Positions 1 to 64,000 of a stretch of 64,000 bases of DNA are shown in pieces. The stretch's first letter is position 1, and each line of letters opens with the position of its first letter. The stretch is from Vulcanimicrobiota bacterium (lineage in GTDB: Bacteria; Vulcanimicrobiota; Xenobia; Xenobiales; JADMJV01): contig JAFKGI010000008.1 in assembly GCA_017307785.1 (NCBI GenBank), positions 124,001 through 188,000 of the forward strand, given 5' to 3'. The position numbers and the translations under genes were made by a program. The notes under the pieces are model-generated. The model had not been told where the DNA came from. It worked only from the letters and a program-made list of their open reading frames with translations, and ran no database searches.

Positions 1-305
1 TCTTTCAGCAGACGGAAAGAGCTGGCGAAGAGGGCGCGGTCGTTGACTTCGTTCAGGTATTCCTGGTGCAGCAGATCGAGCACAACGTCCAGATTGGCCG
101 TCGCGTCGATCGGCTGCTTGGGAGTTTCTTTGGCGGTCGGAGTTTCCTGAATCTCAGGGATGTCCGGAGTGGCCGGAGCTGCCACCGCGGGCGGCGAGAT
201 GGCCGGGTTGGGAAGATACTTCTGCGAAATGAGAATCGTGCTGACAAATCCCAAACCAACCAGGGTATAGCCGCCCATCAGGACGCCCATGCGGTGAAAA
301 CTCAT
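1..305 (-). CDS. N-terminal part of a probable second S41 (C-terminal processing) protease, cut by window edge
   Basis: The gene reads leftward from an ATG at 303-305 and is still open at position 1, so only about 101 residues are visible. An N-terminal hydrophobic stretch (about residues 8-27) looks like a signal anchor. It is followed by a Pro/Ala/Thr-rich linker and then a helical segment (VVLDLLHQEYLNEV) that resembles the helical N-domain preceding the PDZ of CtpA-type proteases. It starts 16 bp after the stop of a complete S41 protease on the same strand, with CGGAG as RBS, so the two are probably co-transcribed. The protease assignment rests on that context and a weak helix resemblance. 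The catalytic core lies outside the window. Confidence 0.5.
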   Translation of the reverse strand, partial: MSFHRMGVLMGGYTLVGLGFVSTILISQKYLPNPAISPPAVAAPATPDIPEIQETPTAKETPKQPIDATANLDVVLDLLHQEYLNEVNDRALFASSFRLLK

Positions 306-321
306 TGAAAAACTCCGTTGT

Positions 322-1872
322 TTAGTGCGTCAGAAAGGGCAGTTCCAGGCGCAACTTGCGCGAGTCACCGGACTTTTCGAGCGTGATGTCTTCGAACAGG
401 TGGTCCTGCTCGCGCACGAATTCTCGCTTGGTGACCGAATATCCCTGGGCTTTCTGCTCTTCGATGATTTTCAGTTCATCTTCGACCGAGGCGACGACCA
501 TGGGTCCGGGCACGGCCGCGGCCGGCTGGGCCTTGACCTCACCGATGGCGGTGCTCATCGCGGTCTTGAACTGGTCGTCCTCTTCAGTTCCGACCTTCTG
601 AATGTTCATGGAGACCTTGATGTCCGGCTCGATACCCAGCTTGTGGATGTCCTTGCCGTTGGGCGTGTGATAGTGAGCAGTGGTCACTTTCATGGCCGAA
701 CCTTCGGTCAGGGGGAAGATCTTCTGCACACTGCCCTTGCCAAAGGTCTTGTTGCCCACCAGCTTGGCCCGGGACAGGTCCTGCATGGCGCCGGCGGTGA
801 TTTCCGAGGCGCTGGCCGAGTATTCGTTCACCAGCATTACCAGCGGCTTCACCGGATGCAGGTTGGGATGGCTGGGGTAGGGGACTTCGGCCTGTCCGCG
901 TTCCTGCACCGTCACCACGCGGCTCCCGGTGGCCAGGAACTTGGAGCAGACGTCCACGGCCGCGTTGATGTAGCCGCCGCCGTTGTTGCGCAGGTCCAGA
1001 ATATAGGCCTGAGCGCCCTGCTCTTCCAGAGTGCGGATGGCGCCTTCCATCTCGTTGTTGGTGTTTTCACCGAAGACCTTGAGCTTGATGTAACCGACTT
1101 TGGTGCCGTCCTGGTCGACCATCTTGCTGTTGACGCTGCTGGTGCGAATCTGATCGCGGGTCAACTCGACCCAGAAGGGCTCCTGGTCGGCGCGCTTGAT
1201 CAGCAACTTGACTTTGCTGCCGATTTCGCCGCGCAACAGGGTCTGGGCCTGGGGAATGGTGGCCGTCACCGTGGGCGTGTCGTTGATCTGCATGATCACG
1301 TCGCGGGAACGAAGACCGCCGCGCATAGCCGGGGTGTCGGCCATCGGTTCGATGATGGTCAGGGCGTTGTTGTTCTTCTTGTCCAGCTCGATGTAGATAC
1401 CCAGACCGCCGAAGATGGTGCCGTTCATGGCCTCTTTCAGCGAGGTGAACTCTTTCTTGTCCATGTAGACGGTGTAGGGATCGTCCAGAGTCTTGAGCAT
1501 GCCGCGCACGGCCGCTACCTGGAGATACTCGTCAGACAGGAGCTTGGGATGCTTGCTGGCGACCTTATAAAAATCAGCGGTGAATTCCTTAGCCGCTTTC
1601 TCGAAGTCGCCCTTGGAGTGGATTTTCTCGAGTTTGACGGGCGCCAGCTTCTTGGCCTTGAGGGCGCTGTTGAGACCGTCCACGGCTCCATCGAAAAGCT
1701 TCTCGGAAGGGGTCTTATAGATGTATTCCGAGCTGATCAGCGCGGTCAGATTTTTTACGAACTCCGCACCACCCACGGCTTCGGGGCTCGGAGGAGCGGC
1801 CAGCACTTGATGGGAGAGTAAGAGAGCGGTAGCGAGTGAGAGAGCGACATACTTGGAGGGAGATGCCTGCAA
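322..1872 (-). CDS. S41 family C-terminal processing serine protease (CtpA/Prc-like), exported
   Basis: This is a 516-residue periplasmic or surface protease that cuts proteins near their C-termini with a Ser/Lys dyad. The TTG start at 1870-1872 follows AAAGAGGT. An N-terminal signal peptide ends near residue 26 (LLLSHQVLAA). A helical domain leads to a DDPYT motif (about 130-134). A PDZ domain covers about 152-228 (GGLGIYIE, MRGGLRSRDVIMQI). The peptidase core has SASASEI with likely nucleophile Ser354, and FGKGSVQ with likely general base Lys379, 25 residues later as in E. coli Prc. Family membership is clear; the substrate is unknown. A second related gene follows 16 bp downstream, giving a tandem protease pair. 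Confidence 0.93.
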   Translation of the reverse strand: MQASPSKYVALSLATALLLSHQVLAAPPSPEAVGGAEFVKNLTALISSEYIYKTPSEKLFDGAVDGLNSALKAKKLAPVKLEKIHSKGDFEKAAKEFTADFYKVASKHPKLLSDEYLQVAAVRGMLKTLDDPYTVYMDKKEFTSLKEAMNGTIFGGLGIYIELDKKNNNALTIIEPMADTPAMRGGLRSRDVIMQINDTPTVTATIPQAQTLLRGEIGSKVKLLIKRADQEPFWVELTRDQIRTSSVNSKMVDQDGTKVGYIKLKVFGENTNNEMEGAIRTLEEQGAQAYILDLRNNGGGYINAAVDVCSKFLATGSRVVTVQERGQAEVPYPSHPNLHPVKPLVMLVNEYSASASEITAGAMQDLSRAKLVGNKTFGKGSVQKIFPLTEGSAMKVTTAHYHTPNGKDIHKLGIEPDIKVSMNIQKVGTEEDDQFKTAMSTAIGEVKAQPAAAVPGPMVVASVEDELKIIEEQKAQGYSVTKREFVREQDHLFEDITLEKSGDSRKLRLELPFLTH

Positions 1873-2088
1873 CGGAGACCTCTTTCATGATAAGGAATCT
1901 AGGAGAGTTTCCTGCTGGACCTAGAAAACTCCCGCTCGCAAATCAATCACCGCATGGCGGTCTTGGTTCCCGAATAAGAAAATTCATAGTACGGCAGAAC
2001 TGGTGTAAACACATGCCCGGTTTTCTGAGTTAGGCTCCGTTCGTGGACCTGAAGGTTCACGAAATCACACAACACAGGAGACACAACC

Positions 2089-2424
2089 ATGGATAACAAT
2101 CAGATGCACCAGAACGGCGCCACGGCCACCACCATCTATCCTCATCCGGCCATCGTCCAGAGGGTCATTCCCTTCAACTCCGACCCCAACATTCAGAGCA
2201 AGGTCGTGGCCGCCGTGCAGCTTCGTTACGGGCCCATTCAGATCAATGGAAAGCTCGTCCACGGCGACAAGGGACTTTTTCTCTCCATGCCTGCCCGCAA
2301 GAGCGAGTCCGACGGGGAGTATTACGATCATGCTTCCGTTCTGGACGCAAGCTTGATGGACAGCTTCAGGAGCCTGGCCATCGCCGAGTATGTGCGAATG
2401 ACCGGAGTGGTGCTGGCCGCCTAA
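2089..2424 (+). CDS. spoVG: SpoVG family protein
   Basis: The 111-residue product has the SpoVG core at about residues 33-107: VQLRYGPIQINGKLVHGDKG, then GLFLSMPARK, DGEYYDHA and a C-terminal AEYVRM helix. SpoVG proteins bind DNA or RNA and act as pleiotropic regulators. They occur widely in non-sporulating bacteria, and no sporulation gene is visible here. A strong RBS (CAGGAGACA) precedes the ATG. The N-terminal ~30 residues (Asn/Gln/Thr-rich) extend beyond the usual ~85-100-residue family length. The gene stands alone, with about 215 bp of non-coding DNA upstream and its own terminator downstream. Confidence 0.88.
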   Translation: MDNNQMHQNGATATTIYPHPAIVQRVIPFNSDPNIQSKVVAAVQLRYGPIQINGKLVHGDKGLFLSMPARKSESDGEYYDHASVLDASLMDSFRSLAIAEYVRMTGVVLAA

Positions 2425-2431
2425 GAAACAG

Positions 2432-2463
2432 AACGGGTCGCTCCAAAAGAGCGACCCGTTTTG
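2432..2463 (+). terminator. Rho-independent terminator of spoVG
   Basis: A perfect 11-bp stem (AACGGGTCGCT / AGCGACCCGTT) with a 7-nt loop is followed by TTTT. It starts 8 bp after the spoVG stop codon, so spoVG is probably monocistronic. Confidence 0.9.
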
Positions 2464-2475
2464 TAGTCACTTCCT

Positions 2476-2628
2476 GGAGGACCCCCCAGAATTGACCAGA
2501 ACCATACGCAACCACCGTGACGCCTCTCGCTGAAAGATACCTGGCGCTCTATGAGCACGGATACTTTCCGATGGCCGACCAGGATGGACGGGTGCGGGCC
2601 TACTGTTACGACCCTCGGGGGGTCCTCC
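2476..2628. repeat. 12-bp perfect inverted repeat bracketing the aat start
   Basis: GGAGGACCCCCC at 2476-2487 is exactly complementary to GGGGGGTCCTCC at 2617-2628. The arms lie on either side of the aat GTG start (2517). In the transcript they could form a long-range stem. The left arm holds the only Shine-Dalgarno-like GGAGG near the gene, about 36 nt from the GTG, too far to serve that start directly. A chance match of 12 bp at this distance is unlikely but possible in GC-rich DNA. Confidence 0.45.
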
Positions 2629-3092
2629 CAATGGCGGAATTTCATATTCCGCGTCGTCTTAGTCGCTGGTTGCGCACGCAACCCTACCGCCTGACACTGA
2701 ATCAGGCTTTCCCGGAAGTGATTCGTCGTTGTGGGCAACGCAACAACACCTGGCTCTGTCCCGAGATTGAGTCGATTTTCTGCGAATTGCACGGTGCCGG
2801 TCTGGCCCATAGTTTGGAAGCCTGGCAGGGGGAACAGTTGGTGGGTGGACTCTATGGTCTGGCTCTGGGCGGGACGTTCTGTGGCGAATCGATGTTCAGT
2901 TGCGCTGACAATGCCAGCAAGGCTTGTCTGGTTGAGTTATACCGTAGGATGGATCAAGGAGGCTTCGAGCTGATCGACTGTCAGGATGTCACCTCGACGC
3001 TCGCCCAGTTTGGAGCCAGGCACATTCCCTTTGACCAATACTTTGAAATGTTCCGTAGTTATCGAGAGAAGGACTGCAAGCTGGATGGATGA
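2517..3092 (+). CDS. aat: Leucyl/phenylalanyl-tRNA-protein transferase
   Basis: Aat is a cytosolic enzyme that transfers Leu or Phe from aminoacyl-tRNA to N-terminal Arg/Lys of proteins, creating N-degrons for ClpS/ClpAP. The 191 residues carry the family hallmarks: GYFPMAD, the WLCPEI-type segment, AHSLEAW, VGGLYGLALGG, CGESMFS and FELIDCQ, ending with GARHIPFDQYF. It is shorter than the E. coli protein (~234 aa) mainly at both ends. The GTG at 2517 is the only plausible start after an in-frame TGA upstream, and there is no proper RBS close to it. The stop overlaps the ATG of the downstream histidine kinase by 8 bp, so translation is probably coupled. Confidence 0.9.
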   Translation: MTPLAERYLALYEHGYFPMADQDGRVRAYCYDPRGVLPMAEFHIPRRLSRWLRTQPYRLTLNQAFPEVIRRCGQRNNTWLCPEIESIFCELHGAGLAHSLEAWQGEQLVGGLYGLALGGTFCGESMFSCADNASKACLVELYRRMDQGGFELIDCQDVTSTLAQFGARHIPFDQYFEMFRSYREKDCKLDG

Positions 3093-4538
3093 GTTCGCTC
3101 AACTACCCGCCGATCCTCAATTTATAGGCCCTATGATCGACAGCCTGGATGCTGGCTTTGCCGTGGTTGATGCCCAGGGCCGCTTCCAGGTGTGGAATGC
3201 CGCCAATACGAAGATTCTGGGCAAGGGCGCCGTTTTCGGCCTGGAGGCTCAGGATTGGGCCGCGCATTACGGTCTGCATTGCCCCATCGAGCAACGCCTG
3301 CTGCGCCACGAGGAGCTACCCCTGGTGCAGGCCATGGAACGGCTGGAGCAAGTCGAGCAAGAAGTCGTCCTGATCAACGACGTCCATCCTCAGGGTCGCT
3401 GGATCAAAGTCTTTGCCCGACCGCTCTTCAACGCCGAGCGGGAATTGATCGGTGGGGCCGCCATTATCCGCGACGTCACCCACGAAAAAGCTTCGCTGTT
3501 GGCCAGTCAGATGATGTCCTGGTTCTTTACGGCCAGCGATGACGCCATCATCGGCATCAATATGGAAGGCACCGTGCTGCTCTGGAATCCCGGCGCCGAG
3601 CGCCTGTTGGGCTGGAGCTCCGAAGAAATGATCGGTCGCTCGGCTTTTCGCCTGGTCCCGCCGGCCCGCCGGCGCGAAATCGAGGTGCTGATGGACAAAG
3701 CACGCTCTCAGCAGCAACTACCGCCGCTGGAAACCCGCATTCTGCACAAGCACGGCCACGAGGTGGCCGTCTCCCGCTCGATTACCGCCATGCGTGACGC
3801 CAACGGGGCGGTCATCGGTGGCGTGGTGGTGGCCCGCGACATCTCCCGTCTCAAGCGCGCCGAATCCCAGCTGGAAGAATCGCGCCAACAGCTCCGTCAG
3901 CTTTCGGTGCGTCAGCAGAACCTGCTGGAGCAACAGTTGCGCGCGCTGGCCCGCGAGTTGCACGACGAGTTCGGCCAGCAGCTGGCCGCCATGAAGTTCG
4001 AACTGGCCTGGCTCGAGCGCCACCTGGACGATGACCCGCAAGTGGAGGAGCGGTTGGAGTCCCTCAACCATCTGCTGGACTCCACCATCGCCGGCTTGCG
4101 CCGCGTATCCAAGCAAATGCGGCCGCCCTTGCTGGAAGAGCTGGGTCTGTGCCACGCCATCGATGAGCTGGTGGGAGAAATTTCCGCCCGTTACCCTCTC
4201 GAGACAGTTTACGAATGTCACGTGGCCCAGTTCAACTTCGGCACCGACGCCTCGCTGGCCATTTACCGCATCGTTCAGGAAGCGCTGACCAACGTGGTGC
4301 GCCACGCCGCCGCCAGTGAGGTGCGGGTGGTGCTCAGTCAGGAAGGGGACCGCATGGTCACGCTGGTCATGGACAATGGCCGCGGCCTGCCCACCGACGC
4401 CAGGCCCCCGGGCGTCAACTTCGGCATTCTGGGAATGCAGGAGCGCGCCCGCAGCTGGGCCGGTGAAGTGAGCGTGGCCAGTAGGGAGAGCGGGGGAACC
4501 CAGGTGCGAGCGGAGTTCCCCTGGTCGCGAATCCTGGC

Positions 4539-4542
<4 letters not shown>
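3085..4542 (+). CDS. Soluble two-PAS sensor histidine kinase, NarL-partner (HisKA_3) type
   Basis: A 485-residue cytosolic sensor kinase without membrane segments. A first PAS-like domain covers about residues 14-130 and a second about 140-255 ([37 protein letters not shown]). A short coiled coil precedes the HisKA_3 dimerisation domain, with the phospho-acceptor His293 in [12 protein letters not shown]. The HATPase domain has the N-box (LTNVVRHA), DNGRGL and [10 protein letters not shown]. These features are typical of NarX/DegS-like kinases that phosphorylate LuxR-type regulators, but no such regulator is nearby, so it is an orphan here. The start ATG at 3085 overlaps the aat stop; an open frame reaches further upstream inside aat but is unlikely to be used. 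Its end overlaps the convergent metH by 4 bp. Confidence 0.88.
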
Positions 4543-8207
<3,665 letters not shown>

Positions 8208-8324
8208 GGCTGAGGTTCTCCATTACACCTATGCAGCCCGGGACCCCAGGTTTTGTAGGAGATTGATATGACACACGAGTGTTTCCACTCGTTTTCGTAG
8301 TTTTCCAAAGTTTCCCTCGGACAA

Positions 8325-8354
8325 ACAAAAAGACCGGCCGCGAAGCCGGTCTTT
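8325..8354 (-). terminator. Rho-independent terminator upstream of metH
   Basis: Read on the minus strand, a perfect 10-bp stem AAAGACCGGC / GCCGGTCTTT with a 6-nt loop is followed by TTG and more T-rich sequence. It ends transcription of the small gene at 8377-8646 and insulates metH. Confidence 0.85.
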
Positions 8355-8376
8355 CTCGTTGCTGGAACTGCGAATC

Positions 8377-8646
8377 CTAGAGGAGGGCGCGAGCGGATTC
8401 GGAGTTTTTGTTTGCCGAAGCCATCTTGTCTTTCTGGATGCCGAAGGTGATGTCGTTGATGGACGTCATGAGCTTGGCCACGTTGGCGCGGTCGTTCTCG
8501 TCGGCCTTTTTCAGTTCGAGCTGGGTCTGGCGCTGAGTCGAGAGAGCTTGACGTTGATCCGTCTGCTGCATCTGCTGGTCCATCGCCTGCTGGTTGTAGT
8601 TCGTAATGTTTTGGCCGCCACCGCCGCCTACTCCGCCTACTGCCAT
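8377..8646 (-). CDS. Small Gln/Asn-rich hypothetical protein
   Basis: An 89-residue protein of unknown function. It opens with a Gly-rich stretch (VGGVGGGGG), then a Gln/Asn-rich, predicted helical and coiled-coil-like middle (about 14-50), and ends in a polar Lys/Ser/Ala-rich tail. There is no signal peptide. It has an excellent RBS (AGGAGG about 9 nt before the ATG), an AT-rich upstream region and a strong terminator, which together suggest a monocistronic, well-expressed gene. The size and helical character recall small structural or export-substrate proteins, but that is only an impression. Another small Ser-rich orphan with an equally strong RBS sits at 37889-38107. Confidence 0.7.
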   Translation of the reverse strand: MAVGGVGGGGGQNITNYNQQAMDQQMQQTDQRQALSTQRQTQLELKKADENDRANVAKLMTSINDITFGIQKDKMASANKNSESARALL

Positions 8647-8774
8647 AAATGTATATCCTCCTGATTCGTTCGCTGGTTACATTTAGTTTTGCATAAACGA
8701 CCGCTATTGGTAGTGTGTATTTGTTAATGTTTGTCGGTTTTTGTTGCCGGGAAGTTAAAACTCTCTTTAGCTGG

Positions 8775-10496
8775 TCAACATGCGCCTGAGACCGGCAGGC
8801 GCCATTGACAAATCTTCCCATCGCCACCGCCGCTTACGAGCAACCGGGAATCCTCGTCAACGGCCAGGCAGCGTACCCACTGCTCGTGCGCTTCGCTTTG
8901 CACCAGCAGCCGACCGCCGTCCAGGCGGAAGGCGCGCAGACAGCGGTCCGCGCAGGCCGTGAAGATAAGGTTTTGCTGAGCTTGAGCCGCCCAGATCATC
9001 CCCCGGTGTCCGCGCAGGCAGCGTACCTCTCGTTTGCTCTCCAGTTCCCAAGCGCGTACCGTCATGTCCGCGCAACACGTCAGCAGGCCGGCCCCTTCCC
9101 GCATGAAGCGCACTCCTTGAACCCGTGACTGGTGGCCGAGCAAGCTGCCCGCATAAGTTGCCTCCGGCAGCTTCCAGAGATGCACGGCCTTGTCGTCCCC
9201 GGCCGTGGCCAACAAAGAGCCTTGCGGATGCATGGCCAGGCTGTTGGCCGAGCCCTGGTGGGCCGACCAGCGAATGGGCGTCTCCAGAGAGGGCCCGAGC
9301 AGACAGCATTCTCCGTTGGTCAGGCTGGCGGCCACCAGACCCTGACGAGGGTGGAAGGCCAGACCGTTCACCGCCGGACCTCTTTCCAGCAGGGGAAAGC
9401 CCTGAGTAGGGGCCAGTGCGCTCCACAGGCGAACCGAGCCATCCTGTGCTCCGCTGACCAGGTAAGAACCGTCGGCGGACAAGGCCAGGCACTGAATGGG
9501 AGTCTCGTGGGCTTTATGGCTGGAAAGCAATTCCAGTTGCGGCCAGCTCCAACAGCTCCAGCAGCCGTCGCGCCCCGCGGAATAGAGGCGCCCGCCGCCG
9601 GCGTCGAGACAGAGTGCGTAAACCCCGCCGTTGTGGGCGCTCCGGCTGTTCAGACTTTCCAAGGCGGGCAAGCCGCCTTGAGCGGACCTGGGGGTGACGT
9701 CCAATCCCAGGCTGCTGAGGAAGGCTCGCACGGATGCGGGGCGCTGCAGCGGGTCGAGGTGCAACCCCTGAACCAGCGCCGCGCTCAAGGATGGAGGCAG
9801 GGCTGCCAGAGTTTCCCCCTGCAGGCGGGCCCGGGCCTCGGGTGGGGGTCCTCCGGTGGCCAGATGATAGAGGGTGGCGGCCAGGGCGTAGACATCCGCC
9901 GCCGGTGTCAGCGCGACTCGCTCGTACTGTTCTGGAGGGGAGTAGCCGGGTGAGACTTCGCGCTGGGTCAGTTGCGTTTGGCCGCTGCGAGCGGTGCCGA
10001 AATCCAGGATGACGTAGCGACCTTGGCGGGTGAGAAAGAGGTTGTCCGGCTTCAGGTCCGAGTGGATGAGCCCGGCCGCGTGGACCAGCAGCATGGCCTG
10101 TCCCACCTGAGAAGCCAGGTCCAGGATGCGCTGCTCGGACATGGACCCGGCCTGCTGTAGACCGGCTCCCAGGCTGACGCCCTGCAAGAGCTCCTCCACC
10201 AGATAGGCGGTGCCGTTGGCTCGAAAATGACCGAGCACGCGGACCACACCGGGATGGTAGAAGCGCTCGAGGGTGGCGCCCTCTTGGAGAAAGGCTTCTA
10301 CGCCGGCTGGCTCGGTGAGAACGTGGGACCCTTCGCGTCGGGCGCCTTGGGGAAAGAACTCCTTGATGGCCACCGGCAGGCGCCATTCCCCCTGAAGAGC
10401 GGAATAGGTCAGGCTGAAACTGCCTTCACCGATGACCTCCCCGATTTGAAAGGCGCCCTCGCCGAGAATCGTCCCCGGCGCCAGGGGCTCACGCAC
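8775..10496 (-). CDS. Eukaryote-like Ser/Thr protein kinase fused to WD40 repeats
   Basis: A 573-residue cytosolic protein with no membrane segment. The kinase domain covers about residues 15-265, with Gly-rich loop GEGSFSLTY, VAIK (Lys45), catalytic loop HSDLKPDN (Asp147), DFG (Asp165) and SPGYSPPEQY in the activation segment. The usual HRD Arg is Ser146, so it is a non-RD kinase. The C-terminal half (about 285-573) holds roughly seven WD40 blades (for example LALSADGSYLVSGAQDGSVRLW, with repeated DGS/DD turns). The start is GTG at 10496, with no clear RBS and only 8 bp after the preceding adenylate-kinase-like gene, so the pair is probably translationally linked. WD40 repeats suggest a protein-interaction scaffold; the target is unknown. 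Confidence 0.88.
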   Translation of the reverse strand: MREPLAPGTILGEGAFQIGEVIGEGSFSLTYSALQGEWRLPVAIKEFFPQGARREGSHVLTEPAGVEAFLQEGATLERFYHPGVVRVLGHFRANGTAYLVEELLQGVSLGAGLQQAGSMSEQRILDLASQVGQAMLLVHAAGLIHSDLKPDNLFLTRQGRYVILDFGTARSGQTQLTQREVSPGYSPPEQYERVALTPAADVYALAATLYHLATGGPPPEARARLQGETLAALPPSLSAALVQGLHLDPLQRPASVRAFLSSLGLDVTPRSAQGGLPALESLNSRSAHNGGVYALCLDAGGGRLYSAGRDGCWSCWSWPQLELLSSHKAHETPIQCLALSADGSYLVSGAQDGSVRLWSALAPTQGFPLLERGPAVNGLAFHPRQGLVAASLTNGECCLLGPSLETPIRWSAHQGSANSLAMHPQGSLLATAGDDKAVHLWKLPEATYAGSLLGHQSRVQGVRFMREGAGLLTCCADMTVRAWELESKREVRCLRGHRGMIWAAQAQQNLIFTACADRCLRAFRLDGGRLLVQSEAHEQWVRCLAVDEDSRLLVSGGGDGKICQWRLPVSGAC

Positions 10497-10504
10497 GGAA
10501 CTGG

Positions 10505-11251
10505 CTAGACAGCCAGCATGCGGACCGGGGCACTGTGGAAGTTGTCCACCAGAGCTTCCAGGACATCAGCCGTGTCCTGCTGGTCTTTTTCGTCATCCAC
10601 CTGGAAATACGCGCCACGCTGACGGGCCGCCTTCACCACCGGGGTGCAGTCGACGCACTTCTCGTCCGGGTTGGAGAGCTCGATCAGGCGCAGGCCTTCG
10701 AGTTCTTCCAGCAGCGCTTCGGCTTTATGGTGCTTAAAGTCTTCCGGGTAGGCGTCCATGACCATGCCGTGCTCTTGCACGTCGGGCTGGGCCACGCGCT
10801 TGGCCACCAGGTCGTAAAGCAGCAGGGCGGGCGAGTCGTTGCCGCCGTCCAGGGCTTTCTTCAAGTTGACGCCCAGTTCTGAGCCGCTGCTGACTTCGTT
10901 GCGGATCATTTCGCCCATGTTCAGGTGGACCAGGCCCAGGTTGTTGGCGATGGTCTCGGCCTGGTCTTTTTTGGACGACTCGTGGGTGCCGAGCAGCACC
11001 ACCATCAGGGGCGAATTGGTGGCGGCGGCAGCAGCGTTGATGCCGGTTTGCTTGGAAAGCGATTCCATACTGGGAAAGCCGGAGGAAGGCTTGGGGGCGG
11101 CCGGTTGGGCGGGAGCGGGACTGATCTGCACGCTGTCCGGCACCAGCTTGTATTCGGACTCGCCGACGTGGGCACGCGGGGCTACGGCGCCCCAGGGGCT
11201 GCCCGTGCAGATCGGCTTCCTTAGATTTAAGCTGGACGTGATCGAGTTCAT
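10505..11251 (-). CDS. Degenerate adenylate-kinase-like P-loop protein (probable pseudo-enzyme)
   Basis: A 248-residue protein. The first ~80 residues are low-complexity (Pro/Ala/Ser-rich). Residues ~82-245 follow the adenylate kinase fold in order: a strand plus P-loop position, NMGEMIRNEV (matching the family's S/T-G-D-M-L-R), GSELGVNLKKALDGG and LVAKRV. DAYPE stands where adenylate kinase has DGFPR. The P-loop is GTHESSKKD (88-96) instead of GxPGxGKGT, and the catalytic Arg of DGFPR is Glu170. The first substrate Arg (R117) is kept. ATP:AMP transfer is therefore unlikely; binding or sensing of nucleotides is possible. It lies directly upstream of a Ser/Thr kinase-WD40 gene. The adenylate kinase ancestry is inferred by eye from motif order. 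Confidence 0.65.
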   Translation of the reverse strand: MNSITSSLNLRKPICTGSPWGAVAPRAHVGESEYKLVPDSVQISPAPAQPAAPKPSSGFPSMESLSKQTGINAAAAATNSPLMVVLLGTHESSKKDQAETIANNLGLVHLNMGEMIRNEVSSGSELGVNLKKALDGGNDSPALLLYDLVAKRVAQPDVQEHGMVMDAYPEDFKHHKAEALLEELEGLRLIELSNPDEKCVDCTPVVKAARQRGAYFQVDDEKDQQDTADVLEALVDNFHSAPVRMLAV

Positions 11252-11340
11252 CGCTCTATTAGAATAGCGTCCAGGTTCGACCCATCGGTTGCCGAGTTAT
11301 GAACTACCGGTCAAAAGGGTACCGCGGTACGTAAGGGTGG

Positions 11341-12054
11341 TTAGACCCCGAGCGTTCGGCGATATTCGAATAAGACGATGGAAGCACTGGTGGCGGCGTT
11401 GAGCGACTCGCAACCGTGTTCCATCGGGATGGTGCAAAGGGTCTGGACGTTCAAATTCAGTCCGTGGGCTTCGTTACCGACGACCAGCCCCCAGCGCCGC
11501 GGCCAGTGCATGGAGTACAGGTCACGTCCGCCTCGGGGCGAGAGTCCGACCAGGGGGTAATCGGCCAGTTCTTCGCCCGACTTAAGGCGAAAGACGGGAA
11601 AGTGAAAAATGGCTCCGGCGCTGGCTCGCACCACCTTGGGGTTGAAGGGATCGACTCCACCCAGGCAGACCAGCGCTTCCATGCCGGCCGCCCAGGCGCT
11701 GCGCATCAGCGTGCCCAGATTGCCCGGGTCGGAAAGTCCGTCGGCCACCACCAGCCGGTTGTATTGCTGGAGATCGGGCCAGGGGCGAGCTTCCAGCACA
11801 CCCACCACGCCCTGATGGGCGTCGCTGACCCGGTCCAGCTGCTCCGAGTCCACGTGCCAGCCCGGCACTCCCAGGTCCAGGTCGTGACGCGCCGGATCAA
11901 AAAAGATCTCCTTGAGCTGATGATGCCCGTTGTGCGCCTCCAGCAACAACTTGGGCCCCTCCACCAGGAAGAGCCCCAAGTCGCGCCTCACCGACGCCTT
12001 GTCCAACTGCAGCAACTGCTTCAGCTTCGGACTATGTTTTCCGAGTTTCGCCAT
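11341..12054 (-). CDS. TrmH/SpoU family RNA 2'-O-methyltransferase
   Basis: A 237-residue SPOUT enzyme, probably methylating a ribose in rRNA (RlmB/TsnR-like). Residues ~1-90 match the L30e-like RNA-binding N-domain (LFLVEGPKLLLEA). The catalytic trefoil-knot domain has motif 1 DGLSDPGNLGTLMRSA, motif 2 GLVVGNEAHGL and motif 3 CESLNAATSASIVLFEYRR. The ATG start follows a short leader rich in G and A. Downstream (position 11317-11333) lies a small palindrome (GTACCGCGGTAC) before the next gene. The exact target nucleotide cannot be told from sequence. Confidence 0.9.
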   Translation of the reverse strand: MAKLGKHSPKLKQLLQLDKASVRRDLGLFLVEGPKLLLEAHNGHHQLKEIFFDPARHDLDLGVPGWHVDSEQLDRVSDAHQGVVGVLEARPWPDLQQYNRLVVADGLSDPGNLGTLMRSAWAAGMEALVCLGGVDPFNPKVVRASAGAIFHFPVFRLKSGEELADYPLVGLSPRGGRDLYSMHWPRRWGLVVGNEAHGLNLNVQTLCTIPMEHGCESLNAATSASIVLFEYRRTLGV

Positions 12055-12063
12055 CCTTCGGAT

Positions 12064-12144
12064 GGGGAGGTGGGGAGATTCTTGGAGAGGTGGAGAGAGA
12101 TATGCTTCACCCTCTCCCCCTCTCCAATTTCTCCCCCTCTCCCC
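12064..12144 (-). terminator. Large polypurine/polypyrimidine hairpin after korB
   Basis: Positions 12064-12099 are almost pure purine (G/A runs) and 12110-12144 almost pure pyrimidine. The two arms are imperfect inverted repeats of about 33 bp, and their inner halves (TTGGAGAGG / CCTCTCCAA) match exactly. The right arm touches the korB stop codon. It could serve as a factor-independent or stalling terminator for the korAB operon, although it lacks a clear U-tract, or form a triplex or quadruplex-like structure. It is not explained by any gene. Confidence 0.45.
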
Positions 12145-13649
12145 TAGAGGCCAGCTTCTGCGGCAGCGGCCGTGAGCCAGCCCTTAGGTTTGAGGTCCTG
12201 GTCGACGACGACCAGGGCGGGGAGGCCGAGTTTGGCCATCTGGTGGAAGGCTTGCGACAGGGACGCGCCGGCGGTCACGCAGCCTTCTTTGCAGGTGGCC
12301 ACTTGCTCGACGGTCACGGTGGAGGGGTCGGCGGCCAGGGTGGCCACGCGCAGCAGGTCGGCAGAGGTCAGGGTAGCTGCGTAGCAGCCCTGAGCATCGA
12401 CGACAACCACGGACGGCTGGCCGTGCTCTTTCATCACTTCCAGAGCTTGCTTGAGGCTGGCTCCGGAAGTGACCTGAGGCAGTTTGCCCAGCTGCAGATC
12501 GCCGGCTTTCTTGGCCAGAGCGCCCAGGGCCTGAGCCGAGTAGCCTCCGGCCCAGCCTTTGAGCATCTCTTCGCCCAGTTCTGGGGAGCTGCGGGTCAGG
12601 GTGTGGTTCTCGCTGCCGTCGGCACCCACCGACCACAGGTCGGACGAGCACAGCAACGCGCGCAGATCGCCTTTGCCCTTGAGTTTGCGGGCCTCGGCCA
12701 CCTGGTTCATTACGCCCTCTTCGTAGAGCGGGTGCTCCACCGAGCGCAACACGCCGATGGGAACCGGGAAGGCCGGGAAGGTGAAGCGGCTGAGCAGGTA
12801 GGCCAGGGTGGCGTCGTCGCGCGACTGGTCGTGCACCATCAGTTCGTCAGCGGCGACGTTCTCCACCACTTCGGGAATCATGGTCTTGGCGTTGAGGCGG
12901 ATGCCTTTCTGGCCTTCGCTACCGAAGACCATGGGCTTGCCGTGCTCGAGCACCAGCACATTGTCCTTCTTGGTGGCGTTGTCTTTGACGTGATCCCAGG
13001 CGCCATCGTTGAAGATATTGCAGTTCTGCATGATCTCGATGAAAGAGGCGCCCTTGTGGGCGATGGCCTGCTTCATCATTTCGCCGAGGTGCTTGATGTC
13101 GGTGTCCACCGAGCGGGCCACGAAAGTGGCTTCGGCGGCCAGGGCCACGCTCAAGGGATTGAGCGGATTCTCCACCGAGCCCATGGGCGAAGACTTGGTC
13201 TTGGCGCCGGTCAGCGAGGTGGGGGAATACTGGCCCTTGGTCAGACCGTAAATACGGTTGTTGAACAACAGCAGGGTCACGTTGACGTTTCTTCTCAGCA
13301 CGTGCAGCAGATGGTTGCCGCCGATCGAAAAACCGTCGCCGTCTCCGCTGACGATGAAGACGTGCAGGTCGGGGCGGGCGATTTTCAGACCGGTGGCCAG
13401 GGTTGGGGCGCGACCGTGGATGGAGTGGATGCCGTAGGTGTCCATATAGTAGGGAAAGCGGCTGGAGCAGCCGATGCCCGAGATGAACACGAAGTTTTCG
13501 CGAGCGATGCCCAGTTCGGGCAGCACCTTCTGCATTTGCGCCAGAATGGAGTAGTCGCCGCAGCCGGGGCACCAACGCACCTCCTGATCACTGGAGTAAT
13601 CCTTACGGTTCTGGGGCGGAACGACGGGAAGTAACATCTCGAGCGACAC
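12144..13649 (-). CDS. korB: 2-oxoacid:ferredoxin oxidoreductase beta subunit with C-terminal CBS-like domain pair
   Basis: The TPP-binding subunit of a cytosolic enzyme that oxidatively decarboxylates a 2-oxoacid (2-oxoglutarate most likely) and reduces ferredoxin. Residues ~15-300 carry WCPGCGDYS, the TPP motif GDGDGFSIGG..NHLLHVLRRN and NNRIYGLTKGQ. Normal beta subunits end near 290-340 residues. This one has 501, and the extra ~120 C-terminal residues read as two CBS-like repeats (VTSGASLKQALEVMKEHGQP, VTAGASLSQAFHQMAKLGLP), a typical adenine-nucleotide sensor. The GTG start follows the korA TAA with no gap. A separate CBS protein opens the same operon. Confidence 0.9.
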   Translation of the reverse strand: MSLEMLLPVVPPQNRKDYSSDQEVRWCPGCGDYSILAQMQKVLPELGIARENFVFISGIGCSSRFPYYMDTYGIHSIHGRAPTLATGLKIARPDLHVFIVSGDGDGFSIGGNHLLHVLRRNVNVTLLLFNNRIYGLTKGQYSPTSLTGAKTKSSPMGSVENPLNPLSVALAAEATFVARSVDTDIKHLGEMMKQAIAHKGASFIEIMQNCNIFNDGAWDHVKDNATKKDNVLVLEHGKPMVFGSEGQKGIRLNAKTMIPEVVENVAADELMVHDQSRDDATLAYLLSRFTFPAFPVPIGVLRSVEHPLYEEGVMNQVAEARKLKGKGDLRALLCSSDLWSVGADGSENHTLTRSSPELGEEMLKGWAGGYSAQALGALAKKAGDLQLGKLPQVTSGASLKQALEVMKEHGQPSVVVVDAQGCYAATLTSADLLRVATLAADPSTVTVEQVATCKEGCVTAGASLSQAFHQMAKLGLPALVVVDQDLKPKGWLTAAAAEAGL

Positions 13650-15494
13650 TTAACGGGCTCCCTTCAGGACTTCGACGATGCGGGAGTGGACTTCCGCGAT
13701 TTTAAACGGCTTGCCCTCCACCTTGTTGAGTTCTTCGATGTTGGTCAGACCGAACTGGCCGCGCAGCAAGAAGGCCAGCTGGCCGCCGTTGAGTTCGGCC
13801 ACCAGGATCTTTTTGTAGCGTTTCATGACTTCGGTCAGGTTCTTGGGGAAAGGACTGAGGTAGCGGATGTGAGCGTGAGCCACGCTCGAACCTTCGCGCT
13901 GAGCCTGCTGAGCGGCCGCGCGCAGTGCGCCGTAGGTGCCGCCCCAGCCGACCAGCAGCACGTCGCCGCTGTCGGGTCCGAAGACTTCCTGGTCGGGAAT
14001 CACGTCCTGCAGTTTCTGCACTTTGGCGGCGCGCTCGCGCACCATCTGCTGATGGTGAGCGGGAGCGTAGCTGACGTTGCCCGTCTGCGGAGCCTTGGAG
14101 AGACCGCCGATGCGATGCTCCATACCGCGCGTGCCGGGCAGCACCCAGGGACGTCCGCCCGCCTCGTCCCTAAGGTAGGGGAGGAAGTTCTCCGGGTTGC
14201 TGGGGTGGTCGCATTCGATGGGGGCGATCAGATCCGGGTCGGGAATGCGCCAGGGCTCGGAGCTGTTGGCGATGTAGCCGTCGGTCAGCAGCACTACCGG
14301 GCACATAGCCCGCACCGCTAAACGAAAAGCTTCCACGGCCATGGTGAAGCAATCGCCCGGGGTAGAGGCGGCGATGATGGGCAGCGGGCTTTCGCCGTTG
14401 CGTCCGAAGAAGGACATCATCAAGTCCGACTGCTCGGTCTTGGTGGGCAGTCCGGTGGAGGGTCCGCCGCGCTGCACGTTGACCAGCACCATCGGCAGCT
14501 CCAGCACCAGGGCCAGGTTCAGGGCTTCCGACTTGAGGGCGATACCCGGGCCGGAAGAGGCGGTGACGGCGAAGGCTCCGCCGAAAGCGGCGCCCACCAC
14601 CGAGCCCATGGCCGCGATTTCATCCTCGGCCTGGAAGGTGCGCACGTCGTAGTTGCGCAGCCCGGCCAGGAAGTGGAGGATGTCGGAGGCCGGCGTAATC
14701 GGATAGGTGCCGTAGAAGAGCGGCTTGCCGCTGCGGGCCGCGGCCGTGACCAGGCCCAGAGCGGTGGCTTCGTTGCCGGTGATCTTGCGATAGACGCCGG
14801 GGGGAAGTTGAGCCGGGGCGATGCGGTAACGGTGCTGGAAGGCTTCGGCCGTTTCACCGTAGTTGTAGCCGGCTTTGAAGGCGCGAATGTTGGATTCTTG
14901 CACTTCCGGCTTTTTGAACTTGGCTTTGATCCACTCTTCCTGAGAAGTGACCGGGCGGTCGAAGATCCAGAAGGCCAGACCCAGCGCGAAGAAGTTGCGG
15001 GTGCGGTCGATGTCCTTTTTGTTGAGGCCGGTGATGCCTTCGACGGCTTCCCGGTTGAGGGTGGTCATCGGCAGCTTGTGGACGCGATACTTGTTCAGGC
15101 TTTCGTCTTCCAGCGGGTTGCTCTTGAAGTGGGCCTTCTTGAGGTTGCCATCGGTGAAGGCGTCGGTGTTGATGATCAGCACGCCGCCGGCTTTGAGGTC
15201 GCTGAGGTTGGCGGCCAGAGCGGCCGGGTTCATGGCCACCAGCACGTCGGGCGCGTCGCCGGGCGTGAAAATGTCGGTGTTGGCCAGGTTGACCTGGAAG
15301 CCGGAGACGCCGGCCAGGGTGCCGGCTGGGGCACGGATTTCGGCCGGGAAGTCGGGGAAGGTGCTGATGTCGTTGCCCACCAGAGCCGAGGCGTTGGTGA
15401 ACAAGGTGCCGGTCAACTGCATACCGTCACCGGAGTCGCCGGTGAAGCGGATGATGACGGATTCGATTTCTTCGATAACGGGTGAGTTGCTCAT
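13650..15494 (-). CDS. korA: 2-oxoacid:ferredoxin oxidoreductase alpha subunit with fused gamma domain
   Basis: A 614-residue partner of KorB. Residues ~1-190 are the gamma domain (RFTGDSGDGMQLTGTLF, FPAEIRAPAG). Residues ~220-614 are the alpha domain (FYGTYPITPASDILH, FQAEDEIAAMGSVVGAAFGGA, TASSGPGIALKSEALNLA, VQRGGPSTGLPTKTEQSDL). This gamma-alpha fusion plus separate beta is typical of aerobic or microaerobic KorAB/OforAB enzymes that lack their own ferredoxin subunit. A strong RBS (AGGAG) precedes the ATG. It starts 7 bp after the CBS gene and its stop abuts the korB start, so the three genes form one transcription unit. Substrate specificity (2-oxoglutarate versus pyruvate) is inferred from architecture only. 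Confidence 0.93.
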   Translation of the reverse strand: MSNSPVIEEIESVIIRFTGDSGDGMQLTGTLFTNASALVGNDISTFPDFPAEIRAPAGTLAGVSGFQVNLANTDIFTPGDAPDVLVAMNPAALAANLSDLKAGGVLIINTDAFTDGNLKKAHFKSNPLEDESLNKYRVHKLPMTTLNREAVEGITGLNKKDIDRTRNFFALGLAFWIFDRPVTSQEEWIKAKFKKPEVQESNIRAFKAGYNYGETAEAFQHRYRIAPAQLPPGVYRKITGNEATALGLVTAAARSGKPLFYGTYPITPASDILHFLAGLRNYDVRTFQAEDEIAAMGSVVGAAFGGAFAVTASSGPGIALKSEALNLALVLELPMVLVNVQRGGPSTGLPTKTEQSDLMMSFFGRNGESPLPIIAASTPGDCFTMAVEAFRLAVRAMCPVVLLTDGYIANSSEPWRIPDPDLIAPIECDHPSNPENFLPYLRDEAGGRPWVLPGTRGMEHRIGGLSKAPQTGNVSYAPAHHQQMVRERAAKVQKLQDVIPDQEVFGPDSGDVLLVGWGGTYGALRAAAQQAQREGSSVAHAHIRYLSPFPKNLTEVMKRYKKILVAELNGGQLAFLLRGQFGLTNIEELNKVEGKPFKIAEVHSRIVEVLKGAR

Positions 15495-15501
15495 AAAACT
15501 C

Positions 15502-15957
15502 CTATACCTTGGCCAAAGTCGACTTCTGGTTGCTGCCCCATTCCGGTGAGAACAGGTAGGGTTTGGCCACGCGCTGGCCGGCGGTGAAGCGGGCCCAGCT
15601 GGTCCAGTGGAGCAGGCTCGTGATTTCGTTACCCTCGAGAGCGCCCACCCAGGTGCTCTTGTGCAGAGCGTCGGAGAGCTTGTTCAGCGAGTCGCCGACG
15701 GCCAGGGTGGTGAGGGGCTGGGCCAGCGCCGAGACCGGCTGCTGCAGAGCCTCCGGGCCTTTCAGGAGCAGTTCGGGGAGAACGTCGGCCGAGACCACAC
15801 GCCAGCTGCCGTTGTCATTGTAGACGGCGGCCGCGCACCGGTGGTCGCGCAACTTGTCCACAACTTGCGCCAGGCTCTCGTCGGCCGCCACCCGCAGAAA
15901 ATGCTCGCCGCTGATCTGCCCCAGGGTTAGCTTGGAAAGGTCCAGATTTTGCTCCAT
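15502..15957 (-). CDS. Small CBS-domain-like protein heading the korAB operon
   Basis: A 151-residue protein that looks like a divergent CBS pair: LTLGQISGEHFLRVAADESL with DKLRDHRCAAAVYNDNGSW, and a second half SALAQPLTTLAVGDSLNKLSDAL. The chosen ATG at 15957 has a near-ideal RBS (TGGAGGTGTA). An open frame reaches to 16008 but its extra residues are Arg-rich and have no RBS. It precedes korA by 7 bp. CBS pairs bind AMP/ATP/SAM, so it may gate 2-oxoacid oxidation by energy state together with the CBS-like tail on KorB. Second-half conservation is weak, so the fold call is moderate. Confidence 0.7.
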   Translation of the reverse strand: MEQNLDLSKLTLGQISGEHFLRVAADESLAQVVDKLRDHRCAAAVYNDNGSWRVVSADVLPELLLKGPEALQQPVSALAQPLTTLAVGDSLNKLSDALHKSTWVGALEGNEITSLLHWTSWARFTAGQRVAKPYLFSPEWGSNQKSTLAKV

Positions 15958-16022
15958 TACACCTCCAGGTCGGCGTTCCCGACCCCCGTCGTTTTTTGCC
16001 CTGGGCATTTGCCCAACTCAGT

Positions 16023-17012
16023 TCAGAGGTTAAACCGCTTCTTGAGAACCTGTTGTAAGTCGTAACGTTCGGAGAAGTCGGGGATCATTTGCCAGAGCCG
16101 GTCGATGGAGGCGGTGTCCTCGGCCGACTCCAGCTTTTGCAGGGCCGCCAGGGCCACCGCGGCCACCGCCCGGCGGGCTTTGGTGGCGCCCTTGATGGCC
16201 ACCAGATTGGGCCATTTATAGCGCTCGCGGTCCTGAAAGTGCTCCAGCAGGGCCCGGAACTCGTCGCTGCTGAAGCGAGTGCGGGTGGAGATGAAGTCGC
16301 CCCAGCCTTTGGCCCACAGTTCCGGCGGCAGCTCCTGGTTCTCGGCCACTTCTTTGGCAAAGGAAGCGGCCACCGAAAAGGTCTTGCCGTTCAGCTCCAG
16401 AGCCATGGTCAGCTCGATTTCCTCGTCGCTCACCTCGGTCAGCATGGGACGGTTGCGCGTCAGAAAAAGCGCGTAGGTCTCGGTGGTCTGCTCGTCCATG
16501 CGCTTGGCCAGCGCGGCCGTTTCCTGGCCCACGCCGCGTAGCTGCAGCAGGATACCGTTCAGCATCAGCTGGTCTTTCTGATCCATCTCCTTCTTCCAGC
16601 GAGTGCGCAGTGCTTCGTAGTCAGGCAGCTTCAGGCCCAGCTGTTCGGCCGCCTTGCTGGCCTCGGAATGGTTGAGCAGGCGCTGGCAGCGCAAGAAGAG
16701 ACGCTCGCCCTGACGCCACAGCGCCTCTCCGTTCATCCCTTTGCTGCGTTCCAGAAACTCCAGGTTGGTCAGCTTTTTGGATCGCGCCTCTTCGGAAAGC
16801 GCTCGCGGCAGCACCGGCGTGAACAGCCAGGACTGAAAGTAGGCGCCGGCCCGCAGCCAGCACTCGTCGGTGGGCTGCAGCCCGATTTCGGCTAGAAAGC
16901 CCGGTCGGTCCAGGCTGATGGGATCAAAAACATCGCTCAGAAAGGGCTTCAGCCGCTGCAGCGTGGCCGGGTCTTCCAGGTCATCGATTTGTTCAGGCAA
17001 GTAACTGCGCAT
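16023..17012 (-). CDS. Hypothetical protein, mostly alpha-helical
   Basis: A 329-residue protein I do not recognise. It is rich in Leu, Glu, Arg and Trp and appears entirely helical, with no signal peptide, no membrane segment and no Cys clusters. The ATG at 17012 begins a plausible protein (RSYLPEQIDDLEDPATLQ). The open frame extends another 62 codons upstream, but that extension is basic, low-quality coding sequence that runs antisense to the vapB relic, so I exclude it. It ends 65 bp before the CBS-korAB operon on the same strand and might be read with it. Confidence 0.7.
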   Translation of the reverse strand: MRSYLPEQIDDLEDPATLQRLKPFLSDVFDPISLDRPGFLAEIGLQPTDECWLRAGAYFQSWLFTPVLPRALSEEARSKKLTNLEFLERSKGMNGEALWRQGERLFLRCQRLLNHSEASKAAEQLGLKLPDYEALRTRWKKEMDQKDQLMLNGILLQLRGVGQETAALAKRMDEQTTETYALFLTRNRPMLTEVSDEEIELTMALELNGKTFSVAASFAKEVAENQELPPELWAKGWGDFISTRTRFSSDEFRALLEHFQDRERYKWPNLVAIKGATKARRAVAAVALAALQKLESAEDTASIDRLWQMIPDFSERYDLQQVLKKRFNL

Positions 17013-17115
17013 TTGCCGGACCCTTTGCCCACCGAAAGCCGGACCCTTTCCGCCGGGTTCAGGCCGAACTGCACTTGTGCTGCACTGGTGTTCTACCAGG
17101 GAGCGACCGTGGGGC

Positions 17116-17353
17116 TTGAACATCAAGAACGAAGAGACCCATCGACTGGCGGCACGCCTGGCCTTATTGACGGGCGAAACCATGACTTGTGCGGTCACGA
17201 AGGCGATTCAGGAACGAATTGATCGGCTTCAGAGGGCGGAGGACAAGGGCGATCTGCTGGAGAGGGCTCAGCGATTGATTCAGGATTCCGGGGGCCGGCA
17301 AGCCCCACATGGACCATGCTGAACTCTACGGAGACGACGGGTTGCCACGATGA
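17116..17353 (+). pseudogene. vapB-type antitoxin relic (frameshifted)
   Basis: From a TTG at 17116 the frame encodes NIKNEETHRLAARLALLTGE followed by an ERIDRLQRA helix, the N-terminal DNA-binding type seen in VapB antitoxins paired with Rv0624-like VapC. This frame ends at 17322 with an atypical tail. The expected antitoxin C-terminus (MDHAELYGDDGLPR, then TGA at 17351-17353) is present in the +1 frame from about 17306. The shift can be placed in the G5 run at 17290-17294. Losing one G would restore a full-length antitoxin ending in the usual ATGA overlap with the toxin. It is either a real inactivating indel or a homopolymer sequencing error. Confidence 0.75.
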
Positions 17354-17624
17354 GGCCTGGATGGTCGCGGACCGACACGCTAATCCCGCGAAGGCCGCGG
17401 CCCTAGATGACCTGGTCCAGCTATTGGGCATCGACCTCCGGCCGGTCACTGCTTCCCAGGCCGTCATCGCCCGCCAAGCTTACCAAACCTACGGGAAGGG
17501 CCGGCATCCGGCCGGGCTGAACTTCGGCGACTGTTTCGCCTATGCACTGGCCAAGCTCAATGGGGGGAAGTTGCTGTTTAAGGGAGAGGACTTCGCCAAA
17601 ACAGATCTCGTCGGTTATCGTTAG
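17350..17624 (+). pseudogene. vapC PIN-domain toxin relic, N-terminal third deleted
   Basis: From about 17361 the frame matches the C-terminal two thirds of a VapC PIN toxin: GIDLRPVTASQAVIARQAY, YGKGRHPAGLNFGDCFAYAL, LLFKGEDFAKTDL. Normal toxins start with an M-V-I-D-T/S-S-A-L strand carrying the first catalytic Asp, followed by the helix with the catalytic Glu. About 40 residues of that region are absent, and the ATGA start (17350) is in a different frame from the PIN remnant. The acidic Asp in NFGDC remains. An ~130-bp deletion at the start of the gene explains both the loss and the frame change. Nuclease activity is not expected. Confidence 0.75.
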
Positions 17625-17670
17625 GTCGAATGCGGCAGGACGCTTCCCACCGGTCCGGAACAGCGGCCCG

Positions 17671-18081
17671 ATGCGCGCCCAGCACCAGAACCTTTTCTCC
17701 GTGGCCATCCCCGAAGGCTGGCAATTCTTCGCCGACGAGCACGGCGGCAGCCTGATCACGCCCTGCCAGACGGCCGTTCTACACATCCACTCGGAAGCGG
17801 TCGAAGACACCTCCGAACTGCCAAACCTGACCCGCATGCTGGCCGGTTTCCTCACCCTCCACCACAAGCCCGTGGCCACCGACGAACTGCTGGCCGTGAA
17901 ACTTTCCGGCGCCCTCTGCTTCGCCTATCAGTACGCCGAGCTGGAACGCGCCGTGCGCGTCTGGATCGTCGGCAACGAAAAAGCCTGGGCCTTCCTCAAC
18001 TTCCAGGTCCCCCTCGAAAAGGAAATGACCTACCGAGCCACCATCGATAGCCTCGTCCGCGACTTCCAAATCCTGGGCTAA
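17671..18081 (+). CDS. Hypothetical protein with possible PsbP/Mog1-like fold
   Basis: A 136-residue soluble protein. The start FSVAIPEGWQFF and the end YRATIDSLVRDFQIL follow the pattern of small Mog1/PsbP-fold proteins (DUF1795-like), but the similarity is by eye only. There is no signal peptide. An open frame begins at 17542 inside the vapC relic, but those codons look non-native, so the ATG at 17671 is preferred even though its RBS is weak. The TAA stop is followed in the same frame by a 39-bp tandem repeat encoding a Pro/Val/Ala ladder, so the gene may once have had, or occasionally make by readthrough, a repetitive tail. Confidence 0.55.
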   Translation: MRAQHQNLFSVAIPEGWQFFADEHGGSLITPCQTAVLHIHSEAVEDTSELPNLTRMLAGFLTLHHKPVATDELLAVKLSGALCFAYQYAELERAVRVWIVGNEKAWAFLNFQVPLEKEMTYRATIDSLVRDFQILG

Positions 18082-18082
18082 T

Positions 18083-18515
18083 CGCAAATTCCGCCACCCG
18101 TGCTTGCGCCGAGACCGGTGGGCGTGCCGGCACCCGTAGTAGCGCCGACACCGGTGGGCGCAATTCCGGCACCCGTAGTAGCGCCGGCACCGGTGGGTGC
18201 AATTCCGGCACCCGTGGTTGCGCCGGGACCGGTGGGCGCAATTCCGGCACCCGTAGTTGCGCCGAGACCGGTGGGTGCAATTCCGGCACCCGTAGTAGCG
18301 CCGAGACCGGTGGGCGCGCCGGCACCCGTGGTTGCGCCGAGACCGGTGGGCGCAGTTCCGCCACCCGTGGTTGCGCCGGGACCGGTGGGCGCAATTCCGG
18401 CACCCGTGCTTGAGCCGAGACCGGTGGGCGCGCTGGCACCCGTAGTTGCGCCGAGACCGGTGGGCGCAATTCCGCCACCCGTGCTTGCGCCGAGACCGGT
18501 AGGCGCAATTCCGAA
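18083..18515. repeat. Minisatellite: 11 tandem copies of a 39-bp (36-bp variant) unit
   Basis: The stretch between the two genes is filled by a repeat with the core GCGCCGAGACCGGTGGGCGC, continuing to AATTCCGGCACCCGTAGTT. Eleven copies of the ACCGGTGGG/ACCGGTAGG block are present. Most units are 39 bp; a few lack ATT and are 36 bp, so every unit is a multiple of three. On the plus strand it reads as PVGAIPAPVVAPR repeats in frame with the preceding gene but after its stop. On the minus strand it reads as VSAQPRVPELRPP-like repeats. Coding status is unresolved. It ends 10 bp before the aspartic protease gene. Confidence 0.9.
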
Positions 18516-18525
18516 AGCCGTCGCC

Positions 18526-19452
18526 TTAGTGTTCGGGGCTCCAGAACGGCTGTAAAATCATGCGGCTGTGACTGAGGTCGAACGTCACGATGTAGTGCTT
18601 GAGAAAGTCATCGCCGATCAGTCCGTCGTGAATGATCTGCTGGAACATCACGCGCTCGCCGCGCTGTTCCAGCTTCGCCTCCCCGTTCAGGCGCACGTTG
18701 CCCCGCAACCGGGTGAACCAGCGAGTGAAGGAATAGTCGGTTTCGTCCTTCTCGCGCACGACTCGAATGCCGTCGCCCTGGTCGGGGATGCCCAGGGCGG
18801 GCATGAAGCGGCGATGTAAAATCAGGGAATCGCTGCCAGTATCTATCTCCACCTTGGCCGGACCGGCGCCACTTACTTCCAGAGGGGCAAAACAGGTGAT
18901 GGACACGTTCTGGTCGTCGTCAATCTCCAGAGGCACCACGATGCCCGCCTTCTCGCGCACGCCCAGGCTCAGCGGCGTTTCCAGGATCAACTGCTTCTCT
19001 CGATAGTCCAGCGTAAACGGGCGATGCTGGAAGAAACGCAATCCCAAAAAGCCGTCGATGTCGGCAAAGGCCTGCGTGTCCGGCAGAAACCCCTTGAAGT
19101 CCCAAACGCCCACCGTTCCGAACTTTTGCACCTCGCGCCCGACCGTCAGGTTGCCCAGATAACTGAGCGGAACTTCCACCGACTGCCCCGACATGCGCTC
19201 TCCGGTATAGCCCATGCTGGTACTCGGTACCTTGAGCTTTTGGGCCAACCGCGTGGAAATCAGGTCCACCCCGATTCCGGTGTCCAGGATGAAGCGCGAA
19301 CGGGTGCCGTTTCCAACGGCCACCGGAATGCTAATCAGGTGACCCTGGATCAGCCCGTCATCGCTCCCCGGCAGGTATTGGAAAGGTATCGACTCCTGGG
19401 CCCAGGCCGACAGAGTGAGCAAGAAAAGAAACAACAGTTTTTTCACCTTCAC
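18526..19452 (-). CDS. Exported retropepsin-like aspartic protease (two DTG motifs)
   Basis: A 308-residue protein with a clear signal peptide (KKLLFLFLLTLSAWAQ). Two homologous halves each carry a DTG active-site motif: ILDTGIGVDLIS (about residue 57) and EIDTGSDSLIL (about 206). Each is followed by a GFLG/IGDDFL-type flap partner (IDGFLGLRFF, GLIGDDFLKHY). A single-chain protein with both catalytic Asp is expected to be active in the periplasm or outside the cell. The GTG start at 19452 is preceded by a moderate GAGAACG. Its upstream region is entirely occupied by the palindromic repeat array. Confidence 0.85.
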   Translation of the reverse strand: MKVKKLLFLFLLTLSAWAQESIPFQYLPGSDDGLIQGHLISIPVAVGNGTRSRFILDTGIGVDLISTRLAQKLKVPSTSMGYTGERMSGQSVEVPLSYLGNLTVGREVQKFGTVGVWDFKGFLPDTQAFADIDGFLGLRFFQHRPFTLDYREKQLILETPLSLGVREKAGIVVPLEIDDDQNVSITCFAPLEVSGAGPAKVEIDTGSDSLILHRRFMPALGIPDQGDGIRVVREKDETDYSFTRWFTRLRGNVRLNGEAKLEQRGERVMFQQIIHDGLIGDDFLKHYIVTFDLSHSRMILQPFWSPEH

Positions 19453-19497
19453 TCGTTCTCAAGTTCTCGTCTTACCCCCTTTGGACTCGTCGCTGGC

Positions 19498-20400
19498 GAT
19501 GTAGTGTCATCCATGGACTGCATCACAGAATCCTGGAGCCTGCGAATTGGGGACCTCGCTTCCGGCCGGGCCGCCGGCAAGCGCCTCAAGCCCTCGCCGC
19601 CGATGTAGTGTCATCCATAGACTGCATCACAGAATCCTCGAGCCTGCGAATCAGGGACCTCGCTTCCGGCCGGGCCGCCGGCAAGCGCCTCACGCCCTCG
19701 CCGCCGATGTAGTGCCCCCCAATGGACTGCATCACAGAATCCTCGAACGCGCGAATCAAGGCAGCCTCGTCCGGCCGGGGCGCCGCCAAGCACTTCACGA
19801 CTCGGATTCGATGTAGTGCACTCCGTAGGGCGCACTACAGAATTCTTGAGCTTGCGAATCTGGTCACCGCTTCTGGCCGAGACCGGCGTCAGGCGCTTAA
19901 GGCTTCGTCGCCGATGTAGTGTCATCCATAGACTGCATTACAGGTTCCTCGAACCTGCGAATTAAGGCCCCCGCTTCCGGCCAGGCCCCGCCGGCAAGCG
20001 CTCCACCAGGTCATCGCCGATGTAGTGTCATCCAAGGACTGCATCACAGAATCCTCGAGCCCGCGAATTGAGGCCCCTTCCGGCCAGGCCCCGCCGGCAA
20101 GCGTTTCACCCGCTCGTCGCTGATGTAGTGTCACCCATGGACTGCATCACAGAATCCTCGAACGCGCGAATTAAGGCCCCCGCTTCCGACCAGGCCGCCG
20201 GCAAGCGCCTCACGCCCTCGCCGCCGATGTAGTGTCATCCATGACTGCATCACAGAATCCTCGAACCTGCGAATTAAGGCCCCCGCTTCCGGCCGGGCCG
20301 CAGGCAAGCGCCTCACGCCCTCGCCGCCGATGTAGTGTCATCCATGAACTGCACCACAGAATCCTCGAATCCGCGAACCAAGGCTCCCCGCTGCGGCCGG
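19498..20400. repeat. Tandem array of nine ~104-bp palindrome-bearing repeats
   Basis: This 960-bp gene-free divergent region is filled by nine direct repeats beginning GATGTAGTG at 19498, 19602, 19706, 19810, 19913, 20019, 20122, 20226 and 20329 (unit 103-106 bp). Each begins with an imperfect 28-bp palindrome: TGTAGTG arm, TCCATGGA core (varied), CATCACA arm. Then come CCTCGA.CCTGCGAATT, a GC-rich stem-former (GGCCGGGCCGCCGGC) and CTCACGCCCTCGCCGCC. Copy 4 has near-perfect arms (TGTAGTGC / GCACTACA). Short ORFs in every frame are artefacts of the repeat. It lies between the aspartic protease start and the orphan permease. Whole units repeat, so it is not a CRISPR. Confidence 0.92.
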
Positions 20401-20414
20401 CGAAACCGAGCGCC

Positions 20415-21080
20415 GTGAATCCCTGGCCCGCCATCCAATTGTCGCTGCTGGTCGCTTTCGTAAGCTCCACCCTGTTGTTGCCCATCGCCACCGGTCTGGG
20501 CTACCTGCTTCAGCGCGGTCGACTCGGGGTGGTCGCTCGTTGGTTCCTCTCACTGCCGCTCAGTCTGCCGCCGCTGGCTTCAGGCTTGCTGTTGCTCTGG
20601 CTGTTCAGCCCGCTGTGGCCGGTGGGTGCCTGGTTTGCTGAGCACGGGATGAATCCGATTCTCACCTGGTATGGGGCCGTGCTGGCCTCGAGCCTGGTGG
20701 CCCTGCCGCTGGCCGTCGAGGCGGGCGAAGCCGCCTGGCAGCGCTTCCCCGAAGAGATGATGTTTGAAGCGCGCGGTCTGGGCGCGGACCCCGCCCGGGT
20801 GTGGCGCGAAGTCGGACTTCCTCAGGTCGCTCCCGGGCTGGTGCGCGCCTGGGCCATCGCTTTCCAACGGTCCCTGGGTGAATTCGGGGCTACGCTGCTG
20901 GTGGCCGGCAACATCCCCGGCCAAACTCAGACACTGCCGTTGGCCCTGTATGTGGCCAGCGAAAGCGGTAACTACGCCGAGGCCGCTCGCTTGCTGGGTT
21001 GGAGTGTCCTGCTGGCGCTGTGCGCCGCCAGCGTCGTCCAATGGAATAGGGAACGAGCCGGCCGCAAAGAATCCATGTGA
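20415..21080 (+). CDS. Orphan ModB-like ABC transporter permease
   Basis: A 221-residue inner-membrane permease with about five hydrophobic segments and a textbook EAA loop (EARGLGADPARVWREVGLP..APGL), which docks the ATPase. FQRSLGEFGATLLVAGNIPG is characteristic of ModB, the molybdate (or tungstate) transporter subunit. No ModA-type binding protein or ModC ATPase is adjacent. The GTG at 20415 lies just beyond the last palindromic repeat; the open frame continues upstream through the repeats but that part is not protein-like. It may be the survivor of a mod operon disrupted by the array. Its stop is directly followed by the next ATG. Confidence 0.85.
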   Translation: MNPWPAIQLSLLVAFVSSTLLLPIATGLGYLLQRGRLGVVARWFLSLPLSLPPLASGLLLLWLFSPLWPVGAWFAEHGMNPILTWYGAVLASSLVALPLAVEAGEAAWQRFPEEMMFEARGLGADPARVWREVGLPQVAPGLVRAWAIAFQRSLGEFGATLLVAGNIPGQTQTLPLALYVASESGNYAEAARLLGWSVLLALCAASVVQWNRERAGRKESM

Positions 21081-21776
21081 ATGCACAAGCACCGAGGTCT
21101 GACTCTACTGGCGGCGCTTCTCGTACTCTGCGGACTTCACTACATGCCCGGCAGCAGTATCTTTCTTTATCCCCTGATGCTCTTCGATACCATGGTTCAC
21201 GAAATGGGGCACGGCCTGACGGCCATCCTGCTCGGAGGACACTTGCAGAAGCTGGAGCTTTTCACCGACGGTTCCGGTGTCGCTTGGAGCGCCGTCGAGC
21301 CCGGTTGGAAGCAAGCTGCGGTGGCCGCCGGAGGATTGCTGGGGCCACCCTTCCTGGCCGCCTTCGCCTTTTCGGCCGCCCGCTCGCCCCGGGCCGCCCG
21401 CGTCTGGGTGCTGGGAATGGGCGCCTTTCTCTTGGGCTGCCTGATTCTTTTCGTGCGCGGCGGCATGGCCTGGCCTTTCATGCTGGTCATGTCGCTGGCT
21501 CTGCTGGCGATTGGCCTGCGTGCCCGAGCCGGCGCGGTTCAGGTGACCACGCTGGTGCTGGCCCTTGAATTGTCGGTGCTCACCTACAGTCGATCGGACT
21601 ACCTGTTTGTCGATTCGGCTGTGATCAATGGAGTGCAGCGCGTCTCCGACGTGGGCGCCATCGCCGACCGTCTGGCTCTGCCTTATTGGTTCTGGGGCGG
21701 ATTGATCGGCTTATTCTCGGCCCTGCTCATCGGCTGGGAAGCCCGCAGTTACCTGCGATCCACCCGCATGCCCTGA
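21081..21776 (+). CDS. M50-like membrane metalloprotease
   Basis: A 231-residue polytopic membrane protein with about six hydrophobic segments. FDTMVHEMGHGLTAILLGG places a zinc-binding HExxH (HEMGH) at about residues 41-45 in a membrane-embedded helix, as in site-2-protease-related M50B proteins of DUF/M50B type. A canonical C-terminal NxxPxxxxDG motif is not seen; the segment near DVGAIADRLALP might replace it. It begins immediately after the stop of the permease gene (no gap). The substrate is unknown, and a non-proteolytic role cannot be excluded. Confidence 0.75.
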   Translation: MHKHRGLTLLAALLVLCGLHYMPGSSIFLYPLMLFDTMVHEMGHGLTAILLGGHLQKLELFTDGSGVAWSAVEPGWKQAAVAAGGLLGPPFLAAFAFSAARSPRAARVWVLGMGAFLLGCLILFVRGGMAWPFMLVMSLALLAIGLRARAGAVQVTTLVLALELSVLTYSRSDYLFVDSAVINGVQRVSDVGAIADRLALPYWFWGGLIGLFSALLIGWEARSYLRSTRMP

Positions 21777-22295
21777 CTATTTCAGTCTTGCCACCCATTT
21801 CGTCACCAACGACTGCACCTGTTGGTCCTCCAGCGGCGGGCCGCCGATAATCAGATATCCCCAATAGCGCTTTTGCCGGAAGCTGAAGGCCCAGAAGTAG
21901 CGGTCTCTTATCTTCAGGCAGCGCGACTCTTCGCCGGCTCGGATCGACTTGGTGACGTAGCGCTCTTTTTCGTCGAGCAGTCCGAAGCGCGCTGACAGGT
22001 TGGCCGCCGAGTAGCAGATCTGCGCATCCAGACTGCTGATTTCCTTGGAGCAACTGGACATCACGACGACTTCGCCCTCTACTTTGTATTCATAGTCCGC
22101 CGATAGGGCGCCCATGAACTCTTGCTCGGCACTCTTCTTTTCCAGGCCACGACGGATCACGAACGATCCGGGGCACCGGGCCAACACATCGGCTGCCGTA
22201 ATCAGCCAGCCGGCCGGAACCGATCGGGGCCGGGGCCTGGCCTCAGCTCCAGGAAGGACGAGCAGAAGGATACAGAGCAAACGTAGCCATCGCAT
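21777..22295 (-). CDS. Hypothetical secreted protein
   Basis: A 172-residue protein with an N-terminal signal peptide (RWLRLLCILLLVLPGAEA) and a basic mature part with four Cys residues (CPGSF, SSCSKE, QICYSA, SRCLKI), possibly two disulfides. No family is recognised. The ATG at 22295 is chosen because the open frame upstream of it runs antisense through the DUF3830 gene and lacks coding character. It converges on the M50-like gene with no space between them and diverges from the DUF3830 gene with about 33 bp between starts. Confidence 0.6.
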   Translation of the reverse strand: MRWLRLLCILLLVLPGAEARPRPRSVPAGWLITAADVLARCPGSFVIRRGLEKKSAEQEFMGALSADYEYKVEGEVVVMSSCSKEISSLDAQICYSAANLSARFGLLDEKERYVTKSIRAGEESRCLKIRDRYFWAFSFRQKRYWGYLIIGGPPLEDQQVQSLVTKWVARLK

Positions 22296-22328
22296 CTTGG
22301 ACACTTTCGACGGGGAAAGGGATGGACC

Positions 22329-22787
22329 TTGAGCAGGGCAATCAGCGCCCAGGCCAAAGCCCTGGAAATGCTCATCGAAGTCGCTGGATTCCAATTGCAT
22401 TGCCGCTGGGAAGAGCAGGCCGCTCCCCAGACCTGTCGCGCGTTTCGCGCTTTGCTGCCCTACACCCAGAAGCTGATTCAGGCGCGCTGGTCGGGCGAGG
22501 CTGCCTGGGTGCCGCTGGGAGACTTCAAGCTGGACGTGCCCTTTGAAAATCACACAAGCCACCCCGCTCCCGGCCAGATTCTCTTCTATCCGGGCGGTTA
22601 CAGTGAGACGGAGATCCTGTTCCCTTATGGCGCTTGCATGTTTGCCAGCAAGATGGGACAGCTGGCCGGCAATCACTTCCTGACCATCACCGAGGGCCTC
22701 AAAGACCTGCCCGAGATCGGTCGGCGGGTGCTCTGGGAGGGCGCCCAGGAGATCCGCTTCGTGGAACAAATCCACGGCTCATGTTAA
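22329..22787 (+). CDS. DUF3830 family protein (cyclophilin-like fold)
   Basis: A 152-residue cytosolic protein. The pattern is typical of DUF3830/cyclophilin-like proteins: CRWEEQAAPQTCRAFRALLP, ARWSGEAAW, ENHTSHPAPGQILFYPG, GNHFLTITEGLKDLPEIGRRVLWEGAQ. Their activity is not established. The TTG start at 22329 follows AAAGGGATGG; an internal ATG at 22368 is an alternative that would begin at the conserved strand. Its stop overlaps the ATG of the next gene (ATGTTAA), indicating coupling to the exported TPR protein. Confidence 0.75.
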   Translation: MSRAISAQAKALEMLIEVAGFQLHCRWEEQAAPQTCRAFRALLPYTQKLIQARWSGEAAWVPLGDFKLDVPFENHTSHPAPGQILFYPGGYSETEILFPYGACMFASKMGQLAGNHFLTITEGLKDLPEIGRRVLWEGAQEIRFVEQIHGSC

Positions 22788-23605
22788 GGACCCTTCTCCT
22801 GGTCGCTCTACTTACGGGCGCGACCTTCGCGCAGCAGCAGACCCTGGCCGAACTGGATAAAGCCGCCAAGCAGGCGGTCACCGACAAGAACTTCGACCAG
22901 GCTCTCGAGTATTACCGCGTCATCTCCGAGAAAGAGCCCAAGTCGGCCGAAGCTTTCTTTCAGATGGGCTGGATCTACAACGAGCAAAAGAAGTTCGACA
23001 CGGCCGTGCGCTGGCTCAAAAAGGCCACCGAACTGGAGCCTCAGGACATCCGCATCCAGAGCGAACTGGGCTTCGCCTACGGCAAGCTCAACAACGTCGA
23101 CGGCTCGCTGGAGGCCTTCACCAAAGCCACCCAGATCAAGCCCGACAGCCCCAGCGCCTGGGTGGGTCTGGGCGACGCCAACTTCGAGCTCAAGAAAGAC
23201 TCCAAAGCCGCTGCGGCCGCCTACCTCAAAGCCATCGAATTGGGCAACAACAGTTCCTCGACCTACTACCGCCTGGGTTGGTGCTACAACGACCTCAACC
23301 AGAGCGACCTGGCCGCGCCGCAGCTAAAAAAAGCCGCCGCCCTCGAGCCCAAGTCCGGCTCCATCTGGCTGGAGTGGGGCTACAGCCTGCTCAAAACCAA
23401 GCAATACTCAGAAGCTGTGGAGGCCCTGACGCGCGCCACCAGCCTGGACCCCAAGGAGCGCCTGGGATACCTGTATCTGGGGCGCACTTTCCTGGTGATG
23501 AAGAACAAAGCCCAGGTGAAGCGCCAGATCGATCTGCTCAAGCCACTCGACGCCAAGCAGGCAACCCAACTGGAAGACGAACTGCGTCAGGCCAACCTGA
23601 AGTAG
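22781..23605 (+). CDS. Exported TPR-repeat protein
   Basis: A 274-residue protein with a signal peptide (LRTLLLVALLTGATFAQ) followed by about six consecutive tetratricopeptide repeats (for example AEAFFQMGWIYNEQKKFDTA, PSAWVGLGDANFELKKDSKA, GYLYLGRTFLV). TPR superhelices bind proteins; a periplasmic location is expected. The start overlaps the DUF3830 stop by 7 bp. The convergent neighbour (23609-24880) is another exported TPR protein, so the two may belong to one envelope function. No catalytic domain is present. Confidence 0.85.
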   Translation: MLRTLLLVALLTGATFAQQQTLAELDKAAKQAVTDKNFDQALEYYRVISEKEPKSAEAFFQMGWIYNEQKKFDTAVRWLKKATELEPQDIRIQSELGFAYGKLNNVDGSLEAFTKATQIKPDSPSAWVGLGDANFELKKDSKAAAAAYLKAIELGNNSSSTYYRLGWCYNDLNQSDLAAPQLKKAAALEPKSGSIWLEWGYSLLKTKQYSEAVEALTRATSLDPKERLGYLYLGRTFLVMKNKAQVKRQIDLLKPLDAKQATQLEDELRQANLK

Positions 23606-23608
23606 CCC

Positions 23609-24880
23609 TTATCGCAGCGTCTTTACCCGATTGCGCACCGGCTTGGCGGCCGTTTCATCGGTTTCCAGCGCCAGGTATTTCTCATAAGCCTGCACCGCTT
23701 GCTTGGGTTGGGCGCGCCGTTCATAGAGGCGTCCTAGCAAGTACCATGCACTGGCTTGCTGGGGAGCTAACTGCACCGCTTTGAGCTGGTGCAACAAGGC
23801 TTCGTCCAGGCGGCTCAAGCGGGTCAGCACCAGCGCCAGGTTGTTTTCCAGCGACGGTCCCGCCGCTCCCAACTTGACGGCCTGGTTCAAATAATCTAGA
23901 GCTTCCTGATTGCGACCCAGACCCAACAAGGTCCAGCCGGTCAGCTCGTCCAGGTAGACTCTAGAACCCTCGAAGGCATCCGGCTCCAGCAGAGGCCGCA
24001 GCACCACCAGAGCTTCCTCGTAACGAGCCGAGCGATTCAGCAGGCGCGCGTAAAGCAAACGCCCGGCCTGGTGGTTCGGTTGCTGATCCAGGGCCTGAGC
24101 GGCCAGGCGCAGCGCCTGCGAAGTCTCGTTGCGCTCGGCCAGGGTGGTGGCCAGATTGAGCATGACCTCGACCAGTTCCTGAGAAGGCAGCAGCACCCGC
24201 CACACCTTTTCGGCTTCAGCCGGCTGGTTCAACTGATAGAGGGCCACGCCGCGCAACAGGTCGGCCCGCCCACTGATGCCCGCCGCGGGCAGCAGATCCA
24301 GGCCATCCTGAGACTTGTTCTGCAGTAGCAAAGCCGTCACCAGGTTGAGGCGAATGTCCAGGCGCTCTCCCTGCTGGGCCAGAGCGGCTCGCAGGGGACC
24401 CTCGGCTTTGGCCGGCTCGTTGCGCTCCAGCCAGCTCAGGCCCTTGTAAAGCAAATAGTCGGGATCCTGACTTTCCAGGGCGGCCAGCTCGGCGTCGACT
24501 TCTTCCCAGCGCTTCAAGCCGATCAGAGGCAAAAGACGAGCCCGTCGAACTTTGACGTCCTCGCTCTCCTGGGCCAGATACAGATCGTATTGTTCCAGGG
24601 ACTCCTGATGCTGGCCCAGACTCTCCAGGGCCTGAGCCAGGTAGGGACGATACTCCAGGCGACCCGGATCCGCCGCCAGTGCCTTGCGATACAGATCGAC
24701 GGCCCGGCTCACCTGGCCCTCGCGATGCAGCCTTTGTCCCTCGGCAAAGAGGAACTTGGCCTCGCGCATGTCCGACGTTTCGGGCACGCGGTTGGGCACG
24801 TTGGGCAGGTTGGTGCCGGGGATGATGGGCTGCGCCCAACTCATCCCCGACAGAGCCAGGGCCAGAACGAGCTTTTTCAC
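23609..24880 (-). CDS. Exported TPR-repeat protein downstream of valS
   Basis: A 423-residue protein with a short signal peptide (KKLVLALALSGMSWA) and about ten TPR units running from residue ~40 to the end (for example AEGQRLHREGQVSRAVDLYR, LGRLYERRAQPKQAVQAYEK). The GTG start shares a GTGA overlap with the valS stop, so it is translated from the valS mRNA. Pairing an aminoacyl-tRNA synthetase with an envelope scaffold is probably positional rather than functional. No other domain is visible. Confidence 0.85.
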   Translation of the reverse strand: MKKLVLALALSGMSWAQPIIPGTNLPNVPNRVPETSDMREAKFLFAEGQRLHREGQVSRAVDLYRKALAADPGRLEYRPYLAQALESLGQHQESLEQYDLYLAQESEDVKVRRARLLPLIGLKRWEEVDAELAALESQDPDYLLYKGLSWLERNEPAKAEGPLRAALAQQGERLDIRLNLVTALLLQNKSQDGLDLLPAAGISGRADLLRGVALYQLNQPAEAEKVWRVLLPSQELVEVMLNLATTLAERNETSQALRLAAQALDQQPNHQAGRLLYARLLNRSARYEEALVVLRPLLEPDAFEGSRVYLDELTGWTLLGLGRNQEALDYLNQAVKLGAAGPSLENNLALVLTRLSRLDEALLHQLKAVQLAPQQASAWYLLGRLYERRAQPKQAVQAYEKYLALETDETAAKPVRNRVKTLR

Positions 24881-27495
24881 TGGTTGGTGAACAGCTTGAG
24901 GCGCTCCTCGGCGCCGCGGGCTCGCTCCTGGTATTCGGCCAGACGCTCACGCTCCTTGGCCACCACCTCCGGTTTGGCTTTGTCCACAAAGGCCTGGTTG
25001 GAGAGCTTGCGCTCGGTCCCTTCGGCGAACTTGCGGGCTTCGGCCAGTTCGGCTTCCAGACGCTTGACCTCACGAGAAAGGTCGAAGTCGGCCGGGAAGG
25101 GCAGGAAGACTTCCAACTCGCCCACGCCCTGCGACAGGGCCTTGCCCGGTCGGTCCTCCCCGATGGTCAGAGGCTCGGCCATGGCCAGAGCTTCCAGCAT
25201 CGGGCGGTTCTTTTCCAGCAGCTCTTTGCTGGAGGCCGGAGCCACCAGCAAGATCTCGGCCTTCTGCTTGGGCAGCAGACCCAGTTCGGCGCGCAGGTTG
25301 CGAGCCGCCCGCACCACCGCCTGCAGGGTGTCCATTTCGGACACGGCCTGGGCGTCTTCCCAGCCGGGTTCCGGCATCGGTGAGAGAATCAGCGGAGCGC
25401 GTTCGCCCGGCAGGTGATGCCAGATTTCTTCGGTGACGAAGGGCATGATCGGATGGCTCAGTCTGAGGTAGTGGTCGAGAGCGTAGAGCAGGCACTGGGC
25501 CACGCGCTTCTGCTCCTCGGCGTCCTGGCGCTGGTAAAAGACCGGCTTGATCAATTCCAGGTACCAGTCACATAGCTCAGTCCAGAAGAACTCATAGAGC
25601 GCGCCGGCGGCCTGGTCAAAGTTGTAGCCTTCGATGGCGCCGCGCACCTTGCGGGTCAACTGGGAAACGCGCGTCAGCAGCCAGCGGTCGGCCAGCGAAG
25701 TCGGCTCGGGCTTGTCGGTGGGCTGCGTGTCCTTGGCCAGAGACAGCGAAAGCTTGACCGCGTTCCAGATCTTGGTGCAGAAGTTGCGGCCCTGTTCGTA
25801 GCGTTCCTCGGTGTGGCGCACGTCCTGGGACTGGGTGGCCTGACTCATCAAGCCGAAGCGGGTGCCGTCGGCGCCATACTCCTCGATCAGCTCCAGGGGA
25901 TCGATGCCGGTGCCCTTGGACTTGGACATGCGCTGCCCGTCCCGCGTCATGATGGTGGCGTGGATGTGCACGTCGGTGTAGGGCTTCTCGCCCAGGAACT
26001 CATAGCCCAGCATAATCATGCGGGCCACCCACAGGTTGATGATGTCGCGACCCGTCACCAGCGTGCTGGTCGGGTAGAAATACTTCAGGTCCGGCGTCTG
26101 TTCCGGCCAGCCGAACACGGAGAACGGCCACAATCCCGAAGAGAACCAGGTGTCCAGCACGTCCGGATCCTGCTCGTAGCGAGCGTCGCCACATTTCGGA
26201 CAACCGCCGGTCGGATCTTCGACATAGCCCTGGCGATGGGAGCAGCTCTCGCAGGTCCAGATGGGAATGCGATGACCCCACCAGATCTGGCGGGAAATGC
26301 ACCAGTCGCGGATGTTCTCCATCCAGGCCAGATAGGTCTTAGAGTAACGGTCGGGGACGAAGCGCACGTCGCCGTTTTTGACGGCCGCGATGGCCGGCTC
26401 GGCCAGCCGTTTCATGTTCATGAACCACTGATCCGACAGGTAGGGCTCGATCACGGTGTGGCAACGATAGCAGTGGCCCACCTTGTTGATGTGCTCTTCC
26501 TTTTTGACCAGCAGCCCCTCGGCTTCCAGCTTTTCGGTGACGGCGGTGCGCGCTTTGAAGCGGTCCATGCCGTTGAACTCACCGGCCAGCTCGTTCAGCT
26601 TGCCGGTTTCGGTCAGGCCCACCAGCTGCTCGAGATTGTGGCGCTGCCCGATCTCGAAGTCGGTGGGATCGTGGGCCGGCGTGATCTTCAGGGCGCCGGT
26701 GCCGAAATCGGTGAGCACGGCTTCATCGCCGATGATGGGGATCTCGCGGTTGGCCAGCGGAATCTTGCACTTCTGACCGATCAGATGCTTGAAGCGCTCA
26801 TCGGTGGGATTCACGGCCACGGCTACGTCGGCAAAGATCGTCTCGGGACGGGTGGTGGCGATGGTCACGCCGTTGCCGTAGTCGAGATAATAGAGCGCGC
26901 CCTTGGCTTCTTCGTGTTCGACTTCCAGATCGGATAGGGCCGTCAGACACTGGGGACACCAGTTGATCAGGCGCTTGCCTCGGTAGATGTCACCCTTTTC
27001 AAAGAGGCGCACGAAAACTTCGCGAACGGCCCGTGAACGCGGGGCGTCCATGGTAAAGGCTTCGCGTTCCCAGTCGCAGGAAACGCCCAGGCGCTTGAGC
27101 TGGCCCACAATGGTGCTGCCGTATTGCTCTTTCCATTTCCAGACCAGCTTGAGAAATTCGGGGCGACCCACGTCGTGGCGGCTTTTGCCCTCTTTTTTCA
27201 GCTGCTTCTCGACCACCGTCTGAGTGGCGATGCCGGCGTGATCGGTACCCGGTACCCAGCAGGCGACCTTGCCCAACATGCGGTTGTAGCGGATCAACAC
27301 GTCCTGAATGGTGTTGTCCAGGGCATGGCCCATGTGCAGCGAGCCGGTGATGTTGGGAGGCGGGATCACGATGGTGAACGGCTCTTTGTTGGGGTCGGGG
27401 GTGGCCCGGAAGTGGTGGTTGTCCATCCAGTATTGGTAGGTGCGAGACTCCACCGCTTTGGCGTCGTAGGTTTTGTCGAGTTCGGTCGTATTCAT
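24877..27495 (-). CDS. valS: Valyl-tRNA synthetase
   Basis: A class I synthetase of 872 residues. The HIGH signature is PPPNITGSLHMGHAL (about residue 45-59). The editing CP1 domain follows, with zinc-like Cys pairs (CESC, CPKC) in a knuckle after the WWGHRIP motif. The KMSKS loop is MSKSKGTGIDP. The anticodon-binding domain and a C-terminal coiled-coil tail (EVKRLEAELAEARKFAEGTE) complete the protein. The ATG start is preceded by AAGGAAAT. It is divergent from the ABC exporter with about 80 bp between the starts. Confidence 0.97.
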   Translation of the reverse strand: MNTTELDKTYDAKAVESRTYQYWMDNHHFRATPDPNKEPFTIVIPPPNITGSLHMGHALDNTIQDVLIRYNRMLGKVACWVPGTDHAGIATQTVVEKQLKKEGKSRHDVGRPEFLKLVWKWKEQYGSTIVGQLKRLGVSCDWEREAFTMDAPRSRAVREVFVRLFEKGDIYRGKRLINWCPQCLTALSDLEVEHEEAKGALYYLDYGNGVTIATTRPETIFADVAVAVNPTDERFKHLIGQKCKIPLANREIPIIGDEAVLTDFGTGALKITPAHDPTDFEIGQRHNLEQLVGLTETGKLNELAGEFNGMDRFKARTAVTEKLEAEGLLVKKEEHINKVGHCYRCHTVIEPYLSDQWFMNMKRLAEPAIAAVKNGDVRFVPDRYSKTYLAWMENIRDWCISRQIWWGHRIPIWTCESCSHRQGYVEDPTGGCPKCGDARYEQDPDVLDTWFSSGLWPFSVFGWPEQTPDLKYFYPTSTLVTGRDIINLWVARMIMLGYEFLGEKPYTDVHIHATIMTRDGQRMSKSKGTGIDPLELIEEYGADGTRFGLMSQATQSQDVRHTEERYEQGRNFCTKIWNAVKLSLSLAKDTQPTDKPEPTSLADRWLLTRVSQLTRKVRGAIEGYNFDQAAGALYEFFWTELCDWYLELIKPVFYQRQDAEEQKRVAQCLLYALDHYLRLSHPIMPFVTEEIWHHLPGERAPLILSPMPEPGWEDAQAVSEMDTLQAVVRAARNLRAELGLLPKQKAEILLVAPASSKELLEKNRPMLEALAMAEPLTIGEDRPGKALSQGVGELEVFLPFPADFDLSREVKRLEAELAEARKFAEGTERKLSNQAFVDKAKPEVVAKERERLAEYQERARGAEERLKLFTNQ

Positions 27496-27574
27496 GGCAC
27501 AATTTCCTTCCCCTCACTCGGGGCCAGATCCTCGGTAAAAGAGGAAACGCCGATTTTTCTCGCACTACGCTGCC

Positions 27575-29395
27575 GTGGAAGAAGAACCCCAACAGACTTT
27601 GGCCGGCGGTATCCGCACTGCCTTTGGACTGCTCCAGCCCGAATCGCGCCGCCTGGCCGTTGCCCTGATCGTGGCCATGGTGGTCAATGCGGTGGTGGAA
27701 CTGCTCGGCGTGGGCGGCATCATGCCTTTTATCAGCGTGGCCTCCGACCCGGCGGCCGTGGAAAAGAGCGCCTTCCTGAGCTGGGTCTACCAGAATGGGC
27801 ATTTCACCGACCACAATCGCTTTCTGGTCGCCCTGGGAGCCGGATTCATCCTGCTCTTTGCCCTGACCAATCTGGTGCGCGGCATCACCATGTGGCTGAG
27901 CCTCAAGTTCGCCTACCATGTCAGTCACCGCCTCAGCATTCGCCTGCTGGAGAGCTACTTGAGCCGCAGCTACCTTTGGCTGCGCGGACGCAACAGCAAC
28001 GAACTGGGCAAAGACATCCTTCAGGAGACGGAAAACCTGACCCGCAACGTCTACCTGCCCCTGGCCGAGATCGCCACCAACGGCCTGGCCGCTCTGGTCA
28101 TCGGTGGGGGCCTGCTGATTATGGATCCCTGGGTGGCTTTCGGCACGGGCGGCGCCCTGATGATTCTCTTTACGCTGATCTATCGATTCAATCGGGGTCA
28201 ACTGGCCGAGAACGGCGAGGTGCGCGACGAATACAACAGTAAACGGTCGCGGGCCGTCAACGACGGCCTCTATGCCCTCAAAGAAGCGCGTCTACTGGCC
28301 CGCCGCGAAGAGTTCCTCGACCGCTACACTAAGATTTCCCGCAAATACAACAACGCGCTGGCCGGCGGCGAAATGATCTACGAGCTGCCCCGCTACCTCA
28401 CCGAAGCGGTGGCCGTGGCCGGGCTGATCGGCTCGCTGGTCTACTTTGCTCTGCGCTATCCCGGCCAGGCCATGGCCTGGCTGATGCTCTACGTGATGGC
28501 CACCTGGCGCATGCTCCCGTCTCTGCAGAACATGTACCGCAACCTGGCCCGGGTGCGCTTTTTCCTGCCCGCTCTGGAACGCATCGCGGCCGAACTGCAC
28601 GAGCCGCTCAGCTACGTTTCGGCCGATCAGACCCTGCCGCTCAAGGCCAGCCTGGAACTGGAGGACGTTCACTTCAGCTATCCGTCCGTCACGGAGCCGG
28701 TGCTCAGCGGTTTCAGCCTGAAGATTCCCAAGGGCAGCCGGGTGGCACTGGTGGGCAGCACCGGTTCGGGCAAAACCACCATCGCCGACATGGTGGCCGG
28801 TCTGTTGATCCCCGACCAGGGCTGTCTCAAGATCGACGGCGAGGCCCTGGATGATAAGAAAAGGGCGGAATGGCGCCGTAACATCGGCTATGTCCCCCAA
28901 GAGATCTTCCTCAGCGACGACACGGTGGCCGCCAACATCGGCCTGGGCCTCAATCCCAAGCGCCTGGACCAGGCAACGGTGGAAAAAGCCGCCCGGGCCG
29001 CTCAGATCCACGATTTCATCCAGGACCTGCCCAACGGCTACCAATCCGAGCTGGGCGAGCGCGGTGCCGCCCTTTCCGGCGGCCAGCGTCAGCGCATCGG
29101 CATCGCTCGCGCTCTATACCAAAGCCCCGAGCTGCTCATTTTCGACGAAGCCACCAGCGCCCTGGACGAAGCCACCCAGCGCAAAGTGCTGGAAAGCCTG
29201 AACGAGGTCAGTCGCGACCTGACCGTGCTGGTCATCGCCCACCGCCTGGAAGCGGTGCGCAGTTGCGACGTCATTTGCCTGTTGGAACATGGCAAACTGG
29301 TGGCGCAAGGCAGCTTCGAAGAGCTGCTGGCCCACTCCAGTCAGTTTCAAGCCTTGATCGGCAGCTCCGAGGCGGACGACTCCAACCAGGGCTGA
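27575..29395 (+). CDS. ABC exporter, MsbA/PglK (lipid-linked glycan flippase) type
   Basis: A 606-residue half-transporter with the membrane domain and ATPase in one chain. Residues ~25-330 hold six hydrophobic segments. The ATPase domain (~355-595) has Walker A VGSTGSGKTT, Q-loop YVPQEIFLSDDTV, signature LSGGQRQRIGIARAL, Walker B LLIFDEATSALD and H-loop IAHRLEAV. The layout and the Q-loop neighbourhood resemble PglK/WlaB flippases of lipid-linked oligosaccharides. The downstream glycosyltransferase-like genes support a glycan export role, but lipid or peptide substrates remain possible. The GTG start has no strong RBS. Its last 49 bp overlap the convergent gene. Confidence 0.88.
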   Translation: MEEEPQQTLAGGIRTAFGLLQPESRRLAVALIVAMVVNAVVELLGVGGIMPFISVASDPAAVEKSAFLSWVYQNGHFTDHNRFLVALGAGFILLFALTNLVRGITMWLSLKFAYHVSHRLSIRLLESYLSRSYLWLRGRNSNELGKDILQETENLTRNVYLPLAEIATNGLAALVIGGGLLIMDPWVAFGTGGALMILFTLIYRFNRGQLAENGEVRDEYNSKRSRAVNDGLYALKEARLLARREEFLDRYTKISRKYNNALAGGEMIYELPRYLTEAVAVAGLIGSLVYFALRYPGQAMAWLMLYVMATWRMLPSLQNMYRNLARVRFFLPALERIAAELHEPLSYVSADQTLPLKASLELEDVHFSYPSVTEPVLSGFSLKIPKGSRVALVGSTGSGKTTIADMVAGLLIPDQGCLKIDGEALDDKKRAEWRRNIGYVPQEIFLSDDTVAANIGLGLNPKRLDQATVEKAARAAQIHDFIQDLPNGYQSELGERGAALSGGQRQRIGIARALYQSPELLIFDEATSALDEATQRKVLESLNEVSRDLTVLVIAHRLEAVRSCDVICLLEHGKLVAQGSFEELLAHSSQFQALIGSSEADDSNQG

Positions 29396-30234
29396 ATCAG
29401 GGGAATGGGTCGATTGCGGTAGGAGACCCGCTCTTTGCGATTGATCACCTGTTGGTTTCCCAGCTGGCTGAAGTGGTGGTTACGCCGCCAGGGATAGCCG
29501 GCCAGCTCGACCCCCCTTTCCTCGAATTCGCTGGTGGAAAGCTTGACCAATTGCCGGTAGGCTAATCCCTGGCCGTAGTAGTCCGGACTGTACTGAGCCG
29601 GTCGCACCCACCCGCCCTGGTGCTGGAAGAAAGCCCCGCCGGGACGGCCGGTCTGGTTGCGCAAACCCGCGTAGAGACGCTGCACGTTGATGGGATGGGG
29701 CTGCCAGCCGTCGGCCAGCAGGTCCTCATTGAAATAAATTTCCAGGTGGCGCTGACTCTCGCCCTGAGGGCGCACGGACAGGAACAGCCACCAGTAACCG
29801 TCCAGCTGCAGCAGCGTGGGATCGCAGGCATCGATTCCCTGGAGAAGGGTGCGAGCGTGCCGCCAACGGTCGGGGAACATCATGCATTCGTAGAGGTCGA
29901 CCGTGCCATTGGCACAGGACTCGGGCAGCAACCACAGTCGGCCATCGTATTGCAGCGGGAACGGATAGGACATGTGGTAGGGCCGATCCATCAACAGTTG
30001 CCCGTCGCTGCCGTCCGGGCGACACAGAGCCAGACGGCCCTTGTTGGTGAGGTATTCAAATTCCTCAAAGAAGATCCAGGTCTCGCCTTTCCATTCCAGC
30101 AGAAACGGGTCGGCTCGATAGGTCAGCATGGGCTGCGGTAGACGACGCCATTCGCCCCCGTCGATCCGATGATAAAGGGCGTAACGATCCTTGGGCATGC
30201 TGTGCAGGCCCTGCACGGTTTTCCAGAGTTGCAT
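29347..30234 (-). CDS. GINT1/GIPC-transferase-N-domain-like beta-propeller protein
   Basis: A 295-residue protein rich in Trp, Tyr and Gly. Recurring blade motifs (YRADPFLLEWKGETWIFFEEF, YPFPLQYDGRLWLLPESC, CDPTLLQLDGYWWLFLSV) match the five-bladed propeller found at the N-terminus of plant glucosamine inositolphosphorylceramide transferase. In bacteria it is often found next to sugar-modifying enzymes. Here it stands alone without a transferase domain, antisense between an ABC flippase and two membrane glycosyltransferases. A carbohydrate-binding or glycoside-acting role is inferred. The C-terminal 49 bp overlap the flippase gene and the start lies 59 bp from the divergent GT gene. Confidence 0.7.
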   Translation of the reverse strand: MQLWKTVQGLHSMPKDRYALYHRIDGGEWRRLPQPMLTYRADPFLLEWKGETWIFFEEFEYLTNKGRLALCRPDGSDGQLLMDRPYHMSYPFPLQYDGRLWLLPESCANGTVDLYECMMFPDRWRHARTLLQGIDACDPTLLQLDGYWWLFLSVRPQGESQRHLEIYFNEDLLADGWQPHPINVQRLYAGLRNQTGRPGGAFFQHQGGWVRPAQYSPDYYGQGLAYRQLVKLSTSEFEERGVELAGYPWRRNHHFSQLGNQQVINRKERVSYRNRPIPLIQPWLESSASELPIKA

Positions 30235-30292
30235 CGGCGGCGCTTCCTCGCCGGCCGGCAGGACCCTGGTGGCACCGCAAGAAGCGCGGCCT

Positions 30293-31597
30293 ATGTCGCG
30301 GAAAGCCCTGCTGGGATTGGTTTTGCTGGGCTGGGCCCTGCGTTTGCTCCCATGCGCCTGGTATGACCTCGACTACGATGAAGGCGTCTATTACTCGTCG
30401 GCGGCCCTGCTGGCACGTGGAGTCTTCCCCTACCGCGACAGCGTTTTCGTCCACCCCCCCGGCTTGCTCTACGCCCTGCTACCCCTGGCCTGGTTACCGC
30501 CGGACAAAGGCTGGCTGGCTGCTCGCCTGGCCATGACGCTGGTGGGGGCGCTCAACGTGTACCTCATGGGACGCATCAGCGAGCGCTCCTGGGGAGCCCG
30601 CGCCGGCTACCTGACCGCTTTCTGCTATGCGATTTATCCCGAGGCGGCCACCAGCGAGCGGCGCATTCTGCTGGAGCCGCTGCTCAACAGCTGCGTGCTG
30701 ATGCTGCTCTGGACTCGCGCCTGGAAAGCGGCCTGGTGGGGCGGCTGCGCTCTCTGCGTAAAAATCTGGGGCGCGCTCTGGCTGTTTACCAGTCTACCGC
30801 GGTTGCGCGGTTGGGCGGTGGCGGCGGGCTTTCTCGGCATTTTGCTGAGTCTGCCGCTGGTGCTGGTCTCGCCTCACGGCTTCTACACCGACGTCCTCTG
30901 GTTTCAGGCGCACCGCCCCTCACACGGCCTGGACAGCGCCCTGGAGCGCATCTGGGACATCTTCGACCCGCGCCATCTGGCCATCACCATCCTGGCCTGG
31001 ATCGGCTTCGCCCGCGGCTGGCGCCGGGCCGACCCGGTGGCTTTGCAGCTGGCCTCCAGCTGGGTGCTGCTGGTGCTGGTCTTTTACCTGGCCCCCGGTC
31101 ATTTTTTTCACTACCGAACGCAACTGGCCATCCCCGAGTGCTTTTGGGCCGGAGCCGCCGCTGAACTGGTGTGGCGTCACCGCCGGCTGGCCGCCATCTG
31201 GCTGACGGTGCCTTTCGCCTTCGTGCTGGCTCTGTGTCTGAAGACAGACAACGAGCACGTGCAAAGAGCCCAGACCATCCGCGACCAAGTGCCCGCGGAT
31301 GAGACGGTCTTTGCCTTCGAACCGAGCGTGCTGTTGCGGGCCGGTCGCCTGCCCGACTGGCACGGCCATGCTCCCGTCATCTGCGACAGCTACGGCACTA
31401 TGTTGATCGACGCCGGCGCCAACCAGCCCAGCGTGATCGCCGCCATGGCCGCCAAGGCTTCGCGCACCCGCGTCAACCAGCGACTGGCGCTGAGCAAATG
31501 GTTGGTGGTGGACGACCGGGCCTTTGAACAGGTTTCCTTTGACTGGTGTAAAGCTCACTACCGCCCCTACTACGGAGACGTGTGGCTCGTCCGCTAA
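30293..31597 (+). CDS. GT39-like (PMT/ArnT family) polytopic glycosyltransferase
   Basis: A 434-residue integral membrane protein with about ten hydrophobic segments. The N-terminal loop DLDYDEGVYYSSAALLARG..PYRDSVFVHPPGLLY carries the acidic DE pair and HPP motif of GT-C glycosyltransferases (PMT_2/ArnT), which use polyprenyl-phosphate sugars on the outer face of the membrane. The C-terminal ~100 residues form a soluble domain. The ATG at 30293 is chosen; the open frame upstream is antisense to the propeller gene. It overlaps the next gene by 16 bp and forms an operon with it. Confidence 0.82.
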   Translation: MSRKALLGLVLLGWALRLLPCAWYDLDYDEGVYYSSAALLARGVFPYRDSVFVHPPGLLYALLPLAWLPPDKGWLAARLAMTLVGALNVYLMGRISERSWGARAGYLTAFCYAIYPEAATSERRILLEPLLNSCVLMLLWTRAWKAAWWGGCALCVKIWGALWLFTSLPRLRGWAVAAGFLGILLSLPLVLVSPHGFYTDVLWFQAHRPSHGLDSALERIWDIFDPRHLAITILAWIGFARGWRRADPVALQLASSWVLLVLVFYLAPGHFFHYRTQLAIPECFWAGAAAELVWRHRRLAAIWLTVPFAFVLALCLKTDNEHVQRAQTIRDQVPADETVFAFEPSVLLRAGRLPDWHGHAPVICDSYGTMLIDAGANQPSVIAAMAAKASRTRVNQRLALSKWLVVDDRAFEQVSFDWCKAHYRPYYGDVWLVR

Positions 31598-33624
31598 TCG
31601 GCTGCATGCTGGTCTACTGGGTGCTGTTCAGCATCTGGTCGCTGGCTTTACATCGCAACCTGGACACCGGTATCTTCGACCTGGGCATCCACTGTCAGGC
31701 CATGTGGCTGTTTGGCCAGGGACTTCCGGACTTTCTGACCACGCGCGGCATGGCCTCGCTGGCCGACCACTTCACGCCCATTCTCTTCTTGCTGGCTCCC
31801 TTGGCGCGACCCGAGCTGATTCTCACCTTTCAGTCCGCCGTTTTGGCCTCGGCCGCCTGGCCCCTCTTCCGGCTGGCTCGTCTGGAACTGTCTGAAAAGC
31901 CGGCTTTCGCTCTGGCCCTGGCTTACTTGCTGCAGCCAGGACTGTGGTCGGCCAATCTCTTTGACTTTCACGCTTCGACCCTGGCCATGGGCACTCTGAG
32001 CTGGGCTCTCTGGGGGCTTCATTCCGGTCAGCTGCCGCTGTATTTTGCCAGCCTGCTGCTCACTCTGGGAGAAGGCGAAGCCTTGGGAGTCAGCGTCGTT
32101 TTGCTGAGCTTCGAAGCCTGGCGCGCTAAACGCCCGCGCACCGCCCTGGCCACCCTGGCTCTGGGAATCGGCGGCATTCTCCTGGCCGGCTCGGTCATGC
32201 GAGCGGCCAACGGAGGCCAGGCCTCCCAGTATCAGTCTCTCTTCTTGCAACCCAACTGGAACGTGCTCAGTTGGCTGCTCTACGGGGCTCTGCTGCTCTT
32301 GCCAATGGCCTTTTTGCCGCTGGCCGGTTGGCCGCGCTTGCTGCCGGCCGTGCCGGTCATCGCCGCCAACTGTCTGAGCTGGCGGGACGGTCAGCGAGGA
32401 CTGGACCACCACTATCTGGCGAGTATTTTGCCCTTCCTGATGTGGGCCGCCGTGGCCGGCCTGCGCCGTCGCCGTCTGCCGGCCTGGACGTTGGGCATTC
32501 TTCTGGTGGTCAATCTGCTCATGCACCGCTGGCTGTTGATCACGGCCCTGCGCCCGCATCCGCCGCTGGCGGACTTGCCGGCTGCCGCCAGCGTGAGTGC
32601 CGACAATGGCCCAGGCGCTCATTTGAGCCTGCGCCCCAACCTTTTCATGTTTCCCAATCCCTTGCAGCCTTTGTGCTGGGGCAATCGCATCGAAGCCATG
32701 GTGGAAACCATGGGTGAAGCCGGAATGCCGCCTTTACCCGGCAGTTTGCACCGTCGACTGCAAGAGTGTGGATTAGACTACCTGGTGCTCAGCCTGGACA
32801 AGGATACCTGGCCGCTGCGCCCTCTCGACAAAGCCTACTGGCTGAGTGAGCTGCGCCGATCCGATTTGTATCGTGAGATTTCTCCAGGCGTCTTCGAGCG
32901 GAAAGAAAAGACGGCTTTGCGCATGCCTTCCTCCGAGTTGGTCCCCCGTCTCTCGGCCGACGGTAGCGTCCTGGTCTGGGCCGATGCCCGTGGGGTCTGG
33001 CGTCAGCAGATGGGGGAGGCTCCGCAAAGGCTGGGACCGGGTCACTCTCCCGAGGTCAGCCCGGACGGTCAGCGGGTGATCTTCGTCAGCGAAGACCAGA
33101 ATCTGGTGCCCCGCGATCGCAACTGTTCGGCCGACTGCTTTCTCTGGGAGTCAGGAAAGCTCTCGCGTTTGGGCCCCGAGGGCCCGGCCGGGCGCGTCTC
33201 CGCCTACTGGGGCGGCTTTCAGCCGGACGGCCGGCCGCTGGTGTTGGGTTACGGCCCGGAGCGCAAGCCTGCGGGAGAGAGCGGACTCTGGATCGGTCCC
33301 GTTCGAGAAGGAGTGGGAATGCGGATCCGCGCCGACGGCTGGTTGGAACCGTCCGTCGCCACCGGCCTCTACAGCGCCAGGGTGGGCAAGCACTATCAGC
33401 TGATGAAGAACGGCCAGCCCTTGACCCGGGGCGAGATAGACTGTCTGGAGCCAAGTCTCAGCCGGGACTCATGCCTGGCCTACAATCGAGGTGGCCGCAT
33501 CCGTCTGGAGATTCTGCACCGCTACTGGGACCTGGGGCCCGGCTACAATCCGTGCCTGTCGGCCGACGGCAAATGGCTGGCTTTCGCTCGCGGGGGACAG
33601 ATCGTCTGGCGCAAAGCCCGCTAA
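31582..33624 (+). CDS. DUF2079 membrane protein fused to a TolB-like beta-propeller
   Basis: A 680-residue fusion. Residues ~1-340 match DUF2079 membrane proteins, which look like GT-C glycosyltransferases: NLDTGIFDLGIHCQAMWLF, LADHFTPILFLLAPL and LFDFHASTLAMG, with roughly nine hydrophobic segments. After a globular region (~340-440), residues ~445-680 form WD40/TolB-like blades (VPRLSADGSVLVWAD, SPEVSPDGQRVIFVSED, NPCLSADGKWLAFARGG). I do not know another DUF2079 protein with a propeller tail. The GTG start at 31582 lies within the end of the preceding gene. The 3' end overlaps the convergent receiver-pseudokinase by 4 bp. Confidence 0.78.
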   Translation: MARPLIGCMLVYWVLFSIWSLALHRNLDTGIFDLGIHCQAMWLFGQGLPDFLTTRGMASLADHFTPILFLLAPLARPELILTFQSAVLASAAWPLFRLARLELSEKPAFALALAYLLQPGLWSANLFDFHASTLAMGTLSWALWGLHSGQLPLYFASLLLTLGEGEALGVSVVLLSFEAWRAKRPRTALATLALGIGGILLAGSVMRAANGGQASQYQSLFLQPNWNVLSWLLYGALLLLPMAFLPLAGWPRLLPAVPVIAANCLSWRDGQRGLDHHYLASILPFLMWAAVAGLRRRRLPAWTLGILLVVNLLMHRWLLITALRPHPPLADLPAAASVSADNGPGAHLSLRPNLFMFPNPLQPLCWGNRIEAMVETMGEAGMPPLPGSLHRRLQECGLDYLVLSLDKDTWPLRPLDKAYWLSELRRSDLYREISPGVFERKEKTALRMPSSELVPRLSADGSVLVWADARGVWRQQMGEAPQRLGPGHSPEVSPDGQRVIFVSEDQNLVPRDRNCSADCFLWESGKLSRLGPEGPAGRVSAYWGGFQPDGRPLVLGYGPERKPAGESGLWIGPVREGVGMRIRADGWLEPSVATGLYSARVGKHYQLMKNGQPLTRGEIDCLEPSLSRDSCLAYNRGGRIRLEILHRYWDLGPGYNPCLSADGKWLAFARGGQIVWRKAR

Positions 33625-35258
33625 TTGCCGGCCTGGCGCAGCGCCTGCCAGGCCAGCCCCAGGTTGGCGAAGCGCCTGCCGGGATCGTAATGGACCATCT
33701 GTCTGAGCGGGGCGGCCAGTTTTTCCGCATCGGACAGGTCGGGCGTCTGGCCGTTGAAGCGGGCCTGCATCAGCTGCGTGAGATCCTGAGAACTCGACCC
33801 GGTGAGCAGTTGGTAGACCATCACGCCCAGCGAATACTGATCGGAAGCCGGGCCCAATCCATCGTGAAAAATCTCGGGCGCGATGTAGAAGACCTGCACC
33901 CCGCCCATAGCTTTGCCTCGTTCCAGGAAAAGCCGCCAGGGCAGAAAGTTGGAGAATTCTTCCACCACCGGACCCCGGGCGGTGACGTGAATGCGTCCCA
34001 GGTTGAGCCCGCCGTCGTGCAGCCCCTGACTGTGAAATTGATAGATGGCCTCAAACAGGGGCCGCAGATTGGTCACCAGTTCGACCGCGTCGTAGCCGCC
34101 CGGCCGCAGCCAGTTGCTCAAGGTCTGCTCTCGGGTGTGCCAATCGCGCAGCACCCAGAAGTGATTTTCGCGGCGCTCACCGTGGCGCAGACTGCCCCGC
34201 TCCTTGGCTCGGGCCAGGGCCCCGGAAGACTCAGGAGTGACGGGAATGATTTCCAGCAGGCGAGGTTCCGTATTGGGCTGAGGAGAGAGGGCGCGATAGC
34301 GCTCGACGTCTCCCTTCGATTCCAGCAGTTCGGCGATGCGGTGACCGGCTATGGTCAGCCCAATGCGCGGATCGACCGGAGACGGCTCGTCGGACTGGTC
34401 GGGATGGCCCCAGAGCATCTGATAGCAGGCGTAGGCTTCGGCGGAATTGCGCCGGGCCTCCGGGTCGAGCAGCAGGATGGTGGCCAACCGAAGTTGCTCG
34501 CTGCTGACCTTGCCTTCGCGCAGCTGACGCACCAGACGCGAGACTTGCTCGCGGTTCAAATGCTCTTTCCAGAGCACCTCGGGCAGCGGCGAGGTGGTCA
34601 GCAAATGCTGGGACAAACCTCGATATCCGTCGCGCAAGAAATCCACCTGGGAGGGCTGACTGATCTGGTGGAACTTGAGTTCGTATTCTTGAAGTCGACG
34701 CCAAATTTGGAAGGCGTTCTCCGGATTGATGTGGCCGGGACGCAATCCCACGAAGAATTGATCGAAGAAGTTCTGCCGTTCCTGCTCCAGTTCCGGCAGT
34801 CGGGCCTCCACCAGCATGCGGCTGGGCATGGAGACCCAACGCCGCAATTTATCGCCCCAACTGGCACTGACCGGAGCCCGCTCCAGCACCCGCCGGATGA
34901 CGCGCAGCAGTTCACTGATGCCGAACCCCTGGTCGCCTTTGAGCAGATAGTCGTCGGCCTGAGCCTTCATGGCCCGCACCGGCACGTCTTCACTGGCGTA
35001 ACCCGTGATCACGATGGTGCGAATGGTGCGACGAATTCCCTTGATGGCGACCAGCGCGCCCACGCCGTCGGTGCTGCCGGCCATGCGCACGTCGGTAATG
35101 AACAATTGGAAGCGCTGGGCCCGCGCGGCGGCGATGGCGTCGTCCGGCCGACTGCAGGCGGTCACCTGATACTCGGCGTCTTCTAACGTCATGGCCAGCA
35201 CCTCGCGCAGATTGTCATCGTCCTCCAACAGGAGGATGGACGTTTGCGCCGGCGTCAT
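33621..35258 (-). CDS. Response-regulator receiver fused to a pseudokinase domain
   Basis: A 545-residue cytosolic protein. Residues ~7-130 are a complete receiver: acidic pair in LLLEDDDN, phospho-acceptor Asp56 (FITDVRMA), the Thr in TIVITGYA, and the Lys in YLLKGD. A helical linker follows. From ~330 a eukaryote-like kinase fold can be traced, but the catalytic loop is HDGGLNLGRI (from His414) instead of HRDLKPxN, and EEFSNF stands where DFG should be. APEIFHDGLGPASDQYSLGVMVYQLLTG keeps the APE and helix-F features. It should not transfer phosphate; a phosphorylation-controlled scaffold is plausible. It starts 3 bp after the carbonic anhydrase stop and likely shares its mRNA. Confidence 0.8.
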   Translation of the reverse strand: MTPAQTSILLLEDDDNLREVLAMTLEDAEYQVTACSRPDDAIAAARAQRFQLFITDVRMAGSTDGVGALVAIKGIRRTIRTIVITGYASEDVPVRAMKAQADDYLLKGDQGFGISELLRVIRRVLERAPVSASWGDKLRRWVSMPSRMLVEARLPELEQERQNFFDQFFVGLRPGHINPENAFQIWRRLQEYELKFHQISQPSQVDFLRDGYRGLSQHLLTTSPLPEVLWKEHLNREQVSRLVRQLREGKVSSEQLRLATILLLDPEARRNSAEAYACYQMLWGHPDQSDEPSPVDPRIGLTIAGHRIAELLESKGDVERYRALSPQPNTEPRLLEIIPVTPESSGALARAKERGSLRHGERRENHFWVLRDWHTREQTLSNWLRPGGYDAVELVTNLRPLFEAIYQFHSQGLHDGGLNLGRIHVTARGPVVEEFSNFLPWRLFLERGKAMGGVQVFYIAPEIFHDGLGPASDQYSLGVMVYQLLTGSSSQDLTQLMQARFNGQTPDLSDAEKLAAPLRQMVHYDPGRRFANLGLAWQALRQAGN

Positions 35259-35261
35259 CTC

Positions 35262-35963
35262 TTAGTGGGCGGCTCCCAGGTTTTTGTCGACATCGAAGCG
35301 ATAGATTTCTTCGAGGTCGCGGCGCCCGCTGACATTGACTTCCAGATCTTTCAACAAGCCGCTTTTCAGGTCGTAGACCCAACCGTGAACGAAAGGACGA
35401 CCGTGTTCGCGCCAGGCTTTCTGCACCGTGAAGGTTTTGCAGACATTATAGACCTGCTCGATCACGTTCAGTTCCACCAGGCGGGCGGTGCGTGCGTCTT
35501 TATCCTCGATAGCGTCCAGCTCGCCGGCGTGCAATCTGTATACGTCCTTGATATTGCGCAGCCAATTGTCGATCAATCCTAATTCAGCGGCTTCCATCGA
35601 GGCGGCCACACCGCCGCATTTGTAATGCCCACAAACGACGATATGTTGCACCTTGAGGTGATTGACGGCGTAATCGATGGCGCTGAGCACGTTAAAGTCC
35701 GTGTGCACCACCATATTGGCAATGTTGCGATGCACAAAGAGGCTACCGGGATCGGTATCGGTGATCACGTCGGTGGAGACGCGACTGTCGGAACAGCCGA
35801 TCCACAACGTATGAGGAGTCTGCCCCTGGGCGAGGCGGTCGAAAAAGGCGGGGTCCTCGGCGGCCATCCGCTCGACGAAGCGCTGATTGCCGGCCAGCAT
35901 GCGCACAACCGAGAGATCGTGCATATCTTTGAGATTCAGGGTGGTTTTGGTGGGGTCTGACAT
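35262..35963 (-). CDS. Beta-class carbonic anhydrase
   Basis: A 233-residue zinc enzyme interconverting CO2 and bicarbonate. The zinc ligands are visible in IGCSDSR (Cys, with the Asp-Arg dyad) and VVCGHYKCGG (His and Cys). FVHRNIANMV and HLKVQHIVV surround them, and the C-terminal half has HGWVYDLKSG. It is cytosolic, with no signal peptide. The ATG at 35963 begins MSDPTKTTLN; an in-frame TTG at 35981 and ATG at 35975 are alternatives, and none has a clear RBS. It lies 40 bp downstream of the ECF sigma gene and 3 bp upstream of the receiver-pseudokinase gene. Confidence 0.93.
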   Translation of the reverse strand: MSDPTKTTLNLKDMHDLSVVRMLAGNQRFVERMAAEDPAFFDRLAQGQTPHTLWIGCSDSRVSTDVITDTDPGSLFVHRNIANMVVHTDFNVLSAIDYAVNHLKVQHIVVCGHYKCGGVAASMEAAELGLIDNWLRNIKDVYRLHAGELDAIEDKDARTARLVELNVIEQVYNVCKTFTVQKAWREHGRPFVHGWVYDLKSGLLKDLEVNVSGRRDLEEIYRFDVDKNLGAAH

Positions 35964-36003
35964 AGGGCAGGGCATTCGCAATCGGGTGGGCTGCCGCCTC
36001 CCG

Positions 36004-36558
36004 CTAGGACTCGCGGTAGTCTTTCAATTGCTCGGCCAGGAATCGGCTGGCGTGGAACATTCGCGATTTCACGGTGCCCACCGGAATTTCCAGAATTTCC
36101 GAGATTTCCGGATATTGCAATTGCTGGTAGTAACTCAGCAGAAAGACCTCTCGCTGCTTGTCGGGCAGCCGCTCGATGGCGGTGCGGATGCGTTCCGCCA
36201 GCATGGTCTGGGAAGAAAGGGTCTCCGGCCCGGGCTGCGCGTCGGCCACGAAGAGAGCGGCTTTCTCCAGCTCCGCTTCGGGCCGCCGGGAGCGGGCTCT
36301 CAGGGCGTCACGGCAAGTGTTCAGGCAGATGGTGTAGAGCCAGGGCCGAAAGAGAGCTCCCACCTTGTAGCTGTCGCGCTTGCGGAAAACCCGCAGAAAG
36401 GTTTCCTGGAACGCGTCCTCGGCCGCGTTGCGCTGTTGCACGACGCGAAAGGCATAGGCGAACAACGGCTTCTCGTAACGCTTAATGAGCAGCTCCAACA
36501 AATGCGTTTCGCCTTTTTGGACGCGCTCCATGAGGGCTTCGTCGGACAGGTCGCTCAT
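36004..36558 (-). CDS. ECF-type RNA polymerase sigma factor
   Basis: A 184-residue RpoE-like sigma-70 factor. Region 2 covers about residues 14-85 (LLIKRYEKPLFAYAFRVV, AEDAFQETFLRVFRK, FRPWLYTICLNTCRDALR). Region 4 covers about 118-175 (LPDKQREVFLLSYYQQLQYPEISEILEIPVGTVKSRMFHA). The divergent gene encodes its likely anti-sigma factor. ECF genes are usually encoded together with their anti-sigma in one operon; the head-to-head layout here with a ~93-bp shared promoter region is less common. The carbonic anhydrase and receiver-pseudokinase genes follow on the same strand. Confidence 0.93.
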   Translation of the reverse strand: MSDLSDEALMERVQKGETHLLELLIKRYEKPLFAYAFRVVQQRNAAEDAFQETFLRVFRKRDSYKVGALFRPWLYTICLNTCRDALRARSRRPEAELEKAALFVADAQPGPETLSSQTMLAERIRTAIERLPDKQREVFLLSYYQQLQYPEISEILEIPVGTVKSRMFHASRFLAEQLKDYRES

Positions 36559-36651
36559 ACTCAGGCCGGGGGTTCGGCTTTTTTTGAACCAAAGCCTGGC
36601 AGACGGCGTAGTCTAAAAAGATTCCCTCAAAGGACAGCGAATACGTTGAAG

Positions 36652-37257
36652 ATGACCTGCGATGACTATCAGGAGCAGCTGCCGGAGCGCGCGCTCGGAC
36701 AGCTGGAGGAAAAGGCGGACGAAGCTCTGGCTCGTCATCTTTCCGATTGTCCGGACTGCCGGGCCCAGTGGGAAATGCTCCAGCTGGGTCTATCCGATTT
36801 GCAGCACTGGCAGGTCGAGGAGGCTCCCAGGGACCTGGGCGACCGCACCATGGCGGCCATCCGCCAGGAAGCCGAGAAAAAGTTGGGATTCTGGGCTCGC
36901 ATCGACCGCGCCCTGGTGCGTTTCGGCGCCCATCGCCCCACGGCTCTGACCGGGCTGGCCACGGCCGCCGTTGCCGTCGTGCTGCTCGGACAGGTGCTCA
37001 GCCCTCACCTCATGCGGGGCCGTTCCAGCAGCGACGGCAGCGCTTGCCAGCGCAACCTCAAGGTGGTCACCCAGGCTTTGGAGGCCTATCGCAAGGAGCA
37101 TTCCGGGGCTTATCCCGACCGTCTCAGTCAGCTGCAGCCTGACTATTTGCAGAGAATGCCGGACTGTCCCGATAGCGGCGACGACACCTACAGCACCGGC
37201 TATCATGTCAGTCCCGATCATCACTCCTTCACGCTGCAGTGCGTTCCGAGCAAGTAG
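36652..37257 (+). CDS. Zinc-finger anti-sigma factor with a pseudopilin-like C-terminal domain
   Basis: A 201-residue single-pass membrane protein. The N-terminal zf-HC2 anti-sigma domain has Cys3, His29, Cys33 and Cys36 (HLSDCPDC). A membrane segment spans ~98-118. The exported C-terminus (~131-201) reads CQRNLKVVTQALEAYRKEH, GAYPDRLSQL, YLQRMPDCP..DDTYSTGY, the pattern of the globular part of type II secretion/type IV pseudopilins (GspG-like), with paired Cys. The ATG at 36652 is used; an in-frame TTG at 36646 is closer to the AAGGA RBS. In the shared promoter region, TGAACC (36585) and GTCTAA (36611) resemble an ECF promoter but the spacing is long. Confidence 0.82.
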   Translation: MTCDDYQEQLPERALGQLEEKADEALARHLSDCPDCRAQWEMLQLGLSDLQHWQVEEAPRDLGDRTMAAIRQEAEKKLGFWARIDRALVRFGAHRPTALTGLATAAVAVVLLGQVLSPHLMRGRSSSDGSACQRNLKVVTQALEAYRKEHSGAYPDRLSQLQPDYLQRMPDCPDSGDDTYSTGYHVSPDHHSFTLQCVPSK

Positions 37258-37271
37258 ACTCTTTCTGGCGC

Positions 37272-37886
37272 ATGCCACCCCCCTGGGTGTGGCTGATCTT
37301 TTCGCTATCCATGCTGATCTTCAGCGCCTCCATGCTGACCTTGCGAGAAGGCCGGCGGTTTCTGTCCAGGCCGCTGACCCCCGGGGAAGAACGTGTGGTG
37401 TCGGCCGCGTTGGAGCTCTACAAGCAGCAAGAAGGTCACGAGCATCCGGTTCTCGTTTCCATGCTCAAGGCTCATCGCATCCGCGCCATGGACAAAATGA
37501 CCTTCGCGCGCCCGGAAGAACGCTCCGCGTTCGGCTACACCGACGAACGCAAGCGGATCTTGCTCAACCCCAACATGTGTTTCACCTGTCAGCAGATGCT
37601 GGCTCCCCGCCTGCGCGGCGAGGTGGCGGACGCCGACCTGGTGGCTACACTGGCCACCTTGCAGCACGAAGTTCGCCACCTGGTGAGTGGAGCTTCCGAG
37701 CTGCTGGCCTATGAAGAAGAGTGGCGCTACGTCTGTCGCACCCGCCACTGGTGCGTGCAGCATGAAATGCCGGGCCTGAGCCTGGAGCTGCTGGAGTGGG
37801 AGCGGCACCTACCGGCTCGTGTGAAAATGCACGTCGGTGCGACCGCTGCCGAGCCCATGCAGAAAAGGATCAGCTCGGCCGAGTAA
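37272..37886 (+). CDS. Membrane-anchored putative zinc metalloprotease (HEVRH)
   Basis: A 204-residue protein with an N-terminal membrane anchor (VWLIFSLSMLIFSASML). An external domain contains TLQHEVRHLVSG, an HExxH zinc-protease signature, followed by SELLAYEEEWRY that could supply the third Glu ligand. Cys pairs occur at FTCQQM and CRTRHWC. No known peptidase family is recognised. It follows the anti-sigma gene by 14 bp. An in-frame GTG at 37239 would overlap that gene. As a membrane protease encoded beside an anti-sigma factor, it is a candidate for regulated proteolysis of that anti-sigma; this is inference from position. Confidence 0.6.
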   Translation: MPPPWVWLIFSLSMLIFSASMLTLREGRRFLSRPLTPGEERVVSAALELYKQQEGHEHPVLVSMLKAHRIRAMDKMTFARPEERSAFGYTDERKRILLNPNMCFTCQQMLAPRLRGEVADADLVATLATLQHEVRHLVSGASELLAYEEEWRYVCRTRHWCVQHEMPGLSLELLEWERHLPARVKMHVGATAAEPMQKRISSAE

Positions 37887-37888
37887 GG

Positions 37889-38107
37889 TCAGGCTCCGGC
37901 CATTCCCGCCCAGGCCGAAGATAGGTCGGGCAAGGAGCCGAGCATGCTGCTGGCCATCGCCTGAGCGTCGGCCGGCGAAGCGCTGGAGCTGGAACTCGAG
38001 CTGCTGGGGGTGGAGAACGGGTCGCCCGTTCCCGCGTTGGAATTGAGACTGGTGTCGCGAGAATAATCGACCATGGTGCTGGGCATCTGGACGCCGGAAA
38101 TAGCCAT
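37889..38107 (-). CDS. Small Ser-rich hypothetical protein
   Basis: A 72-residue protein with an ideal RBS (GGAGG, 6 nt before the ATG at 38107). The middle is a poly-Ser/Pro/Thr tract, and the C-terminus is Met/Ala/Gly-rich (AMASSMLGSLPDLSSAWAG). There is no signal peptide or recognised domain. It converges on the metalloprotease gene with 2 bp between the stops. Its short length, low complexity and strong RBS resemble the orphan at 8377-8646. The upstream ~290 bp also contain a short leader ORF belonging to the divergent rsgA. Confidence 0.6.
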   Translation of the reverse strand: MAISGVQMPSTMVDYSRDTSLNSNAGTGDPFSTPSSSSSSSSASPADAQAMASSMLGSLPDLSSAWAGMAGA

Positions 38108-38297
38108 GCGAACCTCCGAAGCAGAAATCTGACTTCCCCAGGATAGTCGAGGCTTCTCAAAGGGCGGAGAAATGGAAGGGTGGGAAAGTTTGCAAAGTAC
38201 GAACTTCTCAAGCGGCCGACGGCCCGCTTCGGACTCTTGTTTTAGATTCGCATCACCTCTATACTGGGGGTATCTTTGCGAAAGGTGGACCCGCCCG

Positions 38298-38351
38298 ATG
38301 ACTGTCTTCTTCTTCACCCCTCTTGCCGCGCGGGTCGACTCGTTCTTTTAG
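38298..38351 (+). CDS. Possible Phe-rich leader peptide upstream of rsgA
   Basis: A 17-residue ORF (MTVFFFTPLAARVDSFF) with a good RBS (AAAGGTGG, about 8 nt before the ATG). Five of the 17 residues are Phe. Ten bases after its stop, a 6-bp hairpin (38362-38378, CGGTCG/CGACCG with a 5-nt loop) precedes the rsgA RBS. The arrangement resembles a leader-peptide attenuator, but Phe control of rsgA would make no obvious sense, and the ORF could be chance. The rest of the 38108-38398 stretch shows no other feature. Confidence 0.3.
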   Translation: MTVFFFTPLAARVDSFF

Positions 38352-38398
38352 GACTTCCGCGCGGTCGCTTTACGACCGATTGACAAAGGAGTCCAATC

Positions 38399-39163
38399 TT
38401 GAAGTTTTTCACACGTCGTCAGATGCGTTCTATTCATTTGGGTCAGAAAGCCCGAGAAGAACGCGCGCTGCGTTTGCGCAGCCAGGAAACATCGCCGTCC
38501 GCTCGCCAACCGGTGGTCAAACTGCTAAGCGGAAATCTCGACCGCCTGGTGGTGGTGGCCGCGCTGGTGCATCCCGCTTTCCGGCCCGGCCTGATCGACC
38601 GCCTGTTGGTCATGGCCGAGCAAGATCATCTGGAAGCTCTGGTGGTTCTCACAAAGGTCGACCTGGTGGAGGATCGCACCCAGGCGCAAGCCTACCAGCA
38701 ACTGTATCGCTCCTTGGGCTACGGCTGTTTGCTCACTTCGGTGACCAGCGGAGAGGGAATCGCGGAGCTTTCGGCTCGCCTGGCGGGTCGCTCGGCTCTC
38801 TGCGGTCACTCCGGAGTGGGCAAAAGCAGCTTGCTGGGCGCGCTCCAGCCGGAACTGGCTCCCGCCACCGGGGAGGTGAGTCTGGCCACCGACAAAGGTC
38901 AGCACACCACCACCTCGGTGCGTCTGGTGCGCTTGCCCTCGGGAGCTGAGCTCTTCGACCTGCCCGGCCTCAAGCTGGCACCCCTGACCATGGATCCTCT
39001 GGAGCTGAAAGGCTGCTTTCCCGAGTTTGCCGCCTGCCGCTGCCGTTACCGGGACTGTCTGCACCGCGGCGAACCGCAGTGCGCGGTGCGCGAAGCGGTG
39101 GAGCAGGGGCTGGTGAACGAGGAGCGCTATGCCTCCTACCTGAGGATCCTGGACAGTCTCTAG
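38399..39163 (+). CDS. rsgA: Ribosome small-subunit-dependent GTPase A
   Basis: RsgA is a circularly permuted GTPase that helps mature the 30S subunit. Its motifs come in the order G4 (LTKVDLV), G5, G1/P-loop (GHSGVGKSSL), G2 (KGQHTTTS), G3 (FDLPGL). The C-terminal zinc knuckle is visible as CRCRYRDCLHRGEPQC. At 254 residues it is shorter than the usual ~300. The N-terminal OB-fold is reduced to a basic segment that keeps only its last strands (DRLVVVAALVHP). The TTG start at 38399 has a strong RBS (AAAGGAG). The stop overlaps the convergent M20 peptidase by 4 bp. Confidence 0.88.
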   Translation: MKFFTRRQMRSIHLGQKAREERALRLRSQETSPSARQPVVKLLSGNLDRLVVVAALVHPAFRPGLIDRLLVMAEQDHLEALVVLTKVDLVEDRTQAQAYQQLYRSLGYGCLLTSVTSGEGIAELSARLAGRSALCGHSGVGKSSLLGALQPELAPATGEVSLATDKGQHTTTSVRLVRLPSGAELFDLPGLKLAPLTMDPLELKGCFPEFAACRCRYRDCLHRGEPQCAVREAVEQGLVNEERYASYLRILDSL

Positions 39164-40497
39164 GGAGCGGTTGCGTAGTCGGCCACCACGCGATAGTAGA
39201 TGCGCAAGGCCGGCTCGAACTGGTCCACCGGCATGCGCTCGGCATCCGAATGCATGGAGGCGATGATGGAAGCGTCCACGACTGCGGTCCCCAGGCCGTA
39301 GGCGCGGACGCCTTTCTGGCGCAGCCCGTTGGAGTCGGTGCCGAAGGGCACCAGGTAGGGGGTCACCACTGCCTGCTGATACTCGCTGTGGACCGCCTTC
39401 TCGATCGATGCGAACAAGCCGGTGCGATAGTCGCTGACCGGGGTCGGGTCGGTGCTGTGAGTGACCTCGAATTTAAGGCCGGGGATGTCGGCCAGCAAGG
39501 CCTGCACCCGTTTCAGAAAGGCGGGCAGGTCGGTTTCCGGCATCAAGCGGAAGTCCAGAGTGGCTTCCGCCTTGGAGGGAATGACGTTGACTTTGGGCGG
39601 GTCGCCCACGCCGGAACGAAGCGAGGTAATCGACAGCGTGTCGCGCTGGATGGCTCGGGTGAACTTGTTGTCGGCCATGCCGTTGACGCGCTTCTGAAAG
39701 TCCTCGATCAGGCGGCTTTTCACGCCCGAATCTTTCTGCATCATCTGGCTGAGCCGATTGAGGCCTTCGCGCAAGCGGTCGTTGGCGTTGTCGGGCACGG
39801 GTTGGGAGGCGTGACCGCTGGTTCCTTCGGCGATCAGCTTGGCCCAGACGATTTTCTTTTCGGCCACCGACACGCCAAAGACCAGCTCCCCTTTGCCCGA
39901 GAGGAGGTCCCTGGTGCCGAAACCCCCCTCGTCCAGCGCATATTCGCACTCGATCTCGGGCCAGTGTTGGGCAATCATCCACTGGGCCCCCTGGTCACCA
40001 CCGCTTTCCTCATCGGCGCTGCACAGCAAAATCACGTCGTGCTGTAGAGCTACTTTTTCCTTTTTCAGGGCGATCAGGGTCAGAGCCTGAAAGATGCCGG
40101 TGGTTTTCATATCGATGGCACCGCGGCCGTAGAGCATGCCGTCCTTGATCTGGGCGGCGAACGGATCCACCGGCCAGCGGCTGGCGTCGGCCGGCACCAC
40201 GTCCATGTGGTTGAGCATCAGCAGTTGCTTGCCGGGATTTTTGCCGCGCAGGCGGGCTACCAGATTGACCTGGCCCGGCGAGGACTCAAACAGCTTGCAT
40301 TCGATGCCTTCGCTTTCCAGCAATTTCTTCATGAAGGCGGCCGTCTGAGCGGTCTGGGCCGGCGGATTGACCGAGGGGATGCGGATGTATTCCTGCGAAA
40401 GGCTCAGGGCCTTTTGCCCGAGCGTCTTGAAGTCGGGCTCAGCGATTGCGGAGCCGCACAGTGCGAGAAAGAAAAAGGCCGGCCATGCTTTGAACAT
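39160..40497 (-). CDS. Exported M20 family metallopeptidase
   Basis: A 445-residue di-zinc peptidase of the ArgE/DapE/CPG2 type with a signal peptide (FKAWPAFFFLALCGSAIA), so it probably acts in the periplasm. Zinc and catalytic motifs are LMLNHMDVVPAD, GRGAIDMK (bridging Asp), CSADEESGG (general base Glu and ligand Glu) and the C-terminal SMHSDAERMP with a late His ligand. A dimerisation domain lies in the middle. Its ATG is inside a 10-bp hairpin that also serves as the terminator of the upstream RDD gene. Natural substrate is unknown. Confidence 0.9.
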   Translation of the reverse strand: MFKAWPAFFFLALCGSAIAEPDFKTLGQKALSLSQEYIRIPSVNPPAQTAQTAAFMKKLLESEGIECKLFESSPGQVNLVARLRGKNPGKQLLMLNHMDVVPADASRWPVDPFAAQIKDGMLYGRGAIDMKTTGIFQALTLIALKKEKVALQHDVILLCSADEESGGDQGAQWMIAQHWPEIECEYALDEGGFGTRDLLSGKGELVFGVSVAEKKIVWAKLIAEGTSGHASQPVPDNANDRLREGLNRLSQMMQKDSGVKSRLIEDFQKRVNGMADNKFTRAIQRDTLSITSLRSGVGDPPKVNVIPSKAEATLDFRLMPETDLPAFLKRVQALLADIPGLKFEVTHSTDPTPVSDYRTGLFASIEKAVHSEYQQAVVTPYLVPFGTDSNGLRQKGVRAYGLGTAVVDASIIASMHSDAERMPVDQFEPALRIYYRVVADYATAP

Positions 40498-40504
40498 GGC
40501 CGGC
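40471..40504 (-). terminator. Terminator hairpin that contains the M20 peptidase start codon
   Basis: Read on the minus strand, a perfect 10-bp stem (GCCGGCCATG / CATGGCCGGC) with a 7-nt loop is followed by CTTTTTCTTT. This is a canonical intrinsic terminator 8 bp beyond the RDD gene stop. The ATG of the M20 gene (40497-40495) is the last codon of the left arm, so the U-tract lies in the coding region of its signal peptide. The structure should reduce both readthrough and initiation. Confidence 0.75.
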
Positions 40505-40511
40505 GCTTCGT

Positions 40512-41087
40512 TTACAGGACCGAGTTGTCCTCGGAATGAGCCTGCAGCTCGGAGACCTCGTAGACGGCGGTGTGGGCCATCTGGTCATGCAGTGCCTGAC
40601 GGCCGGCGCCCAGGGCCATAAAACAGCCGCCGAAGACGATGGCCTGCAGCAGCGGAGCCACGAATGCGGCCGGAGCCAGACCGATGAAGGTCAGCAAGGC
40701 GATCAGGATGGCGTTGTGCTTGATCAGCCAGCGCGAGAACACCTGGCCCAGGCTCGGGAGAGCGCCGTCTTCGTTGCGCACGCGCAATCCCATCACCAGT
40801 TTGCCCGGAGTCCAGCCGAAAAAGGCCTCCATCAAGTTGTAGGGCAGACTGAGGAAGGTTGCCACCAGCGCCGTCACCAGCAGGAAGATGCCGACTCCCA
40901 GCAGGCCGCTGGCAAAAATAGCCTCCGGACCCGCGTTGGCAGCCGCGTCCAGGTGAAAAACCTTGTGGGCGACCACCGAGGAGAGGCTACCCGCCATCAA
41001 CCCGAACACGCACGAAATCGCGCCCAGTAACAGCATGTCGATCACCAGCGCCACCAGGCGCGGACCGAAACCAGCACGTTGTTTCAC
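40512..41087 (-). CDS. RDD family membrane protein
   Basis: A 191-residue protein with about three to four membrane segments. FGPRLVALVIDMLLLGAIS matches the family's Arg-Asp start. PYNLMEAFFGWTPGKLVMGLRV is the conserved G-x-T-x-G-K-x-x-x-G-L-x-V motif. ALHDQMAHTAVY closes the domain. RDD proteins are of poorly known function, some linked to ion transport. I prefer the GTG at 41087, which has AAAGGTGG at proper distance, over the longer frame from 41099 whose RBS would touch the start. A minus-strand TATAAT lies about 50 bp upstream. Confidence 0.85.
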   Translation of the reverse strand: MKQRAGFGPRLVALVIDMLLLGAISCVFGLMAGSLSSVVAHKVFHLDAAANAGPEAIFASGLLGVGIFLLVTALVATFLSLPYNLMEAFFGWTPGKLVMGLRVRNEDGALPSLGQVFSRWLIKHNAILIALLTFIGLAPAAFVAPLLQAIVFGGCFMALGAGRQALHDQMAHTAVYEVSELQAHSEDNSVL

Positions 41088-41138
41088 GAGATTTTCCACC
41101 TTTCTTGAACTTTCCGCTCGGGAGAGTCAACGGGGATT

Positions 41139-41144
41139 ATTATA
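41139..41144 (-). promoter_or_regulatory. Candidate -10 box of the RDD gene
   Basis: A perfect TATAAT on the minus strand 51 bp upstream of the preferred GTG, within a CCTATAATAATCC context. No convincing -35 hexamer is found 16-18 bp upstream, so this is a tentative housekeeping-type promoter. Confidence 0.3.
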
Positions 41145-41179
41145 GGCACTTTTGTGAGCTGGACTACTGCAGAAAGTGT

Positions 41180-42742
41180 TTATTTTTCCAGCCGCGCTAC
41201 CCGGCCCCAAAGTTCCGGCCAGCCCTGCACCGTCTCCCAGGCGCTCCAGGCCAGCCGGCAGGGCGCTTCGCCGGGGTCACTATCGTAGATCAACACGTTC
41301 AAGCCGAATTCTCGGGCCGTGGGTCGAGGCAGGCTGGCGCGCACCTGATAGCCGCCGGCGCGACGCTTTACGGTGAAATCGCCTTTCCAGGGGCCGGGGG
41401 CGGCATCGGCGTCGCGCGCGGCCATGGGTTTGCCGAGGGTATTCTGGGCGATGATTCCCAGCTTGAAGGTGGTGCTGGTGTCCTGGCTTCGCCCACTCGG
41501 GTCCAGCGTGATCTCGACCGCGTCGCTGCGCCAGTGGGCGCGGTTTTCGCCGGGCCCCAGGTCGGAAACCAGCTGGTCGTCGAGCACTTCGACTTCGATG
41601 CGCAGTTGTCGTGGCTCCAGCTTGAGGCGAAAACGTCCGGAGGCATCCTGCGGGCCCCGATTCTTACCTTCCCAGCTGGCGTGGATCGGCTGCCAGTCGC
41701 TCCAGCTCGAGCCGAGCTGCAGAAAGGGCACGACCTGCAGGGTGCCCGCCAGGCCGTTCTGGCTCACCGGGTGCGGACCCGGCCGCGCGGGAGCCTGGAA
41801 AACGGCCTCGCCCCGGGGCCGAACCGGCCAGTGAACCGTCTGCCCCGGCCGGCACACCCGGGTGGCCGGCGCCAGCACGTCCAGGTCCAGGCCGAATCGA
41901 CGGCTCCAGCTCAGAAATCGGCTCAGGGCCGGGCTGCGTTCCAACTCCCGGTTCGGTGCCGGCCGCGCAGCCGGGAGCGGGCGCAGGGGCTCGTTCAGGC
42001 CCTCGAGCAGGTCGTTGCCGCCGACCCGGGCGGCCGCCAGCACGAAAGATTCCAGTTCCGAGCGCTTGAGCATGGTGGCCGGCCACTGGCTGCGATACAG
42101 GCTCAGGGCCTGCAGTTCGCGGTCACCGTACTCCCCGGTGGGAACCTGCAGGCTGGGGCGCAGGCCGTCGGCTCCATATTCCAGCGTGTAGTACAGCTTG
42201 CGCGGGGCCCAGGCGGGCAACCCCTCAGCCGTTCCCCGGGCGCTTTCGAAAAAGGCCTCGGTTGTCAATTGCGCGATCAGCTGGTGGTCGCCGTGACCGC
42301 GTGGTGCGGGGTTCATAGTGATCAGCACCTCGGGGCGATAGAAGCGAACCAATCGCACCAGTTGCTTCAGGGTCTCGGCCCGTCCCCAGTTGCGTTCACT
42401 GACGCGGGCACTGGTGGTAAAACCCGAGTCCAGGCGCTCGAGATAGTGGATGGTGGGGATGCCCAGCAGGCTCAGGGCTGCTCGTTGCTCGCCCTCGCGC
42501 AGCAGTCCGAGTGCCGCGCCCGCTTCCGGGCCGACCAGATTTCCCCCCTGCTCACCCCGGGTGGCGGTGACCACACCGACCTGTTTGCCCTGGGCGGCGT
42601 AGCGGGCCAGAGTGGCGGTGGCCGTGGAATCATCGTCCGGATGGGCGCCCACGAAAAGGATGTCCAGCTTGCGGACGGGTTCGGCGGTGGCCGCGCTCCA
42701 GAGCAAAGCGGCCAGAAGGAAGCGGCGAAGCATGGCCTCCAT
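41180..42742 (-). CDS. Exported PIG-L family deacetylase with C-terminal CBM9-like domain
   Basis: A ~520-residue secreted protein. After a signal peptide (LRRFLLAALLWSAATA) comes a PIG-L/LmbE domain (~20-260) with zinc motif GAHPDDDST, TRGEQGG, PEVLITMNP and RGHGDHQ. It is expected to remove acetyl or acyl groups from amino sugars. The C-terminal part (~330-520) resembles family-9 carbohydrate-binding domains: IHASWEGKNRG, DDQLVSDLGPGEN, WRSDAVEITLDPSG, GGYQVRASLPR. ATGs at 42742 and 42733 are both possible; the former is used, while the latter has a GGAGG too close. The combination suggests a surface or matrix glycan as substrate. Confidence 0.85.
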   Translation of the reverse strand: MEAMLRRFLLAALLWSAATAEPVRKLDILFVGAHPDDDSTATATLARYAAQGKQVGVVTATRGEQGGNLVGPEAGAALGLLREGEQRAALSLLGIPTIHYLERLDSGFTTSARVSERNWGRAETLKQLVRLVRFYRPEVLITMNPAPRGHGDHQLIAQLTTEAFFESARGTAEGLPAWAPRKLYYTLEYGADGLRPSLQVPTGEYGDRELQALSLYRSQWPATMLKRSELESFVLAAARVGGNDLLEGLNEPLRPLPAARPAPNRELERSPALSRFLSWSRRFGLDLDVLAPATRVCRPGQTVHWPVRPRGEAVFQAPARPGPHPVSQNGLAGTLQVVPFLQLGSSWSDWQPIHASWEGKNRGPQDASGRFRLKLEPRQLRIEVEVLDDQLVSDLGPGENRAHWRSDAVEITLDPSGRSQDTSTTFKLGIIAQNTLGKPMAARDADAAPGPWKGDFTVKRRAGGYQVRASLPRPTAREFGLNVLIYDSDPGEAPCRLAWSAWETVQGWPELWGRVARLEK

Positions 42743-42813
42743 GTTGCCCCGACGGGCGGTTGCTCCCTCTTTCAAGCAGGATCTGGGCGGCCAACAAAGC
42801 AGGTGGGCAGCCT

Positions 42814-44109
42814 GTGAATGAAAGCCTGGCCTGGCTGGCCACTACTCCGGAAGGCGATGCCCTGGGCAAAGCCGCCGCTCAATCCGTGCAAATCGTGCAT
42901 GAGTCCCGTCCCTGGTGGGCTTTCGCGGCCGAGCCCATGCACTGGTTCTATTCGATCTTCGGGATCGCACCGCACTCGTTTTACGCGGCCGCCCTTTTTC
43001 TTTTGATGGCGGCCCTGGGCGGCTGGTTCGCTTCGCGGCAAGGCGGTTGGCGGGCCGGACTGGCCTGGATGACCACCTTGACCATGACTTTGATCGGTGG
43101 CATGCAGGCCCACGCCTGGCTCTACACCAGAATTCCCTACGGGATTCGCTATGAGCTGCCGGCCCAGCCGACGTTCCGCCTGGCCAATCTGCACTGCCAC
43201 ACCCAGGCTTCCGGAGGAGTCTTGATGCCGGCCGACGCCCTGCGCTGGCATCAGCACAAAGGCTTCTCGGTGGTCGGAGTGACCGATTCCAACAAGACTT
43301 ACCCGGGTGTGCGGGCGCTGAGCGAAGCCGGCGACCAGGATATTCCGGTGGTGGTCGTTCCCGGCGAGGAATACCGCGGCACCACCCATCTGCTGATGTT
43401 CGGCCTGAAAGAGCCTATTCGCGCCGATCAGGTCGAGATCTCCAGCGCCATGGCCAAAGCTCGCGAACAGGGAGCTCTGGTCATTGCCGCCCATACCTGG
43501 ACCGGCAAACAGACTCCCGATGAGCTTTTGCAATGGGGGGCGGCCGGCTTTGAGGCCTGCAACGGTCCCACCACCGTCGATGAGGCAACCCTGAAACTGG
43601 CCCGCGAGCATCGATTGGCCTTGCTCGGTAGCCTGGACTTTCGTCAGGGAAACTCTCCCAAGACGGCCACCGTGCTGCCCTACGAAGCCAATACGGCGGC
43701 CAAAGTTTTGAAGGCCCTCAAGGATGGCCGTTGCGCCACTCTCTACTGCCCCGAATGGCGAGAGGACACGCAGTTCAGCTACTGGGTTCGTCTCCAGCAC
43801 AACTTTCCGGACCTGGTCAAACGCGGCGGAATCTGGGTCATCCCGGGCTTGCTGCTGTGGTGGCGACTGGCCCTGTTGGCCCGCCGCTACGCCCCCTGTC
43901 AACCTCGCCAGGGTCTGGAAATCATCCTCATGCTGGCCCTGGGCGGCGGCGTACTGGGCATCTGGTCGGTGTGGTGGAAGTATAAACTGGGCTGGTTCCC
44001 CTCTTTGGAACTGGCTCTCAGTCTCTGGGTGGTGGCCTGTCCGTTGGGCTGGTATATGGCCGGCTGTGAGTGGTTATGGGGTCGGGAACGCCGCCAACAG
44101 GCGCTCTAA
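42814..44109 (+). CDS. Membrane-anchored PHP-domain protein
   Basis: A 431-residue protein with two or three hydrophobic segments at the N-terminus (~50-110) and two or three at the C-terminus (~345-425). Between them (~120-330) is a PHP phosphoesterase-like domain with metal motifs LHCHTQASGG, GVTDSNK, PGEEYRGTTHLLMFG, VIAAHTW and GSLDFR. PHP domains cleave phosphoesters, but a membrane-embedded version of this layout is unusual and its substrate is unknown. The GTG at 42814 follows AGGTGGG. It is divergent from the PIG-L gene and overlaps the convergent transaminase by 36 bp. Confidence 0.75.
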   Translation: MNESLAWLATTPEGDALGKAAAQSVQIVHESRPWWAFAAEPMHWFYSIFGIAPHSFYAAALFLLMAALGGWFASRQGGWRAGLAWMTTLTMTLIGGMQAHAWLYTRIPYGIRYELPAQPTFRLANLHCHTQASGGVLMPADALRWHQHKGFSVVGVTDSNKTYPGVRALSEAGDQDIPVVVVPGEEYRGTTHLLMFGLKEPIRADQVEISSAMAKAREQGALVIAAHTWTGKQTPDELLQWGAAGFEACNGPTTVDEATLKLAREHRLALLGSLDFRQGNSPKTATVLPYEANTAAKVLKALKDGRCATLYCPEWREDTQFSYWVRLQHNFPDLVKRGGIWVIPGLLLWWRLALLARRYAPCQPRQGLEIILMLALGGGVLGIWSVWWKYKLGWFPSLELALSLWVVACPLGWYMAGCEWLWGRERRQQAL

Positions 44110-45126
44110 GTCGCCCGCCTCGAGGTCGCCCATGACGGCGATGCGGAACATCTCGCTGCTCAGGCCTCCCTGTCCGGCGTAAATGACGAATCCCGCCGCC
44201 TTGAGGATGTCGTGCAGCTGCTCATAGCTGACCCCGGCGGGCAAGCGGTAAGAACCCAGGATGGAGGAGCGGCCTGCGGGCAGATAGGTGTCGATGCCCA
44301 GACGAGCCAGGCCTTCTTCCACCTGTTGGGTGCGCTGCCGGTAGAGTTCCCGTCGCGCCTGCCATCCGCCCGAATCGGCTAATTCGCGCAGAGCTTCGTC
44401 CAGACCGTAGCAGGCTTGCACCGCCTGGGTGAAGGGCGAACCGTCTTTCTCCTGGAGGGCGTAGTAGTTCTGCAGGTCCAAATAGAGAGCGGGACTGTGG
44501 CCGGGAGCTTGCAGCGCGGAGCGGCGAGCCACCACAAAGGAGACGCCGGGAACGCCGTGCAGGCACTTGTTGGCGGTGGCCGCGCAGGCCAGCAGGTTCC
44601 ACTCCTCAAAATGGATTTCTTCGCCGCCGAAGCTGGACACGGCGTCGAGCAGCAGCGGAACGCCGGACTGGCGGCACAACTGGCCCAGGGCGGACAGATC
44701 GTTGAGGCGTCCGGTGGTGGTTTCGTGATGCACGGCCAGCACGCACGAACTGGCGGCGATGCGCTGGGCGACCGCTTCCAGGTCCATTCCCTCGGTCCAG
44801 GCCGAGCTGACCACCTCGAAGTTACGACCGTGGCGCTTGAGCATGGCCGCCATGCGTTCCCCGTAGACCCCATTGGCCACTACCAGGGCCGGCTTTTCCG
44901 AAGGTCCCACCAGACTGCCCACCATGGCTTCCACGGCGGCCGTGCCCGAGCCGGTCATGAGCACCGCCGCATAGTCCTGTGAGCAGGCGTAAACGGCCGT
45001 CAGACCGTCGCGAATGCGGCGCTGCATCTCAAAGAACTCCGGCTCGCGATGGCACAGATCGGGTTTTTGCAGGGCGGAGCGCACGCGCTCGGTAAGGGTC
45101 ACGGGACCCGGGTTCAGTAGTTTCAT
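44074..45126 (-). CDS. Class V aminotransferase, PhnW-like (2-aminoethylphosphonate:pyruvate transaminase)
   Basis: A 350-residue PLP enzyme. LLNPGPVTLTERVRSAL and CHREPEFFEMQRRIR match the PhnW/AGXT N-terminus. MTGSGTAAVEAMVGSL, LAVHHETTTGRLND and LLLDAVSSFGGEEI follow. The PLP lysine sits in ATANKCLHGVPGVSFV. These features favour 2-aminoethylphosphonate transaminase, but other class V enzymes (serine- or alanine-glyoxylate) are close, and no PhnX phosphonatase or phosphonate transporter is nearby. It starts 62 bp from the divergent chorismate mutase gene. A role in making or degrading phosphonolipids is possible. Confidence 0.75.
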   Translation of the reverse strand: MKLLNPGPVTLTERVRSALQKPDLCHREPEFFEMQRRIRDGLTAVYACSQDYAAVLMTGSGTAAVEAMVGSLVGPSEKPALVVANGVYGERMAAMLKRHGRNFEVVSSAWTEGMDLEAVAQRIAASSCVLAVHHETTTGRLNDLSALGQLCRQSGVPLLLDAVSSFGGEEIHFEEWNLLACAATANKCLHGVPGVSFVVARRSALQAPGHSPALYLDLQNYYALQEKDGSPFTQAVQACYGLDEALRELADSGGWQARRELYRQRTQQVEEGLARLGIDTYLPAGRSSILGSYRLPAGVSYEQLHDILKAAGFVIYAGQGGLSSEMFRIAVMGDLEAGDLERLLAAFPTP

Positions 45127-45188
45127 AAAGCCTGGCTTACTTGATGGGTGCGGGCAGGCCTCCCACGAGTGGGAACAAAGAGTGGGAA

Positions 45189-45653
45189 ATGAAGAGAATT
45201 CTGCTGCTGCTCTGGCTGTGCGCCCTACCCGCCTGCGCTCAAGAACACATCGACAAGTTGCTGCTCTTGATGCAGAAACGGCTGGCGCTGGCGCCCACGG
45301 TGGCTCAGGTCAAGTGGAACAACCACCTGCCCATCGACGATCCGGTCCGCGAGGAACAGATCCTGGAGAAAGCTCCCGAAGCCCAACGGGCCTTTTTGCG
45401 GGCCCAGTTCGAGGCCAGCAAGACCATCCAGCAGCAGTGCCGGCAGAACTGGGTGAGCCAGCACACCAGCACCTTTCCCACCGCCCCCAGCCTGGCCGAA
45501 ATTCGCGTCCAGCTGGATCAGGTCACCGGCGACATGCTGCAGGCCCTGGAAGCGGCCCGGCCCGAGCTGGAGCAGCCCGAACTGCTACAGAAAGCTCTCG
45601 GGAAATACCCCGAAAGCGACGCCTGGAACCGCGCCCTAGAGCCACTCCGCTAG
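45189..45653 (+). CDS. Exported gamma-class chorismate mutase (secreted AroQ)
   Basis: A 154-residue all-helical enzyme converting chorismate to prephenate. After a signal peptide (KRILLLLWLCALPACAQ) comes the characteristic gamma-AroQ segment: LLLLMQKRLALAPTVAQVKW, NNHLPIDDPVREEQIL and FLRAQFEASKTIQQQC with catalytic Arg/Lys/Glu positions. The ATG at 45189 has GAGTGGGAA as RBS. An upstream frame to 45141 adds non-signal-like residues. Secreted chorismate mutases occur in pathogens and environmental bacteria and their purpose outside the cytosol is unclear. Its 3' end overlaps the convergent gene by 18 bp. Confidence 0.82.
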   Translation: MKRILLLLWLCALPACAQEHIDKLLLLMQKRLALAPTVAQVKWNNHLPIDDPVREEQILEKAPEAQRAFLRAQFEASKTIQQQCRQNWVSQHTSTFPTAPSLAEIRVQLDQVTGDMLQALEAARPELEQPELLQKALGKYPESDAWNRALEPLR

Positions 45654-47459
45654 GAGGCGCACAGGATGTTTTGGAGTAAAATCCTCGACCAGTGTCGGGC
45701 TGTCCAAGAGTTGAGACAGGGACAATAGCCCGCCACCTTCCCGCCCCGGTCGGCTCAATGCGTAGTTCAGGCGGCCCGGAGGCAGACGTCTTGTCTTTCC
45801 TGATTGCCCGCGCATCCAAAGGCAAAGCAGTGCCGCATAATGCTCCAAATGGCTCTTGCTTGGCGACATCTGCTGCAACTGGTCGAGCCAAGGGTCCACT
45901 CTCGTCAAAATCGCCTGACGGAGTTCATCCAGAATGGACTTCTGGGCCGACTCCAGCGTTCCGTCGTAACTCCCGTCTAGCGTGATCATCAAGCTAACCG
46001 GCACCGGGAATAGCGGTTTGTGGTCGCTCCAGAAGCGCTCGCCGTTGCGGTTTAAGACCAGAAAATTGTCTCCCCAGTGACGAGGCAGGACCACGGTCGC
46101 TTCCCACGTCTCGCTCCCCACCACAAAGCGCTCAAACGGTTCGAATGAGACGTCTTCTTTGTTGTTGGCAGCCAAACACCAGGGCGTGGCGTCCACCACC
46201 GGCACTTTGAGCAGCCGGCTCAGTTTCTTGAGATTGTTACGCTCCGGGTGGAGCAGGGGTCGATCGTGTAGACTCGCCTGTCGACCGGTATGCAGAGCCG
46301 GAAAGCGCACCAGACTCTCCCTGAGCTCTCGCAAGGTCAGGCTGCTTCCGTCGCCCAGCAGCAGCAGTGGCATAGGCTCCAGAGCGGTCAGCAAGGTCTG
46401 GTGGTTGGACGATAGATTCAGGCGGTTGAGGAACTCTCGCAAGAAGGCGACCAGCTCCTCACTCAACTTGCCCGGGTCGAGCTGATAGATCCAGGCGGCC
46501 GTCGCTTCCAGCACCCACTGACGCCCCGTTTCGATACGCTGGCGCAGGCGCTGATTTTGCACCACGTGCTGGCGTGAGGCGTCCAGATCCAGGCTGTCGG
46601 TATTGAGCACACCGTGAAAGCAGACCACCTGTCCGTTCAGGTGATGGCGGGCCAGGATCAGGCCTCGGTAGACCAGCAGAATCTGGCTGGCTCGCGGGTC
46701 GCCCGGCAGGATCAGGCAACGCAAACTGGTGCGGGCCCGCGTTTTGCGCTGATGGCAGAACAGCCCCTCGGAACCGGGGAAGTCGGGCAGTCCCAGGCCG
46801 GGGATGGGCGACTGGATGTAGAGGGTGGCCAGCGTGGCCGGCGGCAGAGTGGGCGGGTCCAGCTCGTAGCTGGAGCGCCACTGGCCTTTCTTCTCTTCGA
46901 AGAGAATGGGGGACGGCGACCAGCGCGTGCGCGCCTGCAGAATCTGCAGGTCGGTGGCCGAGGCCCAATGGCGGGTAAACCAGCGCCACCAGTCGCTCAG
47001 CGACGAGGGACGCTGCAGCCGTAACTCCCAACCCGGAGTGGGCACCGGCACCGGCTGCGTTTTCCATTCGCCCCCCTCGAACCAACCGCGCCGGTCGCCG
47101 GCCAGGATTTCCAAGGCCGTGCAAAACTTGGGGAAGAGGCTGTTGAAGGCCAGCCCCAGCTCGCGCAGCAGGGCCGGTTGATCCTTGCGAAACAGATCGC
47201 GCATCAGATGCTCCAACTGGGCCGGCGCCGGGGGAGCGGCGTCGCACTCGAGGGTCCAGGCCGTGCGCGAACATCCCACCTTGACCTGGGTGGCGCCCCC
47301 CAACAGGGCCGCCGCGATCACCGCCAGCAGCGCCTCGGACGAACGCGAAAAACGGCTTTCGGCCAGCTTCTCACGGGCTTTGGAGGCGTCCAGGGTGATG
47401 CGCCCGTGCGAATCCAGATCGCCTTCCTCGACCAATTGCTGCAGGAAATCGTCCAGCAT
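45636..47459 (-). CDS. Divergent HSP90/HtpG-related protein
   Basis: A 607-residue cytosolic protein. The clearest link to HSP90 is VCFHGVLNTDSLDLDASRQ followed by HVVQNQRLRQRI, matching the HtpG middle-domain motif G-V-V-D-S-x-D-L-P-L-N-x-S-R. The N-terminus (ASKAREKLAESRFSRSSEALLAVIAAALLGGA) may replace the GHKL ATPase domain, but the classic NxxDA, DNGxGM and GxxG motifs are not seen, so ATP binding is doubtful. The ATG at 47459 follows GGAAG. It is separated by 60 bp from the divergent transporter operon. Family assignment is moderate. Confidence 0.5.
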   Translation of the reverse strand: MLDDFLQQLVEEGDLDSHGRITLDASKAREKLAESRFSRSSEALLAVIAAALLGGATQVKVGCSRTAWTLECDAAPPAPAQLEHLMRDLFRKDQPALLRELGLAFNSLFPKFCTALEILAGDRRGWFEGGEWKTQPVPVPTPGWELRLQRPSSLSDWWRWFTRHWASATDLQILQARTRWSPSPILFEEKKGQWRSSYELDPPTLPPATLATLYIQSPIPGLGLPDFPGSEGLFCHQRKTRARTSLRCLILPGDPRASQILLVYRGLILARHHLNGQVVCFHGVLNTDSLDLDASRQHVVQNQRLRQRIETGRQWVLEATAAWIYQLDPGKLSEELVAFLREFLNRLNLSSNHQTLLTALEPMPLLLLGDGSSLTLRELRESLVRFPALHTGRQASLHDRPLLHPERNNLKKLSRLLKVPVVDATPWCLAANNKEDVSFEPFERFVVGSETWEATVVLPRHWGDNFLVLNRNGERFWSDHKPLFPVPVSLMITLDGSYDGTLESAQKSILDELRQAILTRVDPWLDQLQQMSPSKSHLEHYAALLCLWMRGQSGKTRRLPPGRLNYALSRPGREGGGLLSLSQLLDSPTLVEDFTPKHPVRLLAEWL

Positions 47460-47519
47460 ACAATGCTTCCTTTCCAGGGTCACAGGAAAGCTCCGCCCTA
47501 GTTTGAATGAACCACCCCC

Positions 47520-49673
47520 ATGCGGGGACCTAAATGGCTAGTTTTTTTCACGGCCGGCGCTTTGATCGGCTGCAGCCAGCCCGCCTCCCAAGAAGGCGGA
47601 GAAGTCATTCGCCTGGTCTCCAGTTTGCCCCTGACCGGCAGTTCACGCACCCAGTCCGAGACCATGTCCAAAGGCATGATTATGGCCCTGGAGGAAGCTC
47701 ACTATCGGGTGGGTCCGTATAAAATCGACTATCTGAGTTGGGATGACGCCACCGCTCAGGCCGGCACCTGGGAAGCGGGCAAGGAAAAGGAAAACGCCCA
47801 GCGGGCCGCCGCCGATCCCGACGTGATGGCCTACCTGGGCACCTACAATAGCGGCGCTTCCAAGGTCTCCATCCCCATCCTCAATCAGGCGGACCTGGTG
47901 CAGGTTTGTCCGGCCGCCACCTATCCGGGCCTGACCAAGCCCGGCACCGGCGAAGCCAACGAGCCCGGGATTTACTACCCCAAAGGCTTCCGGAATTTCT
48001 GTCGAGTGGTTCCGGCCGACGATCTGCAGGGCGCGGCCGGCGCCTGGTGGGCCCAGTCGCTGGGCGTGAAAAAGGTCTACATCCTGGACGATAAAGAGCT
48101 CTACGGCAAAGGCCTGGCCAATGTCTTCGAAAAGAGCTGCAAAGAGCGCCACATCGAGGTGCTCGGCCATGAAGGCATCGACTCCAAGGCTCCCGATTAC
48201 CGGGCGGTGGTCAACAAGATCCGCGAAGCCGGGGCCGAGCTGGTCTACTTCGGCGGCATCACCCAGAACGGCTCCGGGAAAATCGTCAAAGACCTGCGCG
48301 ACTCGGGCAGCAATGCCTATTTCATGGGTCCTGACGCCAACAAAGAGTCGGCCTTTTTGGAAGCCGCCGGTCCAGCCGCGGAAGGCGCCCTGATCACCCT
48401 GGGCGGGTTGCCTCCCGAGCAGATGAACGACGAAGCCAAGGCCTGGTATGCCCGCTACCGTCAACGCTTCCAGAGCGAGCCCGAGGCCTACGCCATCTAT
48501 TCCTACGAGGCCATGCAGGTTACCTTGAAGGCCATTGCCCGGGTGGGCGTCAAGGACCGCACCAAGATTCGCGAAGCCATCATGTCCACCAAGGACTACC
48601 ATGGCGTCCTGGGCGACTGGAGCTTTGACAAGAATGGCGACACCACCATTACTTCGATGTCCGGCTACGAGGTGGTGGGCGGCAAATTCGAGTTCTCGGC
48701 CGCCCTGGCCCCGGCCACTCCGCCCGAGAAGCTGACGCTCAAGGGCAAAAAGGGTGAGCAGGCGGCCGGCGGAGCCAATGCTTTCCAGATTTTCCTGGAG
48801 CAGCTGCTCAGCGGCCTGGCCAACGGCAGCCTGATCGCGGTGGTGGCCCTGGGCTACACGCTGGTCTACGGCCTGGTGGAGCTGATCAATTTCGCTCACG
48901 GCGACGTGTTTATGATGGGCGCCATGGCCGCCCTCACCGGGGTGACCGCCATCGGGGGCACCTGGGGCATTCCGCTGGTGCTGGTGGGCGCCATGGGTTT
49001 CTCGGCCCTTCTCAACGGGTTCATCGATCAAGTAGCCTACCGTCGTTTGCGCGGCAAGCCTCGTCTGGTCCCGTTGATTACGGCTATCGGCGTGTCCTTC
49101 GTGCTGATGAATCTGGGCGGTTATTGGAAAGGCTGGGCCCCGGTCTTCTTTCCCGATCTGCTGGGCAAGCACGACGTCAACTTGCTGGGCGACAACATTC
49201 ACTTCAAGCTCAGTCAGCTGATCGTCATTCTGGTGGCCGTGCCCCTGATGGCCGGTCTGCACTTCTTCATTCACTACACCAAGCTGGGCAAAGCCATGCG
49301 GGCAACCGCCCAGAACCCCCAGGCCGCCCGTCTGATGGGGATCGACGTCAACCGCACCATCGCGGCCGCTTTCTGGATGGGCGGCGCGCTGGCCGGCGCG
49401 GCCGGCTGTCTTTACGGCTTCTACAATCACCAGGTGCGCTTTGACCTGGGCTTTCGCCAGGGTCTGAACGCCTTTACGGCGGCCGTGCTGGGCGGTATCG
49501 GCAACGTGCGCGGAGCCATGTTGGGCGGTTTGATCATCGGCGTGGTGGAAGCGCTGACCGCCTATTACTGGTCCCAGGCGGTGGCCCCGGCGGTGGTTTT
49601 CGGCGTGCTCATCGCCATCATTCTGGTGCGCCCGGCCGGTCTGCTGGGCTCCAACCTGCCGGAGAAGGTATGA
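47520..49673 (+). CDS. Branched-chain amino acid ABC transporter: binding protein fused to LivH permease
   Basis: A 717-residue fusion. The N-terminus has a lipobox (LIGC, Cys18). Residues ~30-395 form a type I periplasmic binding protein (IRLVSSLPLTGSSRTQSE, YLGTYNSGASKVSIPIL, FCRVVPADDLQGAAGA, VYFGGITQNGSGKIV). After a short Gly/Lys linker, ~418-717 is a complete LivH-type permease (LISLL-like start NGSLIAVVALGYTLVYG, INFAHGDVFMMGA, MRATAQNPQAARLMGID, AVLGGIGNVRGAMLGG). The two are normally separate genes (livJ, livH). The fusion tethers the receptor to its channel. It heads a four-gene operon joined by 4-bp overlaps. Confidence 0.92.
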   Translation: MRGPKWLVFFTAGALIGCSQPASQEGGEVIRLVSSLPLTGSSRTQSETMSKGMIMALEEAHYRVGPYKIDYLSWDDATAQAGTWEAGKEKENAQRAAADPDVMAYLGTYNSGASKVSIPILNQADLVQVCPAATYPGLTKPGTGEANEPGIYYPKGFRNFCRVVPADDLQGAAGAWWAQSLGVKKVYILDDKELYGKGLANVFEKSCKERHIEVLGHEGIDSKAPDYRAVVNKIREAGAELVYFGGITQNGSGKIVKDLRDSGSNAYFMGPDANKESAFLEAAGPAAEGALITLGGLPPEQMNDEAKAWYARYRQRFQSEPEAYAIYSYEAMQVTLKAIARVGVKDRTKIREAIMSTKDYHGVLGDWSFDKNGDTTITSMSGYEVVGGKFEFSAALAPATPPEKLTLKGKKGEQAAGGANAFQIFLEQLLSGLANGSLIAVVALGYTLVYGLVELINFAHGDVFMMGAMAALTGVTAIGGTWGIPLVLVGAMGFSALLNGFIDQVAYRRLRGKPRLVPLITAIGVSFVLMNLGGYWKGWAPVFFPDLLGKHDVNLLGDNIHFKLSQLIVILVAVPLMAGLHFFIHYTKLGKAMRATAQNPQAARLMGIDVNRTIAAAFWMGGALAGAAGCLYGFYNHQVRFDLGFRQGLNAFTAAVLGGIGNVRGAMLGGLIIGVVEALTAYYWSQAVAPAVVFGVLIAIILVRPAGLLGSNLPEKV

Positions 49674-50683
49674 AGGCGCTACTGCTCCTCGCCCTGCTTT
49701 TGCCGGCCATGAACGCGGCCGTGCACGGCAGCATTTTGCCCGCCTGCTGCCAGGTGCTGGTCTATCTGATGCTGGCGCAAGGCCTGAATCTGGTGGTCGG
49801 CTATGCCGGTCTCTTGCATCTGGGCTACGCCGCCTTTTTCGCCGTGGGCGCTTTCTCCATGGCCTATCTGACCAGTCCTCAGAGCCCTTTGGGCTTGCAG
49901 TGGTCCTTTTATCTGGCTCTGCCCCTGAGCGTGCTCTTCACCCTGCTGGTGGGGGCCCTGCTGGCCTGGCCCACTCTCAAGCTGCGCGGGGATTACCTGG
50001 CCATCGTCACCATGGGCTTCGGGCTGATGCTTGATCCCCTGATGCGCAACTACGATGACGCAACCAAAGCCATCACGGGAATGGCCGCTATCGCCACACC
50101 CCTGGCCGGAATGAGCACCGAAGCCTGGTATTATCTGATGCTGGTCGGCGTGCTGCTGTGCGTGGGCCTGGCCTACCAGGTGCGCCATTCCAGTCTGGGA
50201 CGGGCGCTGCGGGCCATCCGCGAAGACTCGGTGGCGGCTGAGGCTTGCGGCATTTCGCTGGCTCGCACCAAGCTCCAGGTGCTCACTCTGGGGGCGGCTG
50301 TGGCCGGTCTGGCGGGTGCCCTCTATGCTTCCTATATCGGGACGCTGAATCTGGCCTTTCCTTTCGACTTCAACGGCTCGATCATGGTGCTGGCCATGGT
50401 CATCCTGGGCGGGGTGGGCAGCATTCGCGGCGCGCTGGTGGGCGGACTGGCTTTGGGAGTGCTCAACTTGATTTGCATCCCCAAGCTGATCGATGTGGTC
50501 CAGGTACACGTCCAACCGATGCTGGCCCGAGCCCTCTCGGACAGCCCGGCCTTGTGGGCCCAGATCGAGCCCTGGCTGGATCTTTCCAAGGCCCAGTTCC
50601 TGATGTTCGGTCTGACGCTGGTGATGATGATGCTGATGCGACCCGAGGGAATCATTCCCGAAGAGCCGGTGAGCTACCAGTGA
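49670..50683 (+). CDS. livM: Branched-chain amino acid ABC transporter permease
   Basis: A 337-residue integral membrane protein with about eight to ten hydrophobic segments. LNLVVGYAGLLHLGYAAFFAVGA, LRGDYLAIVTMGFG, SLGRALRAIREDSVAAEACGI and MVILGGVGSIRGALVGG are standard LivM signatures; the last two include the ATPase-contacting loop. It pairs with the LivH half of the preceding fusion to form the channel. ATGA overlap upstream and GTGA overlap downstream show coupled translation. Confidence 0.95.
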   Translation: MKALLLLALLLPAMNAAVHGSILPACCQVLVYLMLAQGLNLVVGYAGLLHLGYAAFFAVGAFSMAYLTSPQSPLGLQWSFYLALPLSVLFTLLVGALLAWPTLKLRGDYLAIVTMGFGLMLDPLMRNYDDATKAITGMAAIATPLAGMSTEAWYYLMLVGVLLCVGLAYQVRHSSLGRALRAIREDSVAAEACGISLARTKLQVLTLGAAVAGLAGALYASYIGTLNLAFPFDFNGSIMVLAMVILGGVGSIRGALVGGLALGVLNLICIPKLIDVVQVHVQPMLARALSDSPALWAQIEPWLDLSKAQFLMFGLTLVMMMLMRPEGIIPEEPVSYQ

Positions 50684-51444
50684 GTCTACTGGAAGCCCAG
50701 AAAGTCACCCGTCGCTTCGGCGGTCTGACGGCCGTCAGCGCAGTCGACTTTCGCCTGGAGCCCGGCATCGTGGCTTCGGTCATCGGTCCCAACGGCGCCG
50801 GTAAGACCACCTTTTTTAACCTGCTGGCCGGAGTTTACGAGCCTTCCGAGGGAACGCTGCTTTTTCAGGGGCAGCCGCTGGTGGGCCTGACCACCCATCA
50901 AATCGTGCGCCGCGGTCTGGCCCGGACTTTCCAGAACATTCGTCTCTTCGGGCCCATGAGCGTGCTCGAGAATTTGCTTATCGGTATGCACACCCAGAGG
51001 AAAACCAGCGTGCTCAGTCAGTGGTTGAACACGCCGGCCGCTCGAGCCGAGGAGCGGGCGGCTCGCCAGAAGTGCCTGGAAACCCTCGAATTTGTGGGCC
51101 TCCAGGACGATGCCCACAAGGCCGCCAACAGTCTGCCCTATGGGCATCAGCGCCTCATCGAGATCGCCCGGGCGCTGGCCAGTGATCCCAAGCTGCTGCT
51201 GCTGGACGAGCCGGCCGCCGGCATGAATCCCAGCGAAACCCACGAGCTCACCCAGCTGATCGGTCGTATTCGCGAGAAGGGCATCACCGTGCTGCTGATC
51301 GAGCACGACATCAAGCTGGTCATGGAGATTTCCCAACAGGTGATGGTGCTCGATCACGGTCACAAGATTTCGGAAGGCACCCCCGAGCAGGTGAGCAAGG
51401 ACCCGAGAGTCATCGAAGCCTACCTGGGAGCCCTCGAAGAATGA
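50680..51444 (+). CDS. livG: Branched-chain amino acid ABC transporter ATPase
   Basis: A 254-residue ATPase: Walker A GPNGAGKTTFF, the LivG-specific GLARTFQNIRLFGPMSVLEN, signature LPYGHQRLIEIARAL (LSYG-type instead of LSGG), Walker B LLLLDEPAAGMNP, H-loop LIEHDIKLV, and the C-terminal VIEAYLG typical of LivG. The GTG at 50680 overlaps the livM stop. It works as a heterodimer with LivF on the cytosolic face. Confidence 0.95.
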   Translation: MSLLEAQKVTRRFGGLTAVSAVDFRLEPGIVASVIGPNGAGKTTFFNLLAGVYEPSEGTLLFQGQPLVGLTTHQIVRRGLARTFQNIRLFGPMSVLENLLIGMHTQRKTSVLSQWLNTPAARAEERAARQKCLETLEFVGLQDDAHKAANSLPYGHQRLIEIARALASDPKLLLLDEPAAGMNPSETHELTQLIGRIREKGITVLLIEHDIKLVMEISQQVMVLDHGHKISEGTPEQVSKDPRVIEAYLGALEE

Positions 51445-52148
51445 GCGCCCTGCTGGAGTTGCGCGGCGTCAGCGCCGCTTACGGCGCCGTTAAAGCGTTG
51501 CACGATGTCAGCCTGACGGTCGAGCCGGGTCAGGTGGTCACCCTGATCGGAGCCAACGGCGCCGGCAAGAGCACCTGCCTCAAGGTCATCACCGGTCTGC
51601 TGCCCGCCAGCCAGGGCCAGGTGCTCTGGCAGGGCCGGGATCTGGGCGCGATGCCCGCTCACAAACGGGTGGGCGAGGGGATCGCCATGTCCCCCGAAGG
51701 CCGCCAAGTGTTTCCCCGCATGACGATTCTGGAGAACCTGGAGATGGGGGCATTCACTCGCAACGACGATTTTAAGCCCGACCTGGAAAGAGTCTTTGGC
51801 TTGTTTCCCATTCTCAAGGACCGCATCGCCCAAACGGCCGGCACGCTTTCCGGCGGTGAGCAGCAGATGCTGGCCATCGGCCGCGCCTTGATGAGCAAGC
51901 CCCGGTTGCTCATCCTGGATGAGCCTTCGCTGGGGTTGGCCCCCTTGATCGTCAAGCAGATTTTCTCCATCATCCGCGAGATCCGCGAACTGGGCCTGGC
52001 CGTGCTGCTGGTCGAGCAGAACGCTCGCCAGGCTCTGCAGGTGGCCGATTTCGGCTATGTTTTTGAAGTGGGCCGAGCCGTGCTGAGCGGGCCGGCCGCC
52101 GACCTGGCCACCAATCCTGAAGTGCAGAAGGCTTACCTGGGACTTTGA
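51441..52148 (+). CDS. livF: Branched-chain amino acid ABC transporter ATPase
   Basis: A 235-residue ATPase: Walker A GANGAGKSTCL, GIAMSPEGRQVFPRMTILENLEMGA (LivF hallmark), signature LSGGEQQMLAIGRAL, Walker B LLILDEPSLGLAP, and the H-loop replaced by LVEQNARQAL as in the family. It ends KAYLGL. It overlaps livG by 4 bp and the SPOUT methyltransferase start (TTGA) by 4 bp, so the operon continues into that gene. Confidence 0.95.
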   Translation: MSALLELRGVSAAYGAVKALHDVSLTVEPGQVVTLIGANGAGKSTCLKVITGLLPASQGQVLWQGRDLGAMPAHKRVGEGIAMSPEGRQVFPRMTILENLEMGAFTRNDDFKPDLERVFGLFPILKDRIAQTAGTLSGGEQQMLAIGRALMSKPRLLILDEPSLGLAPLIVKQIFSIIREIRELGLAVLLVEQNARQALQVADFGYVFEVGRAVLSGPAADLATNPEVQKAYLGL

Positions 52149-52663
52149 CGCGCGAACCTTATTACTCCGATGACTCCGGCCTGCCGCCGGAGCGCTTGCC
52201 GATTCATGTAGTGCTCGACAACGTGCGCAGCGCCTTCAACGTGGGCTCCATCTTCCGCACCGCCGATGCGGCCGGTATTGGCTGCATTCACCTGTGTGGC
52301 ATCACTTGCTGGCCGCCTCATCCCAAGCTGGAAAAGACCTCGCTGGGAGCTCATCAATACGTGCCCTGGAAGCGCCACGAGAGCACCGAGGAGGCCCTGC
52401 GATGGCTGCGCTCTCAGGGCATTCCCATCGTGGTCCTGGAGACCCGCGATGACGCTCAGGTGATGGGCGAATTTGTCTGGCCTACCCCGGTGGCGTTGGT
52501 TCTGGGCCATGAGGTGGTGGGGGTCTCTGAGGAAGTCATGGGAATGGCCGACATCTTCCTGCGCATCCCCATGTTCGGCATCAAGAACTCGCTGAACGTG
52601 GCCAGCGCCTTTGCGGTGGTGGCCTATGATGTCGTTCGCGGGGCTAAGGAAACCAGCGCCTGA
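52145..52663 (+). CDS. SPOUT (TrmH/SpoU) RNA methyltransferase
   Basis: A 172-residue catalytic-only SPOUT protein without the N-terminal RNA-binding domain: motif 1 VLDNVRSAFNVGSIFRTADA, motif 2 ALVLGHEVVGVS, motif 3 IPMFGIKNSLNVASAFAVVAYD. It likely methylates a tRNA or rRNA ribose. Short TrmH-like proteins of this type often have unknown targets. The TTG start overlaps the livF stop, so it is read from the transporter mRNA, an odd pairing. The last 20 bp overlap the convergent kinase gene. Confidence 0.88.
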   Translation: MTREPYYSDDSGLPPERLPIHVVLDNVRSAFNVGSIFRTADAAGIGCIHLCGITCWPPHPKLEKTSLGAHQYVPWKRHESTEEALRWLRSQGIPIVVLETRDDAQVMGEFVWPTPVALVLGHEVVGVSEEVMGMADIFLRIPMFGIKNSLNVASAFAVVAYDVVRGAKETSA

Positions 52664-53861
52664 AGCGACCGCGCCGCACCCGCACCCGTTCCTCTTCCAC
52701 AATCGGTTGCGGAGTCGGGTGAGGCTGATACGTCGGATAGTTGCTGACCCCCAGGCTGGGACGAATCTCGGCCGGTGCCACCCGTTTGGGTGGGGGAGGG
52801 GCGACTACCGGCTCGGGCGGAATTTCCTCGGCCATCTGCACGGGAGCGGTCGTGGGCATGGACGGAGCGGGCTCTTCCACCGGAGCCGACGGAACCAGGT
52901 GCTGCGGGGCGACCGCCTGGGCTGGCGGTGAGGGAGTGGGGCTTGGGGTCGTGGGTCCTTCCGCGCGTCCCAGCAGAGTGCCCAGACCAAGCGCCACCAC
53001 AATGGCTGCGGCCGTGGCATAGCCTTGCCAGCGGCTCTTTGGGGAATCCACGTAGATCACGTGAGACTCCTGAGGTTCCGCCTCGACGGCGCGCGTTCCC
53101 TGACGCAGATAGAGCTTGAGAGCTTCCGCCATTTCTCTGGCGCTGGCGTAGCGCTCTTGAGCCTTCAGGCGGGTGGCCCGTTGCACAATCGGGCGCAGTC
53201 CGGGCGCAATCGACTTCCATTGAGCGTCGGGCTTGAGCAGGTCGGGGTCCTGACCGGTGAGCAACTGCATCATGGTGGCCCCGACCGAGTAGAGGTCGGA
53301 GCGGGCATCGGCTCGACCCACCGACTGCTCGGGCGCGCAGTAGCCCAGGGTTCCTACCGCCGTCTGGGTGGCGCCGCAGGCGCTTCGAGCCAGTCCGAAG
53401 TCGACCAGCCTGATTTGACCGCTGCGGCGATCGCGCAGGATGTTGGAAGGTTTGATATCGCGGTGGATCATGGGAGGGGAGTGGCTGTGCAGGTAGTCGA
53501 GCACCGCCAGCAGCTCCAGCATGTCCGAGGCGACCTGCTCCGGTGCCAGGGGCGCGCCTTTCTCGACCAGTTCGTCAAAGAGACTCTGGCCCCGCACCAG
53601 ATCCATGACCAGGTAGTGTTTGCCGCGGAGCCGGAAGAAGTCGCGCACTCGAGGGATGGCGGGATGGTCGAGCTCCGCCAGCGCTTTCATTTCTTGTTCG
53701 AAGCGGGTCTGGAAGTAGAGCACGTTTTGCTTGTCCTCCAGGATCTCTTTGACGGCGCAGGGTGAGTCGGCCAGTTTGGTGTCTTTGGCTTCGTAGACGG
53801 CTCCCATGCCCCCGCTTTTGATGATTTCCACAATCTCGTAGCGTCCATGAAGTAGCAGCAT
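52644..53861 (-). CDS. Membrane-anchored eukaryote-like Ser/Thr protein kinase with Pro-rich exterior
   Basis: A 405-residue protein. The N-terminal kinase domain (~8-265) is complete: SGGMGAVYEAKD loop, AVKE (Lys38), HRDIKPSN (Asp135), DFG (Asp154), GTLGYCAPEQ and SDLYSVGATMMQLLTG. A single membrane segment follows at ~285-302 (ATAAAIVVALGLGTLLG). The outside tail is Pro/Ala-rich and ends in a basic cluster (RVRVRRGRFRRW), which could contact the wall or envelope polyanions. Unlike the kinase at 8775-10496 it is an RD kinase. It precedes the F420 operon on the same strand's downstream side without sharing it. Confidence 0.9.
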   Translation of the reverse strand: MLLLHGRYEIVEIIKSGGMGAVYEAKDTKLADSPCAVKEILEDKQNVLYFQTRFEQEMKALAELDHPAIPRVRDFFRLRGKHYLVMDLVRGQSLFDELVEKGAPLAPEQVASDMLELLAVLDYLHSHSPPMIHRDIKPSNILRDRRSGQIRLVDFGLARSACGATQTAVGTLGYCAPEQSVGRADARSDLYSVGATMMQLLTGQDPDLLKPDAQWKSIAPGLRPIVQRATRLKAQERYASAREMAEALKLYLRQGTRAVEAEPQESHVIYVDSPKSRWQGYATAAAIVVALGLGTLLGRAEGPTTPSPTPSPPAQAVAPQHLVPSAPVEEPAPSMPTTAPVQMAEEIPPEPVVAPPPPKRVAPAEIRPSLGVSNYPTYQPHPTPQPIVEEERVRVRRGRFRRWFP

Positions 53862-53910
53862 CTACCGTTCAACCTCGGGCTTCCCTAAAAGTTGCTTCCT
53901 GAGGATTATA

Positions 53911-54657
53911 TTATCGGAAGAAGTCTTGATCGAGGGGGCGGATCAAGGATTTTGAACTCGGATTTTCCATGGGCTTCCAGTCGAAGCCTCGCACCAGGGC
54001 GGCCGGAACTCCGTCGGTTTTGCCCATGACCAGTTCGGCTGCGGCACAAATGGCGTCGGCCGAACCCATGATGCTGGCCTCCAGCGGATAGCCGTGAGGG
54101 TCATCCTGGCCGCGATAGTCGGTAAACGGGTCCATGGCGGCCACGCCAATGGCTACGTTGATGATACCGATGCGCCAGGCCCGGCCGAAAGAATCGGAGA
54201 TGAGCACCGGCAGCGTGAAACCCAGGCTTTGTGACAGGCTAGAACTCAGGCCGCGCGCTGAAGCATCGGGATCGTCCGGAAGACAGCACACGGTTTCGCC
54301 CGGACTATTGGACCGATCCACTCCGGCGTTGGCGCAGACCAGGCCGTGGCGAGTGCGCGAGACGATAATGCCGTGTTCCATGCGCAGGATGCCGGCCGAT
54401 TCGCGCAGGACGACCTCGATCTGGCGCGCATCTTTTTTCCACTTTTCGGCCCACTGGCGCGCCCATTCTGAAGGTTCCACGGTGGTCAGGTCGACCACCC
54501 GGCCCTCGGCTTTGCTGACGATTTTGTGGGTCACCACCAGCACGTCCCCGGCCTGAGCCAGTTCTCTTAGCGAGGGGAGCATTTTCTCGGCCAGTGGGTC
54601 GCCGGAGCGGATTTCGGGGATGCCCGAGACGGGCCAGAGACTTACCGATGCTGGCAT
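53911..54657 (-). CDS. cofE: Coenzyme F420-0:L-glutamate ligase
   Basis: CofE adds gamma-linked glutamates to F420-0 using GTP. The 248 residues show the family features: PVSGIPEIRSGDPLA, GDVLVVTHKIVSKAEG (binding of the GTP/metal region), HGLVCANAGVDRSN, ISDSFGRAWRIGIINVAIG and DYRGQDDPHGYPL. The ATG at 54657 overlaps the end of cofC by 16 bp; an in-frame TTG at 54672 is possible. It lacks the C-terminal reductase domain of actinobacterial FbiB. With cofC and cofD it forms a compact F420 operon. Confidence 0.93.
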   Translation of the reverse strand: MPASVSLWPVSGIPEIRSGDPLAEKMLPSLRELAQAGDVLVVTHKIVSKAEGRVVDLTTVEPSEWARQWAEKWKKDARQIEVVLRESAGILRMEHGIIVSRTRHGLVCANAGVDRSNSPGETVCCLPDDPDASARGLSSSLSQSLGFTLPVLISDSFGRAWRIGIINVAIGVAAMDPFTDYRGQDDPHGYPLEASIMGSADAICAAAELVMGKTDGVPAALVRGFDWKPMENPSSKSLIRPLDQDFFR

Positions 54658-55196
54658 GCCAGACAGTTCCAATCATCCAAAGTGTCGACGTCGTTGGCCA
54701 GGCCGCAGCGTTCCACTACGGCCTGGGTGAACGGTTGCGCTTGATAACGCAGAAAGCTGTCGGTTCCAAAAACCAGCTCGGGAGAGCAGCCCTGTACGGC
54801 CAGGGCGTTGCAGCCGCGTCGATGGCGGTCGGGCGCCAGAGCCAGGCCTTGGGCGGGGCAGGCTCCCAGCAGTTCTTCCAGGTCGTCGAAGCGGACGTGA
54901 GGGAGGTCAGGCAATATCACCACCCAGCGCGCGGGCCGATGCAGAGAGTGCCACTCGCGCAACCCTTCGTTCAGTCCCTGGCCGGCCTGGCGCATCCACT
55001 TCACGGAGGGTGGCAGCTGAAACTGATCGCCCAGGCTCACCACCCAGGTCTGGGCGATGGATGGAGCGTTCAAGCACTGTTCCACGGCCTGAGTCAACCA
55101 CTGTTGTGCCAATTGTTGAGCTTCCGGAAGGGCCAGACGGGTTTTGCTCTGACCGTTGCCTTTAAAGGGCAGAACGGCGATCCAGGGCTCAGACAT
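54642..55196 (-). CDS. cofC: 2-phospho-L-lactate (or PEP) guanylyltransferase
   Basis: A 184-residue nucleotidyltransferase of the CofC/FbiD family, which activates 2-phospholactate or phosphoenolpyruvate with GTP for F420 synthesis. Family motifs are AVLPFKGNGQSKTRLAL (nucleotide-binding start), GQGLNEGLREW, WVVILPDLPHVRFDDLEELL and LALAPDRHRRGCNALAV, ending with DVDTLDDW. Which triose is used cannot be told from sequence. It overlaps cofD by 8 bp and cofE by 16 bp. Confidence 0.92.
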   Translation of the reverse strand: MSEPWIAVLPFKGNGQSKTRLALPEAQQLAQQWLTQAVEQCLNAPSIAQTWVVSLGDQFQLPPSVKWMRQAGQGLNEGLREWHSLHRPARWVVILPDLPHVRFDDLEELLGACPAQGLALAPDRHRRGCNALAVQGCSPELVFGTDSFLRYQAQPFTQAVVERCGLANDVDTLDDWNCLACQHR

Positions 55197-56106
55197 CCAG
55201 GGCGACCCGGGCCAATCTCTCCCGGTCGGAATCGGTTTTCATCAGTGTTAGGGTGCACACGGTGCGCACTCCACACTTTTCGATCTCGGGGATCAGGTGA
55301 GCGTCCCCTTCATCCAGGATCAGCACATCGATCCAGTCTTTCAGAAGGCGGGCGACTCCCAGGCTGTTCACCGGTTGTCCCAGGCTGGCCAGCAGCGAGG
55401 CCAGCGGTCCTTTGACGGCTGCCTCGCCAATCATGGGAGAGACGGCCACCTTGCGTGCCCGGCAACCTGCCCAGAGTTCCGCGAATCCCTGCAGCGAGAA
55501 AATCGGTTGCAGGCTGAGAAACGGGTTGGAGGGAGCCAGCACGATGCGCTCCGCCTCGGTCAAGGCCTTCACGACCTCGGGGCCGGGGGGAGTCTGATCC
55601 GCTCCTTGATAGCGGCATTCCAACACGGGATCGGCATGCTGGCGCCGCACAAAGTAGTCCTGGAAGTCGACCCACCCGGAAGCCAGCCGCAACTTGGTGG
55701 GCACCGGGGCATCGCACATGGGGAGCAGGCGCAACTGCAAACCGGCCGATCGAGCCAGTTCCTCGGTGACCTTAGTCAGGGTCGCTCCTTGACCGAGTCG
55801 CTGAGTGCGATACAGATGGGTGGCCAGGTCCAGGTCTCCCAGTTGAAACCACGTTTCTCCGCCCAGGCGGGCCAGTTGCTCGGCGCACCTTCGCGTGTCG
55901 CCACTCAGTCCCCAGCCCTGGACGGAGTCAGCCCATTCAGCCAGCGTGTAGAGAACAGTGTCCAGATCGGGCGAGATCGAGAGACCGTGCAGTTGAAAGT
56001 CGTCCCCGGTGTTGACGATCACCGTCAGGTCCCGAGGATGAATGCGATAGAGCCCGTGGCTCAGTCTTGCTCCGCCAACTCCCCCGGCCAGAACGGCTAC
56101 TTTCAC
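55189..56106 (-). CDS. cofD: 2-phospho-L-lactate transferase (F420 biosynthesis)
   Basis: CofD joins the activated phospholactate or PEP moiety to the deazaflavin Fo. The 305 residues carry AVLAGGVGGARLSHGL, VIVNTGDDFQLHGLSISPDLDTVLYTLA, GWGLSGDTRRCAEQL, WFQLGDLDLATHLYRT, LPMCDAPVPTKL and APSNPFLSLQPI. The GTG start lies 4 bp after the stop of the M30-like protease. Fo synthase (cofGH/fbiC) is not in the window. With cofC and cofE and the F420:NADP-like reductase at 59925-60581, this shows that the organism makes and uses F420. Confidence 0.95.
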   Translation of the reverse strand: MKVAVLAGGVGGARLSHGLYRIHPRDLTVIVNTGDDFQLHGLSISPDLDTVLYTLAEWADSVQGWGLSGDTRRCAEQLARLGGETWFQLGDLDLATHLYRTQRLGQGATLTKVTEELARSAGLQLRLLPMCDAPVPTKLRLASGWVDFQDYFVRRQHADPVLECRYQGADQTPPGPEVVKALTEAERIVLAPSNPFLSLQPIFSLQGFAELWAGCRARKVAVSPMIGEAAVKGPLASLLASLGQPVNSLGVARLLKDWIDVLILDEGDAHLIPEIEKCGVRTVCTLTLMKTDSDRERLARVALDV

Positions 56107-56110
56107 GTTG

Positions 56111-57634
56111 TTACTGTAAGCCTCCGAAGGTTCCGGTGGGATTTTCTACAACCATCGAAGCTCCCTGAGCGGAGTCGACCTGGACGGAGACGTTCAGGGT
56201 GTTGCCGGTGCCATTTTGATAGCGAACGGTGCTGAATACCCACGGCCCCAGGGTGGTGGTCTGCGAGCCGGTGGGAGGGCTCACCGTTTGCCCGGGAGTG
56301 AGCGTCGGCAAGGTCTGGGCGCCGGTAAATCCACGGATAGAACTGTAGCTTCTGCCCGGGTTGAAAGGGCCGGTGTAGCGCAGATTGGTGGGAACGCTAC
56401 CGCCGAGCGGAGAGGCAACCAGGGCGTTGGTCCAGTCCGCGAAGATGGTGCTGGCGCTGCCGAACGAGGCGTTCAGTTGGGCCAGGCCGCTGCCGCCGGA
56501 CTGCGCGTAAGTGCGGAACGCGGTCAATCCGAAACGATCGAGCAGGTAACGCATGAAGGCGTAGTCTCTGCCATAGGAATCGAGGTTGCCGTTGAATTGG
56601 AAAAGTCCCTGGCTACTGGGACTCTGGAGAAAGGCTCGGGTTGCCTGGTAGGTAAAGTTGTTGCCGCCGCCAACGGCTTCCAGGCCGTAGCCGTTGAGAT
56701 CTTCGGCCAGAACGGCTTTGCCTTCGTCGATGGCCGCGTTTTCGATCTGACCGCTGAAGGCGCCCTGCCGGATCAGCTTGGTGTTGAGGGCGATCAAGTG
56801 CTGGAATTCGTGGGCCATGGTGCTGTAGACGTTGAAGCCGTCGGTGCCGAACTTGTCGTAGTTCAGGTAGAGAATCTCGCCCTGGTTGCTGCTGCTGGTG
56901 GTTCCCTCGTCGGCTGGGCTCACAAAGCCGAAGTAGTTGGAGCCGCCGATTCCCGAGCTATTCAGAAACACCAGGTTGACTTTGGCATCTCCGTCACGGC
57001 CGCCCCCGGTGGTCCATTCCGAGCCAAAGATGTCGCGGTCCGTATCGTAGATGCCGGTCCCGGCTTCATCCCATTTTGCCTGAATTTCTAAGGCCTGGGC
57101 CTCCGTTAGAATGGGAGTGCCGCTGACCACCTGAGCAAAGATGGTGCAATGGACGGTCTGGCTTTCGGCCAGAATCTTGCGGCAGGTGACGGTCTGGCTG
57201 TTGGTCACAATCAAGAAATTTTGATCGGCGCCCTGGGCCAGTTGTTGAAAGCGAGGCAAAATGCCCTCCACCCGGTTGCGGGTGGAAGGATTGGTGAGAT
57301 CGGCCAGCTGTTGAGCGAGCAACTCGGGCGGAAGGTCTCTGCCCGGCCCGTCTTCGCCTTCCACTTTGTTGGTCGAGGCGGAAACCACGGTGAGGCTGGA
57401 GCCGGATTCACTGGCCGGCATGTTCCTGCGAATCAGCGTCGCCTGCTTGGTCGGATTGAAAAGCGGCACCGAAAAATTCAGGGTCGTGGGAGCCGGCGGA
57501 CTGGGAGGGTTGCCTCCGCTGTTGTTATTGTTGTTGCTGGAGCCGCCGCCACCACTAACGGAACTGCTGCTTCCTCCGCCGCAACCCGCGATCGCCAGGA
57601 CCCCGAGCAATCCCACCCAACGTAGCAAACGCAT
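56111..57634 (-). CDS. M30-like (hyicolysin) zinc metalloprotease lipoprotein
   Basis: A 507-residue lipoprotein: signal with lipobox AIAGC (Cys18), then a Gly/Ser/Asn linker (~20-45) that would span the envelope. The protease core carries STMAHEFQHLIAL, with HEFQH at His275-His279. A downstream Glu in AIDEGKAVLAEDL probably acts as a ligand, as in Peptidase_M30. RDYAFMRYLLDRFG follows, and a small beta domain ends the protein. The ATG at 57634 is preceded by GGGAG; a longer frame upstream lacks a signal peptide. It is 4 bp upstream of cofD, so the F420 operon may be read from its promoter. Confidence 0.8.
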   Translation of the reverse strand: MRLLRWVGLLGVLAIAGCGGGSSSSVSGGGGSSNNNNNSGGNPPSPPAPTTLNFSVPLFNPTKQATLIRRNMPASESGSSLTVVSASTNKVEGEDGPGRDLPPELLAQQLADLTNPSTRNRVEGILPRFQQLAQGADQNFLIVTNSQTVTCRKILAESQTVHCTIFAQVVSGTPILTEAQALEIQAKWDEAGTGIYDTDRDIFGSEWTTGGGRDGDAKVNLVFLNSSGIGGSNYFGFVSPADEGTTSSSNQGEILYLNYDKFGTDGFNVYSTMAHEFQHLIALNTKLIRQGAFSGQIENAAIDEGKAVLAEDLNGYGLEAVGGGNNFTYQATRAFLQSPSSQGLFQFNGNLDSYGRDYAFMRYLLDRFGLTAFRTYAQSGGSGLAQLNASFGSASTIFADWTNALVASPLGGSVPTNLRYTGPFNPGRSYSSIRGFTGAQTLPTLTPGQTVSPPTGSQTTTLGPWVFSTVRYQNGTGNTLNVSVQVDSAQGASMVVENPTGTFGGLQ

Positions 57635-57744
57635 TCTTTCAATCTCCCTGCCTAACAATTGATGATTGCCTTCCACGAACTTTTTCAGAACCTTTTCACC
57701 TTCAAGTGGCATCTTAGGGTCAAACTGTTTGGAGGTTCTTGGAT

Positions 57745-58416
57745 ATGTTCGCACTCAATTACGGGGGCGGTTACGGCTACGGCGGACTCAACGTCTGGAA
57801 CAGCTATCAGGCCCAGCCCGCCCAGAACTACAATCCCTGGACTTCCTGGACGAACAATTTCAGCAGCAACGGGAACACGCCGTATGGTTACGGCAGCTAC
57901 CAGTACAATCTGGACCGTTATGACGGGGGCGGAGTCGGCCAGGCCCAGAACACCAACGGCGTCCAACAGGAAACCGATTACATGCGCCGGCTCAAGGTGC
58001 TCCAGGCGCTGGGCCCTGGCGCCGAGGCCAAGATTCCCAACTGGCGCACGATGCCTTTCAATGATTTTCTGCTGGCCGCGGCGCGCCTCAAGGGAGTGAA
58101 GCCCGGCAACCAGACCAATACCAATCCGAAAGGCAATTTGGAGTATCTCCCGCTGAACGTGACGGCACGCGCCTACTACGATGAGAATCAGCAGTTGCAG
58201 CAGGTCCAGTCGGTCGACGTCTGGGAAGTCAACACCGGCGTTGACGAGAAGACCTACAACAACTCCGGCAGCAAAGAAGTCTACGCGCGCTTCGGCAACG
58301 CCGTCAAAGGCCGCACCTACCGGATCGAAGTAACCTGGGCCGATGGCCGCCGTTATCAGATTGAAGGCATCAACGCCACCGGCAACGTAGTGGTGGACCG
58401 CCCTAACCGATACTAA
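57745..58416 (+). CDS. Hypothetical Tyr/Asn/Gly-rich protein
   Basis: A 223-residue protein without recognised domain. The first ~75 residues are low-complexity, rich in Tyr, Gly, Asn and Gln (YGGGYGYGG, YGYGSYQYN), prion-like in composition and without a signal peptide. The C-terminal ~120 residues look like a compact beta domain (KGNLEYLPLNVTARAYYDEN, EVYARFGNAVKGRTYRIEV). GGAGGT 8 nt upstream supports the ATG at 57745 rather than the TTG at 57739. It is divergent from the M30-like gene (~110 bp) and 18 bp upstream of the RelA-like gene. Confidence 0.65.
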   Translation: MFALNYGGGYGYGGLNVWNSYQAQPAQNYNPWTSWTNNFSSNGNTPYGYGSYQYNLDRYDGGGVGQAQNTNGVQQETDYMRRLKVLQALGPGAEAKIPNWRTMPFNDFLLAAARLKGVKPGNQTNTNPKGNLEYLPLNVTARAYYDENQQLQQVQSVDVWEVNTGVDEKTYNNSGSKEVYARFGNAVKGRTYRIEVTWADGRRYQIEGINATGNVVVDRPNRY

Positions 58417-58434
58417 AGGGTCTCTGGACTCGAC

Positions 58435-59523
58435 TTGATCAGCAATCCGCCCGAACTTCACGAAAGCGGCGAGGAGTTTCACTACCGCTCGCCTCTCTGG
58501 ATGGTCACTCAGGAGCCTGTGCTCAGCCAGTGGGTGGCCGAATTGCAGCGTACCTGCCAGGAGCAGCTGAAGTTCCCAGAGCGGAGTCACACCCTGCGGG
58601 TTTCTTCTCGCCAAGCCGATCTCATGCGAGAGACCTTCGCTGCTTTGATTCGCCGTGGAGAGTCCAAGTTGCATCGGCTGTGCGCCGTTCTCTGCCACAG
58701 CTACCTGAAGAGCTGGGAAATCCACAGCGTGGTCATCGGCCAGGTTCATCATTTGGACGAGCGCTTTACCCTGGTGCAGAGCCTCAATGCCGAGGAAGTG
58801 TTCCAGTTGACCGACCTCGATCTGGGCAATCGCCAGCTACGTAAGCTGCGGTTTGGCGACGACCAGAGGGGTTGGAGTCAGCCCACGCTGGTGGCCAACT
58901 TTCTCGACTATGAGCCCTTGGAGCTCGACCAGCGGGCTATTTATCGCATTACCAGTCGCATCAAGGCCGAGGAAGAGATTTGGAACAAGGTCGTCGACGA
59001 ACTTTTCGAGATGGACAAGATCGTCAAGCGCGATAAACACCTCCGCCACCTGTCTCGCTACGTCAAGGATGTTTTTGGTCTCAAAGTGGTGGTGGGCGAG
59101 GGCGAACGCGTCCGCCAATTCCACGACGAGCTAAAGTCTTTGCGGCTGAGCCAGGAGCTGCGTGAGCAACTCTCGATTCCCCTCGAGGACAAGACCGAGT
59201 CTTTCGAGTTTGTGGAAACCAAGGACTACTTGGGAGGCGAAAACAAGCGCAGCGGCTGGAAAGCCATGAAGTCGGTTATGCGCTGGTGGGGCGAGACCTT
59301 CGAGGTTCAGGTCCAACCTTTACGGAATTACCTCAAAGAGCGCGAGCGTCTGAGTCGCGAGAGCCACGCCAGCTTCAAAAATCGGCGCGAGGAACTGCGC
59401 TACGAAGTCGCCCGCCGCATCCCGCTTTACGGATTCTACCGAGATTTGTTGCGCTGGCTGTTTCTGCATCAGGACGGACCCCCGCCCCAGTATCCCAATC
59501 TCAATCTGGAACTGGTCGACTAA
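58435..59523 (+). CDS. Possible RelA/SpoT-domain-related protein
   Basis: A 362-residue cytosolic protein. Its C-terminal half resembles the nucleotidyltransferase fold of (p)ppGpp synthetases: YVKDVFGLKVVVGEGERVRQFHDELK (compare the family's I-x-D-L-x-G-x-R-V/I strand), ETKDYLGGENKRSGWKAMKSV (compare DYI..PK..GY.S.H) and FEVQVQPLRNYLKERE (compare FEVQIRT). The Arg of the GxR motif is Lys, and the Y-x-S-x-H catalytic segment is changed, so synthetase activity is uncertain. The N-terminal ~190 residues are unrecognised. The TTG start has a poor RBS. Overlaps the convergent gene by 4 bp. Confidence 0.45.
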   Translation: MISNPPELHESGEEFHYRSPLWMVTQEPVLSQWVAELQRTCQEQLKFPERSHTLRVSSRQADLMRETFAALIRRGESKLHRLCAVLCHSYLKSWEIHSVVIGQVHHLDERFTLVQSLNAEEVFQLTDLDLGNRQLRKLRFGDDQRGWSQPTLVANFLDYEPLELDQRAIYRITSRIKAEEEIWNKVVDELFEMDKIVKRDKHLRHLSRYVKDVFGLKVVVGEGERVRQFHDELKSLRLSQELREQLSIPLEDKTESFEFVETKDYLGGENKRSGWKAMKSVMRWWGETFEVQVQPLRNYLKERERLSRESHASFKNRREELRYEVARRIPLYGFYRDLLRWLFLHQDGPPPQYPNLNLELVD

Positions 59524-59849
59524 TTCGAAGAAACTTTGCGACTCTGCCATTCCTGCACGGTCGTGCAGCCGCAGGCCAGGCCCTTTTCCAGAGTTTCCAT
59601 CAAGCGGCCAAACTCGGCCTCTCCCAAGCGTAGAGGCGGTACCCAGCCCACCACATAGCCGTGGTCGACCAGTGGCTTGCCGGCCAGGTCGCGCAGATAC
59701 TGATAGCGCAGATGCATATCCTTCAGCAACTTGCTCTCCTGCACGCGCTTCCACTCAGCGGCTTCGATGTGCGGACCCCCTTCGAAAGGCTTAAATCCCA
59801 TCGCGGCATAGCATTCGTCGGCTGGTAGGTTGGACAGTTCTTCACTCAT
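59520..59849 (-). CDS. Hypothetical small protein
   Basis: A 109-residue acidic soluble protein of unknown family. It starts MSEELSNLPADECYAAMGF, continues with a helical middle (EWKRVQESKLLKDMHLRYQYL) and ends with a Cys pair (ACGCTT). The ATG at 59849 is chosen; upstream of it the open frame is antisense to the reductase gene. It is divergent from that gene with 75 bp between the starts. Confidence 0.55.
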   Translation of the reverse strand: MSEELSNLPADECYAAMGFKPFEGGPHIEAAEWKRVQESKLLKDMHLRYQYLRDLAGKPLVDHGYVVGWVPPLRLGEAEFGRLMETLEKGLACGCTTVQEWQSRKVSSN

Positions 59850-59924
59850 ACCTAAGTTTTGTCCGGGAGAGCCGGCTTCCAAACACTCGGAGGCGGGTTC
59901 CCGCGGGCGAGCGAAGGGCGATGG

Positions 59925-60581
59925 ATGAAAATCGGCATTTTGGGCTGCGGCAATCTGGGCGGAACGCTCGGTAAATTTTGGGTGGAGGCCGGCCACGAGG
60001 TGCTCTTTGCCTCCGGCCAGCCTGAAAAGGCCGAGCGATTGGCGGCCGAAAACCAGTGTGGTCACGGCAGCTACGCGGAAGTGGTGGAAGCCTGCCCCAT
60101 CTTGCTCTACAGCATTCGCGGGGTCGAGCCTCAGTCGCTGTGCGAGAAAGGCTGGTCCGGCAAGACGGTTATCGACTGCAATCAGCCGGATTTGCCCCTG
60201 GCCTTCGAGTTCAAGCCCCGCGATTACAGTCTGGCCGAACAACTGGCCGCCTCGCTGCCGTTCTGCCAGGTGGTCAAAGCCTTCTGTCTGCATCCCGTCG
60301 AACTCTATCACCACGGCGCCGACACCCTGCGCAGCTGGGGCGTGCAGACCTTCTTCTGTGGCGACTCTCCTGACGACAAAGCCAAAGTGCGCCAACTGGC
60401 CCTCGACCTGGGTCTGCTCCCCTTTGACTGCGGCCCCCTGTCACGAGCTTACCTGCTCGAAGCCCAGGCCGATTTTTGGCGCCTCTTTCAGCTTCATCAG
60501 GGCCAGCAACTCGTGTCCCAGTTCCAGCTCGTCGGCTACCCCGAACCCCCCAATTTCAGCCGCCAACCCGGCCGCTTCTAA
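59925..60581 (+). CDS. NADPH:F420 oxidoreductase-like dinucleotide-binding protein
   Basis: A 218-residue Rossmann protein: KIGILGCGNLGGTLGKFWVEAGHEVLFAS (GxGxxG NADP fold), then SYAEVVEACPILLYSI, GKTVIDCNQPD, VVKAFCLHP and a C-terminal helical pair. The pattern is that of the F420:NADP oxidoreductase (Npd/Fno) and YrbE-like reductases that also act on other substrates. An F420 operon 4 kb away favours an F420 role, but the family is broad. The ATG at 59925 follows GAAGGGCG. It ends where the second palindromic repeat array begins. Confidence 0.7.
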   Translation: MKIGILGCGNLGGTLGKFWVEAGHEVLFASGQPEKAERLAAENQCGHGSYAEVVEACPILLYSIRGVEPQSLCEKGWSGKTVIDCNQPDLPLAFEFKPRDYSLAEQLAASLPFCQVVKAFCLHPVELYHHGADTLRSWGVQTFFCGDSPDDKAKVRQLALDLGLLPFDCGPLSRAYLLEAQADFWRLFQLHQGQQLVSQFQLVGYPEPPNFSRQPGRF

Positions 60582-60617
60582 CACGACCGCGGACTCGTCC
60601 GCCTCCCAGAAATCCGA

Positions 60618-61060
60618 CTAGCCGCGCTTCTGGAGTTTTCGCCTTCGTCGCATCTGTGATGCACTCCATGGACTGCACTACGTTTGCGAGTAAGCCCGAA
60701 AGCCTGCCTCCGCCTGCGGCTCGTGTTCGATCCGGGGGCGAAATCTGGCACTTCTCAGCTGCCCAGAAAATCCGCGCTGCCCGCCCTCCTGAAGTTTTCG
60801 CCTTCGTCGCATCTGTGATGCACTCCATGGACTGCACTGCGTTTGCAAGTAAGCCCGAAAAGCTGCCTCCGCCTGCGGCTGGTGCTCGATACGACTAGCT
60901 AAATCTCGCACTTCTGGGCTATCCAGAAATCCGCCTCGCGCCGCTTCTGAACTTTCCGCCCCTGGCCGCATTTGTGATGCACTCCATAGACTGCACTACG
61001 CTTGCGAGTAAGCCCGAAAGCCTGCCTCCGCCTGCGGCTCGTGCTCGTGACGCCGGGGCC
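60618..61060. repeat. Tandem array of three 159-bp palindrome-bearing repeats (reverse orientation)
   Basis: This 560-bp gene-free stretch holds three direct repeats with a 159-bp period; the palindrome starts GTGATGCA at 60656, 60815 and 60974. Each reads TTCGCCTTCGTCGCATCTGT, then the palindrome GTGATGCACTCCATGGACTG-CACTACG, then GCGAGTAAGCCCGAAAGCCTG and CCTCCGCCTGCGGCTCG. Read on the minus strand, the palindrome is the same as in the 19.5-20.4 kb array (TGTAGTG...CATCACA), but the flanking unit is different. Short ORFs on both strands come from the repeat. The third unit degrades after about 61060. Confidence 0.9.
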
Positions 61061-61092
61061 CTGCTCCCAGGGTGGGCTGCCCCGTTGCAGGT

Positions 61093-61126
61093 TTTTGTAG
61101 TGCATTTCGTGAAGTGCACTACAAAA
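61093..61126. repeat. Stand-alone near-perfect copy of the palindromic element
   Basis: TTTTGTAGTGCA and TGCACTACAAAA form a perfect 12-bp inverted repeat around a 10-nt centre that can itself pair (TTC..GAA). It ends 19 bp before the ATG of the TPR gene at 61146. It is the most symmetric of the 13 copies of this palindrome family. Its position in a 5' leader suggests either an operator or an RNA hairpin. Confidence 0.85.
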
Positions 61127-61145
61127 TAGGGGAGGGTGAAGTCGA

Positions 61146-62210
61146 ATGTTTTTGAGGAAGAGAGCAAACCGGGTTTTGCTGTTGCGGTCCTATCGGGACG
61201 GCGAAGGCAAGGTGCGTCAGGCAAGACTGGGCCATTTTTTGAGTGTGCAAGAGGCTCGGGACAGCTTGCGGTCTCAGGACTGGCGTGATGACTTCAGTCG
61301 TCGCAACGTGGGACTGAAGATTGACTGGGACGGGCTTGCCGACCAGGCGGAGCAACTGCCTGACGCGGACGTTAAGCCCGTTCCTCAGCGACCGCTGGGA
61401 CTAAGGGTGGAAGAGGCCCTGAGCACCTTTCTTCGGCTCTGGCCGCAATTGGAAGACGCCCGGCGAAAACGCGAAATCGCCGATCTGCTGCGCGAGCAAT
61501 TGCGACGGATGGAAGCGCCCGAATCTGAACTAGAGACCCTTCAATGGCAAGCGGAAGCGGCTCTCGAGCCGCGCCGAACCCAACGACAGGATGGAAGCGC
61601 GGACTTTTACCTGAAAACGCTCGGGGAGCGGGCTTCCCAGTTGCAAGAACAAGGCCGAATGGACGAGGCCTGTGGCCTGCTCGAGCGTCGAGTGACAGCC
61701 AATCCGAGCGAGCAAAATCTGGCAGAATACGGTGCCGTCTTACAGATGCTCGGGCGGACCGAAGAAGCCATCGCGCAATATCGACGGATTCCCCGTGCCA
61801 ACCCGATTCGTCACTACAACCTGGCCTCGCTTTACTGCACTAAGGGGCGAATGGACGAAGCTCTGACCGCGGTGATGGATGGCCTGCTGCGCGATTCCAG
61901 GATTGCCCGCGCCACCACGGCTCTTCGAGAGGGACGCCCGCCTGACCACGGCCAGGAATACTGGGAGAAGTTCGGGCATCTGTGGGACCCGATCGGGCGC
62001 TGGTTTCTCATGGGAACCTACGCTCAGCCGCTGGTGAAGCTTCGTCTGTCCAACGCGGCTGGTTCGCGTGTCTTGCCTCGCATGCTGGTCAAAGGAAAGC
62101 CGCGTGCCTTGCTACTCCAGCGAGTTCTCTACTGGGACCCGCCCCAACCGAAAACTCAGGTGGTGGCCCGACGCAAGCGATCCAAAACGGCTTCCCAAGA
62201 AGGCTCTTGA
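61146..62210 (+). CDS. TPR protein with transposase-N-like head
   Basis: A 354-residue basic protein. Its first ~40 residues (VLLLRSYRDGEGKVRQARLGHF) resemble the beta-hairpin head of IS1634/IS4-like transposases, whose usual form is Y-R-x-x-G-K-V-R-Q-R-x-L. The rest is not a transposase: Glu/Arg-rich helices (~100-160), two or three TPRs (~180-290: MDEACGLLERRVTANP, GRTEEAIAQYRRIPRANP, GRMDEALTAVMDG) and a basic tail (VVARRKRSK). A good RBS (GGGAGGGTGAAG) precedes the ATG. The palindromic element sits just upstream. The last 55 bp overlap the convergent tsaC. Confidence 0.6.
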   Translation: MFLRKRANRVLLLRSYRDGEGKVRQARLGHFLSVQEARDSLRSQDWRDDFSRRNVGLKIDWDGLADQAEQLPDADVKPVPQRPLGLRVEEALSTFLRLWPQLEDARRKREIADLLREQLRRMEAPESELETLQWQAEAALEPRRTQRQDGSADFYLKTLGERASQLQEQGRMDEACGLLERRVTANPSEQNLAEYGAVLQMLGRTEEAIAQYRRIPRANPIRHYNLASLYCTKGRMDEALTAVMDGLLRDSRIARATTALREGRPPDHGQEYWEKFGHLWDPIGRWFLMGTYAQPLVKLRLSNAAGSRVLPRMLVKGKPRALLLQRVLYWDPPQPKTQVVARRKRSKTASQEGS

Positions 62211-63046
62211 GGCGGCTTTTCGACCACAATGACATCCACCCCGGACTCATCCAGTTCGCGCAGGGCTGCGTAAAGGCGGCTCCCATACTCGGCCGCCGAA
62301 GCTGGCATAACCACTTCGGCCGTGGCGCCGCGAGAAGTGAAGCCCAACCAGGCCCAGCGGCCCGAGGGGGTATCGCCGTCGTCCCAATGGGTGGGGGTAC
62401 GCGGAGCATAGTGACGGTCCAGCGCTCCCGGCACGCGAGGGGCGGTCTGATCGGAAGACGCCAAGGGACCCGTGACTTCTTCCAGTTCTGCCCGCGAAAG
62501 TTGGCCCGGCCGCAGCAAACGAGGTTGGGGGCCGGTCAGGTCGACAATGGATGACTCCAATCCCACCGGGCAGGCACCGCCGTCCAGCACGGCCAGGTCG
62601 GGGAATTCCGAATTTACGTGAGCGGCGCGGGTGGGGCTGGTGTGTCCGAAGCGATTGGCCGAAGGGGCCACTACCGGTTGCCCCAGTTCTCGCAGCGTCT
62701 CCAAAGTCAGAGGATGGCGCGGCACGCGCAGCGCTACACTGTCCTGCCCTCCGGTGATGAGCGGACTGACGCGCGCCAGACGCGGCACCACCATGGTCAG
62801 GGGACCGGGCCAGAACCGCTCGGCCAGGCGTTCGAAGAGGGGAGGCAGCACGCCCCAATGGGCGGCCCAGTCGGCCTCACCCAGGTGAACGATCAGCGGG
62901 TGATCGGCCGGTCGGCCTTTCAGAGCGAAGACCTGGCGGATGGCGGCTTCCTGAGTGGCGTCGGCGGCCAATCCGTAAACGGTTTCGGTGGGGATGGCCA
63001 CCAGTTGGCCACTGCGTAAAAGTTCGGCTGCTTGGGACGGGGTCAC
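62156..63046 (-). CDS. Threonylcarbamoyl-AMP synthase (Sua5 type)
   Basis: A 296-residue enzyme that makes threonylcarbamoyl-AMP for the t6A37 tRNA modification. The YrdC domain (~1-190) has AIPTETVYGLAADAT, KGRPADHPLIVH, RFWPGPLTMVV, VALRVPRHP, VVAPSANRFGHTSPTRAAHV and LESSIVDLTG. The extra C-terminal domain (~215-296) after the APRVPGALDRHYAPRTP linker makes it Sua5-type rather than the short TsaC. The GTG start overlaps the upstream SGNH gene by 4 bp. The 3' end overlaps the TPR gene by 55 bp. Confidence 0.93.
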   Translation of the reverse strand: MTPSQAAELLRSGQLVAIPTETVYGLAADATQEAAIRQVFALKGRPADHPLIVHLGEADWAAHWGVLPPLFERLAERFWPGPLTMVVPRLARVSPLITGGQDSVALRVPRHPLTLETLRELGQPVVAPSANRFGHTSPTRAAHVNSEFPDLAVLDGGACPVGLESSIVDLTGPQPRLLRPGQLSRAELEEVTGPLASSDQTAPRVPGALDRHYAPRTPTHWDDGDTPSGRWAWLGFTSRGATAEVVMPASAAEYGSRLYAALRELDESGVDVIVVEKPPQEPSWEAVLDRLRRATT

Positions 63047-64000
63047 GAAACCGAGTTCAACTGCTCCGAGACAAAACCATTCAGCAACAGCTTGGCAGCC
63101 TGGCGATGAGGATCGCCGGCCAGGGCCTGTTTTTCGTCGACCGGCTGGCTGTTGAGCAAAGTGGTGAAGCGTTGGTCGCCTTTCAGGTCGACGCGAGCCT
63201 TGTCGATAATCTCGTTGGCGATGACTGCATAGCCCACGTCGCTGGGGTGAATGCCGTCAAAGCTGAACATCCCCTGATAGCCCCGGCGATCTTCGGAACC
63301 GGTGAAGATGTTGGTGACCGTGACCGCCTCACCCTCGCCCCGCAGAGGAATGCCTTCGCGCGCGGCCCGGCTCAAAGTGGCGTTGACGTCCACCAGATGA
63401 ACCCGCTCATGTTTCGCGTCCAGGTCCTTCAATAGTCCGTTGTATTCGCTGACGCGCTTCTGAATGGTGGCGGTTTCTTCCGGATCGAGAGCTTCGGCCT
63501 CGGTGAAGACACCGCCGCCGCCGCGCATCGCCGTCATCGACAGCAGAGCCGCATCCAGGTCCTTTTCCGTCTTCACCTTATAGTAGTGCGTCAGCTTTTT
63601 GAGGATCTGAGCCAGGCCCACGCGCGTGCCCTCCGGGAAATATTCGCGCCCGTCCTTTCCCTTGCCGGCCACTTTGGTGGGCAATTTCCAGTTGGAGATC
63701 TTGTCGGTGACGTCGCAGCCGCCCGGCAAAACCATGCGGAAGGGCAGCGGGCCGACCTTCTCGCCCAGCTTGAACAGATGCGGAATCACCGTTACGTCGG
63801 GAATGTTCATCAACATGATCTCGGCGTCGGTTTCTTGGAGCAGACGCGTGACCGTGCCATTGGGGCCGGCCATAGTGGAGGCGAAACCTGGAATCACCTC
63901 GGGCGTGTCGACCAGCTCGGTCTTGCTCCAGGGCCATTTCTTGTGCTCGACCTTCCAGGGCCGATCTTCCATTGGGGTCAGGGACAGATCGTTGACTTCG
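63043..64000 (-). CDS. SGNH/GDSL-type hydrolase, N-terminus outside window
   Basis: The frame is open through the right edge, so the 5' end is missing; about 318 residues are visible. LMNIPDVTVIPHLF matches block III-like segments of GDSL lipases and acyl esterases, and the C-terminal FDGIHPSDVGYAVIAN contains the catalytic Asp-x-x-His pair of the SGNH family. The Ser (GDSL block) and GxND block should lie upstream. Residues ~100-150 include an insert (KGKDGREYFPEG). It overlaps tsaC by 4 bp. Probably an exported esterase, but export cannot be judged without the start. Confidence 0.75.
   Translation of the reverse strand, partial: EVNDLSLTPMEDRPWKVEHKKWPWSKTELVDTPEVIPGFASTMAGPNGTVTRLLQETDAEIMLMNIPDVTVIPHLFKLGEKVGPLPFRMVLPGGCDVTDKISNWKLPTKVAGKGKDGREYFPEGTRVGLAQILKKLTHYYKVKTEKDLDAALLSMTAMRGGGGVFTEAEALDPEETATIQKRVSEYNGLLKDLDAKHERVHLVDVNATLSRAAREGIPLRGEGEAVTVTNIFTGSEDRRGYQGMFSFDGIHPSDVGYAVIANEIIDKARVDLKGDQRFTTLLNSQPVDEKQALAGDPHRQAAKLLLNGFVSEQLNSVS

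Follow-up and report, generated by a model that had tools for sequence, protein, structure and literature searches.

An anti-sigma factor with a pilin-like ectodomain and a predicted ECF regulon of pilin-like envelope proteins in a genus of Candidatus Eremiobacterota

A zf-HC2 anti-sigma head, a single membrane span and an ectodomain related to type IV pilins are joined in one 201-residue protein encoded in the window analysed here, i.e. the whole stretch of 64,000 nucleotides. This fusion was found in all five genomes of the genus (the own genome, G000, and G001 to G004; Candidatus Eremiobacterota), and the ECF-type promoter lying between it and a divergent ECF sigma gene recurs in front of genes for paralogues of the ectodomain. 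From these sequence comparisons we propose a feedback circuit in which the ECF sigma factor and the membrane-bound anti-sigma factor control pilin-like envelope proteins, a reading to which we give a probability of roughly 0.55.

Organization and conservation of the anti-sigma locus

Both the zf-HC2 anti-sigma head and the single membrane span claimed in a preliminary description of the gene were recovered. The N-terminal residues matched Pfam zf-HC2 with an E-value of 4e-6, above the family cut-off, and the NCBIfam anti-sigma model NF052375 covered residues 13 to 129 with an E-value of 2e-12, which is below its equivalog cut-off. The zinc motif residues H29, C33 and C36 are invariant in the alignment of the genus orthologues. 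An AlphaFold2 model of the head resembles PDB entries for the anti-sigma domains of RsiW, RslA, MucA and DdvA, although the Foldseek E-values were weak. Only one hydrophobic stretch, at about residues 97 to 116, was detected, and positive charge is heavier on its N-terminal side.

Features of the anti-sigma locus (positions in the window) and pilin-like genes preceded by the promoter in the genus
Feature	Position	Strand	Remarks
ECF sigma factor, divergent from the anti-sigma gene	36004..36558	-	Sigma70_r2 1e-15, r4_2 2e-18; NCBIfam ECF superfamily
ECF-type promoter TGAACC-N16-CGTA of the anti-sigma operon (predicted)	36585..36610	+	elements identical in 5/5 genus genomes
Anti-sigma factor, zf-HC2 head + TM + pilin-like ectodomain	36652..37257	+	201 aa; Pfam, NCBIfam, orthologues in 5/5 genus genomes
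zf-HC2 anti-sigma head, residues 3-37	36658..36762	+	PF13490; H-x3-C-x2-C zinc motif; model matches RsiW/RslA/MucA
Transmembrane helix, residues 97-116	36940..36999	+	hydropathy; aligns with the N-terminal helix of prepilins; without class III G^F-x3-E
Pilin/pseudopilin-like ectodomain, residues 129-198	37036..37245	+	C132, C172, C197; homology, profile and fold searches
HExxH membrane protein (HEVRH/HEVGH...GASE)	37239..37886	+	overlaps or abuts the anti-sigma gene; alternative start 37272
Pilin-like genes with promoter, G000			C13, C53, C62
Pilin-like genes with promoter, G001			C104, C117, C392
Pilin-like genes with promoter, G002			C12
Pilin-like genes with promoter, G003			C3, C6
Pilin-like genes with promoter, G004			C14, C58

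The other four genomes of the genus retain the fusion at 59-83% identity, together with the sigma and HExxH genes, and this level of identity supports real coding of the reading frame. The ECF sigma factor is 80-92% identical within the genus; its gene lies near the anti-sigma gene in all five genomes, with one gene between them in G004. The HExxH gene adjoins the anti-sigma gene in 5/5 genomes. In the genus alignment, the HExxH motif and the following Glu of its product are invariant; the protein gave no match in Pfam, NCBIfam or the PDB, and a search of 58 genomes recovered nothing outside the genus except one marginal match. It may represent an orphan metalloprotease. A beta carbonic anhydrase gene (35262-35981) is located directly behind the ECF sigma gene and is also found nearby in every other genome of the genus, although in some it lies at a greater distance or on the opposite side.

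The protein is similar to zf-HC2 anti-sigma factors of the RsiW-RslA type in its head, its single span, the nearby ECF gene and the ECF-type promoter upstream. Unlike these, it carries a pilin-derived ectodomain, the sigma and anti-sigma genes are divergent and many of the predicted target transcripts are leaderless. The preliminary description had proposed a search for the same fusion elsewhere, and this search returned none beyond the genus. The pilin profile, applied to about 90 of some 130 zf-HC2 matches from 38 relatives in the phylum, detected nothing but the genus orthologues, and a scan of 84,980 species genomes using exact conserved peptides recovered the four genus members and one match limited to head and span. 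Literature searches found no paper joining an anti-sigma factor with a pilin ectodomain.

Pilin-like ectodomain

The external domain had been described as GspG-like on the basis of the stretch AYRKEHSGAYPDRLSQL and two cysteines. The stretch is present and sequence homology bears out the assignment, with weaker support from the fold search; the external cysteines, however, are three (C132, C172 and C197), all invariant in 21 paralogues and orthologues. The ectodomain alone had no pilin match in Pfam, and own-genome paralogues and profiles were used instead. Homology was detected at more than 20 other places of the own genome, with matches down to E=3e-16, including prepilins with textbook GFTLIELMIVI class III N-termini (L008, L009, L012, L015). 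The anti-sigma factor aligns with the own-genome prepilins from the membrane helix through the last cysteine with small gaps, and the positions invariant in this alignment include Y146, P155, Y165 and P170 in addition to the three cysteines. Searched against the PDB, the family profile matched GspG (5wda, E=2e-7), geopilins (2e-6) and further pilins. Since this profile contains real prepilins, a cleaner test is the comparison of the anti-sigma span and domain alone with NCBIfam GspG, which gave an E-value of 0.003 for a match spanning helix and core. At the level of sequence, the ectodomain is thus homologous to type IV pilins and GspG beyond chance.

In a fold search with the full-length AlphaFold2 model, the anti-sigma head alone was matched, and a model of the domain only was therefore made. 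Its core residues were predicted with confidence (pLDDT about 90). Pilins or pseudopilins were the six best PDB matches and at least 9 of the best 12, with TM-scores of at most 0.48 and Foldseek E-values of 0.65 or worse, so that the structure prediction advised in the preliminary description places pilins and pseudopilins first.

The N-terminal helix and the ALExYxxDxxGxYP core are common to the ectodomain and the GspG/type IV pilin family, including DUF1559-type prepilins. In contrast to this family, the C-terminal part is short with conserved cysteines and an anti-sigma head is fused to the helix. Furthermore, both the class III signal G^[FM]-x3-E and Glu5 were absent from the anti-sigma factor, as judged from the alignment and a motif test, indicating that the protein is not a processed prepilin. 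Lack of the leader, together with the attached cytoplasmic head, makes incorporation into a filament unlikely.

A shared promoter and the predicted regulon

Comparison of the regions upstream of the ECF gene revealed that TGAACC and CGTA are identical in 5/5 genomes while the 16-base spacer between them is variable. This candidate promoter resembles the SigW type and lies ahead of the anti-sigma gene in four genomes. In G004 it precedes a DUF2339 gene, which sits between the promoter and the anti-sigma gene in a likely operon that runs on into the anti-sigma and HExxH genes. A similar arrangement was observed in G006, a member of another family, where the closest ECF homologue (55% identical) and a DUF2339-like gene point away from each other. 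This DUF2339-like gene carries the same promoter, its ATG following CGTA at 8 nt, and the contig ends inside it, leaving the anti-sigma partner of the ECF orthologue out of view. The DUF2339-like gene of the own genome is on another contig and has retained the promoter. Conservation of the promoter at ECF loci and DUF2339 genes suggests, by position, that it is tied to the ECF sigma factor. The exact motif was found near none of the other ECF genes identified in the own genome.

The exact TGAACC-N16-CGTA sequence occurs 52 times in the five genomes, compared with 27 times for a reversed control. At many sites CGTA is followed by a start codon at a distance of exactly 8 or 9 nt, as expected where transcripts are leaderless, and the transcripts concerned are predicted to be of this kind. 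A search in which the sixth base was free and a start codon was required, subsequently filtered to TGAAC[C/T] and CGTA, yielded 33 sites in the genus, whereas base composition predicts about 8. Genes with the pilin-like domain stand behind 11 of these 33 sites (see Table). Using domain-match counts and gene totals estimated from genome size, this enrichment had P values of 3e-6 in the own genome and 1e-6, 0.017, 2e-4 and 2e-4 in the others; the pooled P, near 1e-18, overstates the case because the genomes are related and the regulon genes are not independent. In G005, which is devoid of a close ECF orthologue, 0 of 8 motif sites were at the pilin-like genes listed.

The pilin-like proteins of the predicted regulon are membrane-anchored. 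The class III motif was absent from eight of them by script and from two more (C53 and C58) by eye; the eleventh gene, C117 of G001, was located by position only. Conversely, the promoter was absent from the three canonical own-genome prepilins tested, and the motif was also absent from four own-genome pilin-like genes (L005, L010, L019, L020). No pilus assembly gene was identified behind any motif site. The regulatory link suggested in the preliminary description is thus strengthened by the recurrence of the promoter before pilin-like genes, but the predicted regulon does not contain a canonical pilus or type II secretion system (T2SS). Additional targets include genes encoding a MoxR-type AAA ATPase and a 51-aa membrane protein (four genomes each), a DUF3299 lipoprotein, a GDSL-like lipoprotein, DUF2339 and others. 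The start codon of the MoxR-type genes (G000:C30, G001:C373, G002:C143, G003:C2) may be placed right where CGTA ends or 9 nt further on.

As the same promoter is found at the anti-sigma operon and at pilin-like genes, the sigma factor probably controls paralogues of the ectodomain of its own anti-sigma factor. In a tree of the domains, that of the anti-sigma factor showed no particular closeness to the pilin-like proteins of the regulon; its neighbour was L002, a membrane-anchored protein whose gene is without the motif.

Proposed circuit and alternative signals

In the circuit that we propose, the cytoplasmic zf-HC2 head would, as in known ECF systems, bind the ECF sigma factor and tether it to the membrane; release or cleavage of the anti-sigma factor would set it free. 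Span and ectodomain would constitute a complete pilin core in which the anti-sigma head replaces the cleavable leader, which would keep the core in the inner membrane for good. The sigma factor is predicted to read TGAAC[C/T]-N16-CGTA promoters, which would drive its own anti-sigma operon as well as mostly leaderless envelope genes, prominently those of the membrane-anchored pilin-like paralogues. Span and ectodomain may report the pool or the folding state of pilin-like proteins, either by packing against them or through common handling machinery, and a change in this pool or state would cause the anti-sigma factor to be released or proteolysed and, in turn, more pilin-like proteins to be expressed. 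M50 site-2 proteases are encoded in the own genome.

The closest precedents for this logic are RsgI6 and PilS-PilA. The GH10 module of RsgI6 is 57% identical to the xylanase Xyn10D, found among the sigma-I6-dependent genes (PMC4711584). The RsgI anti-sigma-I factors of Clostridium thermocellum thus resemble the present protein in having ectodomains homologous to regulon products, and differ from it by the Sigma-I family, the carbohydrate-binding or GH ectodomains and the polysaccharide signals. In Pseudomonas, pilins are reported to control their own expression by contacting the sensor PilS within the membrane (Kilmury and Burrows 2016, cited in PMC6058289). PilS-PilA is likewise a pilin feedback through a membrane sensor; PilS, however, is a histidine kinase without a pilin domain and its target is a canonical pilin. 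Because the sensor carries the domain of its own putative targets, and given these two precedents, we favour a feedback on the pilin-like pool or state, and the locus is best read as a variant of the ECF/anti-sigma sensor with a logic like that of RsgI or PilS-PilA. Against this feedback count the divergent orientation of the sigma and anti-sigma genes, which is unusual in that they do not form one operon, the position of the anti-sigma domain in the tree and the own-genome pilin-like genes without the motif.

The last two observations keep a general envelope signal a serious rival, if an appreciably less probable one. The pilin-like domain would here be merely a stable ectodomain, general envelope stress (redox, unfolded protein or wall damage) being sensed via protease access, and the pilin-like genes would simply be part of an envelope regulon. 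The other genes behind the promoter (MoxR ATPase, DUF3299 lipoprotein, DUF2339, GDSL-like and small membrane proteins) fit such a regulon, the domain is promiscuous in the phylum and its conserved cysteines would permit redox sensing. A generic ectodomain, however, gives no reason to expect the regulon to hold pilin-like genes far more often than by chance, as it does.

Alternatively, the HExxH membrane protein might provide a dedicated input as a protease that recognizes the anti-sigma factor by its pilin domain and acts on it. Its co-conservation with the adjacent or overlapping anti-sigma gene, its near confinement to the genus and its invariant HExxH and Glu agree with this role. We nevertheless consider it unlikely, since the protein matches no known family and the charges flanking its span point, tentatively, to a catalytic domain on the cytoplasmic side, which would make access to the ectodomain doubtful. 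Finally, although GspG and pilin homology and the abundance of T2SSF (84 matches) and T2SSE (27 matches) components in the own genome would suit an ectodomain that competes for pilin contacts to sense whether a canonical type IV pilus or T2SS pseudopilus assembles or fails, as first suggested, this is improbable given promoter-bearing pilin-like genes without a class III leader wherever tested, canonical prepilins without the promoter, the lack of identified assembly genes behind motif sites and an ectodomain without the E5 and leader needed for processing.

The pilin-like domain was detected in 50 of 58 genomes of the phylum, with up to 49 matches per genome. Its fusion partners include five Hanks kinases from two genomes (Pkinase E=2e-35 to 7e-51) as well as DUF3352, ankyrin, SnoaL-like, lipoprotein and other proteins, and the anti-sigma fusion is thus one case of a wider reuse of the pilin core as a receptor-like ectodomain. 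By extension, the pilin core of Eremiobacterota, borne by an anti-sigma factor in this genus and by Hanks-type kinases in other families, could be a general receptor ectodomain sensing sister proteins, made by a dedicated ECF regulon, through homotypic packing, with pilin-pilin recognition serving as a signalling code outside the pilus; we regard this generalization as speculative and rather doubtful. Very few Eremiobacterota are in culture. If the feedback on pilin-like proteins is correct, it would provide a defined circuit for this phylum, with sigma factor, sensor, promoter and targets, in which a pilus-subunit fold is reused as a signalling receptor, and would hint at the purpose of the phylum's unusually many pilin-like proteins. 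The promoter prediction can be tested in vitro without culturing the organism.

As to the inventory of the own genome, the T2SSF matches correspond to about 42 PilC/GspF-like platform proteins, which together with the T2SSE matches makes a large pilus/T2SS-type set. The kinases are of the Hanks Ser/Thr type with spans and a three-cysteine C-terminal ectodomain (L230, L232, L234 and L238 in G033, L233 in G026). DUF3352-like proteins with one to three copies of the domain were also observed (L006/L011, L222, L226, L227), Pfam DUF3352 being shown for L222.
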